Assembly (NCBI RefSeq): GCF_014695715.1
Contig: NZ_JACJOT010000013.1
Coordinates: 62,001-126,000, forward strand
Length of the DNA: 64,000 nt
Source of the DNA: Microcoleus sp. FACHB-68
GTDB lineage: Bacteria; Cyanobacteriota; Cyanobacteriia; Cyanobacteriales; Oscillatoriaceae
Direction: 5' to 3'
Made by a program: the position numbers and the translations under genes. Below are positions 1-64,000 of the stretch, piece after piece (the first letter of the stretch is position 1; the number at the start of each line of letters is the position of its first letter). Under the pieces are notes generated by a model. The model had not been told where the DNA came from. It was given only the letters and a program-made list of their open reading frames with translations, and did no database searches.

Positions 1-159
1 AATCGAGCGTTATTCCGTGCCGGTAATATGGGAAGTCTACAGTGGCCTTTGTGGGCGGTGGATATTAGCGGTGAAACGGTGCCGGCGAAGGATGATCAAC
101 CCGTTGTTTTTGGTCGCACTGTTAGCAATGTTTGGGCCGGCCCTCAAGCTCACTGGTAG
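1..159 (+). CDS. C-terminal end of an unknown protein (5' truncated by window)
   Basis: Frame 1 is open from the first base to a TAG at 157-159 and gives 52 residues, ending in GRTVSNVWAGPQAHW. The composition (Trp, Gly, Val, Pro, with GCCGGC-type codon pairs) looks coding. The overlapping frame starting at 17 reads less like protein. I do not recognise the family. An AT-rich spacer of about 240 bases follows and leads to the next gene on the same strand. Confidence 0.45.
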   Translation, partial: NRALFRAGNMGSLQWPLWAVDISGETVPAKDDQPVVFGRTVSNVWAGPQAHW

Positions 160-400
160 GCTAGCCGGCAGAAATGTCAAAGACCATTTAGGGCGTAAAA
201 GTGCAGGATAGAAGGCAAAATAAATATTTTTTATTCTAATTTTTGCCTTTTTTCTGCTTTTTGGATTTTACGAAAATTGCACAAAAAATGGTTAATTAAC
301 TTCTAAAACTCGGCTGAATATCACAATCTAGATTTACAAGAACGCAATATTTGTTTTAATAGTTTTTACATTAGTTTGAACTCTTATTGTTTAGCTTTTT

Positions 401-2311
401 ATGGCGGTTACTGACGCTTTAGCCCTAGGTTTAACGCTGCTAGTTTTGGCGGGGGTTTTGTTTCTGGTTTACCGGAACCGGCAACAGCAAACGGTCGCTA
501 GACGCTGGGACTTTGTGCCGGCAGATGAACCCTTAGAGCCTTTGCAAGATGTGATAGCGAGGCAAATCAGTGAGCCGGCAAATCAAATTGCTGCCGCACA
601 ACTTTATCAACCGATTGGTTTATGGACAGGACGGTTAATTTTACCGGCAAAGGAACAGCGTCAGTTAGATGGATCGGTGCTTTTTGAAGTCCAAAACGCC
701 GATTATGCCCATCAAAATTTGATCGGAAAAGTTGTCTGGTTGCGGTGGAGTTCTGAACCCCAAGTGCAAGCGTTTGTTGAGTCGGTGACGCGAGATGTCC
801 AGTTTACCAAAGCAACCCTAGAACAGCAAAAAACAGGTTCGATCCATCCGATTCGATTAAATCATTGGAAGCGGGTTGGCCCTTTGGAATCCTTAGCCGG
901 CGCACGTCCGGAAGATGATGTAATCGTGATGCTACCCGATCCAGTGGTTGTTGGAACGGAACGCACCGGCAAACCGGCTTTAATAATTACTCAAGAGCCG
1001 GTGCAAATTAGCGGTCGCATTTTTGCCCTGGTTACTATTTTAAGACCGTTTAGTGCCGGCAGTGATAAATTTGTGGTACGTCATTTTAATAAAACTTCTA
1101 GACAATTTGATGGCCCTTTAGAACTGATTCGGATTCCCCAAGCGCCACCGGATCGGCATGAAGTTCCTAGATCAACCAATTATTTAATAGAAAAATCTCC
1201 CTTAAATGCAGCCGGCTGGTATATTTATGGCGAAAGAGATGCTGGAGGTTTATTTGTCACGCAAGCAATTGAACCCCGTGCTTTGATGCGTCTGCAACCT
1301 GATGAAATGTATTTCGGTTTGCCGGCTGCTAAACATTTTATAAGGCAGGAAAATTGGAAAAAGACAGCGGCAAAAAAAGGTACGGGTAAAACTGTATGTT
1401 TATTGCCGGCATCCCATCAGAATTCTGAGGTAAACGCCTACTGGCAGGAAGGAGATAAAGCCATTGTCATTCATGCTTTTGGTGCGATTGCGGGTAAAAA
1501 AGCTGAACCGACAATGTTTGGAATTGTTACGGGTCATTTTTCCTACGGCATCGCTTCTGTGGTTCGTGATTCCTTCACGGATGATTTGCGCTTTGATATT
1601 GAATACCGGCAAGTATATGCTCACAACGTGGATGGAATTATTGCCGGCAGAATTAAATGGTTTAGCTACATGGGAGATTTAAGGCGGGGTTGGTTAGGAA
1701 ATCGACCTGTTTCTGATGTAATTGTGAAATACGATGCCATCACTCAAGATTATGATTTTGATGGCATTAAGCTGTCACCCATGACTGAATTTTGCCGGCA
1801 AATGGAAATGATGACGGCACGTTACAGAATAGGAGATGGCACCGGCGCGGCAATTGTCACTCCCTCAAAATCTTGCGTACAAGACTCCAATCAAGCACTT
1901 TATATCACCATTGAACGTATCGAGGCAGCGGTTGAATCTAACCGTCATATTCAAGATTGGCTGCGCCGGCATCCGCACAATTCACAAGCGATGCGATTTG
2001 GCAAGCTGGTGGATTTAGCAAGATCCTTGGAAAAAAATTTAATTCCTTTTGGAACGGTTCGTTCTGACTGGTATAAAAATGTTTTAGGGGGTGCCGGCGC
2101 AAATCGTGAGGATGATTTGATGACGGTGATTATTAAGGCAATAACGACTTGGCGAACCATGTTACCGAGGCGAGCACATGATGAAATGGCGGCAATTTTA
2201 TTACGTCATGGTGCTGCTTTATGGTTGATTCGGACGAATCAAGTGGGCGGGTTTGATCCGGATATTGAGCCGCTTGCGCCGACGGCAATTTTAGGGCATC
2301 GCAGCCGGTAG
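401..2311 (+). CDS. Conserved-looking membrane-anchored protein of unknown function
   Basis: A 636-residue protein starting at ATG 401, with no clear Shine-Dalgarno (SD) sequence. Residues about 5-25 form one hydrophobic segment followed by RNRQQQ, which suggests an N-terminal membrane anchor with a large soluble remainder. The rest is mixed alpha/beta with no motif I can assign. The C-terminal third holds a tract rich in Arg and His (WRTMLPRRAHDEMAAILLRHG). I have a weak recollection that related cyanobacterial proteins are labelled as predicted CAAX-type proteases, but I see no EExxxR-type motif that would support it, so no function is claimed. It stands alone and converges on the epimerase gene across a perfect hairpin. 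Confidence 0.75.
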   Translation: MAVTDALALGLTLLVLAGVLFLVYRNRQQQTVARRWDFVPADEPLEPLQDVIARQISEPANQIAAAQLYQPIGLWTGRLILPAKEQRQLDGSVLFEVQNADYAHQNLIGKVVWLRWSSEPQVQAFVESVTRDVQFTKATLEQQKTGSIHPIRLNHWKRVGPLESLAGARPEDDVIVMLPDPVVVGTERTGKPALIITQEPVQISGRIFALVTILRPFSAGSDKFVVRHFNKTSRQFDGPLELIRIPQAPPDRHEVPRSTNYLIEKSPLNAAGWYIYGERDAGGLFVTQAIEPRALMRLQPDEMYFGLPAAKHFIRQENWKKTAAKKGTGKTVCLLPASHQNSEVNAYWQEGDKAIVIHAFGAIAGKKAEPTMFGIVTGHFSYGIASVVRDSFTDDLRFDIEYRQVYAHNVDGIIAGRIKWFSYMGDLRRGWLGNRPVSDVIVKYDAITQDYDFDGIKLSPMTEFCRQMEMMTARYRIGDGTGAAIVTPSKSCVQDSNQALYITIERIEAAVESNRHIQDWLRRHPHNSQAMRFGKLVDLARSLEKNLIPFGTVRSDWYKNVLGGAGANREDDLMTVIIKAITTWRTMLPRRAHDEMAAILLRHGAALWLIRTNQVGGFDPDIEPLAPTAILGHRSR

Positions 2312-2336
2312 TATTGATTTTTTAACCGCAGATGCA

Positions 2337-2383
2337 CGCAGATAAACGCAGATAAATTTGGATTTTATCTGCGTTTATCTGCG
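2337..2383. terminator. Perfect 20-bp hairpin between convergent genes
   Basis: The arms 2337-2356 and 2364-2383 are exact reverse complements (CGCAGATAAACGCAGATAAA and its complement) around a 7-base loop. A T-rich tract follows on the plus side. It lies between two converging stop codons, so it probably terminates both transcripts. The arm is also a repeat of the type ACGCAGATAAACGCAGAT, which recurs in degraded form elsewhere in the window. Confidence 0.75.
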
Positions 2384-2387
2384 ATTT

Positions 2388-3353
2388 TTAAGGATGTGAG
2401 CAGTATGCGTACAATCCTTGAATCCACTGCCATTCGTGGGTTAAACCTTCAAACAGGGAAACTTTTGGTTGATAGTTAAGGATTTGCTGGGCTTTGGAGG
2501 CATCGGCGCTGGTGTGACGTGCATCGCCGATGGCTGATTCTGCATAATTTCGGTGAACGGGACGACCGGCAATTTGTTCGATGGTGTCGATAATTTCTGT
2601 TAAGGCAACACGACTGCCGCCACCGATATTGAAGACTTCGCCGATGGCTGCCGGCGCGGTGGCTGCGGCTAAATTCGCGGCAACGGCATCGCTGACAAAG
2701 GTAAAATCTCGCGTTTGCCGGCCATCTCCATAAATAGCAATCGCTTCTCCTTCTAAAACGGCTTTGAAAAATTTATGAAATGCCATATCTGGGCGCTGGC
2801 GTGGGCCATAAACGGTGAAGTAACGCAGCGCACAAGTGGGCACACCAAAGTTTTTGTAATATAGCCAGCACAGACGTTCAGCGGCTAATTTTGTAATTCC
2901 GTAAGGGGAAACCGGCTGAGGACAAGCGGCTTCACTGGTTGGCATGGTTTCTGCATTTCCATACACCGAAGAACTCGAAGCAAATACAAACCGTTTGAGG
3001 TTTTTTGCGTCCTTCGCTGCCTCTAGCATTACTTGTGTGGCGTTAATATTGCGCTCGGTGTAGAGGCGGAAACCTTCACCCCAACTGGCGCGAACACCGG
3101 CTTGGGCTGCCTGATGGTAAATGACTTCGGCATCATACAACAGTGCCGGCCAGGGCAAGGTTTGAATATCGCCTTCAATTAATTCAAAATTTGGGTGAGC
3201 TTCTAAGTAAGCGATATTTTTGCGCTTTAAGGTGGGGTCATAGTAATCGGTGAAACAATCAATTCCGATTACCCGCTCGCCGCGATTGAGCAGGGTTTCA
3301 GCAAGATGAGAACCGATAAAACCAGCCGCGCCGGTGACGATACTTGTAGTCAT
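2388..3353 (-). CDS. NAD-dependent epimerase/dehydratase (UDP-glucuronate 4-epimerase-like)
   Basis: An extended short-chain dehydrogenase/reductase. The start at 3353 gives MTTSIVTGAAGFIGSHL, placing the GxxGxxG Rossmann motif at residues 8-14, the usual position. An upstream in-frame start at 3368 adds only five residues. The catalytic features are SSSSVYG and the YGITK (YxxxK) motif, and the substrate-side YFTVYGPRQRPD is typical of nucleotide-sugar epimerases and dehydratases. The length (321 residues) fits UDP-glucuronate or UDP-glucose 4-epimerases. The likely role is supplying activated sugars for surface polysaccharide. The exact substrate cannot be read from the sequence. It is a single gene that shares a hairpin terminator with the convergent gene upstream of it in the window. 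Confidence 0.88.
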   Translation of the reverse strand: MTTSIVTGAAGFIGSHLAETLLNRGERVIGIDCFTDYYDPTLKRKNIAYLEAHPNFELIEGDIQTLPWPALLYDAEVIYHQAAQAGVRASWGEGFRLYTERNINATQVMLEAAKDAKNLKRFVFASSSSVYGNAETMPTSEAACPQPVSPYGITKLAAERLCWLYYKNFGVPTCALRYFTVYGPRQRPDMAFHKFFKAVLEGEAIAIYGDGRQTRDFTFVSDAVAANLAAATAPAAIGEVFNIGGGSRVALTEIIDTIEQIAGRPVHRNYAESAIGDARHTSADASKAQQILNYQPKVSLFEGLTHEWQWIQGLYAYCSHP

Positions 3354-3587
3354 AGACCTTAAAACCATTTTGTATTGAAGGTGCAGGGTCGCGCTTGAGA
3401 AGGAAAGATTGACAAAGAGAGATTGGGAGAATTTATCACTTTTTCATAAAAAATTGCAGCGAAACGCTAAGCGCCAAAGAACTGTTACTAGGAATGTAAG
3501 AAGAAATCAGCAATGGCATAGGATGATAGAGTGCAACGGCCTGCGGCGCAAGCTTGGCGGCTTAAATTGATCGGGCAGAGGACTAAC

Positions 3588-4874
3588 GTGAAGGTTTTGA
3601 TTGTTGGCAATGGGGGGCGTGAACACGCTATCGCTTGGAAGCTACTGCAAGGATCGCAAGTTCAGCAGGTGGTTTGTGTTCCGGGAAATGGGGGCACGGC
3701 GACGATGGATCGCTGTGTGAATTTGCCCCTGACGGTTGATGATTTTGAGGGAATTAAACGCGCTGCTTTGGAACATGAGGTTTCTCTAGTGGTGATTGGC
3801 CCAGAGCTGCCCTTGGCAATGGGAATTACGGACTATCTGCAGCAGCAGAATTTAACGGTGTTTGGCCCCACTCAAGCCGGCGCTCAGATTGAGGCGAGCA
3901 AATCTTGGGCGAAGAGTTTGATGCTGGAAGCTGGAATTTCTACAGCACAGTCGGCGGTGTTTACGGATGAGGAAACCGAGGCGGCTTTTGCTTATGTCGC
4001 TGAGCGAGGAGCACCAATTGTGGTGAAGGCAGATGGACTGGCTGCCGGCAAGGGGGTGACGGTTGCGGCGACGGTTGAGGAGGCTCAGGCGGCAATAGAG
4101 CAGTCATTTAGCGGTCAGTTTGGGCTAGCCGGCGAATGTTTGGTGATTGAAGAATTTTTGGCGGGACAAGAGGTTTCAGTTTTGGCGCTGACAGATGGCA
4201 AAACTGTGATTCCTTTGCTGCCGGCTCAAGATCACAAAGCGGTTGGCGAGGGCGATACAGGGCCAAATACGGGCGGCATGGGAGCCTATGCACCGGCACC
4301 TCTAGTGACGCCAGCGTTAATGGAGCAAATTCAGCAGCAAGTTTTGCAGCCGGCACTCGCAACGCTGCAAGCACGGGGAATTGACTACCGGGGCGTTTTG
4401 TATGCCGGCTTGATGATTACAAATACGGGCCACATCAAAGTGCTGGAATTTAACTGCCGGTTTGGTGATCCGGAAACCCAAGCAATTTTGCCGCTGCTAG
4501 AGACGCCTCTGGAAGATTTGATGGTGGCGTGTGCGAAGCAGCAACTTGATCAGGTGCCGGTGCGCTGGAAACCGGGGGCATCTGCCTGTGTGGTGATGGC
4601 GGCAGGCGGTTATCCCGGCAATTATCAAAAAGGTGACTTAATCACCGGCATTGATGCCGCGCAAGCCCAAGGCGCGACTGTTTTCCATGCCGGCACCCGA
4701 CTCAACAACAATGAAGTGCAAACAGATGGCGGGCGGGTTTTGAACGTCACTGCTACGGGCGAAACCTTTGACGATGCCTTTGCCCGTGCTTACGCGGCTG
4801 TGGAGTGCGTTCAATTTGAAGGCCGGTACTACCGCCGTGATATCGGCTATCGAGTCAGAGAGCACAAGGGCTAG
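3588..4874 (+). CDS. purD: Phosphoribosylamine--glycine ligase (GARS)
   Basis: Catalyses the second step of de novo purine synthesis, the ATP-dependent joining of glycine to phosphoribosylamine. I start it at GTG 3588, giving MKVLIVGNGGREHAIAWK, the canonical GARS N-terminus. The frame is open upstream to 3531, but those residues do not belong to the family. ATP-grasp features follow in order: GPTQAGAQIEASKSWAK, VVKADGLAAGKGV, GPNTGGMGAYAPAP, and the metal-binding region LEFNCRFGDPETQ. At 428 residues it has full family length with no damage visible. It stands alone, and the tandem-repeat array begins 45 bases after its stop. Confidence 0.97.
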   Translation: MKVLIVGNGGREHAIAWKLLQGSQVQQVVCVPGNGGTATMDRCVNLPLTVDDFEGIKRAALEHEVSLVVIGPELPLAMGITDYLQQQNLTVFGPTQAGAQIEASKSWAKSLMLEAGISTAQSAVFTDEETEAAFAYVAERGAPIVVKADGLAAGKGVTVAATVEEAQAAIEQSFSGQFGLAGECLVIEEFLAGQEVSVLALTDGKTVIPLLPAQDHKAVGEGDTGPNTGGMGAYAPAPLVTPALMEQIQQQVLQPALATLQARGIDYRGVLYAGLMITNTGHIKVLEFNCRFGDPETQAILPLLETPLEDLMVACAKQQLDQVPVRWKPGASACVVMAAGGYPGNYQKGDLITGIDAAQAQGATVFHAGTRLNNNEVQTDGGRVLNVTATGETFDDAFARAYAAVECVQFEGRYYRRDIGYRVREHKG

Positions 4875-4919
4875 GGAAGAGGGGAAGAAATGCAGAGAAT
4901 TCCTCATCTGCCCCCAGAT

Positions 4920-5026
4920 TGTAAAGTTTTATTAAGCAACTGAGGGGTTAGACCCCCCAAGTGCTAAATTGAATTCATGTAGATGCACCCTGATGGACGC
5001 GCCCAGTTTTGGGCGTTTTTTATTTT
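4920..5026 (+). ncRNA. Putative small RNA, array copy 1
   Basis: Seen: a mini-hairpin GGGGTTAGACCCC about 25 bases into the unit, an apparently unpaired core AGATGCACCCTGATGGA, then a hairpin with a U-tract ending near 5026. The U-tract fixes the strand as plus. The 5' end is unknown, and I see no convincing -35/-10 pair. The transcript would be roughly 60-105 nt. Inference: the C-rich core (CACCCU) could pair with AGGGUG-like ribosome-binding sites. I cannot match it to a named cyanobacterial RNA family. A read-through product of purD processed at the repeats is the alternative. Confidence 0.55.
5000..5026 (+). terminator. Intrinsic terminator of array copy 1
   Basis: Stem CGCCCA/TGGGCG (5000-5005 with 5010-5015), 4-base loop GTTT, then TTTTTTATTTT. 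Confidence 0.85.
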
Positions 5027-5075
5027 CGGCGTTTTTTACACCCAATCCAGCCGGCACCCAAATTTCCCGCTTATT

Positions 5076-5182
5076 TGTAAAGTTTTATTAAGCAACTGAG
5101 GGGTTAGACCCCCCAAGTGCTAAATTGAATTCATGTAGATGCACCCTGATGGACGCGCCCAGTTTTGGGCGTTTTTTATTTT
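5076..5182 (+). ncRNA. Putative small RNA, array copy 2
   Basis: Identical to copy 1 over the whole 156-base unit, including hairpins, core and terminator. About 50 bases separate its start from the terminator of copy 1. If each unit carries its own promoter, that promoter must lie in this interval (TTTTACACCCAATCCAG to GTAAAGTTTTATT), where I see no strong consensus element. Confidence 0.55.
5156..5182 (+). terminator. Intrinsic terminator of array copy 2
   Basis: Same stem, loop and T-tract as copy 1, exactly 156 bases downstream. Confidence 0.85.
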
Positions 5183-5231
5183 CGGCGTTTTTTACACCCA
5201 ATCCAGCCGGCACCCAAATTTCCCGCTTATT

Positions 5232-5338
5232 TGTAAAGTTTTATTAAGCAACTGAGGGGTTAGACCCCCCAAGTGCTAAATTGAATTCATGTAGATGCAC
5301 CCTGATGGACGCGCCCAGTTTTGGGCGTTTTTTATTTT
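5232..5338 (+). ncRNA. Putative small RNA, array copy 3
   Basis: Identical to copies 1 and 2 up to base 5346, just after its terminator, where the repeat breaks off. The retained identity therefore covers the full presumed RNA, and the loss begins only in the spacer. That pattern is consistent with the RNA being the functional part. Confidence 0.55.
5312..5338 (+). terminator. Intrinsic terminator of array copy 3
   Basis: Stem CGCCCA/TGGGCG starting at 5312, loop GTTT, T-rich tail. Confidence 0.85.
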
Positions 5339-5408
5339 CGGCGTTTGGTTTGGCTGAGACGAACCTTTGCCGGCTTGTAATTTACGAAGATTTCATAATA
5401 ACGTAAAC

Positions 5409-5507
5409 TTTTGACAAAGCCTGCTGGGTTACACCCCTGAGGGGTTAGACTTAAAACATAGATGCACCCTGATGGATACGCCCAGTTGTTGGGCGTTTTT
5501 TGTTTTT
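5409..5507 (+). ncRNA. Putative small RNA, diverged array copy 4
   Basis: Shares CTGAGGGGTTAGAC and the 18-base core TAGATGCACCCTGATGGA with the other copies, while the linking bases differ freely. The GGGG block pairs with an upstream CCCC (ACCCCTGAGGGGT) instead of the downstream CCCC used in copies 1-3, so a hairpin is kept by a different partner. The terminator stem is also kept with an altered loop. A TTGACA hexamer at about 5412 could be a -35 element, but no good -10 follows at the right distance. Selective conservation of core plus structure argues for a functional RNA. Confidence 0.5.
5479..5507 (+). terminator. Intrinsic terminator of array copy 4
   Basis: Stem CGCCCA/TGGGCG (5479-5484 with 5490-5495), loop GTTGT, then TTTTTTGTTTTT. 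The stem matches the other copies while the loop differs. Confidence 0.8.
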
Positions 5508-5680
5508 CGGCACACCCAATCGAACGATGAAGGAAGGGAAGAGATCGCTCACTAAGCGCTGCCGGCAGAATGCAAAACTCGCGCTTCCCTTCAGTTACAA
5601 GCCGGCGCAGCCTTGTGCAAATTGGCTCATTGGAATCGTTGAGCTACACAGATCAGGCAAAGGTAAGGTTGAGGGCAATC

Positions 5681-6544
5681 TTAAGCGTTATCGGAGTAGC
5701 GAGTTAACCACTGCTGGTACGTTGGCAGAAGTTCTGCATCTTCCATCACAATTTCTATCCGCACTTTCGCGCATCCGTGATTAGGCCGGTCGGCAATCGC
5801 TTTTAAAATTTTACTGGCAACTTCTGGAGAATTAAATTCACCTTTGATAACGGGTTGAGTATCAGAAACCGCGCCGTCAAGCAACTCGATGCCGGTCACT
5901 TCTCCTTGCCCTAAATCAATTTCAGCCAGTTGTTTGTGTTCTGGCCCAACTTGTTCAATAATAAGTTTTTCGCGTCGAACTGGAACTTCAACTATCCGAG
6001 TTTCAACTTCTTTGCGAACAATAACTTCGCCAATTTTTTGTTTGCTGCGGTCAATAACCAGCCGCTCTTCTAGCAAGCGAATTTCGTGTTCTGCCACGAC
6101 TTCTGGCAAACCTTCAGACCCATGCATTAAATGTTCGTTTGTGCTTTGAGTATTCATCTGAAGTGGGGTTGCTTCAGATGATGCCGGTGGCTGGTCAATG
6201 GGTCGAGGTGGAAGGTCTGAAGGAGTGATCTCTGATGTCTGGAGCGATCTATATTCAGGTAGTTGCTCAATTTGAGCGGGAGTAAGGTTTATAAAGACTG
6301 ATTTATTCGCGTAATCAATATATTGGATGAGCTTGCTATTTAACAGAAACAAGCGGGAACTTTGCTGAGTCGTCAGATCAGCGACCACTAAATTAATTTG
6401 GCCGCTGGGAGCGAGATTAACATTTTTTATTTGACCCACCAATAGTCCTTGATTGTCTCTTACCGCTAAATTTGTTAACTGAATTGTCAGTTTTTCTACC
6501 ATACTCTTAAGCCGAGCATTGGTTTCGGGTGCTTGATTTACCAT
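5681..6544 (-). CDS. PRC-barrel-like / DUF2382 (YsnF/AvaK-type) protein, paralogue 1
   Basis: 287 residues, start ATG 6544 preceded by AAGGAAACCGGA. The N-terminal half resembles a PRC-barrel (LAVRDNQGLLVGQIKNVNL, then repeated beta-strand phrases). The C-terminal half is DUF2382: LLEERLVIDRSKQKIGEVIVRKEVETRIVEVPV. DUF2382 is known from the YsnF stress protein and the akinete marker AvaK; its biochemical role is unknown. This copy is the most diverged of the three paralogues in a row on this strand. It lacks the MALVKLEDFYPNYR N-terminus of the other two and ends close to the small-RNA array on the opposite strand. A plus-strand frame overlapping its 3' end (from 5500) looks spurious. Confidence 0.82.
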   Translation of the reverse strand: MVNQAPETNARLKSMVEKLTIQLTNLAVRDNQGLLVGQIKNVNLAPSGQINLVVADLTTQQSSRLFLLNSKLIQYIDYANKSVFINLTPAQIEQLPEYRSLQTSEITPSDLPPRPIDQPPASSEATPLQMNTQSTNEHLMHGSEGLPEVVAEHEIRLLEERLVIDRSKQKIGEVIVRKEVETRIVEVPVRREKLIIEQVGPEHKQLAEIDLGQGEVTGIELLDGAVSDTQPVIKGEFNSPEVASKILKAIADRPNHGCAKVRIEIVMEDAELLPTYQQWLTRYSDNA

Positions 6545-6670
6545 TTTTCCGGTTTCCTTATTTTTTATTGAAAAGCACAGGCAGAGCTAAAAATGCGCTC
6601 CGCCTGCACGGTTGTTAATTCCTGAGTTCAGCTAAAGAACTGCCTTACCGAATGTGTGGTTAAGGGCTAT

Positions 6671-7576
6671 TTAAATGCTACGATTGCCGGAATCTTCAGG
6701 GCCTTTGTTTACAATCGTACGGCCTTCCGCTTGAACATCTAACTCTTCGCGGCGCAAGGTTTCTTCTGCATCAACGGTTTCGCGCTCGATTTCTTTACGC
6801 ACACCGACTTCTTCGCGCACAAAGGCTTCTTTGTGGATGTCTGGTATTTCTTCGTAAACTTCCATGTGTGCCACTTCTCCGGCTTGGAAGTTTGCATCAC
6901 CCGGAGCAACAGGAGTGCTACTTGTCGGCGTTGTGCGCTCAATCACTACACGCTCTCTTTCGATGGGCACAGAAGCGCGTGCTGTTTCAGTTTCAACGCG
7001 CTTACCAACTGTAACTTCACCTGTTTTTTGACGAGTTTTGTTGGCAATTAGGCGTTCTTCGTACAGTCTTAAGGTTGCATGATCGCGCTCGTTCATATTG
7101 TAGAGAGCCGGTTCACGATCATAGGTGTAGGTGTCACGATCATTGGTGTTGGCAGTCGGTTGAACGGCAGTCGCACCGGCAGTCGCACCGGCAGTCGCAC
7201 CGGCAGTTGTGGCGGGCGCGCGATAAACGTCTCTGACTTGCTCTTCGTGATCGTAGTCAATCGGTTGTAGTTCGTCGTAGGCAGGTAGTCTTTCTGCTTG
7301 TTCTTTGTTCAGCAGATTGGTGGCGTAAACGCGCCGTGCATCATAATCGATGCGGCAAGAACCGATAGGCAGTAACACCTTCTTGCCAAACACCCAGAAA
7401 CCTGTGTCTAGGACTAAATAGCGGAAGCGTCCTGACTCATCCACTAATGCATCATGGATCGTGCCAATCTTTTCTTCTGATGTGCCGGCGTAGACATCTA
7501 AGCCTTTAATATCATCGCCGCCAAAAATCTCGTCTCTGTAATTGGGGTAAAAATCTTCTAATTTTACAAGAGCCAT
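6671..7576 (-). CDS. PRC-barrel / DUF2382 AvaK-like protein, paralogue 2
   Basis: Start ATG 7576 gives MALVKLEDFYPNYRDEIFGG, matching the neighbouring paralogue, with an SD (GGGAAGGA) about ten bases upstream. An upstream frame to 7612 is not shared. Order: PRC-barrel (residues about 10-95, IGTIHDALVDESGRFRYLVLDTG), a low-complexity Ala/Gly/Thr linker made by a 12-base repeat, then DUF2382 (LRLYEERLIANKTRQKTGEVTVGKRVET, later ERERVVIERTTP). The C-terminus is strongly acidic and basic. Homologues include AvaK of akinetes and proteins linked to general stress, so a stress or resting-state role is possible but inferred. 301 residues. Confidence 0.85.
   Translation of the reverse strand: MALVKLEDFYPNYRDEIFGGDDIKGLDVYAGTSEEKIGTIHDALVDESGRFRYLVLDTGFWVFGKKVLLPIGSCRIDYDARRVYATNLLNKEQAERLPAYDELQPIDYDHEEQVRDVYRAPATTAGATAGATAGATAVQPTANTNDRDTYTYDREPALYNMNERDHATLRLYEERLIANKTRQKTGEVTVGKRVETETARASVPIERERVVIERTTPTSSTPVAPGDANFQAGEVAHMEVYEEIPDIHKEAFVREEVGVRKEIERETVDAEETLRREELDVQAEGRTIVNKGPEDSGNRSI
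7166..7207. repeat. 12-bp minisatellite inside a DUF2382 gene
   Basis: Three perfect copies of GGCAGTCGCACC (7166-7201), then the first six bases of a fourth. The repeat is in frame and encodes a four-residue Ala-Gly-Ala-Thr unit in the linker between the PRC and DUF2382 domains. Neither paralogue has it. Confidence 0.9.
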
Positions 7577-7963
7577 AACTTTTTTTTCCTTCCCTGTATC
7601 TACATATACCATCCTAGGAAACTATTAGGGATTAGTTATCTCCCTCAGGTAAGAAAGGTTAAAATTACTAATTGGGAGTTATCTTCCTAAAGTAGCAGGA
7701 TAAATTATTAAGAAATATAAATCACGAGTCTAAAAATTTTTAATAGATTTTAATAGAAAAATGGCCCTTCAATTAACTGTAGCGCCGCAGTATTTTATAA
7801 ACAAATCAGGTTATAATGGTTAATCTCTACGCTAGATGCTTTACATAATCATGAAAGTTATGTATCTCAGGTTACAAAAAGAGATGGCTATTTTTAGTAT
7901 TTAAATTTTTGATTCAGTCAGCAGATATCATTGATTGAAAACCTAGCTTACTACATGGAAGTA
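7577..7963. other. Intergenic spacer between paralogues 2 and 3
   Basis: 387 bases, AT-rich, with a short inverted repeat near 7845-7865 (CATAA...TTATG). No ORF longer than about 17 codons, no RNA signature and no clear promoter seen. It presumably holds the promoter of the 6671-7576 gene. Confidence 0.6.
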
Positions 7964-8812
7964 TTAAAATGCTTTGGGGTTTTCTTCGCCGGCAGCCAAG
8001 CTTTCAGTGTTCACTTCTAACTCTTCTCGCCTTAAGGTTGCTGTTGCCTCTACTGTGTGGCGCTCAACTTCTTTTTTAATCGTGACTTGTTCACGCACAA
8101 AGAATTCTTTGTGAATATCAGCGGTTTCTTCATAAATTTTGATGCGGAGAACTTCCCCGGTGCGGAAGGCAATTTCATTAGCCGGCATCACGCAACTGAT
8201 ATCTGTAGGTGTTGTTCTTTCAATCACTATTCGCTCTTTTTCAACCGGCACTGAAACTTCAACAGTTTTGGCTTTTACGCGCTTGGCAATAACAATCTCC
8301 CCTGTCTGATGGCAAAATTTATTAGCAATTAGGCGTTCTTCGTAGAGGTGAAGCGTTTGATTTTCCGGTTGATTGACTTTAGAGATCGGCAGGTTTACTT
8401 TTTTAGGAGGAAGGGTGGATTGATTGCCTTCAAATTTGGGCGAATTCTCTGGTGGGAGCGTAACTTGATTTGGAGAATCTTCATAATTGTAATCAACGGT
8501 GATACCATCAGCATACTCTGGTAATTCTTCTATGTGCTTTTTGTTAAGAATACCTAGGGCATCAACGCGTCGTGTGCGATTGTCGAGCCGGCAGCAACCA
8601 ACGGGTATCAAAACTTTTTTCTCAATGCCCCAATTGCTTGTATCAATTACCAAATAGCGGAATCGGCCTGTTAGATCGACGACATCATCGCAAACGGTGC
8701 CGATTTTTTCATCCGTCTGCCCTGCATACACATCAAACGCTTGAATGTCTTTGCCGCCTAAAACTTTTTGGCGATAGTTGGGATAAAAGTCTTCCAGTTT
8801 GACCAGAGCCAT
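7964..8812 (-). CDS. PRC-barrel / DUF2382 AvaK-like protein, paralogue 3
   Basis: 282 residues starting MALVKLEDFYPNYRQKVLGG at ATG 8812, with GGGGAT upstream. The PRC-barrel comes first (IGTVCDDVVDLTGRFRYLVIDTS), then a linker of about 40 residues, then DUF2382 (LHLYEERLIANKFCHQTGEIVIAKRV, EKERIVIERTTPTD). It is collinear with paralogue 2 except for the linker, so the pair is a tandem duplication old enough to have diverged substantially. It is transcribed divergently from the KDPG aldolase gene with about 135 bases between starts. No enzyme activity is known for the family. Confidence 0.86.
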   Translation of the reverse strand: MALVKLEDFYPNYRQKVLGGKDIQAFDVYAGQTDEKIGTVCDDVVDLTGRFRYLVIDTSNWGIEKKVLIPVGCCRLDNRTRRVDALGILNKKHIEELPEYADGITVDYNYEDSPNQVTLPPENSPKFEGNQSTLPPKKVNLPISKVNQPENQTLHLYEERLIANKFCHQTGEIVIAKRVKAKTVEVSVPVEKERIVIERTTPTDISCVMPANEIAFRTGEVLRIKIYEETADIHKEFFVREQVTIKKEVERHTVEATATLRREELEVNTESLAAGEENPKAF

Positions 8813-8947
8813 GCTGTTATCCCCGCAAATTATTAATATAAGAAAAATATAAAAGTTTGAGTGCCCCGACTCGCTCTCCCTAGAGACTGATTTAATAGGC
8901 TGATATTTTAAAATATCGCTCGCAAAAAACTGAGTCTATCGCAAACT

Positions 8948-9592
8948 GTGAACATATTCGATTCTCCTTGGTTAACTCTGTTGCAAGAGCATCGCGCTAT
9001 TGCGGTGATTCGTTCCCCCCAGATGGAACTTGGTTGCCACCTGGCTAAGGCAGTTGCCGCCGGCGGGATGCGTTTAATTGAAATAACTTGGAATAGCGAT
9101 CGCGCCGGCGCACTGATTGCCCAATTGCGATCCGAATTGCCAGAATGTACGATCGGCACCGGCACTTTGTTAACCTGCGATCAGTCAAAAGAAGCGATCG
9201 CAGCCGGCGCTCAATTTTTATTCACACCTCACACAGAGGAGGCGATGATTCAGACGGCAGTTGCTGCCGGCATCCCGATTGTGCCAGGAGCACTTTCCCC
9301 CACAGAAATTGTCAGGGGTTGGCAAGCCGGTGCCGGCGCGGTGAAAGTGTTTCCCATTTCAGCGGTAGGGGGTGCCGGCTATATTAAAAGCTTGCAGGGA
9401 CCACTCGGCGACATTCCCCTGATTCCCACCGGCGGCGTCACCTTAGACAATGCCAGAGAATTTATCGAAGCCGGTGCGGTGGCGGTGGGTTTAGCCGGCG
9501 ATTTATTTCCCAAACAATGGGTGGCGGCGCGAGATTGGGAGGCGATCGCACAACGGGCGCATAACCTTTTGCAAAGCTTAAAGCGCGGCTAG
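8948..9592 (+). CDS. eda: KDPG/KHG aldolase (bifunctional 4-hydroxy-2-oxoglutarate / 2-keto-3-deoxy-6-phosphogluconate aldolase)
   Basis: Cleaves KDPG to pyruvate and glyceraldehyde-3-phosphate, the closing reaction of the Entner-Doudoroff route, by class I Schiff-base chemistry. The start is GTG 8948 (MNIFDSPWL). The catalytic Glu is in LIEITW (E45), and the Schiff-base Lys is in AVKVFP (K133). The phosphate-binding region IPTGGV follows. At 214 residues it matches family length. Three HIP1 octamers and roughly seven GCCGGC hexamers fall within 645 bases, the densest such stretch in the window. No edd-like dehydratase lies nearby. It stands alone. Confidence 0.95.
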   Translation: MNIFDSPWLTLLQEHRAIAVIRSPQMELGCHLAKAVAAGGMRLIEITWNSDRAGALIAQLRSELPECTIGTGTLLTCDQSKEAIAAGAQFLFTPHTEEAMIQTAVAAGIPIVPGALSPTEIVRGWQAGAGAVKVFPISAVGGAGYIKSLQGPLGDIPLIPTGGVTLDNAREFIEAGAVAVGLAGDLFPKQWVAARDWEAIAQRAHNLLQSLKRG

Positions 9593-9775
9593 CGGTTGGC
9601 TAATTGCTAATTAATAATGGATCGCTGATAATTTTAAAAGGGTGCTTGCCGGCTTAACAGCTTATCCAAAGAAATTCTCCAGATTTGCCGAAATTAGCAG
9701 GTAAGCATTTGTAGTTAAATGCTGGAAAGGCAGATGAGAAGCTTTACAGTTTTAAAATCCCAGGAGTGGTAAACG

Positions 9776-10303
9776 ATGAATAGCACAAACAACTCTTCTT
9801 GGTGGCGTCGATCAGGCACATTCTGGGCCGGTGCCTCGCTAATTGTTTCTACCTTTTGTGCTTGGTCAGCTCCTTTTTTAGCAGAGCCTGCCTTTGCAGA
9901 TGCTGAGCATAATAAAATTGCGAACGCTATTTTAAATCTCCAAGAATCTAGTCAGCGCTGGATTGAAATTGACTTAGCAAAGCAGCGGTTAGTTGCCTGG
10001 GAAGGTGATAAAAGCGTCTACGCCATCGTCATTTCCACCGGCAAAGACGGAACCCCCACTCCTACCGGCACGTTTGCCGTTCAAACCAAGCATCGGGTTG
10101 CCAGAATGCAAGGGGACGACTATGACGTTCCTGATGTGCCTTTCACCATGTATTATTATGGCGGTTACGCAATTCACGGCGCGTACTGGCATAACAAGTT
10201 TGGCACTCCCGTCAGTCATGGTTGCACCAACGTTGCAGTTAATCATGCAGAATGGTTATTTAACTGGGCAGATGTGGGAACGCCGATTATTGTGCACAAA
10301 TAA
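9776..10303 (+). CDS. L,D-transpeptidase (YkuD/ErfK family), exported
   Basis: 175 residues with an N-terminal export signal (twin Arg and hydrophobic residues 15-38, likely cleavage after AFA at 39-41). The YkuD domain begins at WIEIDLAKQRLVAWEG and carries the catalytic signature: His134 in YAIHG, and SHGCTN with Ser147, His148 and Cys150. Such enzymes form 3-3 peptidoglycan cross-links or attach proteins to the wall in the periplasm. This is a minimal single-domain form without LysM or SH3 targeting modules. The sequence CCAGGAGTGG lies just before the ATG. It stands alone. Confidence 0.93.
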   Translation: MNSTNNSSWWRRSGTFWAGASLIVSTFCAWSAPFLAEPAFADAEHNKIANAILNLQESSQRWIEIDLAKQRLVAWEGDKSVYAIVISTGKDGTPTPTGTFAVQTKHRVARMQGDDYDVPDVPFTMYYYGGYAIHGAYWHNKFGTPVSHGCTNVAVNHAEWLFNWADVGTPIIVHK

Positions 10304-10417
10304 ATTGCAACGTGCGGTTAACTGAAATTTTGCAGTAATTTCAACAGCACCTAGCAAGCTTGCCCGGAAATTAATTTCCGGGCTAATAGCAAAAGCTGAG
10401 TAGGTTGGGTTGAGCGA

Positions 10418-10545
10418 AGCGAACCCAACACCAACTCTGAGGGACAAGGCAAAGCATCTGTCGGATCAAAAGCTCAGTAGAAGCGAACCCAACACCAGCT
10501 TTGAGGGACAAGGCGAAGCATCTGTCGGATCAAAAGCCGATTGAA
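10418..10545. repeat. 64-base direct repeat, two copies
   Basis: Copies begin at 10418 and 10482 (AGCGAACCCAACACCA...) and share GAGGGACAAGGC and AAGCATCTGTCGGATCAAAA with a handful of differences. The first copy is preceded by GGTTGGGTT, which can fold back on GAACCCAAC. Confidence 0.85.
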
Positions 10546-10578
10546 TCAGACACTTTTTGTTAACTTCAAAGCTTTAAT

Positions 10579-10626
10579 AAAGCTGAGATTATTCATCGCC
10601 CCTTAAGGGGAATTAATCTCAGCTTT
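10579..10626. terminator. Bidirectional hairpin terminator
   Basis: Outer arms AAAGCTGAGATT (about 10579-10590) and AATCTCAGCTTT (10615-10626) enclose a second hairpin, CCCCTTAAGGGG (10599-10610). T-rich on both sides. It sits between the converging transpeptidase and Hsp70-like genes. Confidence 0.8.
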
Positions 10627-10637
10627 TAGTCTGATTT

Positions 10638-12245
10638 TTAACTTAATTGGACAACCGGCTTATCTTCCAATAAAGTTTGATTGGTGAGCAAGTCTTCCAC
10701 CGTAATTTTGAGGAAGCGCCGATCATCAACTTGGAATTGAACTCGGACGCGATCGCTGCCTGGAAAGCCGGGAGGCGTCAATTTAGCGATACTGCGTGCG
10801 CCTTCTTTATCGTTGAGGGGTTGCACTGCAGTTTGACCACTTGCTAAATTGCGCGTGACTAAACGATCCCCGTCGAAATACACTTCTGTGCCGCCGGTTT
10901 GTGCGCCTAATTCGCCAATAATTAATTCAATGCTCGGTTGATTTTCCACAGAAGCACCTAAGACTAATTCTACCGAGTCGCTCATGGGGTAAGACTGGCC
11001 GGCTTGAATTAATGGATGCCAACTGTGGCAGTTTTCGCGCCGGTTCCAGTAGCGAATGCCGTAACTGTGGTAGAGAAAATCTTTGATTTCTATGCCCTGA
11101 GTGAGTTGCAAAGCGCCGGTTGCGATTGCTTCAAATGGTTTTTCACAACGAATTTTATCAGCATCAAAATATTGCTGCACCCAAGTTTGAACCGATGGAA
11201 TTTGAACAGTGCCGCCGACTAATAAAACTGCATCAATATCTGAAACTTCGATGCCTTGTCGCCGTGCTTGTTGCAAAACTTGAGTCATCGCTTCATCAAG
11301 ATTTTCAAAAAACTCGTGTTCTTTAAGAATTTCCTCAAAGCCGGCGCGATCTAGTTGCAATTCGTAACTTTCTAAAGTTTTATCATCGAAATAAACTTCA
11401 CTCGCCTGTCGCTGCAAAGAAAGTTGAATTTTTAAGCGTTCGGCTAAGCGAGTGGTTAAGGGAGCTTTCGTTAAACCTTGATTGGCGACGAAGTAATCAA
11501 CGAGCCAGTTGTCAATATCAGTTCCGCCTAAATTAAGGCCGGCTTTTGCCAAAACGCGGGCAGTTTTTACCTTTTGTGCGGAAGATTCAGCCAGGGTTTT
11601 TTCACCCCATTTGAGAATGAAACCAAGCGGTTTTTTGCTGGAACCGGCACTAGCGCCGGCATCTAAGCGCACCAGCGACAGATCCAAGGTTCCACCCCCG
11701 AAGTCTACCACCAGCAAAAGCTGCCGGTCTGCCAGTCCGTAGCCTAAAGCGGCGGCGGTGGGTTCATCTAGCATCCGCACCACCTCCACCGGCAGTCTTT
11801 GACAGACGTTACCCAGCCAATGCCGGTAAGCTTCAAAGCTGTCCACCGGCACGGTTAATACTAGGGATTCACCGACATCGGGCCAAATCATTTTCATTTG
11901 GTCGATAATTTGGCTTAAAAACCACTCTCCAACTTGCTCAAACGTGACAATTTTGCCATCGAGTTCGGGGAGAAATCCTTGAATATCGGTGCCAATTCCC
12001 CGCTTAAAGCTGCGGAAAAAGCGGGGATCGTTTTTGAGGTCAAGTCCCTTGTCGCGCACTGCCTGACCGGCAACGATCTCACCATGCGCGGCATTTTCAA
12101 CATACACCAAACTCGGAATTAAAGGAGGATTCTGTGCCAACTGCACGGAGAGAGCCGGCAGTTTCAGTGTTTCTGCCTGCTGGGTGGCTGGGTTCCAGCG
12201 AGCGATGACGGTGTTGCTCGTGCCAAAATCAATAGCGATAGTCAT
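10638..12245 (-). CDS. Hsp70-like ATPase (short DnaK-family protein)
   Basis: 535 residues beginning MTIAIDFGTSNTVIARW. The actin-like ATPase motifs are all present: phosphate 1 (DFGTSNT), phosphate 2 (VVDFGGGTLDLSLV) and the adenosine loop (VLLVGGTVQIPSVQ). About 150 residues of a beta-rich substrate domain follow, but the C-terminal helical lid of true DnaK is missing, so it is an Hsp70-like protein and not the housekeeping chaperone. Its ATG overlaps the stop of the SGNH-like gene (ATGA), so it is translationally coupled to an O-acyltransferase operon. It may chaperone or regulate that membrane machinery; this is inference from gene order only. No DnaJ or GrpE lies nearby. Confidence 0.9.
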   Translation of the reverse strand: MTIAIDFGTSNTVIARWNPATQQAETLKLPALSVQLAQNPPLIPSLVYVENAAHGEIVAGQAVRDKGLDLKNDPRFFRSFKRGIGTDIQGFLPELDGKIVTFEQVGEWFLSQIIDQMKMIWPDVGESLVLTVPVDSFEAYRHWLGNVCQRLPVEVVRMLDEPTAAALGYGLADRQLLLVVDFGGGTLDLSLVRLDAGASAGSSKKPLGFILKWGEKTLAESSAQKVKTARVLAKAGLNLGGTDIDNWLVDYFVANQGLTKAPLTTRLAERLKIQLSLQRQASEVYFDDKTLESYELQLDRAGFEEILKEHEFFENLDEAMTQVLQQARRQGIEVSDIDAVLLVGGTVQIPSVQTWVQQYFDADKIRCEKPFEAIATGALQLTQGIEIKDFLYHSYGIRYWNRRENCHSWHPLIQAGQSYPMSDSVELVLGASVENQPSIELIIGELGAQTGGTEVYFDGDRLVTRNLASGQTAVQPLNDKEGARSIAKLTPPGFPGSDRVRVQFQVDDRRFLKITVEDLLTNQTLLEDKPVVQLS

Positions 12246-13219
12246 TCTTGCTGTGTTGTTCCCGTGTTGCCAGGTACAGAAAAAGGCGTCTTTAGTAGTT
12301 TATCTCGTAGGAAAACAGCATAGGCTTGCGCGTCCGAACTGACTAAATGGCTTCCGTCTGAAGTTACCCAATTTTTAGAAGTCGGTGCCGGCAGCCATTC
12401 ATAAGTATCTGCCGGAAACTCTTCTCGCATGATTTGTTGTATTTGTTTTTCCTGTATCGTGTTCTTAACTTGCTTTTCTCCTGGCAAATCATAGAGGATA
12501 ATTCGTAACCCTTGTTTTTGCAGTTCTGCGATTTGAGTTTTAATTGATTTCGCTGCACTTTTTAAGGTTTGCTGCTCATCTTCCGATAGCGGCTGCATCT
12601 TATCGCTGATTTTTTGTGCCAGGACTTTTTCTTTCAATTTTGGATTGAAGTTTTCCGTTTGTGCCGGCGGCTCGTCTTTCTCTTCTTTCTGAGACGATTT
12701 CAAGCCATTAAAAATCGCTTGAACTAAAATATCCACGGGCTTGTATTCCTGCCGCAACATGGGAAAATAAAGCTGGCTGAAGTGTGGCATCGGCTTATAA
12801 ATCGAGTCTAGCAATTGCTGATCGAGTTGGCGCTCAATTGTTTCGTTAATTTCTACCAGTAAAATCGCTGATTTTAATTTTTCTCTTTTCACAATTTCCA
12901 AGCCGGTTTGACTGGAACCCCCCGCCATCCCTAAATTAATTACATGATTGCCGATGTGCTTGGCTGTAATACTAGCGGTTAGAGAACTACCCACTAAAAT
13001 CAGCTTTGGTGAGGGATTTCCGTAAACATATTTTTGCGCTTTAATCACATTTCGTTGCGCCTGATTAATTCCCGAAGTTGCCGGTACTACTCCCTGTTTC
13101 ACTAAAACATGATACCCCAACAGCAAAAGTAAGCCGATGCCTATTGCTCTGTAGATAGAATGAATCTCTGAGGTAGAATTAACAGAATCAGTTTCAGAAT
13201 TGGAAGTAGATAAACTCAT
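12242..13219 (-). CDS. Membrane-anchored SGNH-hydrolase-like protein of an O-acylation operon
   Basis: 325 residues. SD AAGGGGAG lies seven bases before ATG 13219, which settles the start despite a 26-base overlap with the MBOAT gene. Residues about 22-40 form one transmembrane helix. The remainder looks exported: LILVGSSLTASI (residues 73-84) resembles the nucleophile block, NLGMAGGSS a second block, and SDGSH (D288, H291) the Asp-His block of SGNH esterases/acyltransferases. Such proteins partner with MBOAT proteins (as AlgX/AlgJ or DltD do) to transfer acyl groups to extracellular polymers. A low-complexity charged stretch lies at about 180-240. Function is inferred from motif and partner. 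Confidence 0.75.
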   Translation of the reverse strand: MSLSTSNSETDSVNSTSEIHSIYRAIGIGLLLLLGYHVLVKQGVVPATSGINQAQRNVIKAQKYVYGNPSPKLILVGSSLTASITAKHIGNHVINLGMAGGSSQTGLEIVKREKLKSAILLVEINETIERQLDQQLLDSIYKPMPHFSQLYFPMLRQEYKPVDILVQAIFNGLKSSQKEEKDEPPAQTENFNPKLKEKVLAQKISDKMQPLSEDEQQTLKSAAKSIKTQIAELQKQGLRIILYDLPGEKQVKNTIQEKQIQQIMREEFPADTYEWLPAPTSKNWVTSDGSHLVSSDAQAYAVFLRDKLLKTPFSVPGNTGTTQQE

Positions 13220-14702
13220 TAGCGCTCCCCTTATTCAAAATTAAAAGTGCCACCATGATCCCCATCACCACGTCTTCTAGCAGACGCCAGCGCTTCGTCT
13301 TTACAGTATTTAAACTTTTAGTTTGAGAAGTTTGTAAGGTAGGAAAATGAGGTAAATGATACAGGATAACCGGCAGCGACAAAATGAACACAGGAAGGAT
13401 ATGGTTAAAATCCGGCTTGATCCAGATATTTCGAGACAAAGTCATCAAAAAGTCCATAGCTTGTTCAAACCGAGGCAATTTAAACAAAAGCCATCCCAAG
13501 GAAACAAAGCAGAAAACGAATAAAACTTGAAGTGAATCAATCCAAAACTTTTTCCAAGCCGGCAACTCGTCTTGAGGTTTTTTACTCGATTTTAGCCGGC
13601 CAAAAAAGAACCTTTCCAATGCCAGTCCAATGCCATGAAAAATCCCCCAGACTGCGTAACTCCAAGCTGCGCCGTGCCAGAGTCCTCCCAAAGTCATTAC
13701 AACCATCAAATTAATGTAAGTTCTAACTTCCCCTTTTCGATTACCTCCCAAAGGGACATATAAGTAATCTCGCAACCAAGTTGATAAGGAGATGTGCCAG
13801 CGTCGCCAAAATTCAGAAAGGGAGCGAGAAATATAAGGAAAATTGAAGTTGTCCGGTAGGGTATAACCAAAGGCGGCACCTAAACCGATTGCAATTAAAG
13901 AGTAGCCGGCGAAATCTGCAAAAATTTGCATTGAGTAGCCGAACAGCAAGACTAAATTTGTTAGGGTTCCTAATCCTTGATAGTAGGGATAGTTAATCCA
14001 AAATGTATAGTCTTTTAAATTATCGGCAACGACCATTTTTAAAAAATATCCGTAAACTAAAGAACGGAAAACAATCGGCCAAGGGATATTTTGAATAAAC
14101 TTAGGCTTGACTTGGTTATAAAAATCATTTGCCCTCACGATTGGCCCTGATAAAATCTGCGGAAAGAAGGCCAGAAAGAATGAAGTGTTAACTAAGTGAT
14201 TTTTCAAATTAGCGTTAACCAAGGAACGGGTCGGCAGCGAGGTTCCTGCTGCCACCAAATTTTGATGACGAAATACGTCAACTACCAAACTAATTCCTTC
14301 AAATGTATAAAACGAAATCCCTATTGGTAAAGGTAAATGTAGAAGTACCGCAATTAAACCTTCTTCCGGTGTCTGGGATACGTTAAAGATTTTAAGGGAA
14401 AGGTTGGTAAGTAATGCGCCGTACTTAAAAAGAGCGAGAACCGATAAATTGGCAACGACTCCGATCAATGCCCAAAAAAAACGCTCCCGGGTTTGAGAAG
14501 CGCTGGCAACTTTGTAGCTAGTAATGCCATTAATCAGGATCGACACAAGGAGTAAAATGAGAAGTGCCGGTGAACTCCAACCATAAAAGATGAAGCTAGC
14601 AGCAATTAAGATCGGAACTTGTATTTTTTGAACTTGGGGAATATAATAAATAAAGAAAGTAATTAAAACGAAAATGATAAAAGTTGAGCTATTAAATAAC
14701 AT
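13194..14702 (-). CDS. MBOAT-family membrane O-acyltransferase (AlgI/DltB-like)
   Basis: About 502 residues from ATG 14702 (MLFNSSTFIIFVLITFF), preceded by TTGAGG. The longer TTG start at 14717 would place the SD inside the gene. It has roughly ten membrane segments. The family signature is clear: FWRRWHISLSTWLRDYLYVPLGG, then GGLWHGAAWSYAVWG containing the conserved catalytic His. MBOAT proteins of this class move acyl groups, commonly acetyl, across the membrane for transfer to polysaccharide or wall polymers. It is first in a three-gene minus-strand operon with the SGNH-like and Hsp70-like proteins. The substrate polymer is unknown. Confidence 0.93.
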   Translation of the reverse strand: MLFNSSTFIIFVLITFFIYYIPQVQKIQVPILIAASFIFYGWSSPALLILLLVSILINGITSYKVASASQTRERFFWALIGVVANLSVLALFKYGALLTNLSLKIFNVSQTPEEGLIAVLLHLPLPIGISFYTFEGISLVVDVFRHQNLVAAGTSLPTRSLVNANLKNHLVNTSFFLAFFPQILSGPIVRANDFYNQVKPKFIQNIPWPIVFRSLVYGYFLKMVVADNLKDYTFWINYPYYQGLGTLTNLVLLFGYSMQIFADFAGYSLIAIGLGAAFGYTLPDNFNFPYISRSLSEFWRRWHISLSTWLRDYLYVPLGGNRKGEVRTYINLMVVMTLGGLWHGAAWSYAVWGIFHGIGLALERFFFGRLKSSKKPQDELPAWKKFWIDSLQVLFVFCFVSLGWLLFKLPRFEQAMDFLMTLSRNIWIKPDFNHILPVFILSLPVILYHLPHFPTLQTSQTKSLNTVKTKRWRLLEDVVMGIMVALLILNKGSANEFIYFQF

Positions 14703-15177
14703 AAAGTTGCGCCTCAATTTTATAACCTAGGGGTGAAATCATTTCTCAGCTCGGCGTTTTTTAAATATGGAACCCTAAAAATTTCATGAAGTAATAAAAA
14801 ATTAAACCCTCAAGTTTATTTGAGTGAAGATGTGATAGTATTAACCTCAATCGGCTAACGTCAAAGATGTTAAAGGTGCGTATTCTAAAAGCTAGGACAC
14901 ACAAGCCAACATTTCCCAGCCAATGCCGCGTTGCTTTTTTTCTTTATAAGGATATTTTAGAAGAAAGATATGTTAGAGTCAATGGTTGTTTTCCGACTCA
15001 GCAAATAGGTAGAAATACTGTGTCAAAATAAATCTACCTGGCGTTGTAGAGGAACTACTTTAAGGCTTCTTGGGGTATGGAAAACTGTTCATTCTTGAGT
15101 CTCTCGTTGTGAGACGGTGTTTGAGTAGAGACACGTTGCGGCAAAAAATGCTGACCGAACGTGTCATTCAACTCCAA
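14703..15177. other. Spacer upstream of the MBOAT operon
   Basis: 475 bases. A 54-codon plus-strand frame (14867-15031, starting MLKVRILKARTHK) lacks an SD, and I do not call it. A GTCTC...GAGAC inverted repeat lies at about 15100-15130. The promoter of the minus-strand operon should lie near 14720-14850. Confidence 0.55.
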
Positions 15178-15858
15178 CTAAGATAGCGTAGCCGCGCTTG
15201 CCTGACGCACACCGGCATCAGTAGAAACCGATAAGGGCGGACGTAGGCACAAGTAAACTAATGGTCCCAACAGTGGCACCAGTGCGACTGCCCAGAAAAC
15301 GGGTTGATCCTTAATTCCACGTCGCGCCATGTCATCGCCTAGCACAGTGGGAAAGAGCACGCAGAACAAGCAAAACGCCACAGTCATGGCATTGACAAAC
15401 CGGCTGCTGTGAAACTGTCTGACAAAATCTCCCCAGTCGCCGGCTAGCCAACCAAACGCAAGCAAAGCCAAGGTATTGAGGCTGAGAATTACGCCCGTCC
15501 AGCGCGAGTCCATTAATTTAAGAAAGGCATCCTTGTCGCCAGAAAATGTTTGATTTGATTCGCGTAGCGCCAAATACGGAATTAAGCCAATCACGCCGGT
15601 TCCCGCGCCGGCAGCGACAAAGGGCCAGAAAGGAATCTTTTGCATTCTGCCATCAATAAACAGAACACAGCTATAAATCAGCAGCAAAATGCCAATTAAA
15701 GCGAATATGGACAGAATAATCGGGTTGATTGCAGCCCACTGAAGGGTAAATAAATTCTTCAGCAGCGTGATCGAAGCGGCTTGGCGTTCCGGAGTCAGCA
15801 AGAAAGCATAGACGATAAAGCCGGCCCACAGCAGCCAAAGTGTAATTTTTCTCACCAT
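15178..15858 (-). CDS. Polytopic membrane protein of unknown function
   Basis: 226 residues with about six hydrophobic segments (near 5-20, 44-66, 76-96, 120-140, 155-175 and 187-207), separated by short loops. I do not recognise the family. There is no clear SD; the codon after ATG 15858 is GTG, which could serve instead. A small frameshifted gene lies directly upstream on the same strand, 35 bases away. Confidence 0.7.
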   Translation of the reverse strand: MVRKITLWLLWAGFIVYAFLLTPERQAASITLLKNLFTLQWAAINPIILSIFALIGILLLIYSCVLFIDGRMQKIPFWPFVAAGAGTGVIGLIPYLALRESNQTFSGDKDAFLKLMDSRWTGVILSLNTLALLAFGWLAGDWGDFVRQFHSSRFVNAMTVAFCLFCVLFPTVLGDDMARRGIKDQPVFWAVALVPLLGPLVYLCLRPPLSVSTDAGVRQASAATLS

Positions 15859-15892
15859 TGTTTTAGCTCGGTGACACTTACTCTTTACTCTT

Positions 15893-16065
15893 TTACTTTA
15901 AAAGCTTCACAACCGGCTTCCCGGCTACCGGCTGCTCAATCTGCAAAAATCGGCCATAAATCAGCAAATCTGATTTTGCTGGATGATTTGCGGTGCTTGT
16001 AAGGTCTTGAGCCAAAGCGAGTAACTCTATCTTTCGGTAGATATCACAGACGCCAAATCGTGCAT
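15893..16065 (-). pseudogene. Small gene (about 58 codons) disrupted by a frameshift
   Basis: A strong SD (AAGAAGG, five bases before) precedes ATG 16065, which opens MHDLASVISTER and then hits TAG. The frame one base over has no start codon but continues with protein-like sequence, YRKIELLALAQDLTSTANHP and then LLIYGRFLQIEQPVAGKP, to TAA at 15893-15895. The simplest reading is a single-base indel within the first dozen codons. A sequencing error or a programmed frameshift would look the same. The restored product would have about 58 residues, soluble and mostly helical. I do not know the family. Confidence 0.42.
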
Positions 16066-16206
16066 AAGTCCTTCTTTAGAATTATGGCAATCAAAAAAAA
16101 CATTTCTTAACATGAAGTTACAAAGGGAGTGAAGGAACTCGAACAAGACCTGAAGCCCTTGAAACGGTTGATTAATCGAGATATTTCAAGAAAAAGGGCG
16201 GAAAAC

Positions 16207-16425
16207 ATGGATAATCAGCAACCTTCCGAACTCTCAATCTTTTTAGGAAACCTCCGAAATGGGATTTGGCTTTTAGGCATCTCCTCTTGGGTATTTGGCA
16301 TCACCGATAGAAGCATTGCTTCGTTCTCTGATGGCTATTTATCTGCTTTGGATCTGGTGCAATTATTTACAGCATCTTTCTTCTTTGTGAGTTGGCTGTT
16401 TTTGAAGCCGGTGTCAAAAGCTTAA
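16207..16425 (+). CDS. Small membrane protein, unknown
   Basis: 72 residues from ATG 16207 (MDNQQPSELSIFLGN), with GGGCGGAAAAC upstream. The frame is open further 5' (to 16129), but the added residues are basic and lack an SD. Two hydrophobic stretches, about 20-34 and 49-67, suggest two membrane helices. Family not recognised. It is isolated between opposite-strand genes. Confidence 0.55.
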   Translation: MDNQQPSELSIFLGNLRNGIWLLGISSWVFGITDRSIASFSDGYLSALDLVQLFTASFFFVSWLFLKPVSKA

Positions 16426-16560
16426 TTCCCATTCGCTGTCATATTGCATGGAAAGCAGAAAATTCCCAAAATTGCGTGAATTTCAGGGACGGCAGAAATA
16501 GATATTTTGCTGATTTCTGCGAAATCGAATCATTCAGTTTTTGAACAAGGGAAAAGATTT

Positions 16561-17322
16561 TTATTTCGTTCCTTGCAAAAGAACTGACCAAAGGTGGAAT
16601 GAACGCTGAGGTTTTTTGACAATTGAAAAGGCTGACTGGACTGCCGGCGAGGCGCTATCTAAAAGTGTTTCAAGTTGGGTGATCGCATCGGGTGGCGTCT
16701 GCTGCCGCGCCGTCCAGTCGGCAAAATCAATCGGTAAGTCCCATTGTGCAATCGCATTTAATGGCATTCCGATCTCTTCTCCTGCTGCCTGCCACTCGGA
16801 GATCATCCAGTCACGACTGTGAGACGGATCGCGCAGCAATTCAACTTGGTTAATAAAGGCTGCGAGTTCCGGTTCTTCGGGTGAAATGATATCTACTAAA
16901 AGAAACTGTCCCCCGGCTTTGAGGACTCGGCACATTTCAGTCATTGCCGGCATTAAACTAGGAAAATGATGAGCAACATACCGGCAGGTAACGATATCAA
17001 ATTGCTGATCTGCAAACGGAAGTGAGGATGCGATCGCTTCTTGGAAATTCACATTGGTAATATTTCGCGCATCGGCTTGCTGGGAGGCTTCTGCAAGCAT
17101 TCCCTGACTGATATCGACCCCGATAACTTCTCGGACGTGAGGTGCGAAGGCAAATGCAGTGTGGCCGGCTGCACATCCGACATCGAGAACCGTCATATCG
17201 GCTGCCGGTTTTGCGGCTTCTACCATCAGTTTAAGATCGTGTCCTTTCGCAAAAATTGGCGACGTGCTATAAGCGCCGGCAGCGCGATCAAACTGTTCTT
17301 TAATTTTGTCTTCCCGTTCCAT
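16561..17322 (-). CDS. Class I SAM-dependent methyltransferase (UbiE/type 11-like)
   Basis: 253 residues, ATG 17322 with AGGAAAA upstream. Motif I VLDVGCAAGHTAFAF begins near residue 41. The acidic end of beta-2 is VIGVDIS, and the post-I and IV regions are FDIVTCRYVAHHFP. KAGGQFLLVDIISPEEPE is typical of UbiE-like small-molecule methyltransferases. The final 80 residues vary between subfamilies, so the substrate is not determined. It is not a ubiquinone/menaquinone enzyme by any feature I can see. It stands alone. Confidence 0.85.
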   Translation of the reverse strand: MEREDKIKEQFDRAAGAYSTSPIFAKGHDLKLMVEAAKPAADMTVLDVGCAAGHTAFAFAPHVREVIGVDISQGMLAEASQQADARNITNVNFQEAIASSLPFADQQFDIVTCRYVAHHFPSLMPAMTEMCRVLKAGGQFLLVDIISPEEPELAAFINQVELLRDPSHSRDWMISEWQAAGEEIGMPLNAIAQWDLPIDFADWTARQQTPPDAITQLETLLDSASPAVQSAFSIVKKPQRSFHLWSVLLQGTK

Positions 17323-17553
17323 TGTGGTTTTCCTCGCTTTGGTTGATTAATCTCTCATTTACGAACATTTTTACTTGATGCTGGTGAATTTAGCAAACGA
17401 CTCGCTCTTATCTCATACCGGCTCACTTCCTCTAAATCAAACCCATCCTAAATTATTGATCCAGCCTAAAAATTTATTAGGGTTTTTCAACCTGAAATGA
17501 TATTAGCTAAGACAAAATTGCTTCAGGTAACAACAATAAATTTACTTTTATTT

Positions 17554-18600
17554 TTAGCGCCCAAACTGTTGTAAAATAATTTTTTTTGAATTTTGGGCTT
17601 TTTGAAAGTTGGGATTAATTTGCAGCGCCTTCTCTATAGACTCAAGGGCTTCTTTATTTCGTCCCTGCAAATATAGCGCAGCTCCTCTGTTATTCCACGC
17701 ATCAGCCAAGTCAGGCTTAAATTGAATGGCCTTGTCATAAGAAGCAACCGCATCATCGTAGCGTTTCAACTCATCTAGCGCAAAGCCTCGGTTATTCCAA
17801 GCCTCAGCATAATCAGGCTTAATTTTAATTGCCTTATCATAAGAAGCAACCGCATCATCGTAGCGTTTCAACTCATCTAGCACAAAGCCTCGGTTATACC
17901 AAGCCTCAGCCAAGTCAGGCTTAATTTTAATTGCCTTATCATAAGAAGTAACCGCTTCTTCGTAGCGTTTCAATTCACTTAGCGTAATGCCTCGATTATG
18001 CCAAGCATCAGGATCATTTGGCTTAAATTGAATGGCCTTGTCATAAGAAGCAACCGCTTCTTCATAGCGTTTTAAGTACCTTAAGGCAATGCCTTGATTA
18101 TACCAAGCATCAGCAAAGTTAGGCTTAAATTGAATGGCCTTATCATAAGAAGCAACCGCTTCTTCGTAGTCTTTTAACTCATCTAGCGCAATGCCTCGAT
18201 TATGCCAAGCATCAGGATCATTTGGATTAAATTGAATGGCCTTATCATAAGAAGCAACTGCTTCTTCGTAGCGTTTCAAGTACCTTAGCGCAATACCTCG
18301 GTTATTCCAAGCATCAGGATCATTTGGCTTAAATTGAATTGTCTTGTCATAAGAAGCAACTGCTTCTTCGTAGCGTTTTAACTTACTTAGCGCATTACCT
18401 CGATTATACCAAACAGCAGCCAAGTCAGGCTTAATTTGAATGGCCTTATCATAAGAGGCAACCGCATCATCGTAGCGTTTTAACCTATCTAATGTAATGC
18501 CTCGGTTATTCCAACCTTCAGCCAAGTCAGACTTAAATTGAATTGCCTTGACAGATAAAATGAAAAGGATGCAGATAAGGAGCCAATATCGAGATTTCAT
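17554..18600 (-). CDS. TPR-repeat protein with N-terminal signal/anchor
   Basis: 348 residues. Residues about 5-20 are hydrophobic (WLLICILFILSV), so the protein is exported or anchored. The rest is an unbroken run of about nine to ten 34-residue tetratricopeptide repeats of the type AWNNRGIAL-LKRYEEAVASYDKAIQFKPN. Each repeat is 102 bases, and several are nearly identical in DNA, which points to recent unit duplication or gene conversion. The last repeat (LYLQGRNKEALESIEKALQINPN) is the most diverged. TPR solenoids bind protein partners, and nothing here identifies the partner. It stands alone. Confidence 0.92.
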   Translation of the reverse strand: MKSRYWLLICILFILSVKAIQFKSDLAEGWNNRGITLDRLKRYDDAVASYDKAIQIKPDLAAVWYNRGNALSKLKRYEEAVASYDKTIQFKPNDPDAWNNRGIALRYLKRYEEAVASYDKAIQFNPNDPDAWHNRGIALDELKDYEEAVASYDKAIQFKPNFADAWYNQGIALRYLKRYEEAVASYDKAIQFKPNDPDAWHNRGITLSELKRYEEAVTSYDKAIKIKPDLAEAWYNRGFVLDELKRYDDAVASYDKAIKIKPDYAEAWNNRGFALDELKRYDDAVASYDKAIQFKPDLADAWNNRGAALYLQGRNKEALESIEKALQINPNFQKAQNSKKIILQQFGR

Positions 18601-18793
18601 AGTGCGCCTAAAAATATTTAAGGGTTAAGGCTGAGAGGAACCTTTGACATATCCTTCTCACCTAGCATACCCACCAATTAAAGACGGATCACTATTTTCC
18701 AGAAATCTTCAGGCGAAAGTTTACAGATTTTAGATTCTCATTCTCCAACTGCCGGCAAATAAACTTGGTGTGAAAAATCTAAAATCGCAGTGT

Positions 18794-19633
18794 TTACTCT
18801 TGATTCTCTAATCCCTCATTAAAACTCGGCCAAATCTGATCACAGAAAAACAGCGTTCCCGATGTGACGCAGAGGGGAACCGCCAAAAGATTGAATAAGG
18901 GAATACTGATTAATCCTAAACAAACAAGGGCAAAACTCGCAGAAGCCGGCAAACTGCGACGAATGATTCCCAACTTATCTTTAAAACTCAAGCGTCTGCG
19001 TTCTAAAGGCGCATCTAGAAAATCTAAACAGACAAGTGTTGCCGCTAATACAATGCCGCCGACACTTGCAATTGCTGTGCCAAATCCCGGTAAAAAATTC
19101 AGCAGCAACAAGGGCAAACCTATCTGAATTAAAAGCAGTAATTTATTTAATTCAAACATTAGCGCCCGCCCAATATCGCGAGGGATGGCAGCCACTCCGC
19201 CCTCTGCTTTCGGCAGCTTACCTGTGCGTGACAATTCCAACTGTTCGGAAAGTTGCCCATACCAAGGTGAACCGAGAATAACGCCAAATTGCACCAGTAA
19301 AAAGCCGATGGCAACGAGTAGGAGTGCGACTAACAGAAAGCGCAGCAACCAACCTAACCCAGTGTCTAGAAAATCCAGCACGGATAACCAAGCCGGTAAG
19401 CCGGCAATTAAGGCATCTGTACGGGCATCTAGGTTTGCAACTAAGCCATCAATTCCATTTAATCCTGGCAAAAGTAATCCGACATACAAACCAATGCCGG
19501 CGACAATATTGACTAAAATGGGAACCAGCACATAGCCCCAAAGACGCGGGGTGCGACTTAAGAAGACAAGCGCTCGAAACGGATAAGTAGCCCCCGATAC
19601 AAATCCCACTGGGGCGTGAATTATATTAGACAT
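18794..19633 (-). CDS. EI24/CysZ-like membrane protein
   Basis: 279 residues with four or more membrane segments (about 33-55, 95-120, 165-205 and 230-265). The opening GATYPFRALVFLSRTPRLWGYVLVPILVN, the internal YGQLSEQLE and the end NLLAVPLCVTSGTLFF follow the EI24 (etoposide-induced 2.4/CysZ) pattern. CysZ in enterobacteria takes up sulfate; transfer of that role to this protein is not justified by sequence alone. Single gene. Confidence 0.78.
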   Translation of the reverse strand: MSNIIHAPVGFVSGATYPFRALVFLSRTPRLWGYVLVPILVNIVAGIGLYVGLLLPGLNGIDGLVANLDARTDALIAGLPAWLSVLDFLDTGLGWLLRFLLVALLLVAIGFLLVQFGVILGSPWYGQLSEQLELSRTGKLPKAEGGVAAIPRDIGRALMFELNKLLLLIQIGLPLLLLNFLPGFGTAIASVGGIVLAATLVCLDFLDAPLERRRLSFKDKLGIIRRSLPASASFALVCLGLISIPLFNLLAVPLCVTSGTLFFCDQIWPSFNEGLENQE

Positions 19634-19909
19634 TTTTTTTGCTCTGGCTATTTTAGGATCTTGTAACCCTAGATTTATATTTTTTTATATTTTAACTTCA
19701 CTCAGTCGCGGGAACGAGAAGATGCCTCGGCTGTAACTAGAAGCTTACTATTTTATAACAAATAACCTTATATTTTAATTTGTAGGGACTTTAAATTAGG
19801 AAAGCTTGACATAAAAAATATCAACTCCCTAACTTTCAAAATAAATTTATTGAGCGGGGAATAGAGAACTTCTAATCCCCTAATCCCCTAATTTTGGCCT
19901 TAATTGCCC

Positions 19910-20866
19910 TTAAGCATTCTCACCTTTACTGACAGATCCTTTACCGAAGAATTTCGGAGGTTCTGCCATTGTATAAACTTGAGTTTCTGACTCAATCGCC
20001 CGCCGCAAATGAGCCGGCACCTGCAAAATTCCCAGCAGGGTCGTGCCGTCAAACATCCGCAACCCGCCAGTGGTGTGCTCAGCTAAAATTTCGTCAATTT
20101 TAACCGGCTCAGGACGGGTATTAATCGGCGAGGCAGAAGCTAGCGCAAAACCCCAAGGAGATCCATAGGTGGGGATGTAGCTGGTGTAAGATTTCACGTT
20201 GGGGAAAACCGAGTTGAGAGTTCGCACAATTCGGGCGTGAAGCTTCATTTCAGACGGAGAAACCGGCCCTGCTTGCACCACAAAAAACCCGGTTGGTGAG
20301 AGCACGCGCTGGACTTTCTCGAAATATTCCTTCGTAAATAGCTGGAAAGATGGCCCAGATTCGATGGGATCGGAGAGATCGGAAATGACCACATCCCATT
20401 GCTCATCGGTGGTATCTAAGAAATGCAAAGCGTCACCGATGACAACTTCGGTACGAGGATCGTCAAAAGCATTTTGGTGCATTTCCGGCAAATGCTGGCG
20501 GCAAGCTTCCACCACTTCGCCATCAATGTCAATCATGGCGACTTTCTCAACGCTTTTCCAGCGCAGCACTTCCCGCACTGTTGCGCCTTCACCGCCGCCG
20601 AGGACGAGCACTTTCTTGGGTTCCCCCTGAAATATCATAGCGGGGTGTACGAGTGGCTCGTGGTAGAGAAACTCGTCGCCGGTGCATGATTGCCATTTGC
20701 CGTCGAGTACCAATCCTTTGCCGTAAGCGCCGGTTTCCACGACGTACATTTCCTGAAAATCAGTTTTTTTGTAGGCGAGGACTCGCGTTACACCGTGAAC
20801 ATAAATGTCCCAAGGCGTAATGTACTCGCTGATCCAAATATCGGCACGAAGCTCACTGCCGGCCAT
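19910..20866 (-). CDS. speE: Polyamine aminopropyltransferase (spermidine synthase-like)
   Basis: Transfers aminopropyl groups from decarboxylated SAM to a diamine. The start at ATG 20866 (MAGSELRADIWISEYITPWD) is fixed by the SD AGGAGAG nine bases upstream; the frame is open to 20947 without a matching SD. Motifs: VLVLGGGEGATVREVLRW (nucleotide binding), AMIDIDGEVVEACRQHLPE, and the catalytic-loop DVVISDLSDPIE. 318 residues. The N-terminus is of the cyanobacterial type (ISEYITPWDIYVHGVTRVL). Product specificity (spermidine, thermospermine or other) cannot be told from sequence. Confidence 0.9.
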   Translation of the reverse strand: MAGSELRADIWISEYITPWDIYVHGVTRVLAYKKTDFQEMYVVETGAYGKGLVLDGKWQSCTGDEFLYHEPLVHPAMIFQGEPKKVLVLGGGEGATVREVLRWKSVEKVAMIDIDGEVVEACRQHLPEMHQNAFDDPRTEVVIGDALHFLDTTDEQWDVVISDLSDPIESGPSFQLFTKEYFEKVQRVLSPTGFFVVQAGPVSPSEMKLHARIVRTLNSVFPNVKSYTSYIPTYGSPWGFALASASPINTRPEPVKIDEILAEHTTGGLRMFDGTTLLGILQVPAHLRRAIESETQVYTMAEPPKFFGKGSVSKGENA

Positions 20867-21312
20867 GCAGTCTCTCTCCTCTTCTTGAATTGCACAGACA
20901 GTAAGAAATACCACATAACGGGGTGTTGTTGCTAGTCCACAGGACACGAATAAGCAAGATGAGACTGAAACGGTAAAGGGTGTAAGAAAAAATTGTTCAC
21001 CACTGGCAGCTAACAGGTGAGCATTTTCAGGAGTAGAGAGCTAAATTATTAGCAATCTTGCTCTTTTTTTCTGGGCTTCACTCAGGATAAACCTTGAGCT
21101 TTTTCGCTTTTGTAAGAGGTGTTTTTAACTAAACGCCATTGAATGAGAGGTTAATTCTTTGCAGCTTTGCAAGAGGTAGAATAACTAGGGTACAACTATA
21201 GGAAGGTTGGCTAAAGGAAAAAGAGGGAAGGGTGAAACAAAATACTCTCTGTTGACTTCTCCCTGTAGGGAAATCGCCGGCACACACAAGCTAAGAGCAC
21301 GAAACACCAGCA
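20867..21312. other. Divergent intergenic region between speE-like gene and adenylate cyclase
   Basis: 446 bases with no gene or repeat of note. It should contain both promoters. A possible -10-like ACTATAGG lies near 21196 upstream of the cyclase. Confidence 0.5.
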
Positions 21313-22638
21313 ATGAAACAAAAATTTGTGGGGAAGACGTGGCTAGAGGCACGCGTTAGAAACATACTGACGCCTCTGCTTTGGACTCAATCTGTGTCTA
21401 AAGCCGGTGATTACGGAACGTGGCGGCACAGCTTTATGCAAAGCCGGCTGCGTCTGGGATTGTGGATTGCCTTCACCTCTTTCTTGACATTTACCGGCCT
21501 TGAGGTAAGAAATTATTTCTTTAAACAAGACCAGTTTAAGTTTACTTGGGTGGTGACGCAAATTAGTGTTGAATTGAGTCTGCTGCTATGTTTCGCATTG
21601 CTGCGATCACCACTGGGTAAAAAGTATCCAGGTTTAGCGTTCCTAATTTTCTCTTGGTCTGTCACACTTAGCCCACAAATTAGAGGGACATTGAGCGGGG
21701 TTTTAGAGCCTTCTATTCTTGTGTGGCCTTTAATGTTTTTTGGTCAAGCAACGCTGATGCCGGTACATTGGCGTTTGCACTTGATCTCTCAATTAGGAGT
21801 ATTTATTTACTGTGTTGGCACCACAGCAGCGCTGAATTTACAGGTCAAAATGCCGGGATCTTGGATGACGCCGGCAGTCTTATATTTGTATATTTTTTGG
21901 ATCTGTTTTATTTGCAATCTTTCAGTATATTTATATGAGCGCGTCCAGCGAGCAGAATTTAACGCTCGCCAAGAATTAGAACTTGCATACATGGAACTGA
22001 AAGCAGAACAGGAACGCTCAGAACGTCTGTTGCTTAATGTTTTGCCAGAGTCTATTGCCATTCGGTTGAAGCAAGATCACCAAACGATTGCCGAAAGTTT
22101 TACAGATGTCACAGTTTTATTTGCAGATATCGTGGGTTTTACAGAGCTTTCCTCACAAATTTCACCCCCCGAATTAGTGGAGTTCCTTAACCAAATCTTT
22201 TCGGCATTTGACCACCTAGCGGAGGATCATGGGTTAGAGAAAATTAAAACCATTGGGGACGCTTACATGGTTGTTGCCGGCCTGCCGGTGCCTCGAAAAG
22301 ATCATGCCCACGCGATTGCTAATATGGCCCTAGATATGCAACAAGCATTAACCCAATTTAACGCTCGGATGGGGCAATCCTGTCGAATTCGTATTGGCAT
22401 TAGCAGCGGCCCTGTGGTTGCGGGGGTAATTGGGATCAAAAAGTTTATTTATGACTTGTGGGGAGATACGGTAAACATGGCAAGTCGTATGGAATCTCAA
22501 GGAATTGCCGGCAGCATTCAAGTCACCCGCTCGACTTACGAATGTTTGAAAGATCGGTATCAGTTTGAAGAGCGGGGAATCATCAATGTTAAAGGTAAAG
22601 GCGAGATGACGACTTATTTTCTCATTGCAAAAAAATGA
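21313..22638 (+). CDS. Membrane-bound class III adenylate cyclase
   Basis: 441 residues. The N-terminal half carries about six membrane helices (from residue 50 to about 210), then a short coiled coil (ELAYMELKAEQERSERLL) and the cyclase domain. Both metal-binding aspartates are seen (FADIVGFTELSS and IKTIGDAYMVV). Substrate-selecting residues are Lys in EKIKTIGDAY and Asp in DLWGDTVNMASRME, the adenylate pattern; guanylate cyclases have Glu and Cys there. It makes cAMP. The six-helix sensor has no recognisable input motif. Single gene with its own spacer on both sides. Confidence 0.93.
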   Translation: MKQKFVGKTWLEARVRNILTPLLWTQSVSKAGDYGTWRHSFMQSRLRLGLWIAFTSFLTFTGLEVRNYFFKQDQFKFTWVVTQISVELSLLLCFALLRSPLGKKYPGLAFLIFSWSVTLSPQIRGTLSGVLEPSILVWPLMFFGQATLMPVHWRLHLISQLGVFIYCVGTTAALNLQVKMPGSWMTPAVLYLYIFWICFICNLSVYLYERVQRAEFNARQELELAYMELKAEQERSERLLLNVLPESIAIRLKQDHQTIAESFTDVTVLFADIVGFTELSSQISPPELVEFLNQIFSAFDHLAEDHGLEKIKTIGDAYMVVAGLPVPRKDHAHAIANMALDMQQALTQFNARMGQSCRIRIGISSGPVVAGVIGIKKFIYDLWGDTVNMASRMESQGIAGSIQVTRSTYECLKDRYQFEERGIINVKGKGEMTTYFLIAKK

Positions 22639-22934
22639 AAAACTTAATTTCTTGCTTTTTTTTAGAGGTAATCAATTTTGTTAAATTAGAATTAACTAAA
22701 ATTTTTTATTTAAACTTTATTTTTAAGTAAAAATTGTGGTATTAATTATACAAGATAGATTTTTGCTAATTCAAATTTTAAGATTACTTTTTTATTTTTA
22801 AATAATATCATAAAAATTAACTTTAAAAAAATAAAGTTTATTTAAAAATTGCATTCTAAGTAATTTGAACCCAGAAAAACAAAATTTCGATGTTCATATC
22901 AATCGTTTCAAAATCTACTATCTAAAATCTACTA
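22639..22934. other. Extremely AT-rich spacer
   Basis: 296 bases of nearly pure A/T with runs such as TTTTTATTTTTAAAT and ATTTAAACTTTATTTTTAAG. No hairpin strong enough to call. It contrasts sharply with the flanking genes, which are about half GC. Confidence 0.7.
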
Positions 22935-23972
22935 ATGCAATACAAGCAACTTGGTCAAAGCGACTTATCAATTTCTGAAATTTGCCTCGGCACAATGACT
23001 TATGGGCAACAAAGCACAATTGAGGAAGCCCATCAGCAGCTTGATTATGCGGTTGCCTGTGGGGTGAATTTTATTGATGCCGCTGAAATGTATCCAGTGC
23101 CGGCACGACAAGAAACGCAGGGACTCACTGAAGAATATATTGGGCAGTGGTTAACAAAACAGGAACGGGATCGGTTAATTATCGCCACAAAAATTGCCGG
23201 CCCTACCCGCAGTATGTCTTGGATTCGAGGAAAAAATAGGGCAATTAACCGGCGCAATGTTGAGCAAGCAGTAAATGACAGCCTGAAACGACTGCAAACC
23301 GATTATATTGATTTATACCAAATTCACTGGCCAGACCGCTATGTTCCCTTGTTTGGTCAAACAGTTTATGAACCCAATTTAGAACGCGAAACTATACCCA
23401 TTGCCGAACAGCTTACGATTTTTGCGGACTTAATTAAAGCCGGCAAGATTCGCTATCTAGGTTTGAGCAATGAAACGCCTTGGGGCGTGTGTCAGTTCTG
23501 TCACTTATCCAAGCAGTTAGGATTGTCGCCGGTAGTTTCCATTCAGAACGCTTATAATTTGCTCAACCGCGTCTTTGAGGGTGCCTTAGCAGAAACCTGC
23601 CGGCGCGAAAATGTGGGATTACTCGCTTACAGTCCTCTAGGATTTGGCACACTCACCGGCAAGTACCAGCAAGCGTCACCAGCAAACGCACGGATGACTT
23701 TATTTTCCAACTTTAGCAGCCGGTATCTCAAACCAAATATAACTGAGGCTGTCGCAGCTTATGTAGAAATTGCCGGCAAATATCACTTGAGTCCGGCTAA
23801 AATGGCATTGGCATTTGTCCGTTCGCGTTGGTTTGTCACCGGCACGATTATTGGGGCAACAACTCTTGAACAGTTGAAGGAAAATTTAGAAAGTGTTGAG
23901 GTGGTGCTAAATCAGGAAATTCTGGCGGATTTGGAGGCGGTACACGCTCGATATCCAAATCCAGCACCTTGA
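22935..23972 (+). CDS. Aldo/keto reductase, Tas-like
   Basis: 345 residues, a TIM-barrel NAD(P)H oxidoreductase. The tetrad is readable: Asp in FIDAAEMYPVP, Tyr in the same phrase, Lys in IIATKIAGP, and His in YQIHWPDRY. The MYPVP and RYVPLFGQ phrases are typical of the Tas subgroup. The cofactor end is IIGATTLEQLKENLE. The physiological substrate is unknown. There is no SD before ATG 22935. It is followed by a degraded CACACAGA-type repeat near 24030. Confidence 0.92.
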   Translation: MQYKQLGQSDLSISEICLGTMTYGQQSTIEEAHQQLDYAVACGVNFIDAAEMYPVPARQETQGLTEEYIGQWLTKQERDRLIIATKIAGPTRSMSWIRGKNRAINRRNVEQAVNDSLKRLQTDYIDLYQIHWPDRYVPLFGQTVYEPNLERETIPIAEQLTIFADLIKAGKIRYLGLSNETPWGVCQFCHLSKQLGLSPVVSIQNAYNLLNRVFEGALAETCRRENVGLLAYSPLGFGTLTGKYQQASPANARMTLFSNFSSRYLKPNITEAVAAYVEIAGKYHLSPAKMALAFVRSRWFVTGTIIGATTLEQLKENLESVEVVLNQEILADLEAVHARYPNPAP

Positions 23973-24156
23973 TGAAAGGATTTTTCTCGGTTATTGGTTA
24001 AAACTTTTGAAAAATTTGATTTTTTAACCACAAATACACACAGAAGGAATAGGCAGATATTTCAGTAGTAAAAGTAAATACTTTGGATATAAGGGAGAGG
24101 TTGCAAAAATTCTTTGATTGAATAAAATCGGCTCTTTGCAAAACCCTCCCCTACGC

Positions 24157-25068
24157 TCAAAGTTGCTGTTTCAAATTGTCTGCTTTAGCTTTAGCTTCAA
24201 CTTCATCTATCGCGTTCATTTCCCGATCTTCCATTTCTAGCAACTCCTGTACTGATACAAATCGGTAGCCACGCTGTTTCAATTCAGCAATAATTGGCGG
24301 CAAAGCTTGCAATGTTCTTGTGCGGTTGCCTCCCCCATCATGCAATAGCACAATTCCACCCGGCTGGGCATTATCAAGTACCGCTTTTACTAATGATTGT
24401 GGCGAGGTACTTTCCAACCAGTCCAGAGGATCTACTGACCACATAACAACCGAATTCTTCTGGTTTCGTGCGTACTCGGCTAAGCCATTCTCCAGCCGGC
24501 CTGCCGGTGGGCGAAAAAGCTGGGTTTTTACCCCCGTCACCTGGAAAATGCGATTCGATGTATTGTCAATTTCTGCTGCTGCTGTCGCCCCATCCATCTG
24601 ATGGGTGTAATGATGCCAAGTGTGATTGCCAAGTGCGTGCCCTGCTGCAACAACTTGTTTAGCAATATCTGGATAGGTTTGTACGTGTTGCCCAATCATG
24701 AAGAAAGTAGCCTTCACGTCATATTCTTTTAAAATTCCTAACACTTTTGGCGTTTCTATCCACGGCCCATCATCAAAGGTGAGGGCAATGACTTTTTCTT
24801 TACTAGGCAGTTGGGAATGATAGATAATCTGTCCTTGAAATCTTGCCGGCGGTGAATAGATCAGGGGGGCTGGAGGACCCACGGTTCGTGCCCTGACTTC
24901 TGCTGGGGTTGGCTGTTTCTGCCCGGTGGATTGGATGGCTGCTAGGAGTGGATTTTGAGATAAAGCTTGCCGCCAAGGTAAGTGCATACCGATGCTGAAC
25001 AAGCCGGCGGCGGCAGCGAGTGCAAATAATGTTTGTTGCTGCCAGCCAATTGAGTCACGCTCTGCCAT
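24157..25068 (-). CDS. Polysaccharide deacetylase (NodB domain), membrane-anchored
   Basis: 303 residues. Residues about 12-28 form an N-terminal anchor or signal. The NodB domain (about 85-285) shows VIALTFDDGPW (metal-binding Asp pair), GNHTWHHYTH (HxxxH metal ligands), RPPAGR, and VLLHDGGGNRTRT near the C-terminus. Family members remove N- or O-acetyl groups from chitin-like polymers, peptidoglycan or exopolysaccharide outside the membrane. The polymer here is unknown. The last 25 residues are a charged tail. Single gene. Confidence 0.92.
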   Translation of the reverse strand: MAERDSIGWQQQTLFALAAAAGLFSIGMHLPWRQALSQNPLLAAIQSTGQKQPTPAEVRARTVGPPAPLIYSPPARFQGQIIYHSQLPSKEKVIALTFDDGPWIETPKVLGILKEYDVKATFFMIGQHVQTYPDIAKQVVAAGHALGNHTWHHYTHQMDGATAAAEIDNTSNRIFQVTGVKTQLFRPPAGRLENGLAEYARNQKNSVVMWSVDPLDWLESTSPQSLVKAVLDNAQPGGIVLLHDGGGNRTRTLQALPPIIAELKQRGYRFVSVQELLEMEDREMNAIDEVEAKAKADNLKQQL

Positions 25069-25562
25069 ATAATGTCTGCCTCACTCCTCACATCCAGGGT
25101 GGCGGGATTTTGGTAATTTAACCAAGCCAATTCTCTCGAATAGCTTAGAAATCCGGAAGGATATAACATAAAAAAACATAAACAAATTAACACAGTTGAA
25201 CACTCAGGCAAACAGATTCCGCATCCGCTGTTCGCAATAGCCAAGATTGCCAGACTTCTACCGGCATCCGGGTGAAACAGACAAGTGCGCTTACGCCACT
25301 CCTCAGTTATAGTGGGCGTGCAAGGGCTGCTCAACCAATCTGCCAGAGACACCAGGGACGGGGCCGGCTGTAACAGACCCTTTCAGCTAACAAACTGTTG
25401 CTGAGGCAGACAAAACTTAATGTGTTAAGGTACTATTTGTAAATTAGATTCAGTTGTAAGATTGTTTCTTGGCTGCGGAATCGCCATAGAATGTTTTCTT
25501 GTGTATCGGCAGGCATATCTCTGAAACTGAATCTCTACACTTTTTAATGTTGGAGCTATTCC
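25069..25562. other. Long 5' region of the RNA-binding protein gene
   Basis: 494 bases between divergent genes. The part near rbp (25390-25562) is AT-rich and probably a long untranslated leader, as is usual for cold-induced cyanobacterial rbp genes (family knowledge). No specific element called. Confidence 0.45.
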
Positions 25563-25892
25563 ATGTCGATCTATGTAGGTAACTTGTCCTACGAAGTAAC
25601 GCAAGAGGATCTCGTCTCTGTTTTTGCTGAGTACGGAACCGTCAAGCGGGTTAATCTGCCCACCGATCGTGAAACAGGTCGCCCACGCGGTTTTGGTTTT
25701 GTCGAAATGGAAACCGATGCTGAAGAAACAGCGGCAATAGAAGCTTTAGATGGCGCTGAGTGGATGGGTCGTGACCTCAAAGTAAACAAAGCCAAACCCC
25801 GTGAAGATGGAGGGGGCGGAGGTCGCGGCGGTGGAGGAAACCGAGGCGGCGGCGGCGGTTACGGCGGAAGATCCTCGCGAGACCGTTACTAA
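25563..25892 (+). CDS. rbp: Glycine-rich RNA-binding protein with one RRM
   Basis: 109 residues. The RRM spans residues 1-80, with RNP2 (IYVGNLSY) and RNP1 (RGFGFVEM) intact, followed by a Gly/Arg tail (residues about 84-109). GGAG lies six bases before ATG 25563. Cyanobacterial Rbp proteins with such tails are cold-inducible and bind RNA. The downstream S21 gene is the classic partner, here separated by about 120 bases holding a hairpin. The tail shows the [16 protein letters not shown] type of low complexity. No sign of damage. Confidence 0.95.
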
Positions 25893-25910
25893 GGCAGCAA
25901 ATTTCATCAC

Positions 25911-25952
25911 TGACGTCTCCCCTTCGCTAAAAGGCGATAGGGGATGGTCGTC
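25911..25952 (+). promoter_or_regulatory. Hairpin between rbp and rpsU (probable attenuator/processing element)
   Basis: Nested arms: GACG...CGTC outside, TCCCC (25918-25922) with GGGGA (25940-25944) inside, and TCGC/GCGA at the centre. There is no U-tract, so it is more likely an mRNA stability or processing element setting the rbp:rpsU ratio than a full terminator. Confidence 0.55.
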
Positions 25953-26011
25953 ACTCGTGGTGAACAACTGACAACCGACCATTTAATCATTGTAGTAATC
26001 AAGGAGAAAGA

Positions 26012-26191
26012 ATGACCCAAGTTGTTCTCGGCGAAAATGAAGGAATTGACTCAGCTTTACGCCGGTTTAAACGCCAAGTTTCCAGAGACGGAATTTTGGC
26101 AGATGTCAAAAGTCGTCGGCATTTTGAAACGCCCATAGAAAAACGCAAGCGCAAAGCCGTTGCCGCTCGACGCAAGAGACGTTTCCGCTAA
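26012..26191 (+). CDS. rpsU: 30S ribosomal protein S21
   Basis: 59 residues, [20 protein letters not shown] to a basic end ([13 protein letters not shown]), the usual S21 form in cyanobacteria. The SD AAGGAGAAAG precedes ATG 26012. S21 binds the small subunit near the anti-SD. It lies downstream of rbp on the same strand, an association known in cyanobacteria. A hairpin terminator follows at 26260. Confidence 0.95.
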
Positions 26192-26259
26192 ATCAAGTCG
26201 CTCTGGGCGGAAACAGCACACTAGATTATTCCACTTTGTGCTAATTAAATCATAAAGTT

Positions 26260-26299
26260 AAGGCGGGCATTGCGATTAAGTAATGCCTGCTTTAATTTT
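26260..26299 (+). terminator. rpsU terminator
   Basis: Arms AAGGCGGGCATT (26260-26271) and AATGCCTGCTTT (26282-26293) pair with two G-U pairs, and AATTTTA follows. Confidence 0.7.
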
Positions 26300-26484
26300 A
26301 AGAGTGAAGCAAACAGGGAGCGTCTAGCTTTCAAAGTCCCACAAAATTTTTGCCAATTTCGCTCAGATGTTTGAGTCTTTGGGAGTAGAAGCCTCTAACC
26401 CCCACAACTCCCTTCTCCCCGAAAAAATCCCTATGGGGAAGCGGGAAAGATGGGGAGAAAGACTAAGAGGAATAGAATTCTAGA

Positions 26485-26835
26485 TTAAATGTTTTTACCA
26501 AAGAGCGATTCAAAGGTTTCCTGGAGTGATTTGACATCGCCAACTCTAGCCACTAAAAGATTTTCTCGACCGGCATCCTTCAAACGCTCTCGCCAATACT
26601 GAATTCGCTCAGAATTATTCATCCAGAAATCTATCACAGTGTCCACCACCTCAGGCATCTCCCAATCCAGATTTGGGGAAACCGTCTCAATGGATTCAAT
26701 AAAAGCATCCAGCGTGCACTTGTGAGTTCCCACATATTCCACACGCGGGCGCGGTTGTTGCTGCAAAATTTCTTGTTGTTGATTGAAGAAGTACAGAACG
26801 GGAGATACCCCTAGGATGTCGAATGTATAGCTCAT
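26485..26835 (-). CDS. Small soluble protein of unknown function
   Basis: 116 residues, MSYTFDILGVSPVLYFFNQQ. AGGAG six bases before ATG 26835 fixes the start; the frame is open two codons further. It is acidic and helical, with the Trp-rich phrase WMNNSERIQYWRERLKDAGRENLLVARV near the C-terminus. It resembles widespread cyanobacterial hypothetical proteins in character, but I cannot name a family. It stands alone. Confidence 0.72.
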   Translation of the reverse strand: MSYTFDILGVSPVLYFFNQQQEILQQQPRPRVEYVGTHKCTLDAFIESIETVSPNLDWEMPEVVDTVIDFWMNNSERIQYWRERLKDAGRENLLVARVGDVKSLQETFESLFGKNI

Positions 26836-27416
26836 AGCCAACTCCTAAATGGTTTCTTGATTAATAAAATTGATACCATTTTGCAAAACAGCAGATGGTT
26901 ATATTTATTACATCGGGAGGATTAAATATTGTTACAGAAGTTACATTTCCTCACAGATGTCCGTCTACTTGAGGGAATTTTCTAGAGTTTACAAACAGTG
27001 GCCCTTGCCATAAAGACGAACAGTCAAACCTGAAAGTAAAGTTTCATCCTTTACCCTTCATCCTTATCGCTTTTATCTTTGTTTATAGCTCTATATTGGT
27101 CGCAAGCAGGCCAGTTTTTTTTGCGACGCACCCGCTGATTGCCTCAATGATATTGACTGAGTTTTGCTGAACTTGGTTTCATCTCCAGTCTGCAATATTT
27201 GCTTTCAAAAATTAATACAACTTTGGATAGAATTATTGTTATTAGCTGCCTATTTAGAGCCGGCATTAGCACTCCTTGCCCTCTTCTGCTAGTTCTTCCC
27301 ACTAGAGAAGAAGTGACTAAGCATTGAATTGCTCTATGAAGGAGTGCAAGCGGGTATGCTCGCCTAAAATACGAATTCGATATGCGTTCGCTTACAATCT
27401 AAACTTTAAAATCGTA
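26836..27416. other. Spacer upstream of the EamA transporter
   Basis: 581 bases. No gene, repeat or RNA signature that I can support. A frame open from 27324 into the next gene lacks a plausible start context. Confidence 0.5.
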
Positions 27417-28358
27417 ATGATTCATTTGCCTGTCTGGCTAACCGATGTCAAAGGAGAACTCGCAGCCCTGACTGCCGCATTGGTGTGGGCAGTCTCGTCT
27501 GTCGTCTATACTCGCGTTGGCCGGCGCATCCCACCACTAGAATTAAACCTGAGTAAAGGCGTCATTGCGATCGCACTAATTGTCCTCACCTTATTGTTGC
27601 GTGCAGTCGCGACGGGAAATTTTGCCGATGTGATGCCGGCAATCAACCCCTCTGCCTTCGCCCTGCTGACCCTCAGCGGCGCGTTGGGAATCGGCTTAGG
27701 AGATACCGCTTATTTCGCCGCCCTCACCTCAATCGGGCCACGACGCGCACTGTTACTTGAGCAAACCCTCGCGCCCCCATTAGCCGCCATTCTCGCCCTC
27801 AGCTTTCTTCAGGAAACCCTCAGCACCGGCGCTTGGTGTGGAATTTTATTAACCATTATCGGCGTCGCTTGGGTGATTGGCGAACGGGTAAATGGCGTAA
27901 ATAGCGACACAACCCACCTCCGGCAAGGCATTGGCTGGGCATTGTTGGCAGCACTGTCACAGGCAATTGGAGCAGTTCTCTCCCGTGCGGCATTGGCGAA
28001 TACGAGTATTAGCCCCTTGTGGAGTACGCTGATTCGGTTGGTGGCTGGGGTGCTGGCGCTGCTGCTGTGGGTATTGCTGAGACGCCAGCGCCTGGAAATC
28101 TCACACAAATTGTTGCGATCGCAGCAGGTGTTGGGAGTGATTGTGTTAACCGCCTTTGCCAGTACCTATTTAGGAATTTGGCTGCAACAAATCTCTCTAA
28201 AATTTGCGCCGGCAGGCATTGCCCAAACCCTCGGTGCCACAAGTCCCCTATTTGTGATTCCTCTAGCCATCTGGGTGGGAGAGTCGGTTAGCCTCCGGGC
28301 GATTTTTGGGGTTTTAGTCGCGCTGGCGGGTGTGGGGATCTTGTTCACCCTGCGCTAA
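27417..28358 (+). CDS. DMT-superfamily transporter (two EamA domains)
   Basis: 313 residues from ATG 27417 (MIHLPVWLTDVKGELAALTAALVWAVSS). The frame continues 31 codons upstream, but those residues are basic and unlike the family. About ten membrane helices in two EamA halves, each opening with a small-residue helix (AALTAALVWAVSSVVYTRVG and GWALLAALSQAIGAVLSRAAL). The end GESVSLRAIFGVLVALAGVGIL is typical. Members export amino acids or metabolites; the substrate is unknown. It converges tail to tail with the O-methyltransferase gene, with nine bases between stops. Confidence 0.9.
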   Translation: MIHLPVWLTDVKGELAALTAALVWAVSSVVYTRVGRRIPPLELNLSKGVIAIALIVLTLLLRAVATGNFADVMPAINPSAFALLTLSGALGIGLGDTAYFAALTSIGPRRALLLEQTLAPPLAAILALSFLQETLSTGAWCGILLTIIGVAWVIGERVNGVNSDTTHLRQGIGWALLAALSQAIGAVLSRAALANTSISPLWSTLIRLVAGVLALLLWVLLRRQRLEISHKLLRSQQVLGVIVLTAFASTYLGIWLQQISLKFAPAGIAQTLGATSPLFVIPLAIWVGESVSLRAIFGVLVALAGVGILFTLR

Positions 28359-28367
28359 AGAGAAATG

Positions 28368-29030
28368 TTAGCGTTTCAAGGCTAAGGTGAGTCCATCGGC
28401 AATCGGAACCAAGCTAAGAGTGATTCGTTCGTCTTGGTGCAGTTTTTCGTTTAGCCTTCGGATGGCTTGCGTGCTGTTATCTTGAACTTGAGGATCGGCA
28501 ACTCGCCCACCCCACAGGACGTTATCAATGGCAATTAAGCCGCCGGTGCGAACGAGTTGCAGTGCTCGCTCATAGTAGGCATCATAGTTTTCTTTATCGG
28601 CATCGATGAAGGCAAAATCAAAGGTGCCGGCTTCACCGGCTGCCAAAAGGTTATCTAGGGTTTGGAGTGCCGGTGCCAGTTTTAAATCAATTTTTTCCGC
28701 CACACCGGCTTCCTGCCAGTAGCGACGCGCAATGGTGGTATATTCTTCACTCACATCACAAGCAATAATCTTGCCATCAGGGGGAAGTGCCAAGGCGACT
28801 GTTAAGGAACTGTAGCCGGTAAAAACACCAACTTCCAGGGTTTTTTTCGCTCCTAGCAGCTGCACTATGAGTGCCATAAACTGACCTTGTTCCGGTGAAA
28901 TTTGCATCATTGCATAGGGATGATTGGCCGTTTCTTCTCGCAGCCGGTGGAGGATGCCGATTTCTCGCAAGGAAGCTGATAATAAATAATCGTAGATGCG
29001 ATCGCTGAGGCCAAGGGTTTGCTTAGACAT
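28368..29030 (-). CDS. SAM-dependent O-methyltransferase (catechol/caffeoyl-CoA OMT family)
   Basis: 220 residues. Motif I KTLEVGVFTGYSSLTVALALP, then IIACDVSEEYTTIARRYWQEAG, and FDFAFIDADKENYDAYYERAL with the metal-binding Asp, and IAIDNVLWGGRV. All are hallmarks of the divalent-cation-dependent type 3 O-methyltransferases that act on vicinal diphenols. The cyanobacterial substrate is not established. Full length and single. Confidence 0.92.
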   Translation of the reverse strand: MSKQTLGLSDRIYDYLLSASLREIGILHRLREETANHPYAMMQISPEQGQFMALIVQLLGAKKTLEVGVFTGYSSLTVALALPPDGKIIACDVSEEYTTIARRYWQEAGVAEKIDLKLAPALQTLDNLLAAGEAGTFDFAFIDADKENYDAYYERALQLVRTGGLIAIDNVLWGGRVADPQVQDNSTQAIRRLNEKLHQDERITLSLVPIADGLTLALKR

Positions 29031-29257
29031 TGTTAATTTGAGAAGTAGAGTTGCAAAAGCCTATCCTAGCGCCGGCAAGTAGCGAAGCGTTTAAACCTCG
29101 CGCTAATAGGAAAAGTCCTATAAGTTTAGGCATTAGGATTGTGAGCCGGTTTTAACTAACTATAGCGATTAGCCAAAATTGATTTCTGGTTGGGTTTGCC
29201 GGCTTAGCGAGAATGCTGAAAGATGGCAGATAGATAAAACAAAGGAGAGGAAAACAG

Positions 29258-29677
29258 ATGCTCAGACTCATTTTGACCGCAATTTTGATAACACTGCTAA
29301 GTGCTTGTCAGGCAGTTGGCCCTGGCCCCGGTATTCATTTAGTCGAGCAAGCAATCACAATGCAGGTCAACCAAACTCAACAGCAATTGGTGCGGCAATT
29401 GGGTCTTTCTCAGCCACCAGAATTAGAAATTACTCGCATTGGAGTTAAGAAGCGAGAACCGCTGGTGATTGAAGATTTACAGGCGTTCCGACTTCGCGGA
29501 AATTATGATTTAAAAATTAAGTTGCCGGCTAAAGAAAACTTCCAGCGAAATAAGCCGTTTGATGTGTATTTGCAACGTCAGCAACAAGCTCAAACTTGGC
29601 GCTTAGCGATTCCTGCCGGCAATGGGAATGAGCAAAAATGGACAACTTATTTAATTGAGCCGGTGGGTTATGAGTAG
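29258..29677 (+). CDS. Small lipoprotein of unknown function
   Basis: 139 residues with a strong SD (AGGAGAGG). The signal sequence ends in a lipobox LLSAC, so Cys17 would be lipidated and the mature protein anchored at a membrane facing outward. The mature part (about 123 residues) is Gln-rich early (QVNQTQQQLVRQLG) and then predicted beta-rich (LEITRIGVKKREPLVIEDLQAF). No recognised domain. It stands alone. Confidence 0.75.
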   Translation: MLRLILTAILITLLSACQAVGPGPGIHLVEQAITMQVNQTQQQLVRQLGLSQPPELEITRIGVKKREPLVIEDLQAFRLRGNYDLKIKLPAKENFQRNKPFDVYLQRQQQAQTWRLAIPAGNGNEQKWTTYLIEPVGYE

Positions 29678-29832
29678 AGGAATTTTATAAAATTCAGTTA
29701 AATTGATAGAAAATTAGGAAAAAGTGGAGCGTTCTCATTGCAAAGTGAACACTCCATATCTTACGGATTATTTATAGGCATTTACCCGCTAGGGGCATAT
29801 TCAGCTTATCGAATGTTAGCGTCTCATTCAGC

Positions 29833-30780
29833 CTATCCTTGAGCTAACTGCTGACTATCCAGCCAATTCACTAAATCCCCAACCTGGGAAAAATCTAGCA
29901 ACGCCTCTGCTAAATCCTCTAATTGAGAAATTGATAACTGTTGAATGCGCTCTTGCAACTGTAGCTCAACTGTACCGAGTCGCCGGTTGAGTAGGCGCAT
30001 AATCAGCGCTAACTCTCCTTCCTGTCTTCCTTGTTGCAGTCCTTGTTGAAGTCCTTGTTGAATCCCTTCTTCCATCCAGCTAGTGACAATTTGCATAACT
30101 TCCTCCCGTTCCTCTGGTTCAATGCTACCAATCTCAGCCCGAAAAATCTCTCTCTCCTCAGCATTCAGGCGCAAATAAGTGTCAATAAATCCGGAAATTA
30201 ATTGCATCCGCGCTCGATCTAGTCGCAAAGTTGCTAACAATCGCAGACACTCAGCTTTTACTCTCGGACGATCTGCCGGCGCTATATTCATTTTAGCCAT
30301 CAGCGCACTCGCCACCGGATTTTGGTGTCGCAAGAAATCTCGCCAATTTAAGCGATTTAGCTGAATCACCCCATAGTTGAACTCCAAAACCACCTTATCC
30401 GGGAATTCCACGCGATGAAAATTTGGTTCTGGACGTTGCGGCGCATCATAGGAAAATAAAGCAATTGGATACACCGGCAACCCAAATTTCTCATACAAAC
30501 GGGCAAAATAACGAAACATTCGCCGGCTAAACTCCGACTGCTTAGAAGCCTGATTTTCCACATGAATTAGAAAAAAAGATTCTTGCTCCCTAAATCGAGC
30601 CTTCATCACCAAATCAGCTTCATATTGCTCCCCAGCCGTCACATCTGTAAATATCTCTTTATCCACAGTTTCTAGAGAATTACTATCTAAATATGCAATA
30701 ACCTCTGGAAAAAATAACTCCAAAAACTCCACAAAAAATGTGGATAATAACTCCTTAAATAACCGATCATGATCGATCAC
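29833..30780 (-). CDS. Rpn-type PD-(D/E)XK nuclease with C-terminal DUF4351
   Basis: 315 residues from GTG 30780 (MIDHDRLFKELLSTFFVEFL, the common opening of this cyanobacterial family). The GTG overlaps the recG stop as GTGA. A TTG two codons upstream is less likely. Nuclease motif: D56 and ExQ at 75-77 (ADLVMK ... HVENQ). A Gln/Gly-rich run (GLQQGLQQGRQEG) links to DUF4351 at the C-terminus (LIMRLLNRRLGTVELQLQERI). Rpn proteins of E. coli promote RecA-independent recombination. These genes are multi-copy and mobile-looking in many genomes, so placement behind recG may be accidental or functional. Confidence 0.88.
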   Translation of the reverse strand: MIDHDRLFKELLSTFFVEFLELFFPEVIAYLDSNSLETVDKEIFTDVTAGEQYEADLVMKARFREQESFFLIHVENQASKQSEFSRRMFRYFARLYEKFGLPVYPIALFSYDAPQRPEPNFHRVEFPDKVVLEFNYGVIQLNRLNWRDFLRHQNPVASALMAKMNIAPADRPRVKAECLRLLATLRLDRARMQLISGFIDTYLRLNAEEREIFRAEIGSIEPEEREEVMQIVTSWMEEGIQQGLQQGLQQGRQEGELALIMRLLNRRLGTVELQLQERIQQLSISQLEDLAEALLDFSQVGDLVNWLDSQQLAQG

Positions 30781-33278
30781 GTCCAAATTGCCCCACCCAG
30801 CATTCGCTCATAGCGTAATTCCAACTCTCGCTTTAACCGGGGCCAAGTATCCAGCGTTGCATCCTTCTGCATCACCTTCTCCGCCGCATCCCGCGCCAGC
30901 ACCAAAATCTCCTGATCGTCCACCAAACTAGCCAGCACAAAATCTGGCAACCCAGACTGCCGCGTTCCCATCACCTGACCGGGTCCACGCAATCGCATAT
31001 CCATCTCGGAAATAAAAAATCCATCCTGGGACTGTTCCAATACCTGCAACCGCTGCTTCGCATCCGCCGTTGCCTTGGGATTGGCCATCAGCAAACAGAA
31101 GGATTTGTGGGCACCCCGACCAATGCGACCCCGTAACTGGTGCAACTGAGACAACCCGAATCGCTCCGCATTTTCAATCAGCATCACGGTAGCATTGGGC
31201 ACATCCACCCCGACTTCCACGACTGTTGTAGAAACGAGAATCTTCGTGTGGCCATCGCGAAACTTGCCAATTGCGTCTTCCTTCTGGGCCGAATTCAAAC
31301 GCCCGTGCAGCAATCCCACCGGCACATCTGGAAAAATCACATCCTGTAAGTGCTGATACTCTTCAATCGCTGACTTTAAATCCAGCTTTTCCGACTCTTC
31401 CACCAACGGCAGCACCACATAGGCTTGCCGGCCTTGCACAATTTCCCGACGCAACAGATCGTAAGCATTTTGCCGCTCACTGCCGGCTAAAACTGTGGTT
31501 TGAATCGCTTGTCGGCCTGGTGGTAATTCATCAATTTGGCTCACATCCAAATCCCCGTGCAGCGTCAGGGCAAGAGTTCTCGGAATTGGCGTTGCTGTCA
31601 TTGTCAGTACATGAGCCACCCCTTCCACACCTTTTTGCTGCAACTTCGCCCGTTGCTGTACCCCAAAACGGTGCTGTTCATCGATCACAATCAATCCTAG
31701 CTGGTGAAAATTCACCCCTTCTTGAATCAGCGCGTGAGTCCCCACCAACACCGGCAGTTCCCCCGTTTCCAACTGCGCGTGAATTTCTCGCCGCTTAGCC
31801 GTTTTTGTCGAACCCGTCAGTAATTCCACCGGCAGGTGTAGCAAATTTAACCACGATACCAACTTGCGATAATGCTGCTCTGCCAGCACTTCCGTGGGAG
31901 CCATCAACGCTGCCTGGTAGCCGGATTGAATCGCCGCCAGCATTGCCACCACGGCAACCACCGTCTTACCGGCACCCACATCCCCCTGCACGAGCCGGTT
32001 CATCGGTTCCGGCTTCTGCAAATCGTTCAGGATATCATTGACCACTCGCTGCTGAGCGTTTGTGAGTTTAAACGGTAATACTTTGTAGAAATCATTGATC
32101 AACTGGCCGGTAGAGGCCAAAATCGCACTATTCTGAACTTGGCGCTGATTGGCTCTGCGGCTCAGCAATCCCAACTGAAGATAGAAAAACTCATCAAAAA
32201 CCAGCCGGCGTCGCGCTTCTGCCAAAATATCGCGATCAGTTGGGAAGTGAATATTGGAAATGGCCTCCTTCAACTTCATCAAGCCGTAGCGATCTCGCAA
32301 ACCAGCCGGCATCGCATCCTGAATCTGGTTAACTGCCGGCATCGCTGCCAGCACCGCCTTTCGGACGATATCGGCCCCTACACCCTCCGTCAGGGGATAA
32401 ACCGGCAACACCCGCCCGATCTTCATCGACTCTATCGAGCCGGTGCTGTTGTCTAAAACTTCCATTTCTGGATTGTCCAGAGTCAAGCCATATTTATTCG
32501 CTTTCACCAACCCCGACGCTGCAATCACTGCACCGGCAGGGTACATTCGCCGTTGTTGTTCTTGCCACCCGCGATTGCTCATGCGACCGGCAAAAAAGCG
32601 ACTAATTTTAAGTTGGCCGGTGCTGTCTTTCAGAACCAGTTCTAGAATTGTTAATTTCTTGTTTTTGGGACTGCTGTAGCAATTGCTGCGCTTCACCGTT
32701 GCCACAATTGTCACCGTCTCTCCCGGTTCTAAATCGCGGATATTCACCTGACGCGCATAGTCAATATGGTCGCGGGGGTAGTAGTAAAGCAGATCCCGCA
32801 CGGTGTATAAACCTAAGCTGGCCAAGCGTTCGCCGTTTCTTGGCCCGATTCCAGACAAACGAGTAAGCGGTTGATCCAGGGAGGCAGTTGAAGTAGAACT
32901 GCTCGCTGCCGGTGCCAAAGGTGCGGTTTTGGGTTGCTTGACATTTGCGCTTGAAGATGCTTTATCCTCACTTTCCGGCTCCTGATTGCCGTCCCGCCGC
33001 AGCACAACTCGCTGCATCTGAAGCAGAAACATTCGGGTCTGTGCAATTAAACCCTGTCTCTGCTCAACACTCAGTTCGGGATAGCCGGCAAAGGCTGTGG
33101 CCACTTCCTCCCACCGCTGCCGGTCATTCGGCGATAAGGCTGCCGGCACTTGGCTGAAACTCAGGTGGAGAAACTCACTAAATCGGTATTGTTTACCCAC
33201 CAAGTCACTAAAGCCGTTCTCTGCCTCAATTGACAGAGCTTTTTGCAATCGCACCCAATCTGGTTTGTCGTCGATCAT
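30777..33278 (-). CDS. recG: ATP-dependent DNA helicase RecG
   Basis: 833 residues. An N-terminal extension of about 130 residues is followed by the wedge domain (LSGIGPRNGERLASLGLYTVRDLLYYYP with an OB-fold) and the helicase core: Walker A GDVGAGKT, Walker B IDEQHRFGVQQR, TATPIPRTLAL, and VEVGVDVPNATVMLIENAERFGLSQLHQLRGRIGRG. It reverses stalled forks and branch-migrates Holliday junctions. The long N-terminal extension, compared with about 690 residues in E. coli, is usual in cyanobacteria and plants. It lies downstream of the rpsB-tsf-hypothetical block and probably belongs to it. Confidence 0.97.
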   Translation of the reverse strand: MIDDKPDWVRLQKALSIEAENGFSDLVGKQYRFSEFLHLSFSQVPAALSPNDRQRWEEVATAFAGYPELSVEQRQGLIAQTRMFLLQMQRVVLRRDGNQEPESEDKASSSANVKQPKTAPLAPAASSSTSTASLDQPLTRLSGIGPRNGERLASLGLYTVRDLLYYYPRDHIDYARQVNIRDLEPGETVTIVATVKRSNCYSSPKNKKLTILELVLKDSTGQLKISRFFAGRMSNRGWQEQQRRMYPAGAVIAASGLVKANKYGLTLDNPEMEVLDNSTGSIESMKIGRVLPVYPLTEGVGADIVRKAVLAAMPAVNQIQDAMPAGLRDRYGLMKLKEAISNIHFPTDRDILAEARRRLVFDEFFYLQLGLLSRRANQRQVQNSAILASTGQLINDFYKVLPFKLTNAQQRVVNDILNDLQKPEPMNRLVQGDVGAGKTVVAVVAMLAAIQSGYQAALMAPTEVLAEQHYRKLVSWLNLLHLPVELLTGSTKTAKRREIHAQLETGELPVLVGTHALIQEGVNFHQLGLIVIDEQHRFGVQQRAKLQQKGVEGVAHVLTMTATPIPRTLALTLHGDLDVSQIDELPPGRQAIQTTVLAGSERQNAYDLLRREIVQGRQAYVVLPLVEESEKLDLKSAIEEYQHLQDVIFPDVPVGLLHGRLNSAQKEDAIGKFRDGHTKILVSTTVVEVGVDVPNATVMLIENAERFGLSQLHQLRGRIGRGAHKSFCLLMANPKATADAKQRLQVLEQSQDGFFISEMDMRLRGPGQVMGTRQSGLPDFVLASLVDDQEILVLARDAAEKVMQKDATLDTWPRLKRELELRYERMLGGAIWT

Positions 33279-33419
33279 GGCTCAGCGGTCGGTGAGTGGT
33301 AGGAATGAGCAATCTTTAATGAGGGATGAGCGCTTTAGCGATGAGCGAATCACTGAGCAATGTAAGGGCCGGTTTTGCAGATAAATTAACACTCAAAACA
33401 GGTCTCTACCACTTCAGCG

Positions 33420-34379
33420 TTATTCCTCAAACCAGCTAGATCGCCACGCCGCCTCTGCTTCTGCAACTGCCCGTTCTCGCTGCTTTTTCTGATAGTCGCG
33501 TCCGAGTTGAGTTGCCTTTGCTGAAAGCTTGCGAATTTGGTTGCGACCGGCCATGACTGTTGAATCGGCAAATTCAATCTCAGACAAGCGCAGATGAATG
33601 GCTAGCAGTTGAGTCATCGTGGAACTAGACTCCTGAGAATTTTCGGTTTCCACCAATAAGTTTAATAGGTTGGGCGGCCCTGCCACGGCCTCAGCGGCTT
33701 CTGCTTTCATCGCCGCTTCTAGAACGGGTTCGGGCAATTTCTTGGAGATAACGCCCGCCTGTTGTAATACTCGATTTGCTCGGCGAGAGGCTGTTTGCAG
33801 GGTTTTAATGATGGATTTTTCGATTTTCTCTTGCCACTTTGCCAGTTGCGCCGGGTTGTTTATCGGGCCGGTCGGTTCATTGCTCAGTGCTGTAGACGTC
33901 GGGGTGGCCGATATTTCTGTAGGTTCTAAGTTTAACTCGGTTGTGAAGACAGCTTCTAAAGGGCTGCTGGCTGATGCTTCTGGCTCACTTTGTACAGACA
34001 GCGGATCAAAAGGCGTCAATGGCTCTGTTTCTGGGGGTTCGAGCAGTGTAGCCAGCCCAAGTGTAGGCGGCGGCGGTGCCGGCGCTGGGTTCGCTGTTGG
34101 GAAAAGTAACGCCGTGAGCAGCTGTTGTTGAGCCTTCTCGGCTACCTTCCGTAGGTCTTGCTGTAGTTCTTGCCGCTGGCTGTAAGAAAGCTTAAGAAAT
34201 GCCTCTGGATGGCCTTGGGTGCAAAGGTGATAGCCGGCTAAAATTAACTGCTGCCGCACAGCTTGCCCAAAGGCTGTCAAATAGTTGGAATAGGTACTAT
34301 AAAATTCTTGTGCGAGTTCTGCAACCGCTTGCTCCAACTCTGCAATATCCCGCTCAATTTGCTCAAGTGCTTTCGCCAT
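33420..34379 (-). CDS. Coiled-coil hypothetical protein between tsf and recG
   Basis: 319 residues. An N-terminal helical region (MAKALEQIERDIAELEQAVAELAQEF, heptad-like) and a C-terminal helical region (residues about 190-319) flank a Pro/Ala/Thr-rich disordered middle (about 100-185, containing PAPAPPPP). No signal or membrane segment. Location in a translation/repair gene block suggests a housekeeping partner, but I know of no function. The gap to tsf (76 bases) is filled by an imperfect repeat. Confidence 0.8.
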   Translation of the reverse strand: MAKALEQIERDIAELEQAVAELAQEFYSTYSNYLTAFGQAVRQQLILAGYHLCTQGHPEAFLKLSYSQRQELQQDLRKVAEKAQQQLLTALLFPTANPAPAPPPPTLGLATLLEPPETEPLTPFDPLSVQSEPEASASSPLEAVFTTELNLEPTEISATPTSTALSNEPTGPINNPAQLAKWQEKIEKSIIKTLQTASRRANRVLQQAGVISKKLPEPVLEAAMKAEAAEAVAGPPNLLNLLVETENSQESSSTMTQLLAIHLRLSEIEFADSTVMAGRNQIRKLSAKATQLGRDYQKKQRERAVAEAEAAWRSSWFEE

Positions 34380-34385
34380 AACTTC

Positions 34386-34452
34386 CAGAATTCAGAAGAT
34401 AGAATGCAGGAGCCAGAATTGCTTCTGAATGCTGAATTCTGACTCCTGATTC
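34386..34452. repeat. GAATTC-type imperfect inverted repeat between tsf and the hypothetical gene
   Basis: AGAATTCAGAAG (about 34388-34399) reappears inverted as CTTCTGAATGCTGAATTCT, with AGGAGCCAGAATT and GACTCCTGATTCT also related. Small dispersed-repeat type. Confidence 0.6.
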
Positions 34453-34455
34453 TTA

Positions 34456-35115
34456 TTATTTGCTACCCATTTGAGCAGCCACTTCTTCAGCAAAGTTGCT
34501 CTCTTGCTTTTCGATGCCTTCACCCAGCACAAACCGCACAAAGCGACGCACCTGGATATTTTCACCCAGTTGGGAGACGGCTTGCTTCACCAATTCTTCA
34601 ACGGTGATATTTTGATCCCGAATATAGGGTTGATCCATCAAAGACATCTCTTTCAAGCGCTTCTCAATCCGGCCTAAAACGATCTTTTCTTTGATATTTT
34701 CTGGCTTGTTCCCCAAATCGTCGCGGCCCATTTCAATCGCTTTTTCCTTCTCGGCCACGTCTGATGGGATCTCGTCTACCTTCACGTACTCTACGTTCGG
34801 GCAAGCGGCAATTTGCATGGCAATATTGCGCACCAAGTTTTGGAACTCTTCGCGACGGGCCACAAAGTCGGTTTCGCAGTTAACTTCTACCAGCACACCA
34901 ACTCGACCGCCGGTGTGGATGTAGCTGCCGACCAGTCCTTCTGCTGCCACGCGTCCAGATTTTTTATCCGCTGAGGTGATGCCTTTTTGCCGCAGCCATT
35001 CACTCGCTTTGGCTAGATCGCCATCATTTTCTGTCAGCGCTTTTTTGCAATCCATCATGCCAGCGCCGGTTTTTTCACGCAGCTCTTTGACGATTTTCGC
35101 AGATATTTCCGCCAT
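34456..35115 (-). CDS. tsf: Translation elongation factor Ts
   Basis: 219 residues, [37 protein letters not shown], the canonical UBA-like N-terminus, then the EF-Tu exchange core with [16 protein letters not shown] (TDFV motif). This is the short form usual in cyanobacteria. It recycles EF-Tu-GDP to EF-Tu-GTP. It follows rpsB by 106 bases that contain a hairpin, and the pair is co-directional as in nearly all bacteria. Confidence 0.97.
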
Positions 35116-35174
35116 CTTGCCTTAATCCCTACTTGAATCTGTTAACAAGTACCACGATACAGGCGCTTAGGCTA

Positions 35175-35200
35175 GAGACTAGAAGCTAGAGTCTAGTCTC
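35175..35200 (-). promoter_or_regulatory. Hairpin in the rpsB-tsf gap
   Basis: GAGACTAG (35175-35182) pairs perfectly with CTAGTCTC (35193-35200) around a 10-base loop. A further CAGTCTCT can compete. There is no T-tract. It is either an attenuator or a small dispersed repeat. Confidence 0.5.
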
Positions 35201-35221
35201 CAGTCTCTAACCCTAGCGTCC

Positions 35222-36028
35222 TTATTCCTCAGTTTCCTCGTCGTCGGTCTCGGTATACGAGTCGCCTTCATAGCTCTCGTCATCGTCAAACTCGTCGTCG
35301 CTATCTCCGTAGTCCTCGTAGTCCTCTTCGGCTACGGTGTCGAGTTCACCATGACGCCCTTCATAGATGGCATCAGCGAGTTTGCCTAATATTAGCTTAA
35401 TCGACCGGATGGCATCGTCATTCGCCGGAATCGGGATATCTACCACATCGGGATCGCAGTTCGTATCTAACAGCGACACAATGGGGATATCTAACTTCTG
35501 GCACTCTTGTACTGCGTTGTATTCCCGCTTCTGGTCTACGATCACCACGATATCTGGAATTTTCCGCATACTTTTAATGCCGCCCAGATATTTCTGCAAT
35601 TTGCCCAGTTCGCGGCGCAGCATGGAGGCTTCTTTTTTGGGTCGCAGATCGAGTGCGCCGGTTTCTTCTAGGCGTTCGAGTTCTTTCAAGCGATCCACAC
35701 GACTTTTGATCGTCGTCCAGTTGGTCAGCATTCCCCCCAACCAGCGTTGGTTGACGAAGTATGCACCGCAGCGTAAGGCTTCTTGAGCGATAATACCGGC
35801 AGCTTGACGCTTTGTGCCCACAAACAGAAACTTCTTGCCCTGCTCTGAAGAATTCCGCATATAATCGTATGCATTTTCTATCAGTTGGGCGGTCTGCACT
35901 AAGTCTATGATGTGAACGCCGTTACGCTCTGTGAAGATATAACGGGACATCTTGGGATTCCACCGGCGGGTCTGATGCCCAAAGTGAACCCCTGACTCTA
36001 ATAGCTGAGCCAATGAAACGACTGCCAT
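35222..36028 (-). CDS. rpsB: 30S ribosomal protein S2 with acidic tail
   Basis: 268 residues. The S2 core is complete: [71 protein letters not shown] and [16 protein letters not shown]. The last 40 residues are almost entirely Asp, Glu, Ser and Tyr ([20 protein letters not shown]), an acidic extension also seen in other cyanobacterial S2 proteins. AGGAG lies upstream of ATG 36028. A strong hairpin leader precedes it. Confidence 0.97.
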
Positions 36029-36061
36029 GACTTTTCAATCTCCTAATTCGGGTTAACCTTC

Positions 36062-36105
36062 CATCCAGGCGGATTTCCCTAAGGAAACACCCGAAACCCT
36101 GGATG
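36062..36105 (-). promoter_or_regulatory. Structured rpsB leader
   Basis: In the minus-strand leader, 34-77 bases before the start, CATCCAGG and CCTGGATG form a perfect 8-bp stem (36098-36105 with 36062-36069), closing an inner hairpin TTTCC/GGAAA (about 36073-36087). Such leaders before ribosomal protein genes are often autoregulatory; that role is inferred. Confidence 0.6.
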
Positions 36106-36469
36106 TGTGAGATTAGACAACCTTATTAGGTTAACACAAGTCGGTTGCTTGTGAATGGAAAGTCTCGCTGAATAACAATACATGAGGTAATTCCCAAGCC
36201 GGTTATGACTGGCCTCTTAAAGATTCAATGATCTTATATTAAACTTTTGAAAAAAGTTTTTAAGAGGAGATAAAACCACAGATGATAGCGCAGCGGGCCG
36301 TTAAGCGTAGCGGGCCGTAGGCATAAGCATACACAGATAAACACAGATGATAGCGCAGTGTGCTGCCGGTATAAACAAAGGATATTTTCAATACGAGTCT
36401 GAGCTATTAAAATAGTTACTGTCGTAGCGCAATATTTATCTTAATTTCATCAAATTAAAAAATATTAAC
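36106..36469. other. Spacer upstream of rpsB with dispersed repeat fragments
   Basis: About 364 bases. CACAGATGATAGCGCAG occurs twice (near 36277 and 36343), and AGCGGGCCGTTAAGCGTAGCGGGCCGTAGG is an internal duplication. The CACAGATAAACACAGATGA phrase belongs to the same repeat type as the 2337 hairpin. No gene seen. Confidence 0.65.
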
Positions 36470-37405
36470 TTATTGTTTGTGCTGGGCTTCTGCATAAGCG
36501 GCATAAACTCCTTTTACGTTGTACCAGTTGAGAAAAATTCGGGCAATTTCTAAAGCAAGCTGGGGTTTCCCTTGGTCAATTAACCATTGCAAAAACGCCG
36601 CCATTGTGCGTTCGTTGAGGGTGCCGCCGAGAGAAAGAATTCCCCAAAGCAGCCGATGCAACCCCGTCATTTGAATCATCATTCGTACTTCCCAGGTGGG
36701 ATGTTTCTGATAAAACAAAACACCCATACGACCCCGTTGAATTTCTTTATCAATTAAGTTAGGAAGCTGGGATAAAGAGAAGGGTGGATGCCAGTGATAG
36801 CCCACAGCATCAGGACATTTAATGAGTTTTAATCCTAGTTGTTTGAGTCTGACACCGAGTTCTAAATCTTCCCATCCGTAGAGTTGAAAGCGGGTATCAA
36901 ATAAGCCGGCTTTCTCTAACCATTGACGGGAGATGGCGACATTGCCGGTGGCAAAATAGGCGGCTGAAAAATCGGTGAGTTTGTAAGGTTCAGAGGTGGG
37001 GTTATCAAAGTTGCAAGTATTGATAACGCGTCCGTAGGTAAAGACGCGATCAAATTCCTGAGTTCCCTGAACGAGTGCGTCTGCGTGTGCTTGCAGGAAA
37101 GTTTCAGTAACAACTAAATCGCTATCAATAAAAATAATTGTGTCACCGGCAGCCTTTTCCACCCCCAAATTCCTCGCAGCAGCCGGCCCTTGGTGGTTTT
37201 GAGAAAAGGTGCGAACGTGGGGAAACTCATCTGAGTGTTCCGCCAACCATTCTAAGGTGCGATCGCTTGAACCATCATCGACCACCACAACTTCATAGCC
37301 GGCGACAGCGCTATTACGAATAAGCTGCTGACATTCCAAAGCTTTTAGGCACTTTTCTAGAATAGGCCGGCGATTATAAGTGGGAATAACAACGCTGAAA
37401 AACAC
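36470..37405 (-). CDS. Family 2 glycosyltransferase
   Basis: 311 residues from GTG 37405 (MFFSVVIPTYNRRPILEKCL). GT-A fold motifs: VVVDDGSSDRTLEW, the metal-binding IFIDSDLVV (DxD), and WEDLELGVRLKQLG near residue 180 (the ED acceptor motif). No membrane helices, so it acts at the cytoplasmic face on a lipid-linked or nucleotide-sugar substrate. Sugar and acceptor are unknown. It lies 26 bases downstream of the regulator at 37432-39909 on the same strand and may be co-transcribed with it. Confidence 0.92.
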   Translation of the reverse strand: MFFSVVIPTYNRRPILEKCLKALECQQLIRNSAVAGYEVVVVDDGSSDRTLEWLAEHSDEFPHVRTFSQNHQGPAAARNLGVEKAAGDTIIFIDSDLVVTETFLQAHADALVQGTQEFDRVFTYGRVINTCNFDNPTSEPYKLTDFSAAYFATGNVAISRQWLEKAGLFDTRFQLYGWEDLELGVRLKQLGLKLIKCPDAVGYHWHPPFSLSQLPNLIDKEIQRGRMGVLFYQKHPTWEVRMMIQMTGLHRLLWGILSLGGTLNERTMAAFLQWLIDQGKPQLALEIARIFLNWYNVKGVYAAYAEAQHKQ

Positions 37406-37431
37406 GGTGTCTCAGTTATCCTTTGTTTTCT

Positions 37432-39909
37432 TTAGTTGCCAATAGCCGGCATTATACAATTACGACCGGCAGCTTTGGCTTGGTAAAGTGCTTTATCGGC
37501 ACAGCGGTAAAGCAGTTGCAGATCACTACCCTCCAGAGGATATTCCGCCACACCGGCACTGAACGTCACCGCAAACTCACTACCATTTGAGTCAGGAAAC
37601 AACTCCTGCCGCCATAAAGCTAAAAATTCCACCAACCGTGCCACCCCATGTTTTTTCGTCATGCCGTACATTCCCACAATAAACTCTTCGCCGCCCCAAC
37701 GAGCCACAACATCTTCACTGCGGAATGTCCGCAACAGCATTTCTCCCAGCCGGCGCAACACCGTATCGCCGGCAGCATGACCGTACGAATCATTAACCTG
37801 CTTAAAATGGTCTAAATCTATGATCGCGAAGCACAGAGGTTGATTGTACCTGTCTCCTAGACGCAATAACTGGTTAAGATCCTGAATTGACTTGCGCCGA
37901 TTTGCCAAGCCGGTCAGCGGATCAGTTTCCGCCATAGTCCGCAGTAGCTGAGTCCGCTCTAAACGGTTGAGGATGCGAGTCACCAGTTCTGGCCCTACCA
38001 CCGGCTTCGTCACATAGTCATCGCCCCCGCAAGCAAACACCTGATGCACCGTGTCAGCATCCGTGTGCGCCGTCAGGAACAGCACCGGCAGACCACTCCA
38101 GCGCGGTTCATTCCGCACCACCTGACACAGTTCAATCCCACTTAACTGAGGCATTTCAACATCTAGAATCAGCAGATCGGGCATACAACTTTCCAGAGTA
38201 TCCCAAAACTGGTGGGGATCTTCTAAAGCCGTCAGTTTAAACCCCCAAGGTTTCAGTAACGTTCGCAGTGCCGCCTGCACATGAGGATCATCATCCACTA
38301 TCATCACTTTCGACTGGTGCGTGTGAAAACGCTGTAGCACATCCACTACAACATCTGTGATTTGAGACGATGAAACCGGCTTTTGCAAAAAAGCACGTCC
38401 GCCCCGGCGGGCCACTTCCAGCCGATCAGCAAATCCATCTCTGCCGGTGATCACCAACACCGGCAGAGATGGCGAACGGTTGGTCAGTTCACTGAGCAGC
38501 TGCAAGCCTTCAGAAGCCGTCTCAGCAGAGGAAAGATCAAGCACCACCACATCAGAATTTTCGCTAGCAATTGCATCTCTGGCAGTCGTCCAGTCTGGAG
38601 CGACTTTTGAGCGCATCCCCAAAGCGCGAACCTCTGTCACCAGTTGTTCAGTCAGTTGTTCGTCGCTTTCAATCACCAACAGCACCGAAGGCTCATTGGA
38701 AGAAGTGGAAGGTAATTGTGCCGGCGCAGGGCTGCGCTCAAGTGGCTTGTGTTCAAGTTCTGCCCGCAGTGCCCTGACTAACTCAAACAGTTGCGGCACT
38801 TGGTCTTGACTCACCGAACCCGAAAAAAACACGTGTTCCAACTTCTGGGCCAGTCTGGAGCCTTCTGGAAAACCATAGGTGCCTAACGATCCGCTCAGTT
38901 TGTGGGCTGCGTGTCCAGCGTCTTTGAGCAATTCATCACTCAGCCGGCCTTTTTCCAGCGCAACGATTGCATCCTCTATAACATTTACGCGGTTTTTGAT
39001 TGGGCCTTTGAATTGTTCCCACAGCCGGTTGACAGCCGCTTGCGTTTGCTGCTGGGTTGCTGAGGGGACACTTGGAGCCGGCGCGGTGTTGAGTGTTAAG
39101 GGTTTCGCAGCCGGCCCAAGGGTTGTAGCCGTGCCGCGCGTTCGCCCTGAGTGCCGGTTTGAAGCCTCAGAAGCGATTGAATGGGAGACTTTTAACGGTT
39201 CATTCAACCCCCCTGAATCTTCACTACGCGCAGTATTGAGGGGCTTGAGGCGATAACCCAAACCATAAACCGTCTCGATCAAATCAGTGGGAGCACCGGC
39301 TCCTTTAAGCTTCTGCCGCAAACCTTTAATATGTGCTCTGACTGTTTCCTCTGCCGGTGGTTCTTCAAACGACCACAACTGTTCTAAAATAGCACTGCGA
39401 CTAAAAACGCGCGTGCTGTTTCGCAGAAACAGTTCTAACAGTCCGTACTCCTTCGGTGTCAGATGCAAGACTTGCTCTTCATATTTGACCTCACAAGTGC
39501 TGGGATCAAGGTGCAGTGAACCCCACTCCAGTACCAGGGGCAACGGAGAACTTCCCCGGCGTAGTAATGCTCGAATACGAGCGACCAATTCTTGAGGGTC
39601 GAAAGGCTTGACAACGTAGTCATCAGCGCCGGCATCAAATCCCATGACCTTATCATCACTGGTATGCTTCGCCGTTAGCAGCAGAATCGGCATACTCATC
39701 TTTGCAGCTCGTAAACGCCGGCAGAGACTGATCCCATCAAGATTAGGCAGCATCACATCTAGCAAGACCAAGTCATAAGTAAACGTTTCTGCTAAAGCCC
39801 AACCTGTTTGGCCATCTGGGGCCACATCAACCGTGTGATGTTGTTCTGTGAGGACTGCCTGCAGCACTAGCGCGAGGTGTTCATCATCCTCTACGAGTAA
39901 AATTTTCAT
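37432..39909 (-). CDS. Multidomain response regulator: REC-wHTH-HPt-REC-REC-GGEEF diguanylate cyclase
   Basis: 825 residues. Order: receiver 1 (D51, K101), OmpR-type winged helix (about 125-222, ending ETVYGLGYRLKP), a disordered linker, HPt (H336 in HAAHKLSGSLGTYG), receiver 2 (D458, K510), receiver 3 (D583), and a GGDEF domain with GGEEF at 739-743 and an RxxD inhibitory site (RSED) just before it. The cyclase should make c-di-GMP and be product-inhibited. A DNA-binding output and a second-messenger output in one chain with an internal HPt is unusual. All phospho-acceptors and catalytic residues look intact. The partner kinase is not adjacent. Confidence 0.95.
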   Translation of the reverse strand: MKILLVEDDEHLALVLQAVLTEQHHTVDVAPDGQTGWALAETFTYDLVLLDVMLPNLDGISLCRRLRAAKMSMPILLLTAKHTSDDKVMGFDAGADDYVVKPFDPQELVARIRALLRRGSSPLPLVLEWGSLHLDPSTCEVKYEEQVLHLTPKEYGLLELFLRNSTRVFSRSAILEQLWSFEEPPAEETVRAHIKGLRQKLKGAGAPTDLIETVYGLGYRLKPLNTARSEDSGGLNEPLKVSHSIASEASNRHSGRTRGTATTLGPAAKPLTLNTAPAPSVPSATQQQTQAAVNRLWEQFKGPIKNRVNVIEDAIVALEKGRLSDELLKDAGHAAHKLSGSLGTYGFPEGSRLAQKLEHVFFSGSVSQDQVPQLFELVRALRAELEHKPLERSPAPAQLPSTSSNEPSVLLVIESDEQLTEQLVTEVRALGMRSKVAPDWTTARDAIASENSDVVVLDLSSAETASEGLQLLSELTNRSPSLPVLVITGRDGFADRLEVARRGGRAFLQKPVSSSQITDVVVDVLQRFHTHQSKVMIVDDDPHVQAALRTLLKPWGFKLTALEDPHQFWDTLESCMPDLLILDVEMPQLSGIELCQVVRNEPRWSGLPVLFLTAHTDADTVHQVFACGGDDYVTKPVVGPELVTRILNRLERTQLLRTMAETDPLTGLANRRKSIQDLNQLLRLGDRYNQPLCFAIIDLDHFKQVNDSYGHAAGDTVLRRLGEMLLRTFRSEDVVARWGGEEFIVGMYGMTKKHGVARLVEFLALWRQELFPDSNGSEFAVTFSAGVAEYPLEGSDLQLLYRCADKALYQAKAAGRNCIMPAIGN

Positions 39910-40110
39910 CGTGGGAAGACCGCCTAAAATCTTGAGAGTGGTTTGTCTCCCAGCCGAGCCAGTTCAGGCTGCGTGCAGCAAGGATCGCTCTTAGCCCATC
40001 TTAACTCTGCTTTCGGGGTGGCGCGGCAGCCATGCACACAAATCGAAAATAATTGTTAAACAATTTGGGAAGCCTCACCAGCTTGGGTAAGACACTGCCG
40101 GCTTACTTAG

Positions 40111-40404
40111 TTAGGGTTCCCCATCTGGTGGCGAGGGCATCGCTTGAGATTGAGCGGCTTTTTTTTGTTTGATAAACTCTTGGAGGGCAAAGCGGCGATT
40201 GGTCATAAAGCGGTTCCAGAAACCAGGAAATAAGGTATCCATCGTTTTAGCAATTGACCAGACTTCGATAGCCATCATGTTATAGAACAACCGATCTGAG
40301 CTTTTAAGCGCTTCGATCCACTGTTCAAAATTCAAGACCGAACTCGATTCAGGCTCGTCTGCTAAAGGTGGGGGTTCTGGTTCATCCAATTTGGATTGGG
40401 GCAT
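40111..40404 (-). CDS. Small hypothetical protein
   Basis: 97 residues from ATG 40404 (MPQSKLDEPEPPPLADEPES). The frame is open to 40443, but those codons lie in a repeat-like palindrome (GCGTAGCGTATGCTCTTAGCATACCGC) and are unlikely to be coding. A Pro/Glu-rich start precedes a helical part (FEQWIEALKSSDRLFYNMMAIEVWSIAKTMD). No recognised family. It stands alone. Confidence 0.6.
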   Translation of the reverse strand: MPQSKLDEPEPPPLADEPESSSVLNFEQWIEALKSSDRLFYNMMAIEVWSIAKTMDTLFPGFWNRFMTNRRFALQEFIKQKKAAQSQAMPSPPDGEP

Positions 40405-40572
40405 CGCGGTCGCGTAGCGTATGCTCTTAGCATACCGCCTCAAGGTTGAGACAATTGTATAAAAGCGCTTTTTGAAACGCTCAGGTTAAGCATTCCCGGC
40501 TGATCCCCAGCCGTCAGAGGTCAGTCGTTTGTGGCGCAAAAGGTAACTGACATCTGGGGGCTAACAGCGGTA

Positions 40573-40653
40573 CGGGCGGGTGCGAGAAGTGCGGGCAAGC
40601 AACCCTTCGCCCCTACTTAGCAGACAATCAGTCGGTCAACGCGCACCCGCCCG
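40573..40653. repeat. Inverted repeat with 12-bp arms upstream of the DUF3352 gene
   Basis: CGGGCGGGTGCG (40573-40584) and CGCACCCGCCCG (40642-40653), 57 bases apart. The CAACTGACAACTGACAAAG phrase that follows (about 40657) recurs in variant form near 25966 and 45830. Looks like a small repeat element. Confidence 0.7.
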
Positions 40654-40690
40654 CCACACAACTGACAACTGACAAAGCACATATCTCAAC

Positions 40691-42409
40691 ATGAAGCAAC
40701 GCTCATTTTTTTCTGTCTTGGCAGCTTTTGTACTGGTGCTGCTGCTAATCAGTGCCGGCGGTTTTTACGGGTTGATTAGCAACAGCCCATTGGCTCTTTT
40801 TCGCGGGGGGGCAACTGCACCGGCTGCCGCGATGTTTGTGCCTTCCCAGGCACCTGTCATGGTATCTTTGCTGGTCAATCCAGAACAGCTTGATGCCTTT
40901 GGGCAATTGGCCGCACCGCCGGCACAACGTAGGCAAACGCGTGCTGAACTCGCCCAGTTCAAAGATAGTTTACTTGCCAACACGGGCTTAACCTACGATC
41001 GAGATGTCCAACCCTGGCTGGGAGATGAAATCACCCTGGCTGTTACCACGATTGATATTGATCGCAATCCCCAAAATGGCTCTGCGCCGGGATATCTCCT
41101 AGCGCTTGCCACGAACGATCCAGAACGCAGCCGGGAATTTTTACAGCTGTTTTGGGGTTCTAAAGCGAACGCCGGCACTGATTTAGTCTTTGAACCTTAT
41201 GAAGGCACGACGCTGATTTACAATAATCGCGCCAAGTCTGAACAAGGCGGCATTGGTGCGGTTGCGAGTGCAGTGGTGGGTGATCAATTTGTCTTGTTTG
41301 CCAACCATCCGAAGGTGCTGCGCGATGCGATTAATAACGTCCAGGCACCGGATTTAAATCTGAAAAGTTCCAGTTCCTACCGGCAGGCTTTAGATCGTCT
41401 CACCCAGCCTCGAATTGGCTTGACGTTCTTTAATTTGCCCCAACTGGCTGCGTTAAAAAGCCCTGAACTGGCGGTGCTCGGTTCTGAGTCTGACAGCGTA
41501 CCGGCTTCAAATGAGACGGTGGCCATTGCTCTGGGATTGAACCGGCAAGGTTTACTGGCACAGGCTGCTTTACTGCTCAAAGATCCGCAGCAGATACCGG
41601 CAGCGCCTGCTTTGGAAAAGCCGGTTGAGGCATTGCGTTATATTCCGGCATCCGTGGGGGCACTCGCTGCCGGCAGCGATCTGCGCCAACTCTGGACTCA
41701 GATTTCTGAAGGTTTATCGAGTGATGATCCCCTGCTGGATTTAATTGAGCGACCGTTGAGCCTGCTGGGCAATCGCTGGGGCATTGATTTGCCGCAGGAT
41801 ATTTTCAGCTGGGTACAAGGCGAATACGCTTTGGCGCTGTTGCCCCGATCCCCGGATGCTGCCAATCGTAATTCTCAGGGTGATTGGATTTTTGTGGCAG
41901 AAAAATCGGCTGACGCTTCCCCAAGCATTGAGCATCTAGATGACATTGCAAAGCAGCAAGGATTTAGCATTGGCTCTGTGATGCTGGAGAATCAACCGAT
42001 TTCTGCTTGGACTAAACTGAGCACTGCCTCATCTGATGCCTCGAATGCCGGCCCTCTGACACTGAAAGCCCAAGTGCGAGGCGTACACGCCTCGGTGGGT
42101 AAATATGAAATTTTTGCCTCCAACCTTGAGGCGATGGATGAAGCCCTCAAAGCTGCTCAGGGCGGTTCTTTACTCACCAGTTCCACCTTCCAGCAAGGAA
42201 TTGCGCCGCTACCCCAACCGAATTACGGGTATGTCTATCTTGACTGGCCGGCCTCTCGGATCATTGTCGAGCGGCAATTACCCCTGCTCAGGCTGGTGGA
42301 ATTAGCAGCGAGACCTGTGTTTCAGCATTTGCGCTCACTCAGTGTTAGCAGTACAGGTGGCGAAGCCGGTGTTCGCCTGGGTGATGTGTTTATCAAGCTG
42401 GGAGGCTGA
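40691..42409 (+). CDS. DUF3352 protein, membrane-anchored
   Basis: 572 residues. Residues about 8-30 form an N-terminal signal or anchor; the rest follows the DUF3352 pattern (FVPSQAPVMVSLLVNPEQL, WLGDEITLAVTTIDID, GYLLALATNDPERSREFLQLFW). Function unknown. The large domain is probably periplasmic. A clear hairpin terminator follows. Single gene, and the next gene downstream has its own long leader. Confidence 0.88.
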   Translation: MKQRSFFSVLAAFVLVLLLISAGGFYGLISNSPLALFRGGATAPAAAMFVPSQAPVMVSLLVNPEQLDAFGQLAAPPAQRRQTRAELAQFKDSLLANTGLTYDRDVQPWLGDEITLAVTTIDIDRNPQNGSAPGYLLALATNDPERSREFLQLFWGSKANAGTDLVFEPYEGTTLIYNNRAKSEQGGIGAVASAVVGDQFVLFANHPKVLRDAINNVQAPDLNLKSSSSYRQALDRLTQPRIGLTFFNLPQLAALKSPELAVLGSESDSVPASNETVAIALGLNRQGLLAQAALLLKDPQQIPAAPALEKPVEALRYIPASVGALAAGSDLRQLWTQISEGLSSDDPLLDLIERPLSLLGNRWGIDLPQDIFSWVQGEYALALLPRSPDAANRNSQGDWIFVAEKSADASPSIEHLDDIAKQQGFSIGSVMLENQPISAWTKLSTASSDASNAGPLTLKAQVRGVHASVGKYEIFASNLEAMDEALKAAQGGSLLTSSTFQQGIAPLPQPNYGYVYLDWPASRIIVERQLPLLRLVELAARPVFQHLRSLSVSSTGGEAGVRLGDVFIKLGG

Positions 42410-42494
42410 AGTTATTATCCTCGCGTCCGGGCGTGAGAAATGCTAAATCTTTGCTTAAAAGCGGGTTAAGCAGCAAATAATGGCTGCGCCTGAC

Positions 42495-42533
42495 GGGTTT
42501 TGAAGTGAATTTGACTTCAAAGCCCTTTTTTTC
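42495..42533 (+). terminator. Terminator of the DUF3352 gene
   Basis: GGGTTTTGAAGT and ACTTCAAAGCCC pair (one mismatch-like T/G) around GAATTTG, followed by TTTTTTT. Confidence 0.8.
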
Positions 42534-42666
42534 TGTTTTTTACCGGCTTTCCTTAAATTTTTGCTGCCGGCTCGATCTTCACTTTTTATTTACGATTGTC
42601 TGAACCGGCTGTGAACTCTCACTTTGCGCTGTAGCGAGAAAGTTAGCAATCTTGAATCGGGGTCTT

Positions 42667-42684
42667 TTAAGTATTATTACTTAA
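42667..42684. promoter_or_regulatory. Palindrome in the terminal oxidase promoter region
   Basis: TTAAGTA-TTAT-TACTTAA, perfect 7-bp arms, about 110 bases before the oxidase start. It could be an operator or simply an AT-rich inverted repeat. Confidence 0.4.
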
Positions 42685-42792
42685 GCACATTTTTTAAATA
42701 GCTGACTAGGATCAATACAGGAGAGGAAAAAAAAAGCAATACTCTCTCGGCTGAAATTTCAGCGAATCGCCCTACTCCTTTGGGAGAATTTT

Positions 42793-43500
42793 ATGATTCG
42801 ACTCTTAGTTGGTGTCTTGGTATTTGTCATCAACGTTCTCTACCGTAACCGGCCTTATCCGCGTTTTTACGTGCTGGAAACAGTCGCACGAGTTCCCTAC
42901 TTTGCTTATATGTCGGTTCTCCACCTTTACGAAAGCCTGGGTTGGTGGCGCAAAGCCGACTGGCTGAAGGTGCATTTTGCCGAATCTTGGAATGAACTTC
43001 ACCACCTTTTGATCATGGAATCTTTGGGGGGTAACAGCCGATGGACAGATCGGCTTCTGGCTGGGAGTGCGGCGCTTGTTTACTACTGGGTCGTTGTCGC
43101 GCTTTATATCGTGAGTCCTCGTGCTGCCTATCACTTCATGGAGCTTGTAGAAGGGCACGCTTATCACACTTATGATGAATTCTTGAAAACAAACGAGGCG
43201 ACGCTGAAAGCTCAACCGGCACCGCAGGTAGCTGTCGGTTACTACCGCGACGGCGATCTGTATATGTTTGATGAGTTTCAAAGCTGTAGTGTTGCCCAGT
43301 CACGGCGTCCCAAAGTCGATAACCTTTATGATGTGTTCGTTAACATCCGCGATGATGAAGCAGAACACGTTAAAACAATGGTGGCTTGCCAGCATCCAGA
43401 GGCTCATAAGACGTTCCACAGCCCTCACTCATTGGTTTCCAGCCGTGCAGAGGTTGTGCTGCCGCCCGTTGAGGAGAATATAACTGAACTGGTAAGGTGA
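42793..43500 (+). CDS. ptox: Plastoquinol terminal oxidase (alternative-oxidase family)
   Basis: 235 residues. A di-iron quinol oxidase that passes electrons from plastoquinol to oxygen without pumping protons, a safety valve for photosynthetic electron transport. All iron-ligand motifs are seen: LETVAR (E29), NELHH (E68, H71), LVEGHA (E120) and RDDEAEH (E189, H192). The gene is sporadic among cyanobacteria (family knowledge). GGGAG lies before ATG 42793. It has a 380-base upstream region with a palindrome and its own terminator, so it is monocistronic. Confidence 0.95.
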   Translation: MIRLLVGVLVFVINVLYRNRPYPRFYVLETVARVPYFAYMSVLHLYESLGWWRKADWLKVHFAESWNELHHLLIMESLGGNSRWTDRLLAGSAALVYYWVVVALYIVSPRAAYHFMELVEGHAYHTYDEFLKTNEATLKAQPAPQVAVGYYRDGDLYMFDEFQSCSVAQSRRPKVDNLYDVFVNIRDDEAEHVKTMVACQHPEAHKTFHSPHSLVSSRAEVVLPPVEENITELVR

Positions 43501-43931
43501 GAAAAATAAATTTTGCAGCGTGAATAGCAGAAAACTCTGGATTTTCAGGCTTTAGAAGTCATTGAAGAATGAAGGGTGAAGAGATAATCTTTTCACCCTT
43601 TGTTATTTTTTAAGATGGTAATTTTAAATAAGTTGGAAGATTTCTCGCGGGCAAGATGCCCGCACTACTTCAGGGCGATGATCATTAACCCCTCAGAGAG
43701 GATTGTTATATTAAGAGAAAAGTCTAACTGCTCATTTTTAACTTTTCATCTTTCATTCCAAATCCTTATCCAGGAATTCCTTTTCCGCTCGTGTTAAGTA
43801 ATGCGTTCTTATTGCACCTTTTGCGCTTCACAGAGACTGATTAGAATAGGGGGTAGTCACAGGGGCACCACCCCTACAGAAATCAGGATTGAGCATCACT
43901 CTTCTACCGGCACCTAGCCACGCTTCACCCT
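43501..43931. other. Repeat-bearing spacer between ptox and PBP2
   Basis: 431 bases. It holds the ptox terminator (43571-43612), a hairpin repeat GCGGGCAAGATGCCCGC (43647-43663), and a GGGGTAGTCACAGGGGCACC type repeat near 43850. Both repeat phrases are of types common in cyanobacterial spacers. No gene seen. Confidence 0.7.
43571..43612 (+). terminator. Terminator of ptox
   Basis: AAGGGTGAA (43572-43580) pairs with TTCACCCTT (43592-43600), with TTATTTTTT following. Confidence 0.8.
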
Positions 43932-45782
43932 TCACTTTTTAAAGTAAGTTTTGAAGATTTCGTGAGCGATGGGGGCAGCCGCAACTCCACCGTAGCCACC
44001 ATTTTCCACGACTATAGCAATCGCAATTTCTGGATTCTCTGCCGGCCCAAAGGCAACATAATTAGCGTTGTCTTCCTGTCCGGGGACTTCAGCAGTGCCG
44101 GTTTTACCGCCGGTGAGGGGAATTGAACCATCATTGAGTTGCTGGCCGGTGCCTTTTTGGACAACTGCAATTAGTCCTTTGCGAATGGCATCAATGGTTT
44201 CAGGTTTGAGGCCGCTCGGTTCGGGTTTGGTCACCGGCGTGTTGGTTTGAGAAGCCAGCAGATGGGGTTTGACGCGCTTGCCACCGTTGGCAATTGTCGC
44301 CACCATCACAGCCATTTCTAAGGGTGTCGTCAGAACCAACCCCTGGCCAATGGACATACTGACTGTATCACCGGCATACCAAGGTTCACCATAAAGCTGC
44401 TCTTTCTCTGCCGGCGTCGGTAGAGAACCGTGATTACCGCCTTCAAGTCCTAAAAGGTTCAAATCGGTTGTCTCACCGATCCCCAGCCGTTTTCCCCATT
44501 TCGCAATCTCTTCTGGGCCGGCTTCTATGCCAAGTTGATAGAAAAAGGTGTTGCTGCTGTATGCAAAGGCGTCTTCAAACCCAATCACGCCAAAACCGCC
44601 CCCATGTTCGTGGAACGAGATGCCACCAATGGTTATAGAATCGGCAGTCGCCACGTATGAGTCGGGTGCGAACTTGCCTGACTCCATAGCGGCGGCAGCG
44701 GTGACGATTTTAAAGGTGCTGCCGGGAGGGTAGCCTTGAAGTGCTCGATTTAGGAAGGGATTGTCTTTATTTTGCAGTTCATCCCATTCAGCGGCGCTGA
44801 CCTGACGGGTGAACAGGTTGGGATCAAAGCTTGGCCCACTTGCCATTGCTAAAACAGCGCCGGTTTTAACATCCAATACAACGACCGCGCCTCGACGTTG
44901 GGCGAGGGCTTTTTCAGCGGTTTTCTGGAGTTCCAGGTCTAGGGTTAATTGTAGCGGCTCTCCTGCGACGGGATTTTCCACGCCGGTTTCGCGCAATTCT
45001 TCACCGCTAGCATCCACCTCGATTAGACGGCTGCCCCAAACTCCACCTAGCTTAGAGTTGGCCATGCGTTCGATTCCCATTTTGCCGACGAGCATCCCCA
45101 TCGGGTACTCTGGGTTGGCTTCCAAGTCTTCTTCGCTGGCTTCCCCGATGTATCCGAGGACATGGCCGGCTAACTCAATGGTGGGATAGTAACGGCTAGA
45201 TTCAGGACGAATCTCGACCCCCCGAAATTCTGTTGCTCGTTCTGCCAGCGCCACGAAAGCATTTTGATTGATATTCGGGCTGATCCGCACCGGCATCGTC
45301 GATTTAAAACCGGCTTTCTGTAATTTTGCCAGGATCTGCTCGGCAGGAATATTCAGCAGAGGACTCAGCTGTTGCGCTGTCTGAGTCCATTGGGTTGCTA
45401 GTTGTTCCTTGGGCCACAAGTACACGGCGCGAGATAGCCGGTTTGCTGCTAACAGTTTGCCTTTTCGGTCGAGTATATTGCCGCGTTCAGAGCGGATCGG
45501 GACTAGCCGAATGCGGTTGCCTTCGGCTTTTTGCCGGTTCTGTTGGCCTTGTACAAGTTGCAGATGCGCCAGACGAACAACGTAGCCGCCCATCAGGAAA
45601 CTTACGAGCAGCATCATTATAATTCCCTGATGTGTTCGGTGACGCCGGCGCTCTGCTTCTCGCAGCAGGCTCGTGCTAAATCCACGCTCTCCTGTGTCAA
45701 AAAAAAGTCCGCTAGCCATCTTTAGCGCATCCCGGACAGGACTTGTAACACTGCCGGCTTCAATCTGTTGTTTTTGATACAT
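43932..45782 (-). CDS. mrdA: Penicillin-binding protein 2 (transpeptidase)
   Basis: 616 residues. One membrane helix (about 55-75, MMLLVSFLMGGYVV), the dimerisation/pedestal domain (ERGNILDRKGKLLAANR, a class B PBP signature), then the transpeptidase: SxxK in PPGSTFKIVTA, SxN in SSNTFFYQLG, KTG in GGKTGTAEVPG. The domain layout is PBP2, the elongation-specific enzyme, not PBP3. The N-terminal tail before the helix is longer than in E. coli. RodA/MreB genes are not in the window. Start MYQKQQ at 45782; an internal Met at residue 22 is possible. Confidence 0.95.
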   Translation of the reverse strand: MYQKQQIEAGSVTSPVRDALKMASGLFFDTGERGFSTSLLREAERRRHRTHQGIIMMLLVSFLMGGYVVRLAHLQLVQGQQNRQKAEGNRIRLVPIRSERGNILDRKGKLLAANRLSRAVYLWPKEQLATQWTQTAQQLSPLLNIPAEQILAKLQKAGFKSTMPVRISPNINQNAFVALAERATEFRGVEIRPESSRYYPTIELAGHVLGYIGEASEEDLEANPEYPMGMLVGKMGIERMANSKLGGVWGSRLIEVDASGEELRETGVENPVAGEPLQLTLDLELQKTAEKALAQRRGAVVVLDVKTGAVLAMASGPSFDPNLFTRQVSAAEWDELQNKDNPFLNRALQGYPPGSTFKIVTAAAAMESGKFAPDSYVATADSITIGGISFHEHGGGFGVIGFEDAFAYSSNTFFYQLGIEAGPEEIAKWGKRLGIGETTDLNLLGLEGGNHGSLPTPAEKEQLYGEPWYAGDTVSMSIGQGLVLTTPLEMAVMVATIANGGKRVKPHLLASQTNTPVTKPEPSGLKPETIDAIRKGLIAVVQKGTGQQLNDGSIPLTGGKTGTAEVPGQEDNANYVAFGPAENPEIAIAIVVENGGYGGVAAAPIAHEIFKTYFKK

Positions 45783-45947
45783 TCCGCTGCTCAGTATGCT
45801 TAATATTTTTGCCAGCTGTTCGTTGTGACCGTCAGCAATCAGTTGTTATTTACCACTGATCGCTGATGGTTGACAACTGATATAAACCCGGATTTAATCA
45901 CGCCGGCCTATTGCGCTTTTCATCTGGGATAATTGACCCTTACCGGC

Positions 45948-46772
45948 TTAGCCTTGAGTTGGTAAAAGTGGGAAAAAGTGTCCCACCGGCCCGGTGCCCT
46001 GACCGATTGATAAGGCGTGTTTCAAAGCCTCGGTGACGTAATCTTTTGCCAGTTTGAGTGCCATTGGGGAGGTGTGCCCCAATACCAAATTGGCTGCGAT
46101 CGCTGCTGAAAGTGTGCAGCCGGTGCCGTGGGTGTTGGTTGTATCAACTGTTACCGTTGTTACGGTTTCCAGTGTTTTACCGTCAAACCAAACATCGACA
46201 CCGCGCAGATGATCGCTCATTCCTCCGCCTTTGACAACGACGGCTGCCGGCCCTAGATCGTAGATGCGCTGGGCCGCAGTTTCCATATCTGCTAAGGTGT
46301 GAATTTCTAATCCACTTAACATTTGGGCTTCGTACCGATTCGGCGTGACAATCGCAGCCTTGGGGATCAGTCTTTCCCGCAGGGTTGCAACGGCGTCATC
46401 ATCAATTAGCTGAGCGCCGGTGCGCGAAACCATCACGGGATCGACGACCAAGTTAGTTAAACCCCAAATGTCCACTTGCTCTGCCACAGCTGCAATAATT
46501 TCCTGGTTGAGCAACATCCCTGTTTTGGTTGCTCGCACTTCCATATCTTGGGCAACTGCCTCTATCTGGGCAACGACTGCCTGCGGTGATAGAGCGTCCA
46601 CTCGTGTTACGCCTAAGGTGTTCTGCGCTGTCACACAGGTTATGACGCTGCTGCCGTGGACGCAGTGAAAGGCAAATGTTCGGATATCTGCTTGGATGCC
46701 GGCACCGCCGCCGCTATCTGAACCCGCAATCGTTAAAGCAACTGGCACGTTTGCTCTGGTTGCATCTGTCAT
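45948..46772 (-). CDS. thiD: Hydroxymethylpyrimidine/phosphomethylpyrimidine kinase
   Basis: 274 residues. Phosphorylates HMP and HMP-P in thiamine synthesis. Ribokinase-fold motifs: ALTIAGSDSGGGAGIQADIRTF at the N-terminus and the GTGCTLSAAIAANLVLG motif at the C-terminus, where ThiD has Cys in place of the usual Asp. VVDPVMVSRTG and VVVKGGGM are also seen. No TPP riboswitch is visible upstream in the 46773-46950 leader. Single gene. Confidence 0.96.
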   Translation of the reverse strand: MTDATRANVPVALTIAGSDSGGGAGIQADIRTFAFHCVHGSSVITCVTAQNTLGVTRVDALSPQAVVAQIEAVAQDMEVRATKTGMLLNQEIIAAVAEQVDIWGLTNLVVDPVMVSRTGAQLIDDDAVATLRERLIPKAAIVTPNRYEAQMLSGLEIHTLADMETAAQRIYDLGPAAVVVKGGGMSDHLRGVDVWFDGKTLETVTTVTVDTTNTHGTGCTLSAAIAANLVLGHTSPMALKLAKDYVTEALKHALSIGQGTGPVGHFFPLLPTQG

Positions 46773-47433
46773 ACCCAGAAGTGTTTCATTGGATTGCCGA
46801 CAGTTTCTCTCGCTATGTCAGTAGCTCTGGCTAAATCTGACTTGATTGATTGAACGTCCACTACAGTTTACTGATACTTTGTTTACTTCTTTCTTGATAC
46901 TATATTAGTCTTGTTAAATTTGTCTATAAGTTTTAATTATATTTGCGAAGTTAGACTATCATTAAAATCGCATAATTTTAATCAATTTCTCTATTTATGA
47001 GAGAATGATTTTTGTAGTTTTCAATCCTTTTATTTAAAAATGATGGCAAAAAATCAAAATAAAATCCATTTGATTAAATAGACAACGAGCCTGAATTTAT
47101 CACGTTTTCGCTAAATGCAACCCTAGAAGCGTAAGGTGATTTCTCCTCATCTATTTTACTATTGCGCTCAACTCAAACCTCAACAGGAGAATTTCAAGCT
47201 GGGACGACCAAGCATAAAATAAACACACAAAAAAATAAATGTGGGTTATAAAAAATCCTAAAAAACTTGCAATATAAAATGAGAGCGCATTAAGAAAAGT
47301 TTACCGAGTTAGATAAAAGCAGCCAGTTTTTTATCTGAAAAATATTAAGGTGTTTCTCGTCTCATTGTCTACCGGCAGGCGATCTGCAAGCGAGACAAAC
47401 CGCCTGCCGGCATTCAATTACAACGTCAAACAG
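46773..47433. other. AT-rich spacer with a hairpin
   Basis: 661 bases without a gene. Very AT-rich between 46880 and 47350. CCGGCAGGCG (47372-47381) and CGCCTGCCGG (47401-47410) form a perfect 10-bp hairpin 24 bases past the GNAT gene stop, which could help terminate that minus-strand gene, though no U-tract follows. Confidence 0.6.
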
Positions 47434-48393
47434 TTACACCGGCTTCACATAAGAGAGCCACGTTTGAGCCGGCTCAAACCCCACCGAGTCATAAAGCCGC
47501 CTCGCACCTGTCATGCTATCTGCATCAACCGCTAGTTTCACCGTACTCACGCCGGCAGCTTTTAACTGATGCATTGCCGCCAGTAATAGCGCCTTTCCCA
47601 GCCCTAACTTGCGGAAACTGCGCCCCGTACCCAGCCAGTAAATCCAGCCTTCGTTACCTCCGTTTTCGCTATTCTCTTCTGGACTAATGCCGGCATAGCA
47701 AAAGGCAGCCAGCGTCCCATCGGGTGCCAAGGCAATCAAATTTAAATCTGCCATGTAGTGGGGATCGCTCAGCCAATGCTTCAGGGTTGTCACCGTCATG
47801 TCGTGGTGGTTCCAATGATCGATAAATGATTGGTTGAAACATTCCACCCATGCCTGCATTTCTCTGTCACCGGCTAGGGGACGCAGGGTGAAGCCGGCGG
47901 GTAATTGGGGTGCTGGAATGGCCCGATCCAGCCGGCACGTCATTGTTAAGAAGTGGCGATCAACCGTAAACTGGTGCTGTTCTAGCACTGCAATCCGCTC
48001 TGTGATGTCATCGCGGCTGCTGCTTCGCAACTTTGCCGGCAGTCCTCGCTCTTTTGTGACTTCCAGCATTCGCCTCTCACTCCAGCGGATAATATCTGTT
48101 TCTAGATGATCTTCGTGTGCCTTGGGGTGAACATAAAAATAGAGGTAGCCATCGATCTCTTCTTTCGCTTCCGGCATTGATATCTGTCCAAACCCCATCA
48201 GTGTGCCGGTGTCGTCTTCCCACAAACGCAGATCCCGCGCTTTATCAAATGAGGGTTCATCGAGTTGCAGTGGTAAGTGGGCAACGGAGGTATCTTTATC
48301 GAGCTGACCCACTGTTTCACAGGTATTAACTAACTCAGCGATCGCTTTGAGATCGGTTTTGCCCGAATAGGGGCGTCTGATTAGAACTGTCAT
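47434..48393 (-). CDS. Tandem GNAT acetyltransferase
   Basis: 319 residues holding two GNAT folds: an N-terminal one (about 1-155, degenerate cofactor site) and a C-terminal one (about 165-319) with an acetyl-CoA-binding loop in FRKLGLGKALLLAAM, followed by STVKLAVDADSMTGARRLYDSVGF. Overall layout resembles MshD-type double GNAT proteins. The acceptor is unknown. It stands alone, with a 1-kb empty region upstream. Confidence 0.85.
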   Translation of the reverse strand: MTVLIRRPYSGKTDLKAIAELVNTCETVGQLDKDTSVAHLPLQLDEPSFDKARDLRLWEDDTGTLMGFGQISMPEAKEEIDGYLYFYVHPKAHEDHLETDIIRWSERRMLEVTKERGLPAKLRSSSRDDITERIAVLEQHQFTVDRHFLTMTCRLDRAIPAPQLPAGFTLRPLAGDREMQAWVECFNQSFIDHWNHHDMTVTTLKHWLSDPHYMADLNLIALAPDGTLAAFCYAGISPEENSENGGNEGWIYWLGTGRSFRKLGLGKALLLAAMHQLKAAGVSTVKLAVDADSMTGARRLYDSVGFEPAQTWLSYVKPV

Positions 48394-49421
48394 AAAAATT
48401 GTGATCCGGTTGTAACGGATTATTGGCTTTCAATTTGTTTAGAAACCGTCTACAAAAATTTGTCTGAATTCCTCGATCTTGCCGGCACATTTTTTTTAGT
48501 AACTTCACAGAGTATTCGCAGATGTCGGCAGTCGGGTGAAAGCCGGTAAAAAAAGCCAAAGTCGAGCGTACAGGCGCTTCTGAATTTTTTGAGTTAGACC
48601 GAACTCACGCAAGACTTGAATGCTAGACTTCTTGCAAAGGTTGATTTTTTGTTTTTCAACCGCAGATTAACGCAGATGACGTTAACGCTTGAATGCGCTT
48701 AATGTGAGCTGTTTAGATTTTTGCAAGAGGTTTATTTATCAGTGATTAGCATTGTTAAGCTTGCTAATCACCCGTTCAAGTTTTTGCTTTTTTTGATTGT
48801 GCGAATATTTCTGCAGGTTATTTTAAAAAAGGCTACAGCAGAGCGATCCCCTGGTGGAGAAATGGGGAAGCACCGGCTATGACTCAAGTCATGAAGTCAC
48901 ACCACAGAGGAAGCCGAGAGAAACTATCCCGCTATCCACTGTCTGCTGACAAGATTATTAATAAGCGTCTGTATGTTTGGTAATAAATTCTTTGAAGTCT
49001 TAGCTGGTAAAGCTTACAGAAGATTAATTCACCTCGGTTATGGCGTTCGATTGCCCACTCTAGTGCTGTTTGGCGGCTGCTTGTGCGCCCAATATTACCG
49101 GGCTGGTGTTTGCACATTAGCCAATGTTATCTTTGAGTTAACAGTTGTTTAAAGATAAAGGTTTTGCTAAATCTCTGTGAAGTTTTCACCTCCAGGGAGG
49201 CATGACAACTTATTTTTACCGTCAATTTTACCATAACCTAAGTTTTTGTGTGCCGGCAACTGCAGTTAGCAAGCTCTAGAGTTTCTTTGTTCAGAAATAC
49301 ATAAAAAGGTGAAGTGTGAATTCAATTGCTTGGTACTTCACCTTTTTATGTTCCACTTCCCACGGAGACCTGACACCTACTTTTACAGCGTTAGGATTGC
49401 TCTATCCTGACAACTTGCTGG
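48394..49421. other. 1-kb spacer, gene-poor, possible decayed sequence
   Basis: Contains a degraded CCGCAGATTAACGCAGATGACG repeat near 48660. Two overlapping frames of about 60 codons (plus 48973-49152, MFGNKFFEVLAGK; minus 48932-49117) have no SD or recognisable product. It may hold remains of a lost gene. The ispH terminator is at its right end. Confidence 0.5.
49301..49349 (-). terminator. ispH terminator
   Basis: 15-bp perfect arms ATAAAAAGGTGAAGT and its complement (49301-49315, 49335-49349), loop of 19 bases, 73 bases past the ispH stop. The A/T ends give a U-tract on either strand. Confidence 0.75.
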
Positions 49422-50627
49422 TTAAACCGCAGCAGCAGATTTCAGGGCAAAAATTTTCTCAATCACATCTTCGACAACTTTATCCGGTGTGGACGCGCCA
49501 GAGGTGATCCCCACAACAATGTCACCTGCCGGCAGCCACTCTTCTTTGACTTCTAGCTGCCGGTGCAGGGGTTTATGTTCAATTTGATTGCCGGCACCGA
49601 TTCGTTCCGCACAGTCGATGTGATAAGACGGAATTGCCCGATCAATGGCAATTTCTTGCAGATGGGTAGTATTAGAAGAGTTGAATCCGCCAATTACTAC
49701 CATTAAGTCGAGCTTATCATCGACTAACTTGAACATGGCATCTTGCCGTTCTTGGGTGGCGTCGCAAATAGTGTTGAATGCCAGGAAATGCTGATTTAGC
49801 GCCGTTGGGCCATACTTTTTCATCATCGTGCGCTCAAACAGCTTGCCGATTTGCTCAGTTTCGCCTTTGAGCATGGTGGTTTGGTTGGCAATACCAACTT
49901 GTTTTAAATCTTTGTCGGGATCGAAGCCGGCTGAACAAGCGTTGCTAAATTTAGCGAGGAATTCGTCGCGATCCCCGCCTTCGAGGATGTAGTTTGCAAC
50001 ATACTCAGCTTCGCGCAAGTTCAACACCACCAGATATTTGCCGGCAAATGAACTGGTTGCCTGTGTCTCCTCATGGTTGTACTTGCCGTGAATAATTGAG
50101 GTGTAATCGCCTTTTTTGTGCTTTTCAACGCTATTCCACACCTTAGAAACCCAAGGACAAGTGGTATCGACAATTTTGCAGCCTTTCTCGTTGAGGATCT
50201 GCATTTCCCCAACAGTGGCACCAAAGGCAGGGAGAATCACCACATCGCCGGTTTCTACGACAGAAAAGTTTTTTTCTCCAGATTCAATCGGGATGAATTT
50301 GACTTGCATATCCTGCAGGTGTTGATTCACCGAGGGATTGTGGATGATTTCGTTGGTAATCCAAAGGTTTTCCGTGGGGAAATGCTGGCGGGTTTCGTAG
50401 GCGATGGCAACTGCACGTTCAACTCCCCAGCAAAAGCCAAAGGCTTCAGCTAGCAAAATTGTGACGTTGCCGCGCTGTAATCTGTAGTTATTCTCCCGGA
50501 TTTGTTGGATCAGGTTGCTTTGGTAGGCGGATTTCATGACGCCGGCAACTTCCTGTTCGTGGCCAAATCCTTTGCGATGATAATTTTCTGACTGTTGGAG
50601 CGTCCGTTTGAAAGCTTTTGTATCCAT
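49422..50627 (-). CDS. ispH: 4-hydroxy-3-methylbut-2-enyl diphosphate reductase
   Basis: 401 residues. Last step of the MEP isoprenoid pathway, an iron-sulfur enzyme. The three cluster cysteines are seen: [21 protein letters not shown] and [13 protein letters not shown]. The N-terminal extension ([22 protein letters not shown]) and total length are the cyanobacterial/plant type, longer than the roughly 316 residues of E. coli. Gly-rich and substrate residues ([15 protein letters not shown]) are intact. Single gene with its own strong terminator. Confidence 0.97.
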
Positions 50628-50922
50628 TCTCTCTTGCGTTCCGGATTCTGCTTTAGCGAGCTTCTTTCTATTTGATTGTAGAATGCCGGTGCGACAGGGG
50701 AATTTAAGAGGCCGGGATTTGGGGGTTTAAGCCGTGTTGCCGGCTATAAAAATCTTGACAGATTGAAAAATGATGCACCCGTGGTTAAAAAAGATTCTGC
50801 ATGGCTGTAGCGGGTTTTATCCCGGCTACCTTTGCAAAATTGGTTTAATCAGTCAAACGGCAACGGAAATAAATGCGATGCGGTATTCTCTATTTCCTAT
50901 ACCGGCTCTTATTTTTTCCCAA

Positions 50923-51180
50923 TTATTTTGGGCAGATAACTCCATCGCACACTGGCTTATTTGGTTGGGAATTATTGCCGTATAAGGGACAAGGCATATT
51001 TATATCATTGCAGGGTGACTTGTCTTCTTCAGAATTGTTGCGATTGAGGAGTTTTTCGCTTTCGACTTCAGTCAGGTTTGCGCCTGTAGTAACGATAGTG
51101 GCTGCTTTGCAGATTTCCCCATATACCAAAAATAAGGTTAGAATTAGGGAAATTGGTAGAATAATAACTCTGAGTTTCAT
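50923..51180 (-). CDS. Small putative secreted cysteine-containing protein
   Basis: 85 residues if started at ATG 51180 (MKLRVIILPISLILTLFLV); six more if at 51198. A clear hydrophobic signal with a possible cleavage after CKAA precedes a hydrophilic mature part with four cysteines near the end (SPCND, MPCPL, PVCDGVICPK). No SD is visible for either start. A plus-strand frame overlaps it and looks like shadow. Family unknown, and expression uncertain. Confidence 0.4.
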   Translation of the reverse strand: MKLRVIILPISLILTLFLVYGEICKAATIVTTGANLTEVESEKLLNRNNSEEDKSPCNDINMPCPLYGNNSQPNKPVCDGVICPK

Positions 51181-51657
51181 TTGGGTAAATTTGGGCATTT
51201 AAGAGAATTATTGGCAAGCGAATATGAGGGAATTAAAAGCTAGCTGAGTCACGTCTCTTCCACGCAATGTATAAAGAGGAGTGTTTCCCAGCCTTGCTTT
51301 TTTTCCGCTCTGGCCTGTTATTTAGTTATTTGGGTAAACGGTTAAAAATTATGCAGGTGTGAGGTTAAAAAAAATTTCAGTAGTTCCCGGCAAATCCTTT
51401 GGCAAAGGCAGTTTGAGTGAATTTTGACGAGCAAATAAATTTTTTGCGCCTGTGGAATTGTGCCGGCATCGGGCGATCTACCGGCGTCACCGTGCGGGTT
51501 GAGTGAGGGTGGCCGACGCTTTACCTGAAATGAAGCGCTACAGAAGACTAAAAGCTGATTGCAAAAAAAAAGGTAAAAGGTAAACAACAGTTGCTTTTAC
51601 CTTTTACCTTTTTACGGTTAAATTTCCGTGTGACTGTTGCAAGAGCAACCCAGGCTA
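51181..51657. other. Spacer between the small secreted ORF and glgX
   Basis: 477 bases. It contains the glgX terminator at 51566-51613 and no gene I can support. Confidence 0.6.
51566..51613 (-). terminator. glgX terminator, 18-bp perfect hairpin
   Basis: AAAAAGGTAAAAGGTAAA (51566-51583) pairs fully with 51596-51613 around a 12-base loop, giving U-tracts on both strands. Confidence 0.85.
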
Positions 51658-53784
51658 CTACAGCCGGCGCAACACGACCAGTGAGCGTCCTGTAACCGGC
51701 ACAGCCTTATCAGCCGTGTAAATAATACTTCCCGGTTCAATAAAATGAGGCTCCTTGGTATCAATCACAACGTCCCATTCCCGGTCTTGGAAGCCGGTTG
51801 GTAACTGAAACTCAATCAATTCCCAGTGGGCGTTAAACAATATCAGAAAGCTCTCATCCATGATGCGCTGACCTTGGGGTCCGACTCTGGGAATTTCTTC
51901 TCCATTTAAGAACATCCCAACTGCCTTAGCATGACCAACACTCCACTCCTCTTCAGTCATCTCGCTGCCATCAGGGTTGTACCAGCCGAGATCGCTGATC
52001 GTCCTGCCGTAGATGGGCCGGCCTTGAAACCACTTGCGCCGGCGAAAAACTGGATGCTTGCGGCGGAAGAAAATGAGCTGGCGAGTGAAATCTAACAGAT
52101 CGGCTTTTTCTTCTGGAAAGTCCCAGTTCACCCAAGAAATTTCATTATCCTGGCAGTAGCCATTATTATTACCCTTTTGGGTTCGCTCCATTTCATCCCC
52201 ATAAACAATCATGGGAATGCCTTGGGAAAGCATCAGCGTTACTAAGAAATTCCGCTTTTGTTGCTCTCGCAACTGCAAAATGTTGGGATCATCCGTGTCA
52301 CCTTCTGCCCCGCAATTCCAGGAACGGTTGTGACTTTCACCATCATTATTGCCCTCTCCATTTGCTTCATTGTGCTTTTCGTTGTAGCTGACCAAATCGC
52401 AGAGCGTGAAGCCATCGTGAGCGGTGATAAAGTTGATACTGGCATAGGGACTGCGGCCATTTGTCTGATACAAGTCAGAGCTGCCGGTGAGACGGTAGGC
52501 AAATTCCCCTAGGGTTTGATCTTCACCGCGCCAGAAGTCGCGCACTGTGTCGCGATACTTGCCATTCCACTCGCACCACAGCAGGGGGAAGTTGCCAACT
52601 TGATAGCCGCCTTCTCCCACGTCCCAAGGTTCAGCAATGAGCTTGACATCGGCGAGGGTGGGATCTTGGTGGATGATGTTAAAGAAAGAGGCCAGACTAT
52701 CCACCTCAAAGAGTTCTCGCGCTAGGGCGGAGGCGAGGTCGAAGCGGAACCCATCGACGTGCATATCTGTAACCCAGTAGCGCAGGCTATCCATGATTAA
52801 TTTCAGGATTTGCGGATGGCCGACGTTGAGGGTGTTGCCGCAGCCGGTGAAGTCCATGTAATACCGGCGATCTTCTGGGGACAATTGGTAATAACAGGCA
52901 TTATCGATGCCGCGAAATGACAGGGTCGGGCCTCTTTGATTGCCTTCGCCGGTGTGGTTGTAGACGACATCTAAGATGACCTCAATTCCCGCCTTATGCA
53001 GGGCCTTCACCATTTCCTTAAATTCGCGGACTTGGTTACCTGGTGTTTGATCGGAACTGTAGGCAAAGTAAGGAGCGAAGTAATTGATGGAGTCATAACC
53101 CCAGTAATTTTTCAGTCCTTTGTCCGCAAGATGTCCGGGATAGGCTAAAAAGTGATGCACCGGCATCAGTTCGACTGCGGTAATGCCAAGGGACTGCAAA
53201 TGAGCAATCGAAGCGGGATGGGCGAGACCTGCATACGTGCCGCGCAGTTCTTCAGGGATATTCGGTTGCAGTTGCGTAAAGCCTTTGACATGAACTTCGT
53301 AAATAATCGACTCGTGAAAAGGAATTTGCAGCAGTTCGTCGCCTTCCCAATCAAACGTTTCATCGATCACAACCGACTTCGGCACCAAGTGGGCGCTATC
53401 ACTCTCACTGAAAGAGAGGTCTTCGTCTGGATCTTCCCAAGAGTAGCCAAAGAGTTCTGGGCCATTAGCGACATCCCCATCGATTGCCTTAGCATAGGGG
53501 TCAATCAGAAGTTTATTCGGATTAAAGCGATGGCCTTGCTCTGGATCGTAAGGTCCATGCACTCGGTATCCATAGGCTTGTCCCGGCGCGACCCCTGGTA
53601 TATAGCAGTGCCAAACCCAGTTATCGACCTCAGTCAGGGTGAGGCGTTTCTCGTTACCGTCTTTGTCAAATAGACAAAGCTCCACACCTGTTGCGTTTTC
53701 AGAAAACAAAGCGAAATTTGTACCTTTGCCATCCCAGTACGAGCCTAAAGGATAAACTTTACCTGGCCAGAGTTCTAGATGCAT
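51658..53784 (-). CDS. glgX: Glycogen debranching enzyme (GH13)
   Basis: 708 residues. N-terminal carbohydrate-binding module (residues about 10-100, GTNFALFSENATGVELCLFD) then the GH13 barrel. Catalytic residues sit in VDGFRFDLAS (nucleophile Asp), LIAEPWDVG (acid/base Glu) and FITAHDGFTL (Asp). It removes alpha-1,6 branches from limit dextrins during glycogen breakdown. The C-terminal beta domain ends VTGRSLVVLRRL. Length and order match GlgX/isoamylase-type enzymes. Monocistronic, with a 1.1-kb empty region upstream. Confidence 0.97.
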   Translation of the reverse strand: MHLELWPGKVYPLGSYWDGKGTNFALFSENATGVELCLFDKDGNEKRLTLTEVDNWVWHCYIPGVAPGQAYGYRVHGPYDPEQGHRFNPNKLLIDPYAKAIDGDVANGPELFGYSWEDPDEDLSFSESDSAHLVPKSVVIDETFDWEGDELLQIPFHESIIYEVHVKGFTQLQPNIPEELRGTYAGLAHPASIAHLQSLGITAVELMPVHHFLAYPGHLADKGLKNYWGYDSINYFAPYFAYSSDQTPGNQVREFKEMVKALHKAGIEVILDVVYNHTGEGNQRGPTLSFRGIDNACYYQLSPEDRRYYMDFTGCGNTLNVGHPQILKLIMDSLRYWVTDMHVDGFRFDLASALARELFEVDSLASFFNIIHQDPTLADVKLIAEPWDVGEGGYQVGNFPLLWCEWNGKYRDTVRDFWRGEDQTLGEFAYRLTGSSDLYQTNGRSPYASINFITAHDGFTLCDLVSYNEKHNEANGEGNNDGESHNRSWNCGAEGDTDDPNILQLREQQKRNFLVTLMLSQGIPMIVYGDEMERTQKGNNNGYCQDNEISWVNWDFPEEKADLLDFTRQLIFFRRKHPVFRRRKWFQGRPIYGRTISDLGWYNPDGSEMTEEEWSVGHAKAVGMFLNGEEIPRVGPQGQRIMDESFLILFNAHWELIEFQLPTGFQDREWDVVIDTKEPHFIEPGSIIYTADKAVPVTGRSLVVLRRL

Positions 53785-54933
53785 ATATGGAAATTTAGCT
53801 AAGATGGATAGTGGAACACAATCAAGTCTTTAGAAGACGATTCAAGCCCAAGCTATTGAGTATTAATCGTTTGGGTTGACACTTAATTTAATGTTTAATA
53901 TTTTTTTTAACTTCTATCAAAAGTATAAAGTTTAGTTACGAAATAGTTTGTAATTTTGAATACAATATCTCTAGACGTCGCAGATTGTTGGATTTGTCAA
54001 TCGTTTGAAAGGAATAATTTTTAAGTAAAAGAACTGTCGGTCCTTATTTTCGCCTGTCTGAAGGTAGACTTTGAAATAGCCCTAAAAGAAACATTATTAA
54101 TATATTATACTGAGATATTCTATAGACTTAAACCAGGATGAGCGCCGATGCAACCAGCTGTTAGGCCGCACTGGATGCTGCTGGGGCAGTAAATAAAATT
54201 CGAGAATTCAAAGTTTTGCCAGTAAAATATACTCTTGGCTCGGCAACTCTCTATTTTAAATTAGCTCGATTATGCCGGCAGACAAATCAATTACTCTAAA
54301 AATTTTAATGTGTCAAGTTTTTATGACTACCTGTTAAGTTGTCTGGAATTGGCTGCCGTAATAAAATACTTGTTCAAAAAGTTCTATTGGGTTGAAAAGT
54401 TAACTTGTTTTTCTCCCAAGCTATAAAATTCTAAAAAGGCTTTCATTCCAACTTGCTCGATAGATAGCTGAGTGTTTGCCGGCTGCTGGGAGTCACAGCT
54501 TATAGTTTGAGCAATTTTTAACTTTTGGCTCGGTTATTTACAAATTTATAAAAACTATAATTTTTTTAAAAAACTATAACATTTTTTTAAAATTTTGCTA
54601 AACACAAGCCTTTGCGACTCTATTTTAACGTTTTATTAAGCGGTAAAACTTTGATAGAAAACTCAGGGCACTTTAATACTGGATGAGTTTCTCACGCCTT
54701 CGTACAGTTTTTTGGCCTTAACGACTTTCTGACTTCAGGGAGAACCCCTAAAGTCTTTATCACATAACTCAGTACAAGTCGAGCCGAGCTCATCTGAAAC
54801 GAGTAAACGAGATCGCGTTATAACTCAAGCTTAAACGCAACAGTTCCTTTGGTTGCCGGCAAGCTTTCAGCACAAACTCTGCGATTGTCTCTGGTTTTAT
54901 CACTTTATTCTCTTATCTAGAACTGGAAGTTTT
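53785..54933. other. 1.15-kb divergent spacer upstream of the hybrid kinase
   Basis: AT-rich throughout and without ORF, hairpin or RNA signature I can support. A TATTATACTGAGATATTCTATAG stretch near 54106 is promoter-like. The last 200 bases are probably the kinase leader. Unusually long for this gene-dense window. Confidence 0.55.
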
Positions 54934-57900
54934 ATGAATGCTGTTCTCCCCGGTTATCAACTACTCGAATCTATTCACACCGGCATCCGAACCGTTATTT
55001 ACCGAGGTTTGAGAGAATCGGATCAATCGCCCATTATTATCAAAACTTTACACGCTGAGTATCCAACGCTTGAAGATATTACTCGCTTGCGTCATGAATA
55101 TAAAATTATTCAACCTTTAGAAATTGAAGGAATTGTCAAAGCTTATAGCCTTGAAAGCTATCAGCATGGATTAGCCTTGTTGCTAGAAGATTGTGGCGGA
55201 ATTGCGCTCAAAGATTGGATGAACTCTCAACCCATCCCAATTTTATCATTTCTTTCGATTGGCATTCAATTAATTTCTACGCTTGCAGAACTTCATAAAA
55301 AGAATATCATTCATAAAGATATTAAACCTCACAATATTATTATTACTCCCTTACTCGGCAAAGTTAAAATTATTGATTTTAGTATTGCTTCAAAATTGGA
55401 GCGAGAAAACCCCAGCCTCAGCCATCCGGACTTGTTAGAAGGCACCCTTGCCTATATGTCTCCTGAGCAAACGGGAAGGATGAATCGCACGGTTGACTAC
55501 CGCACAGATTTTTATTCTCTGGGCGTTACTTTTTATGAAATGCTCACAGGTCAACTGCCTTTTGATACACTTGATGCCCTGGAATTAGTACATTGTCATA
55601 TTGCAAAGGTGCCGGTGCCTCCCCATCACCTAAATCCAGAAATTCCTGAAGCGGTTTCAAGCTTGGTTATGAAGTTATTAGCTAAAACCGCCGAAGATCG
55701 GTATCAAAGTGCAGAGGGATTAAAATTTGATCTGGAAACGTGCTTAATCAAACTGCAAACAACCGGCACGATTTCTGATTTTATAGCCGGCAGTGCAGAT
55801 AAAGCCGGTTTATTGAATATCCCCCAAAAACTTTATGGGCGTGAAACGGAAGTTTCAACCCTGTTAGAAACCTTTGATCGCGTCAGTTCTGGCAGCACTG
55901 AAATGATGCTGGTTTCCGGTTACTCCGGGATTGGCAAAACTGTTCTAGTCAATGAAGTTCACAAACCCATTGTCCGGCAACGGGGTTATTTTATTGCCGG
56001 CAAATTTGACCAATTCAAGCGCAACATTCCTTTTGCATCTCTGATTCAAGCTTTTCAGTCATTAATTCAGCAATTACTTACCGAAAGTGAATCAGAAATT
56101 CACATTTGGAAAGAAAAACTTTTATCAGCTTTAGGCAGTAACGGGCAAGTCATCATTGATGTGATTCCCGAAGTTGGATTAATTACCGGCAAACAGCCTG
56201 CCGTACCTGAACTGGGGGCAACTGAATCGCAAAACCGTTTCAGCCGAGTATTTAAACAATTTATTAGCGTATTTACAACCGAAGAACACCCCCTCGTTGT
56301 CTTTTTAGACGACTTGCAGTGGGCAGATTCAGCCTCGCTTAAATTAATCGAACTGCTGATCACGGATGCGGATAGCAAATATTTATTACTCATTGGCGCA
56401 TATCGGGATAACGAAGTATTTCCCACCCATCCAACGGTGCAAACGATTGAGAAGATCCAAGCTGCCGGTGCAATGGTTAATAATATTGTACTTGAGCCGT
56501 TACAACTGATTCATGTTGAAGAATTAATTGCCGAGACTTTAAATGAATCTGTTCGCTCAAAACCGTTATCTGAGCTACTTTTTAATAAAACTCAGGGTAA
56601 TCCCTTCTTCTTAACGCAACTACTGAAAACGCTCTACCAGGAAAACTTATTAATTTATGAGTTATCTTCGGGGGAGTGGCAGTGGAATCTTGAGCAAATT
56701 CAAGCCATTGGCCTCACTGATTATAATGTCGTTGAACTCATTGCCCGCAATATTCTCAAACTGCCGGTAGAAACGCAGAAAGTTTTAAAGCTGGCAGCTT
56801 GTATTGGCAACACCTTTAACTTAGAAGTTTTGAGTGTTGTTAGTGAGGAGTTTTCCTTAGCCGCAGCGGCTCAATTGTGGCCGGCACTTCAGGCTGGGTT
56901 GATTTTGCCCTTGAGTAATGAGTATAAAATTCCCTTGGCATTTACTCAGGAGGAATCTGCCGGTATTACTTTAACCGATATCAAAGTAGACTACAAGTTT
57001 TTACACGACCGAGTACAGCAAGCTGCTTATTATTTGATTCCCGATGAACAGAAAAAACAGACCCACCTAAAAATCGGTCAACTGCTGCTGCAAAATACAA
57101 CGCCTGAAGAACGAAAAGAAAATATCTTTGCTTTAGTCAACCAACTGAATTACGGCACTGACTTACTTACGACTGTTTCGGAAAAATATGAACTGGCGTC
57201 GCTCAATCTTATAGCCGGACAGAAAGCCAAAGCTGCAACGGCTTATGAAACTGCCGTTAAGTATTTAACCGTGGGGCTAGGACTCCTAGAGAAAAATAGC
57301 TGGGAAACCCAGTACGATTTGACTCTGAACTTGTATGTGGAAGCGGCGGCTGCGGAATACCTAAACATCAACTTCGAGCGGGCAGAAACCCTTTCTGAAG
57401 TAGTGCTAGAACACGCCAAAACTGTTCTTGATCGCGTCAAAGTTTACGAACTGCAAATGCTGTTTTCTTCCCAGCAAAACAAGCTACAAGCCACAGTAGA
57501 TATTGCCCTGCAAGTTTTAAATATGCTGGGCATACTCCTCGCTCAGGAACCTCCCGGAGAGACGGATATTGAGGAATTAGCAAATTTGCCAGAAATGACG
57601 GCTCCAGAGCTGCTGGCGGCGCTGCGGAGCTTAATTATTGCCGCTCCGTCTGCTTATTTTGTAAATCCTGACTTATTTCCGAAATTTATATTTACTATGG
57701 TCACTCTCTGTTGCCAACACGGTAATTCCGGGATCGCCGCTGGCGCGTATGGCGGGTATGCTTTGTTGCTTTGTGCGACACCCGCAGGCGTTGAGACTGG
57801 ATATCGATTTGGAAAACTAGCAGTGAAGCTGTTAGATCTATTTGACGCTCGATCGAGCGTCGGTAAAGTCTCCACTTTATTCAACGGTCATGTCAGACAC

Positions 57901-60900
57901 TGGAAAGAACACGCTAGGGAAAGCGTAGCCCCAATGTTGGAGGCGACTCAAGTCGCGCTGGAGAACGGAGATATAGAGTGGAGTGGGTATAACTCTTTAT
58001 ACTACTGTCACCACATATTTTTTATTGGGGAACCGCTGGACTTTGTAAATCAGAAGCAAGCGCAACACCTCGATTCAATGCTGAAATTGAAACAAGATTT
58101 GCACAGTCCTTACCTCAAATCGTTGCGAATAATAACATTAAATTTACTCGACGCATCCCAGGAAGAATACCGCCTCAGTAATGGCGAAATACTGAATGAA
58201 GAAGAAATTTTGCAATCGACGCTTGCCACCAATAATTATATGACTATATTTATGGTCTATCTGGCCAAAGCGATGCGATTTTATTTGTTTAAAGATTACG
58301 AGCGGTCTGTTGTCAACGCCGCTTTAGCAGAAAAGTATGTCGATGGCGCACGCGGTTCAATGCAAGATGCGGAACACAATTTCTACTATTCTCTTGCAGT
58401 TTTAGCTCAATATCCCAATGTTTCAGAGCGAGAACGAGAACAATACTTGGATATTGTGGATAAGAATCAAGAAAAAATGGAACAATGGGCTTTTCTCGCG
58501 CCGATGAATTGTCTGCATAAGTATGACTTGGTTGTAGCAGAAAAAGCGCGGGTTTTGGGTCACAATGAGCAAGCAATGGATTATTATGAGCGAGCAATTA
58601 AAGGAGCAGCGGAACAGAAGTATATCCAAGAAGAAGCGTTAGCAAATGAACTGGCGGCAGAGTTTCATCTATTCCTTGGCAGAGACAAGATCGCTAAAAC
58701 TTACATGACGGATGCTTATTATGGTTATATCCGTTGGGGTGCTAAAGCAAAAGTTGAAGATTTAGAAGAACGATATCCCCAATTACTCGCCTCAGTCCTT
58801 AAGCAGAAAATGATTGAAAAGACCGGCGAGACAATTATGCAAACAATTCAGGGAACCATTACTTCTACCGGCTCAGAAATTTCAGAATTTCTCGACTTGG
58901 CAACGGTGATGAAAGCATCGCAGGCAATTGCCGGGGAAATTGTTTTGTCTAACTTGCTCGACAAGTTAATGAAAATTTTGATAGAGAATGCCGGCGCACA
59001 AACCGGCTCACTCATCTTGCCAAAGAACGGGGAATTCTTCATAGAAGCAACGGGGACTAAAGATGAAGTGCAAGTGCTGCCATCTCTTCCCGTGTCAACC
59101 AGCCGGCAGCTACCTGTTTCAGTGCTTAATTATGTGATCAGAACTCAGAAAGATGTTGTTTTAAATGATGCAAGCGTTGAGGAAATCTTTAAGGCTGACG
59201 CCTACATTATCGAACACAAAATTAAATCGTTACTGTGTACGCCTATCTTCTATCAAGGCAAAGTTACTGCCATTCTTTACCTGGAAAATAATCTAGTTGC
59301 CGGTGCTTTTACACCGAAACGCGTAGAAATATTGCGGATGCTATCCGCGCAAGCCGCAATTGCCATAGAAAATGCCACACTGTATCACACCCTAGAAGTC
59401 AAAGTAGAAGAGAGAACGGAGGAATTACAACAAAAGAATTCGCACCTACAGATAGAAATAAAAGAGCGCCAACGAGCTGAGAAAACAGCAGAAGCTGCGA
59501 ACCGAGCTAAGAGCCAATTTCTCGCCAATATGAGCCATGAATTAAGAACTCCCCTCAATGGCGTTTTAGGTTACGCTCAAATTCTCAAGCGTGACAAAAA
59601 CTTAACGCCCCAACAAACGACAGGCGTTAATATTATTCATCAATGCGGCGAACATCTTTTAATGTTAATTAATGATGTTTTAGATATTTCAAAGATTGAA
59701 GCTGGAAAAATGGATCTCAACCTGACAGAGTTTCATTTTTCACAATTTCTTCAAAGCATCGTTGAAATTTGTCGCATTCGAGCCGAACAAAAGGGAGTTT
59801 CCCTAAACTACGAACCCATAACCCAGCTTCCTCTAGCAATTCTTGCTGATGAAAAAAGATTGCGGCAGATTGTGATAAATTTGTTGGGAAATGCTGTTAA
59901 GTTTACCGAAGCGGGCGGCGTTACTTTCAAAGTGGGATACGTTAATGATTCATCGTTTATTGCTCATAATTCATCCCCATCACCCCTAACTAAAATTCGC
60001 TTCCAAGTAGAAGACACCGGCATCGGGATTGCACCGGAAAAATTATCTAAAATATTTTTGCCCTTCGAGCAGGTAGGCGATACCGCTCATCAAACCGAAG
60101 GAACCGGCTTAGGATTGGCAATTAGCCGGCAATTAGTTGAAATGATGGGGGGCGAATTAAAAGTAGAAAGTGCTGTCGGTAAAGGCAGTGTCTTCTGGTT
60201 TGATATAGAATTAACCGAAGTTGAAGGATGGGAAAAATACCAAAAACAAGCTGAAAAAATTATTCGAGGGTATGCCGGCGCTAAACGTAAAATATTAGTA
60301 GTAGATGATAAATGGGAAAATCGCTTTGTTGTCGCTAACTTGTTAGCACCTCTGGGATTTGAAGTCAGAGAAGCGACTGACGGTGAAGACTGTTTGAACA
60401 AAGCGGCTGCTTTTCATCCCGATTGCATTTTCACCGATTTGGTTATGCCGGTTATGGATGGCTTTGAAGCCATCAGGAGAATTCGCAAATCACCCGAACT
60501 TAAAAATGTGGTCATTATCGGCACCTCTGCCAGTGTTTTTGAGGCTGAAACGCAGGGAAGTTTAGACGCAGGATGTGATGCTTTTCTCCCGAAGCCAGTT
60601 CGTGCCGAAGAACTTTTTGAATGCTTAAGCCGCCTGCTTAATTTAGAATGGATTTATGAGTTAGAAGTGATCGCTCCTGATTCTTCCGTCCCAACGATTC
60701 CTGAAAGCAGCCAAGAAAAAGAAGTCATTGCGCCTCCTGCTGAAGAACTTTCGATCTTTTTAGAGTTTGCCATGAGTGGCGATTTACAGCAAATTCAAAA
60801 GCAAGCTGAAAAGCTTAAGAATTCATCGCCTCAATTCGCTGCTTTTGCTAATCATCTAATTCAGTTAGCTAATGACTTTGAAGAAGAAAAAATTCTCGAG

Positions 60901-60933
60901 TTCGTAGAGCAATACTTGGAGGTACAATCATGA
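54934..60933 (+). CDS. Ser/Thr kinase-ATPase-GAF-histidine kinase-receiver signalling protein (HstK type)
   Basis: 1999 residues from ATG 54934, with GGAAG upstream; the frame is open 27 codons further. Order: Ser/Thr kinase (1-270: HKDIKPHN with D129, IIDFSIAS in place of DFG, SPEQTGRMNR); AAA-type ATPase (Walker A GYSGIGKT at 329-336, FLDDLQWAD); a long TPR-like helical region; GAF (about 1370-1490); coiled coil; HisKA (FLANMSHELRTPLNG, H1535) and HATPase; receiver (D1835, K in LPKPV). Known Anabaena relatives take part in nitrogen/heterocyst and stress signalling. The input is unknown. The next gene overlaps by four bases. Confidence 0.95.
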   Translation: MNAVLPGYQLLESIHTGIRTVIYRGLRESDQSPIIIKTLHAEYPTLEDITRLRHEYKIIQPLEIEGIVKAYSLESYQHGLALLLEDCGGIALKDWMNSQPIPILSFLSIGIQLISTLAELHKKNIIHKDIKPHNIIITPLLGKVKIIDFSIASKLERENPSLSHPDLLEGTLAYMSPEQTGRMNRTVDYRTDFYSLGVTFYEMLTGQLPFDTLDALELVHCHIAKVPVPPHHLNPEIPEAVSSLVMKLLAKTAEDRYQSAEGLKFDLETCLIKLQTTGTISDFIAGSADKAGLLNIPQKLYGRETEVSTLLETFDRVSSGSTEMMLVSGYSGIGKTVLVNEVHKPIVRQRGYFIAGKFDQFKRNIPFASLIQAFQSLIQQLLTESESEIHIWKEKLLSALGSNGQVIIDVIPEVGLITGKQPAVPELGATESQNRFSRVFKQFISVFTTEEHPLVVFLDDLQWADSASLKLIELLITDADSKYLLLIGAYRDNEVFPTHPTVQTIEKIQAAGAMVNNIVLEPLQLIHVEELIAETLNESVRSKPLSELLFNKTQGNPFFLTQLLKTLYQENLLIYELSSGEWQWNLEQIQAIGLTDYNVVELIARNILKLPVETQKVLKLAACIGNTFNLEVLSVVSEEFSLAAAAQLWPALQAGLILPLSNEYKIPLAFTQEESAGITLTDIKVDYKFLHDRVQQAAYYLIPDEQKKQTHLKIGQLLLQNTTPEERKENIFALVNQLNYGTDLLTTVSEKYELASLNLIAGQKAKAATAYETAVKYLTVGLGLLEKNSWETQYDLTLNLYVEAAAAEYLNINFERAETLSEVVLEHAKTVLDRVKVYELQMLFSSQQNKLQATVDIALQVLNMLGILLAQEPPGETDIEELANLPEMTAPELLAALRSLIIAAPSAYFVNPDLFPKFIFTMVTLCCQHGNSGIAAGAYGGYALLLCATPAGVETGYRFGKLAVKLLDLFDARSSVGKVSTLFNGHVRHWKEHARESVAPMLEATQVALENGDIEWSGYNSLYYCHHIFFIGEPLDFVNQKQAQHLDSMLKLKQDLHSPYLKSLRIITLNLLDASQEEYRLSNGEILNEEEILQSTLATNNYMTIFMVYLAKAMRFYLFKDYERSVVNAALAEKYVDGARGSMQDAEHNFYYSLAVLAQYPNVSEREREQYLDIVDKNQEKMEQWAFLAPMNCLHKYDLVVAEKARVLGHNEQAMDYYERAIKGAAEQKYIQEEALANELAAEFHLFLGRDKIAKTYMTDAYYGYIRWGAKAKVEDLEERYPQLLASVLKQKMIEKTGETIMQTIQGTITSTGSEISEFLDLATVMKASQAIAGEIVLSNLLDKLMKILIENAGAQTGSLILPKNGEFFIEATGTKDEVQVLPSLPVSTSRQLPVSVLNYVIRTQKDVVLNDASVEEIFKADAYIIEHKIKSLLCTPIFYQGKVTAILYLENNLVAGAFTPKRVEILRMLSAQAAIAIENATLYHTLEVKVEERTEELQQKNSHLQIEIKERQRAEKTAEAANRAKSQFLANMSHELRTPLNGVLGYAQILKRDKNLTPQQTTGVNIIHQCGEHLLMLINDVLDISKIEAGKMDLNLTEFHFSQFLQSIVEICRIRAEQKGVSLNYEPITQLPLAILADEKRLRQIVINLLGNAVKFTEAGGVTFKVGYVNDSSFIAHNSSPSPLTKIRFQVEDTGIGIAPEKLSKIFLPFEQVGDTAHQTEGTGLGLAISRQLVEMMGGELKVESAVGKGSVFWFDIELTEVEGWEKYQKQAEKIIRGYAGAKRKILVVDDKWENRFVVANLLAPLGFEVREATDGEDCLNKAAAFHPDCIFTDLVMPVMDGFEAIRRIRKSPELKNVVIIGTSASVFEAETQGSLDAGCDAFLPKPVRAEELFECLSRLLNLEWIYELEVIAPDSSVPTIPESSQEKEVIAPPAEELSIFLEFAMSGDLQQIQKQAEKLKNSSPQFAAFANHLIQLANDFEEEKILEFVEQYLEVQS

Positions 60934-62384
60934 GCGCAGATTCTTCTAATTTTGGCCCAATTCTCATTGTCGATGACAACCCAACTAACTTACAATTGCT
61001 ATTTGATTGTTTAACGACTGCCGGCTATAAAGTTTGGGTCGCTCGAAGTGGTCAAAGTGCGATTAAAAAGGTCGAATATTCTCCGCCTGACTTAATTTTA
61101 CTCGACGTACTAATGCCGGGTATCGATGGCTTTGAAACCTGTCGGTATTTAAAAGCTTCTGAATCAACAAAAGATATTCCTGTCATTTTTATGACAGCAT
61201 TAGCCGACACAGAAAATAAAGTTAAAGGCTTTAATGCCGGCGCAGTCGATTACATTACCAAGCCGTTTCAGCAAGAAGAAGTTTTAGCTCGTGTTCAAAC
61301 TCATTTGAGCATCCGAAATCTAACAAAAAAACTCCAAGTTCAAAACGAACAATTACACCAAGAAGTTACGGAGCGCAACCAGCTAGCAAACGAGCTAGAA
61401 AGACGAGTGGAAGAGCGAACCGAAGAGTTGTCACAAACTAACTGGCGTCTACAACAGGAAATTGAAGATCGCAGCTTAGCTGAGCAAACATTGCAGCGTT
61501 CGCTTGTAAAACTCCAGCAAGCGCAAAGCCAATTAATTCAGAGCGAAAAAATGTCTGCTATTGGGCAAATGGTTGCCGGCGTAGCGCATGAAATTAACAA
61601 TCCAGTTAACTTTATTTATGGCAACCTCTCCCACGTTAGCGATGATATTGAGGAGCTTCTTGAGATGCTCAATTTATATCAAGAAGTTTATCCTAATCCT
61701 GAATACAAGATTTCTAAAAAAGCAGAAGATATAGACCTAGGATTTTTGATTGAAGACTTGCCTAAAATGCTGAATTCAATGCAGGTTGGTGCGGAACGAA
61801 TTCGTGACATTGTTTTGTCGTTGCGGCGTTTCTCGCACCAAGATGGATTTGAAATGAAGCCAATGAATATCCATGAAGGCATTGACAGCACGTTGATGAT
61901 TTTGCACAACCGGCTGAAATTTAAGCCAGATCGCCCTGCCATTGAAATCATTAAAGAGTATTCTTCTAATTTGCCACTTGTCGAGTGTTATGGCGGCGAA
62001 CTGAATCAAGTTTTTATGAATATTCTTGCTAACGCAATTGATGCTATAGATGAATCTAACCAACACAGGAGCGCGGAACAAATAAAAGCTTATCCAAGCT
62101 GGATTTGGATTAACACCCAGGTAACAGAGGGTAATCGAGTAATTATCCGAATTAAAGATAATGGCTCTGGGATAACGCCTGAAGTCACTCAACACATCTT
62201 TGACCCTTTCTATACAACTAAATCTCCAGGCAAAGGGACTGGAATTGGATTGTCAATTAGCTGGCAAATTGTTGTAGAAAAACATGGAGGAAGTTTGCAA
62301 TGTAATTCAACACCGGCACAAGGTACAGAGTTTGTGATTGAACTGCCAATTGCTCAGGGATATCAAGCAATGATCGCCTCATAG
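60930..62384 (+). CDS. Receiver-histidine kinase (REC-coiled coil-HisKA-HATPase)
   Basis: 484 residues. Receiver (ILIVDDNPTNLQLLFDCL, acceptor D59, TKPF), a coiled coil (about 130-200), HisKA (H220 in VAHEINNPVNFIYGN) and HATPase (N box NIFANAIDAID-like; IKDNGSGITPE, GKGTGIGLSI). The ATG overlaps the preceding TGA (ATGA), so it is co-translated with the large kinase. Likely relay: the large kinase's receiver or histidine output to D59, setting H220 activity. The final DNA-binding or enzyme output is not in the window. Confidence 0.95.
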   Translation: MSADSSNFGPILIVDDNPTNLQLLFDCLTTAGYKVWVARSGQSAIKKVEYSPPDLILLDVLMPGIDGFETCRYLKASESTKDIPVIFMTALADTENKVKGFNAGAVDYITKPFQQEEVLARVQTHLSIRNLTKKLQVQNEQLHQEVTERNQLANELERRVEERTEELSQTNWRLQQEIEDRSLAEQTLQRSLVKLQQAQSQLIQSEKMSAIGQMVAGVAHEINNPVNFIYGNLSHVSDDIEELLEMLNLYQEVYPNPEYKISKKAEDIDLGFLIEDLPKMLNSMQVGAERIRDIVLSLRRFSHQDGFEMKPMNIHEGIDSTLMILHNRLKFKPDRPAIEIIKEYSSNLPLVECYGGELNQVFMNILANAIDAIDESNQHRSAEQIKAYPSWIWINTQVTEGNRVIIRIKDNGSGITPEVTQHIFDPFYTTKSPGKGTGIGLSISWQIVVEKHGGSLQCNSTPAQGTEFVIELPIAQGYQAMIAS

Positions 62385-62920
62385 ATGACTAGATTATTCA
62401 TTGATTGTTTACAGCATCTAACTTTTGCAGAGCAATTAAGTTAGTTTGTGCTGAAAACAAACACGATGATGTGACAAAACTGAGGCATATTCAGGCCGGC
62501 ATTACTTTTTATAATATTTCTGTGTGTCTGCCGGCTCGCTAAATCGTCATTCGAGCTTCTGTTAATCAGCGAAAAAATAATGCAAGACGGGTGTTAGCTG
62601 AAGTTAAACTATGGATGGGTTTGGATCAAGACAGGCTGCCGGCAGAAAATGAGGCAACCGCTTGCTCTTAGCGCGGTTAAAATTCCACTAAAATAATCAT
62701 ACAAAACTCTTCTTTAAAAAAACGTATGATTTGTTACAAAACCCTGATAACACACTTATTTGATTAAAGTTTTTGAGTTTTCAAATCAAACCTTAAAATT
62801 TTAATTAAAATTAAAATATCCCAACTTGCTAAAATCCTGCATTTGTTTAAAAAACCCTTATTTTTTGTGCTAAAATTATTGGCGCTTTCCTAGCTCGAAA
62901 CAAGGAAACAAGCAAAAACC
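62385..62920. other. Spacer after the kinase pair
   Basis: 536 bases. A frame of about 42 codons (62545-62668, phrase NNARRVLAEVKLWMGLDQ) has no proper start and follows directly on a stop; it may be a relic. The region from 62690 to 62880 is very AT-rich. No terminator as clear as those elsewhere. Confidence 0.5.
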
Positions 62921-63259
62921 ATGTTTCAAGAAAAAATACCGTGGAAGGGGCTGTTAGTCAGTTTAGCTGCCATTGCAACTGTATTGCTCTTAGCGGTCAG
63001 TGGTAGCATTTTTAAATTGCCGGCAGATGCCGGCCAATCTCCTACCATAATTGCTGAAATGGCACCTCAACCGATAGCAGATGTGTGACCAACAGATGAA
63101 TATTATCCTGCTGTCAAAAATTTGGTAGAGCGCTATGCTTGTCTAACAGGTTATCCAGATAACACTTTTCAACCTCGTCGTGTTGCAACGAGAGGGGAAG
63201 TGGCTCAAATGTTAAGCAACTGTCTAGATAGAATTGTTGAACTGATCGAGCAAAAATAA
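62921..63259 (+). pseudogene. SLH-domain protein gene interrupted by an in-frame TGA
   Basis: From ATG 62921 one frame runs 112 codons to TGA-independent TAA 63257, except for a TGA at codon 56 (63086-63088). The first part has a signal sequence (WKGLLVSLAAIATVLLLAVSGSIF). After the TGA comes PTDEYYPAVKNLVERYACLTGYPDNTFQPRRVATRGEVAQML, an SLH domain as found in small cyanobacterial envelope proteins. A CGA-to-TGA change would explain it. Both halves are otherwise intact, so the mutation is recent, a sequencing error, or suppressed. No ATG restarts the second half in frame. Confidence 0.7.
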
Positions 63260-63595
63260 TTTTAAAAGCTCAAGTTGGGTGCGAACACACCGGCATCTCC
63301 CCTAAATTCATAGATGTCATTGCCATAGAACACTTTTCCTATGTAGTAGGGAGATTGATTAGATGGCACTTAGCACTTTCTGTCATAGGGTGCATTTTTA
63401 TCTTTTTTTTGGAGTTTATAAGCCGAGGTTAAAATTTCTTCAATGCAATGCAAAATTTAATTTATCCAAGAATAACTAAAAAACTAAAACCTGATTGAAA
63501 TTTAATCAATTAAACGATTGAATAAATCCAAAAAACTTGAACAGAGTTAAAAAATTAATTTAGCTTACATTTAAAATCGCTAATTTAGTATCAGT

Positions 63596-63651
63596 AAAGC
63601 CATAATCCATCACAGCAGTGTAAATAAGCTCTAGTGATAGATTATGGCTTT
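63596..63651. terminator. Imperfect 18-base inverted repeat
   Basis: AAAGCCATAATCCATCAC and GTGATAGATTATGGCTTT (63596-63613, 63634-63651) pair with one mismatch. It may be a terminator for either flanking gene. Confidence 0.55.
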
Positions 63652-63707
63652 AACTAAGGCGAACGCAGCAAGGTGCTAATTCAGCCGGCTGATATCATTG
63701 CTACAAA

Positions 63708-63742
63708 TCGTGAGCAGACATTTAATAACAAAGCGCTCACGA
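63708..63742 (-). terminator. amt terminator hairpin
   Basis: TCGTGAGC and GCTCACGA (8-bp perfect arms) lie 17 bases past the amt stop, with ATTTGT following on the minus strand. Confidence 0.6.
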
Positions 63743-63758
63743 GGAAAACCCAACTCAC

Positions 63759-64000
63759 TTACTCCTTAACCAAACTCAGCCCAGAACCAAACTCTTCACC
63801 ATAACCTTCTTCACCATGTTCGTTGATATCCACACCTTGGTCTTCAACGACCGGCTTAACTCGCAGTTCCATGAATGATCCTAGAACTTTTAGAATAATA
63901 AAGGTGCCAACACCGGCAAAAACATAGGTGGCGACGATAGCGATAATTTGTTCAACCAACTGCGACGGGTTGCCGAAAAACAAGCCATTATCACCAGCAG
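63759..64000 (-). CDS. amt: Ammonium transporter, C-terminal end (truncated by window)
   Basis: The minus-strand frame is open to the window edge and gives about 79 residues: AGDNGLFFGNPSQLVEQI, one full hydrophobic helix (AIVATYVFAGVGTFIILKVL), then an acidic cytosolic tail (LRVKPVVEDQGVDINEHGEEGYGEE). This is the last membrane helix and regulatory tail of Amt channels; the conserved Gly of HGEEGYGEE is where GlnK/PII control acts in the family. The apparent start at 63983 is an internal TTG, not a real start. Confidence 0.88.
   Translation of the reverse strand, partial: AGDNGLFFGNPSQLVEQIIAIVATYVFAGVGTFIILKVLGSFMELRVKPVVEDQGVDINEHGEEGYGEEFGSGLSLVKE

Follow-up and report, generated by a model that had tools for sequence, protein, structure and literature searches.

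What kind of gene is multiplied in the tandem array that follows purD in Microcoleus sp. FACHB-68, and what controls it? The array lies in the window, by which the whole analysed stretch of 64,000 nucleotides is meant. A sequence-only reading had described terminator-ended small-RNA genes, multiplied behind purD in a single orientation and sharing a constant core, and this description is upheld. Exact comparison and TRF, which reports a 156-base period with 2.7 copies and 100% matches over 4919–5346, also agree with its division into tandem units, the third of which is identical through the terminator while the fourth is diverged. The array and its upstream gene are arranged as follows:

3531–4874, + strand: purD (phosphoribosylamine-glycine ligase), the gene upstream of the array (TIGR00877, 539 bits, cut-off 288)
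4919–5074, + strand: unit 1, 156 bases, identical to 5075–5230
5075–5230, + strand: unit 2, 156 bases, identical to unit 1
5231–5346, + strand: unit 3, identical to 4919–5034 through the terminator and diverging after it
about 5375–5507, + strand: unit 4, diverged, with core and terminator kept in the alignment

The conserved 5′ core UAGAUGCACCCUGAU is followed by an intrinsic terminator in all four copies, and the diverged copy 4 retains TAGATGCACCCTGATGGA together with the GCCCAGTTGTTGGGC terminator. The window contains the 17-base core at exactly four places, each on the + strand, and no further core-like site with up to three mismatches (shuffle mean 0.12). A DNA search of plasmids gave no match. 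Beyond the array, positions 5681–8812 hold three adjacent minus-strand genes, two with a DUF2382 domain (Pfam), one of these also with a PRC-barrel, while the third (7964–8812) resembles its DUF2382 neighbours by appearance. A separate 102-base tandem repeat at 17684–18549 (8.5 copies, 83%) probably encodes 34-residue TPR units of a protein.

At the Rfam gathering threshold there is no match in the window. In a permissive Rfam scan of 4850–5600, NsiR1 (RF02399) ranks first on all four copies, with scores of 32, 32, 32 and 24.8 bits, all below the gathering cut-off of 39; SorX and several other matches of the same scan were treated as chance. The predicted RNA genes are:

4977–5022, + strand: predicted NsiR1-type small RNA, copy 1 (RF02399 32 bits, E 2.4e-4; start placed from the –10 box)
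5133–5178, + strand: predicted NsiR1-type small RNA, copy 2 (RF02399 32 bits)
5289–5334, + strand: predicted NsiR1-type small RNA, copy 3 (RF02399 32 bits)
5456–5502, + strand: predicted NsiR1-type small RNA, copy 4 (RF02399 24.8 bits, E 0.015)

The RF02399 match spans the NsiR1 5′ core nearly letter for letter. With the start set by the –10 box, the predicted RNA (4977–5022, the span of the Rfam match) is about 46 nt long, shorter than the 60–105 nt proposed earlier.

The kinship with NsiR1 is settled by copies elsewhere in the same genome, where the exact core TAGATGCACCCTGAT occurs 16 times: besides the four window copies, contig C18 has eight, C6 three and C17 one. Those on C6 precede, in opposite orientation, the gene of an 875-residue HetF-like protein, which gives an end-to-end match to the cell division protein HetF (942.5 bits; curated cut-off 1200). 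Divergent NsiR1 upstream of hetF is the known arrangement in Nostoc (available text of PMC9045159). Two of the three C6 copies exceed the Rfam cut-off with 58.5 and 54.6 bits. The sequence-only reading had claimed no homology to NsiR1 and had proposed an undescribed system, and neither position holds, since the core is the 5′ region of NsiR1 and all four copies match RF02399; judged by sequence, the array is a set of four NsiR1 relatives and not an undescribed RNA. The single C17 copy sits between gatB and argJ and is preceded by the element GAGGGGTTTGACCCCTC. On C18 (423468–424193; L009:7100–8250), eight NsiR1 copies are spaced about 101 bases apart, seven of them with an exact upstream TCCGGA, and this array adjoins GNAT and polyketide-cyclase-like genes, away from hetF.

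In 36 of 60 relatives RF02399 has matches above the cut-off, so NsiR1 is within Rfam's reach well beyond the source genome; the practical point is that the window copies escape its gathering cut-off. Homologues with a random core and only the terminator conserved had been named as evidence against the array, and the reverse was found, the core being constant and the terminator letters varying. This constancy is partly by construction, as most homologues were retrieved via the exact core; near-identical cores are likewise returned by a search with RF02399, for which an exact core is no requirement, although the model itself rewards the core.

Upstream of each predicted RNA a promoter can be predicted from the sequence:

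4942–4958, no strand: HetR-operator-like palindrome of copy 1, GAGGGGTTAGACCCCCC, 16/17 to the reverse complement of the hetP site
5098–5114, no strand: HetR-operator-like palindrome of copy 2, GAGGGGTTAGACCCCCC, 16/17
5254–5270, no strand: HetR-operator-like palindrome of copy 3, GAGGGGTTAGACCCCCC, 16/17
5423–5439, no strand: weaker HetR-site-like sequence of copy 4, GCTGGGTTACACCCCTG, 13/17, with GGG-N5-CCC intact
4965–4970, 5121–5126 and 5277–5282, + strand: –10-like box TAAATT of copies 1–3
5446–5451, + strand: –10-like box TAGACT of copy 4

The "mini-hairpin", which had been regarded as part of the RNA, precedes the predicted –10 box and the start placed from it, and is probably promoter DNA rather than RNA. 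The palindrome was likewise dropped as a second RNA stem, lying upstream of the –10-like box and matching the hetP operator. That operator has been published as GAGGGGTCTAACCCCTC (available text of PMC4192349), and within the 64 kb a match to it of at least 15/17 occurs only at the three GAGGGGTTAGACCCCCC places. GGG-N5-CCC precedes the core in all four window copies, and DIF1 (TCCGGA) occurs at the –35 position in none of them. The hetF-side and C18 copies do carry TCCGGA 35–38 bases before the core (exact in 9 of 11, with one mismatch in 2 of 11), and the window palindrome occupies the place where these copies have DIF1. Each tandem copy has its own predicted promoter.

The distribution of the two elements was followed in 120 exact-core regions from relatives, to which the window and three other loci of the source genome were added. 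These comprise 215 cores from 37 genomes, 209 of them distinct and 208 with a complete 60-base upstream sequence; the class counts do not include 15 regions (the four from G054, five from G048, three from G057 and one each from G034, G038 and G059), and one additional G057 region was kept outside them. GGG-N5-CCC is located 33–43 bases upstream of the core in 70 of the 208 (shuffled expectation 0.35), and exact DIF1 35–41 bases upstream in 69 (shuffled expectation 0.56). Both elements occur together in none of the 208, and neither in 69; counted over all 215 cores, 44 more have a one-mismatch DIF1 and 26 fall in neither class. This 70/69/0 split speaks against the idea that DIF1 belongs to every NsiR1 promoter and that the window copies are decayed. 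Agreement with the hetP site also extends to neighbouring bases that the pattern leaves free, as seen at inner and outer positions of 56 distinct HetR-type sites (T in 53, A in 53, C in 54 and C in 47). Of 201 distinct HetR-site-class promoters, 197 have a TANNNT box between 22 and 8 bases ahead of the core, compared with an average of 101 in shuffles; the DIF1 class shows no excess of it (11/67, shuffle mean 16.8). The alignment of the mixed RNA bodies is too poor for pair counts, and terminators were therefore counted against shuffles: of 202 distinct HetR-site-class bodies, 187 have a terminator-like stem and a T-run after the core (3.0 on average in shuffles), and so do 59 of the 69 bodies of the DIF1 class (0.2 on average in shuffles).

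With one genome per species, the pattern of GGGTNNNACCC, a gap and the core was found in at least 114 stretches. Among the matches listed, Dolichospermum, Anabaena, Calothrix, Rivularia, Scytonema and Richelia are heterocyst formers by name. Microcoleus, Oscillatoria sp. PCC 10802, Symploca, Spirulina, Okeania, Moorena and Tychonema, also among the matches listed, are non-heterocystous filaments. Two further types of copy were noticed. In several genomes the core of RF02399 matches takes the variant form TAGATGCACCCTGGT (L281–L288, L290 and L294–L296); these matches, most of them with DIF1 or near-DIF1 upstream, form a further paralogue type. Some NsiR1 copies of G003, G006 and G007 (L053, L054, L068, L070 and L072) lack both DIF1 and GGG-N5-CCC and have a recurring GTGTAGGCAGACACCCC-like element at the operator place, perhaps an altered operator.

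The source genome contains one hetR. Its product aligns over 299 residues with the structure-known HetR proteins of Anabaena and Fischerella and keeps R62, H69, E71, K73, R74 and K76, which are named as DNA-contact residues in the available text of PMC4649674. Of 60 genomes, 38 contain the exact core, comprising all 34 that have hetR and 4 of the 26 that lack it. The HetR-site class is found in 31 of 33 hetR-bearing genomes with fetched loci (the exceptions are G041 and G057; G054 is outside this sample) and in one of the four core-bearing genomes that lack hetR, G015. A larger survey applied a strict HetR-site pattern to 389 genomes of the order that are at least 90% complete. The strict class is present in 160 of these, hetR in 265 and both in 158, so that hetR accompanies 158 of 160 HetR-site-class genomes vs 107 of the 229 others (Fisher p = 1.5e-33, with relatedness ignored); the reversed pattern, taken as a control, gave 0 in every row listed.

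The strict pattern is missing from 107 of the 265 genomes with hetR. Fifty of the 85 such genomes in family f33 were searched, and 45 of them keep the gatB-type RNA body; in 19 copies from twelve of these loci, GGG-N5-CCC is kept in 9 and broken in 10. The strict pattern therefore undercounts the class, and the operator is truly weaker in part of f33. A search of 80 of the 124 hetR-less genomes found the core in 22. Ten of these belong to f18 and three to f8, each with a single copy that keeps core and terminator; GGG-N5-CCC is present in none of these 13 copies, 12 of which adjoin gatB or argJ. Another seven are f31 genomes, whose copies have DIF1-like motifs, mostly one mismatch off, and the remaining two are G015 and G142. 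Of the gatB-argJ loci, 24 of 27 from genomes with hetR have the operator vs 1 of 13 from genomes without it (p = 9.5e-7, a contrast that comprises few independent events), and each of the three misses among the former is one base away from GGG-N5-CCC. For Nostoc PCC 7120, the available part of the HetR ChIP table (PMC4192349) contains no recognisable gatB or argJ locus.

The interpretation favoured here, which is considered likely, is that the array comprises four tandem NsiR1-family genes, each directly controlled by HetR, and represents a second class of NsiR1 promoter in filaments without nifH. The palindrome might instead be bound by another regulator, or HetR might repress through it, which is judged unlikely. 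The site overlies the –35 position, where a repressor could act, and G015 and G142 keep it without a hetR detectable by family or by HetR protein query; recent loss of hetR, an assembly gap or another regulator might account for these two genomes. Set against this are the 16/17 match to the hetP operator, the co-occurrence with hetR and the absence of the gatB-argJ site in the two hetR-less families f18 and f8. In addition, DIF1, which is an activating element (available text of PMC7377430), stands at a similar distance from the core.

The two classes also differ in their genomic neighbourhood. At gatB-linked loci of the HetR-site or unassigned class, the RNA gene follows gatB in the same orientation in 74 of 74 cases, at a median of 145 bases from the end of gatB. 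At 17 hetF-linked loci the RNA lies upstream on the opposite strand, with DIF1 or near-DIF1 in 16, one unassigned and none of the HetR-site class. The classes therefore occupy separate recurrent loci. These data bear on the idea that the array is an ordinary extra locus of a known small RNA with nothing special in its control. The identity of the core and the RF02399 match agree with it, tandem NsiR1 arrays are already known (PMC9045159, text as available), the family already exceeds the Rfam threshold in 36 of 60 relatives, and some copies of the HetR-site class pass Rfam, e.g. G039:C1:5344365 with 48.3 bits. Such an ordinary locus is nevertheless quite improbable, as DIF1 is missing from all four copies, with a HetR-type site in its place, and the HetR-site class has a recurrent locus of its own downstream of gatB, with the same strand in every case, and is found at none of the 17 hetF-linked loci.

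The history of the array can be traced in related genomes. In family f1, to which the source genome belongs, an NsiR1 copy is found at purD in all eight genomes (G000–G007), and the copy nearest to purD has GGG-N5-CCC in five of the eight, the site being broken in three genomes of genus g2. Two congeneric genomes have 3+1 (G001) and 1+1 (G002) copies behind purD. Within the source genome, and likewise within G001, copies 1–3 are identical over 111 bases that comprise promoter and RNA, while the identity between the two genomes is 96%, which points to homogenisation of the predicted genes. The HetR-site class has also been multiplied separately in other genomes, for example in G196, where eight copies are spaced at about 200 bases, and in G179, which has six. 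A non-genic repeat (integron-, CRISPR- or insertion-related) or an assembly artefact, which the perfect identity of copies 1–3 might bring to mind, is hardly credible given the purD arrangement shared by the two congeneric genomes and the presence of the class in 31 of 33 hetR-bearing genomes with fetched loci.

Under direct control by HetR, each copy would give rise to a trans-acting RNA of about 46 nt with an unpaired 5′ core, UAGAUGCACCCUGAUGG, directly followed by the intrinsic terminator. The –35 element would be a HetR-type operator that places each copy under HetR, which most likely acts as an activator, by analogy with hetP and hetZ, although it may also repress. This class would be distinct from the HetZ-dependent DIF1 class at hetF, and the identical copies 1–3 may provide a higher dosage. 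In Nostoc, NsiR1 lowers hetF translation, affecting the accumulation of HetR, and also targets alr3234, according to the available text of PMC9045159. The core of the window RNAs might similarly pair with the hetF leader, if the leader extends through the divergent NsiR1 copies as in Nostoc; such pairing would lower HetF and raise HetR, so that non-nitrogen-fixing filaments would possess a feed-forward loop.

The core and the hetF leader region form 20 continuous pairs, including an exact 17-base complement (–37.3 kcal/mol), and the whole RNA reaches –57.7 kcal/mol against the same region (shuffled mean –32.9, minimum –43.0), while the best duplex with only the proximal 360 bases before hetF is –14.1 kcal/mol. 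The pairing follows from the shared descent of the core and is for this reason not independent evidence. Two neighbouring targets were considered and are not proposed: the purD mRNA (–22.4 kcal/mol) and the 5′ region of the adjacent DUF2382 gene (–15.6 kcal/mol), shuffled controls having been run for the hetF leader only. A link to nitrogen fixation was also rejected for the source genome, where the best nifH match is 220.9 bits (cut-off 394); nifH exceeds the cut-off in 17 of the 60 genomes, the source genome not among them. Its array is therefore probably not involved in heterocyst formation.

A broader and more tentative proposal, which is rather doubtful in its full extent, is that filamentous cyanobacteria have a HetR–NsiR1–hetF feed-forward loop as the general output of HetR, and that this loop predates both heterocysts and nitrogen fixation and depends on neither. 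In that proposal the directly HetR-driven NsiR1 class would reside at an ancient gatB-argJ locus, the loop may tune cell division via HetF, and its strength would be raised by multiplication of the RNA gene. The findings suggest that NsiR1 is older than its role in heterocysts, and the predicted promoters suggest a direct circuit from HetR to a small RNA outside heterocyst development. The role of patX and hetR in species that lack heterocysts is called a mystery in PMC11298460, where, in the available text, the genes are identified from the deletions named there. The array offers a concrete, short and multiplied candidate target of HetR with a predicted operator, of a class that the strict pattern detects in 160 of the 389 genomes surveyed, so that the function of HetR in filaments that never form heterocysts becomes a testable question.

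The window array shares with the hetF-linked NsiR1 the 5′ core GUAGAUGCACCCUGAU, a short RNA, a terminator and a promoter for each copy (RNA and promoter being predicted here), as well as a tandem organisation in which identical central copies stand beside a diverged one. It differs in its position behind purD instead of at hetF, in the terminator sequence, in having a HetR-operator-like site and no DIF1, in scoring below the Rfam gathering threshold and in a host without nifH over the cut-off.

The comparison with promoters of the HetR regulon, such as those of hetP and hetZ, reveals the same hetP-type palindrome. For hetZ of Nodularia, a HetR site has been suggested 56–17 nt upstream of the start (available text of PMC3610870), and the window site, relative to the start set by the –10 box, falls within that range. 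Unlike hetP and hetZ, which are protein genes, the target in the window is a multicopy small RNA. An NsiR1-like RNA of 57 nt, RNA162, whose expression levels were measured, is described for Limnospira indica PCC 8005 (available text of PMC8400943), and like the window copies it is a short RNA of this kind in a non-heterocystous filament. The novelty would thus lie in the promoter, in which a HetR-type operator appears to replace DIF1, and not in the RNA itself. The HetR-site class of NsiR1 promoters appears to be new; in literature other than the main original NsiR1 papers, no description of it was found. NsiR1 splits into two control classes that use about the same promoter position, one for HetZ through DIF1 and the other, by prediction, for HetR.
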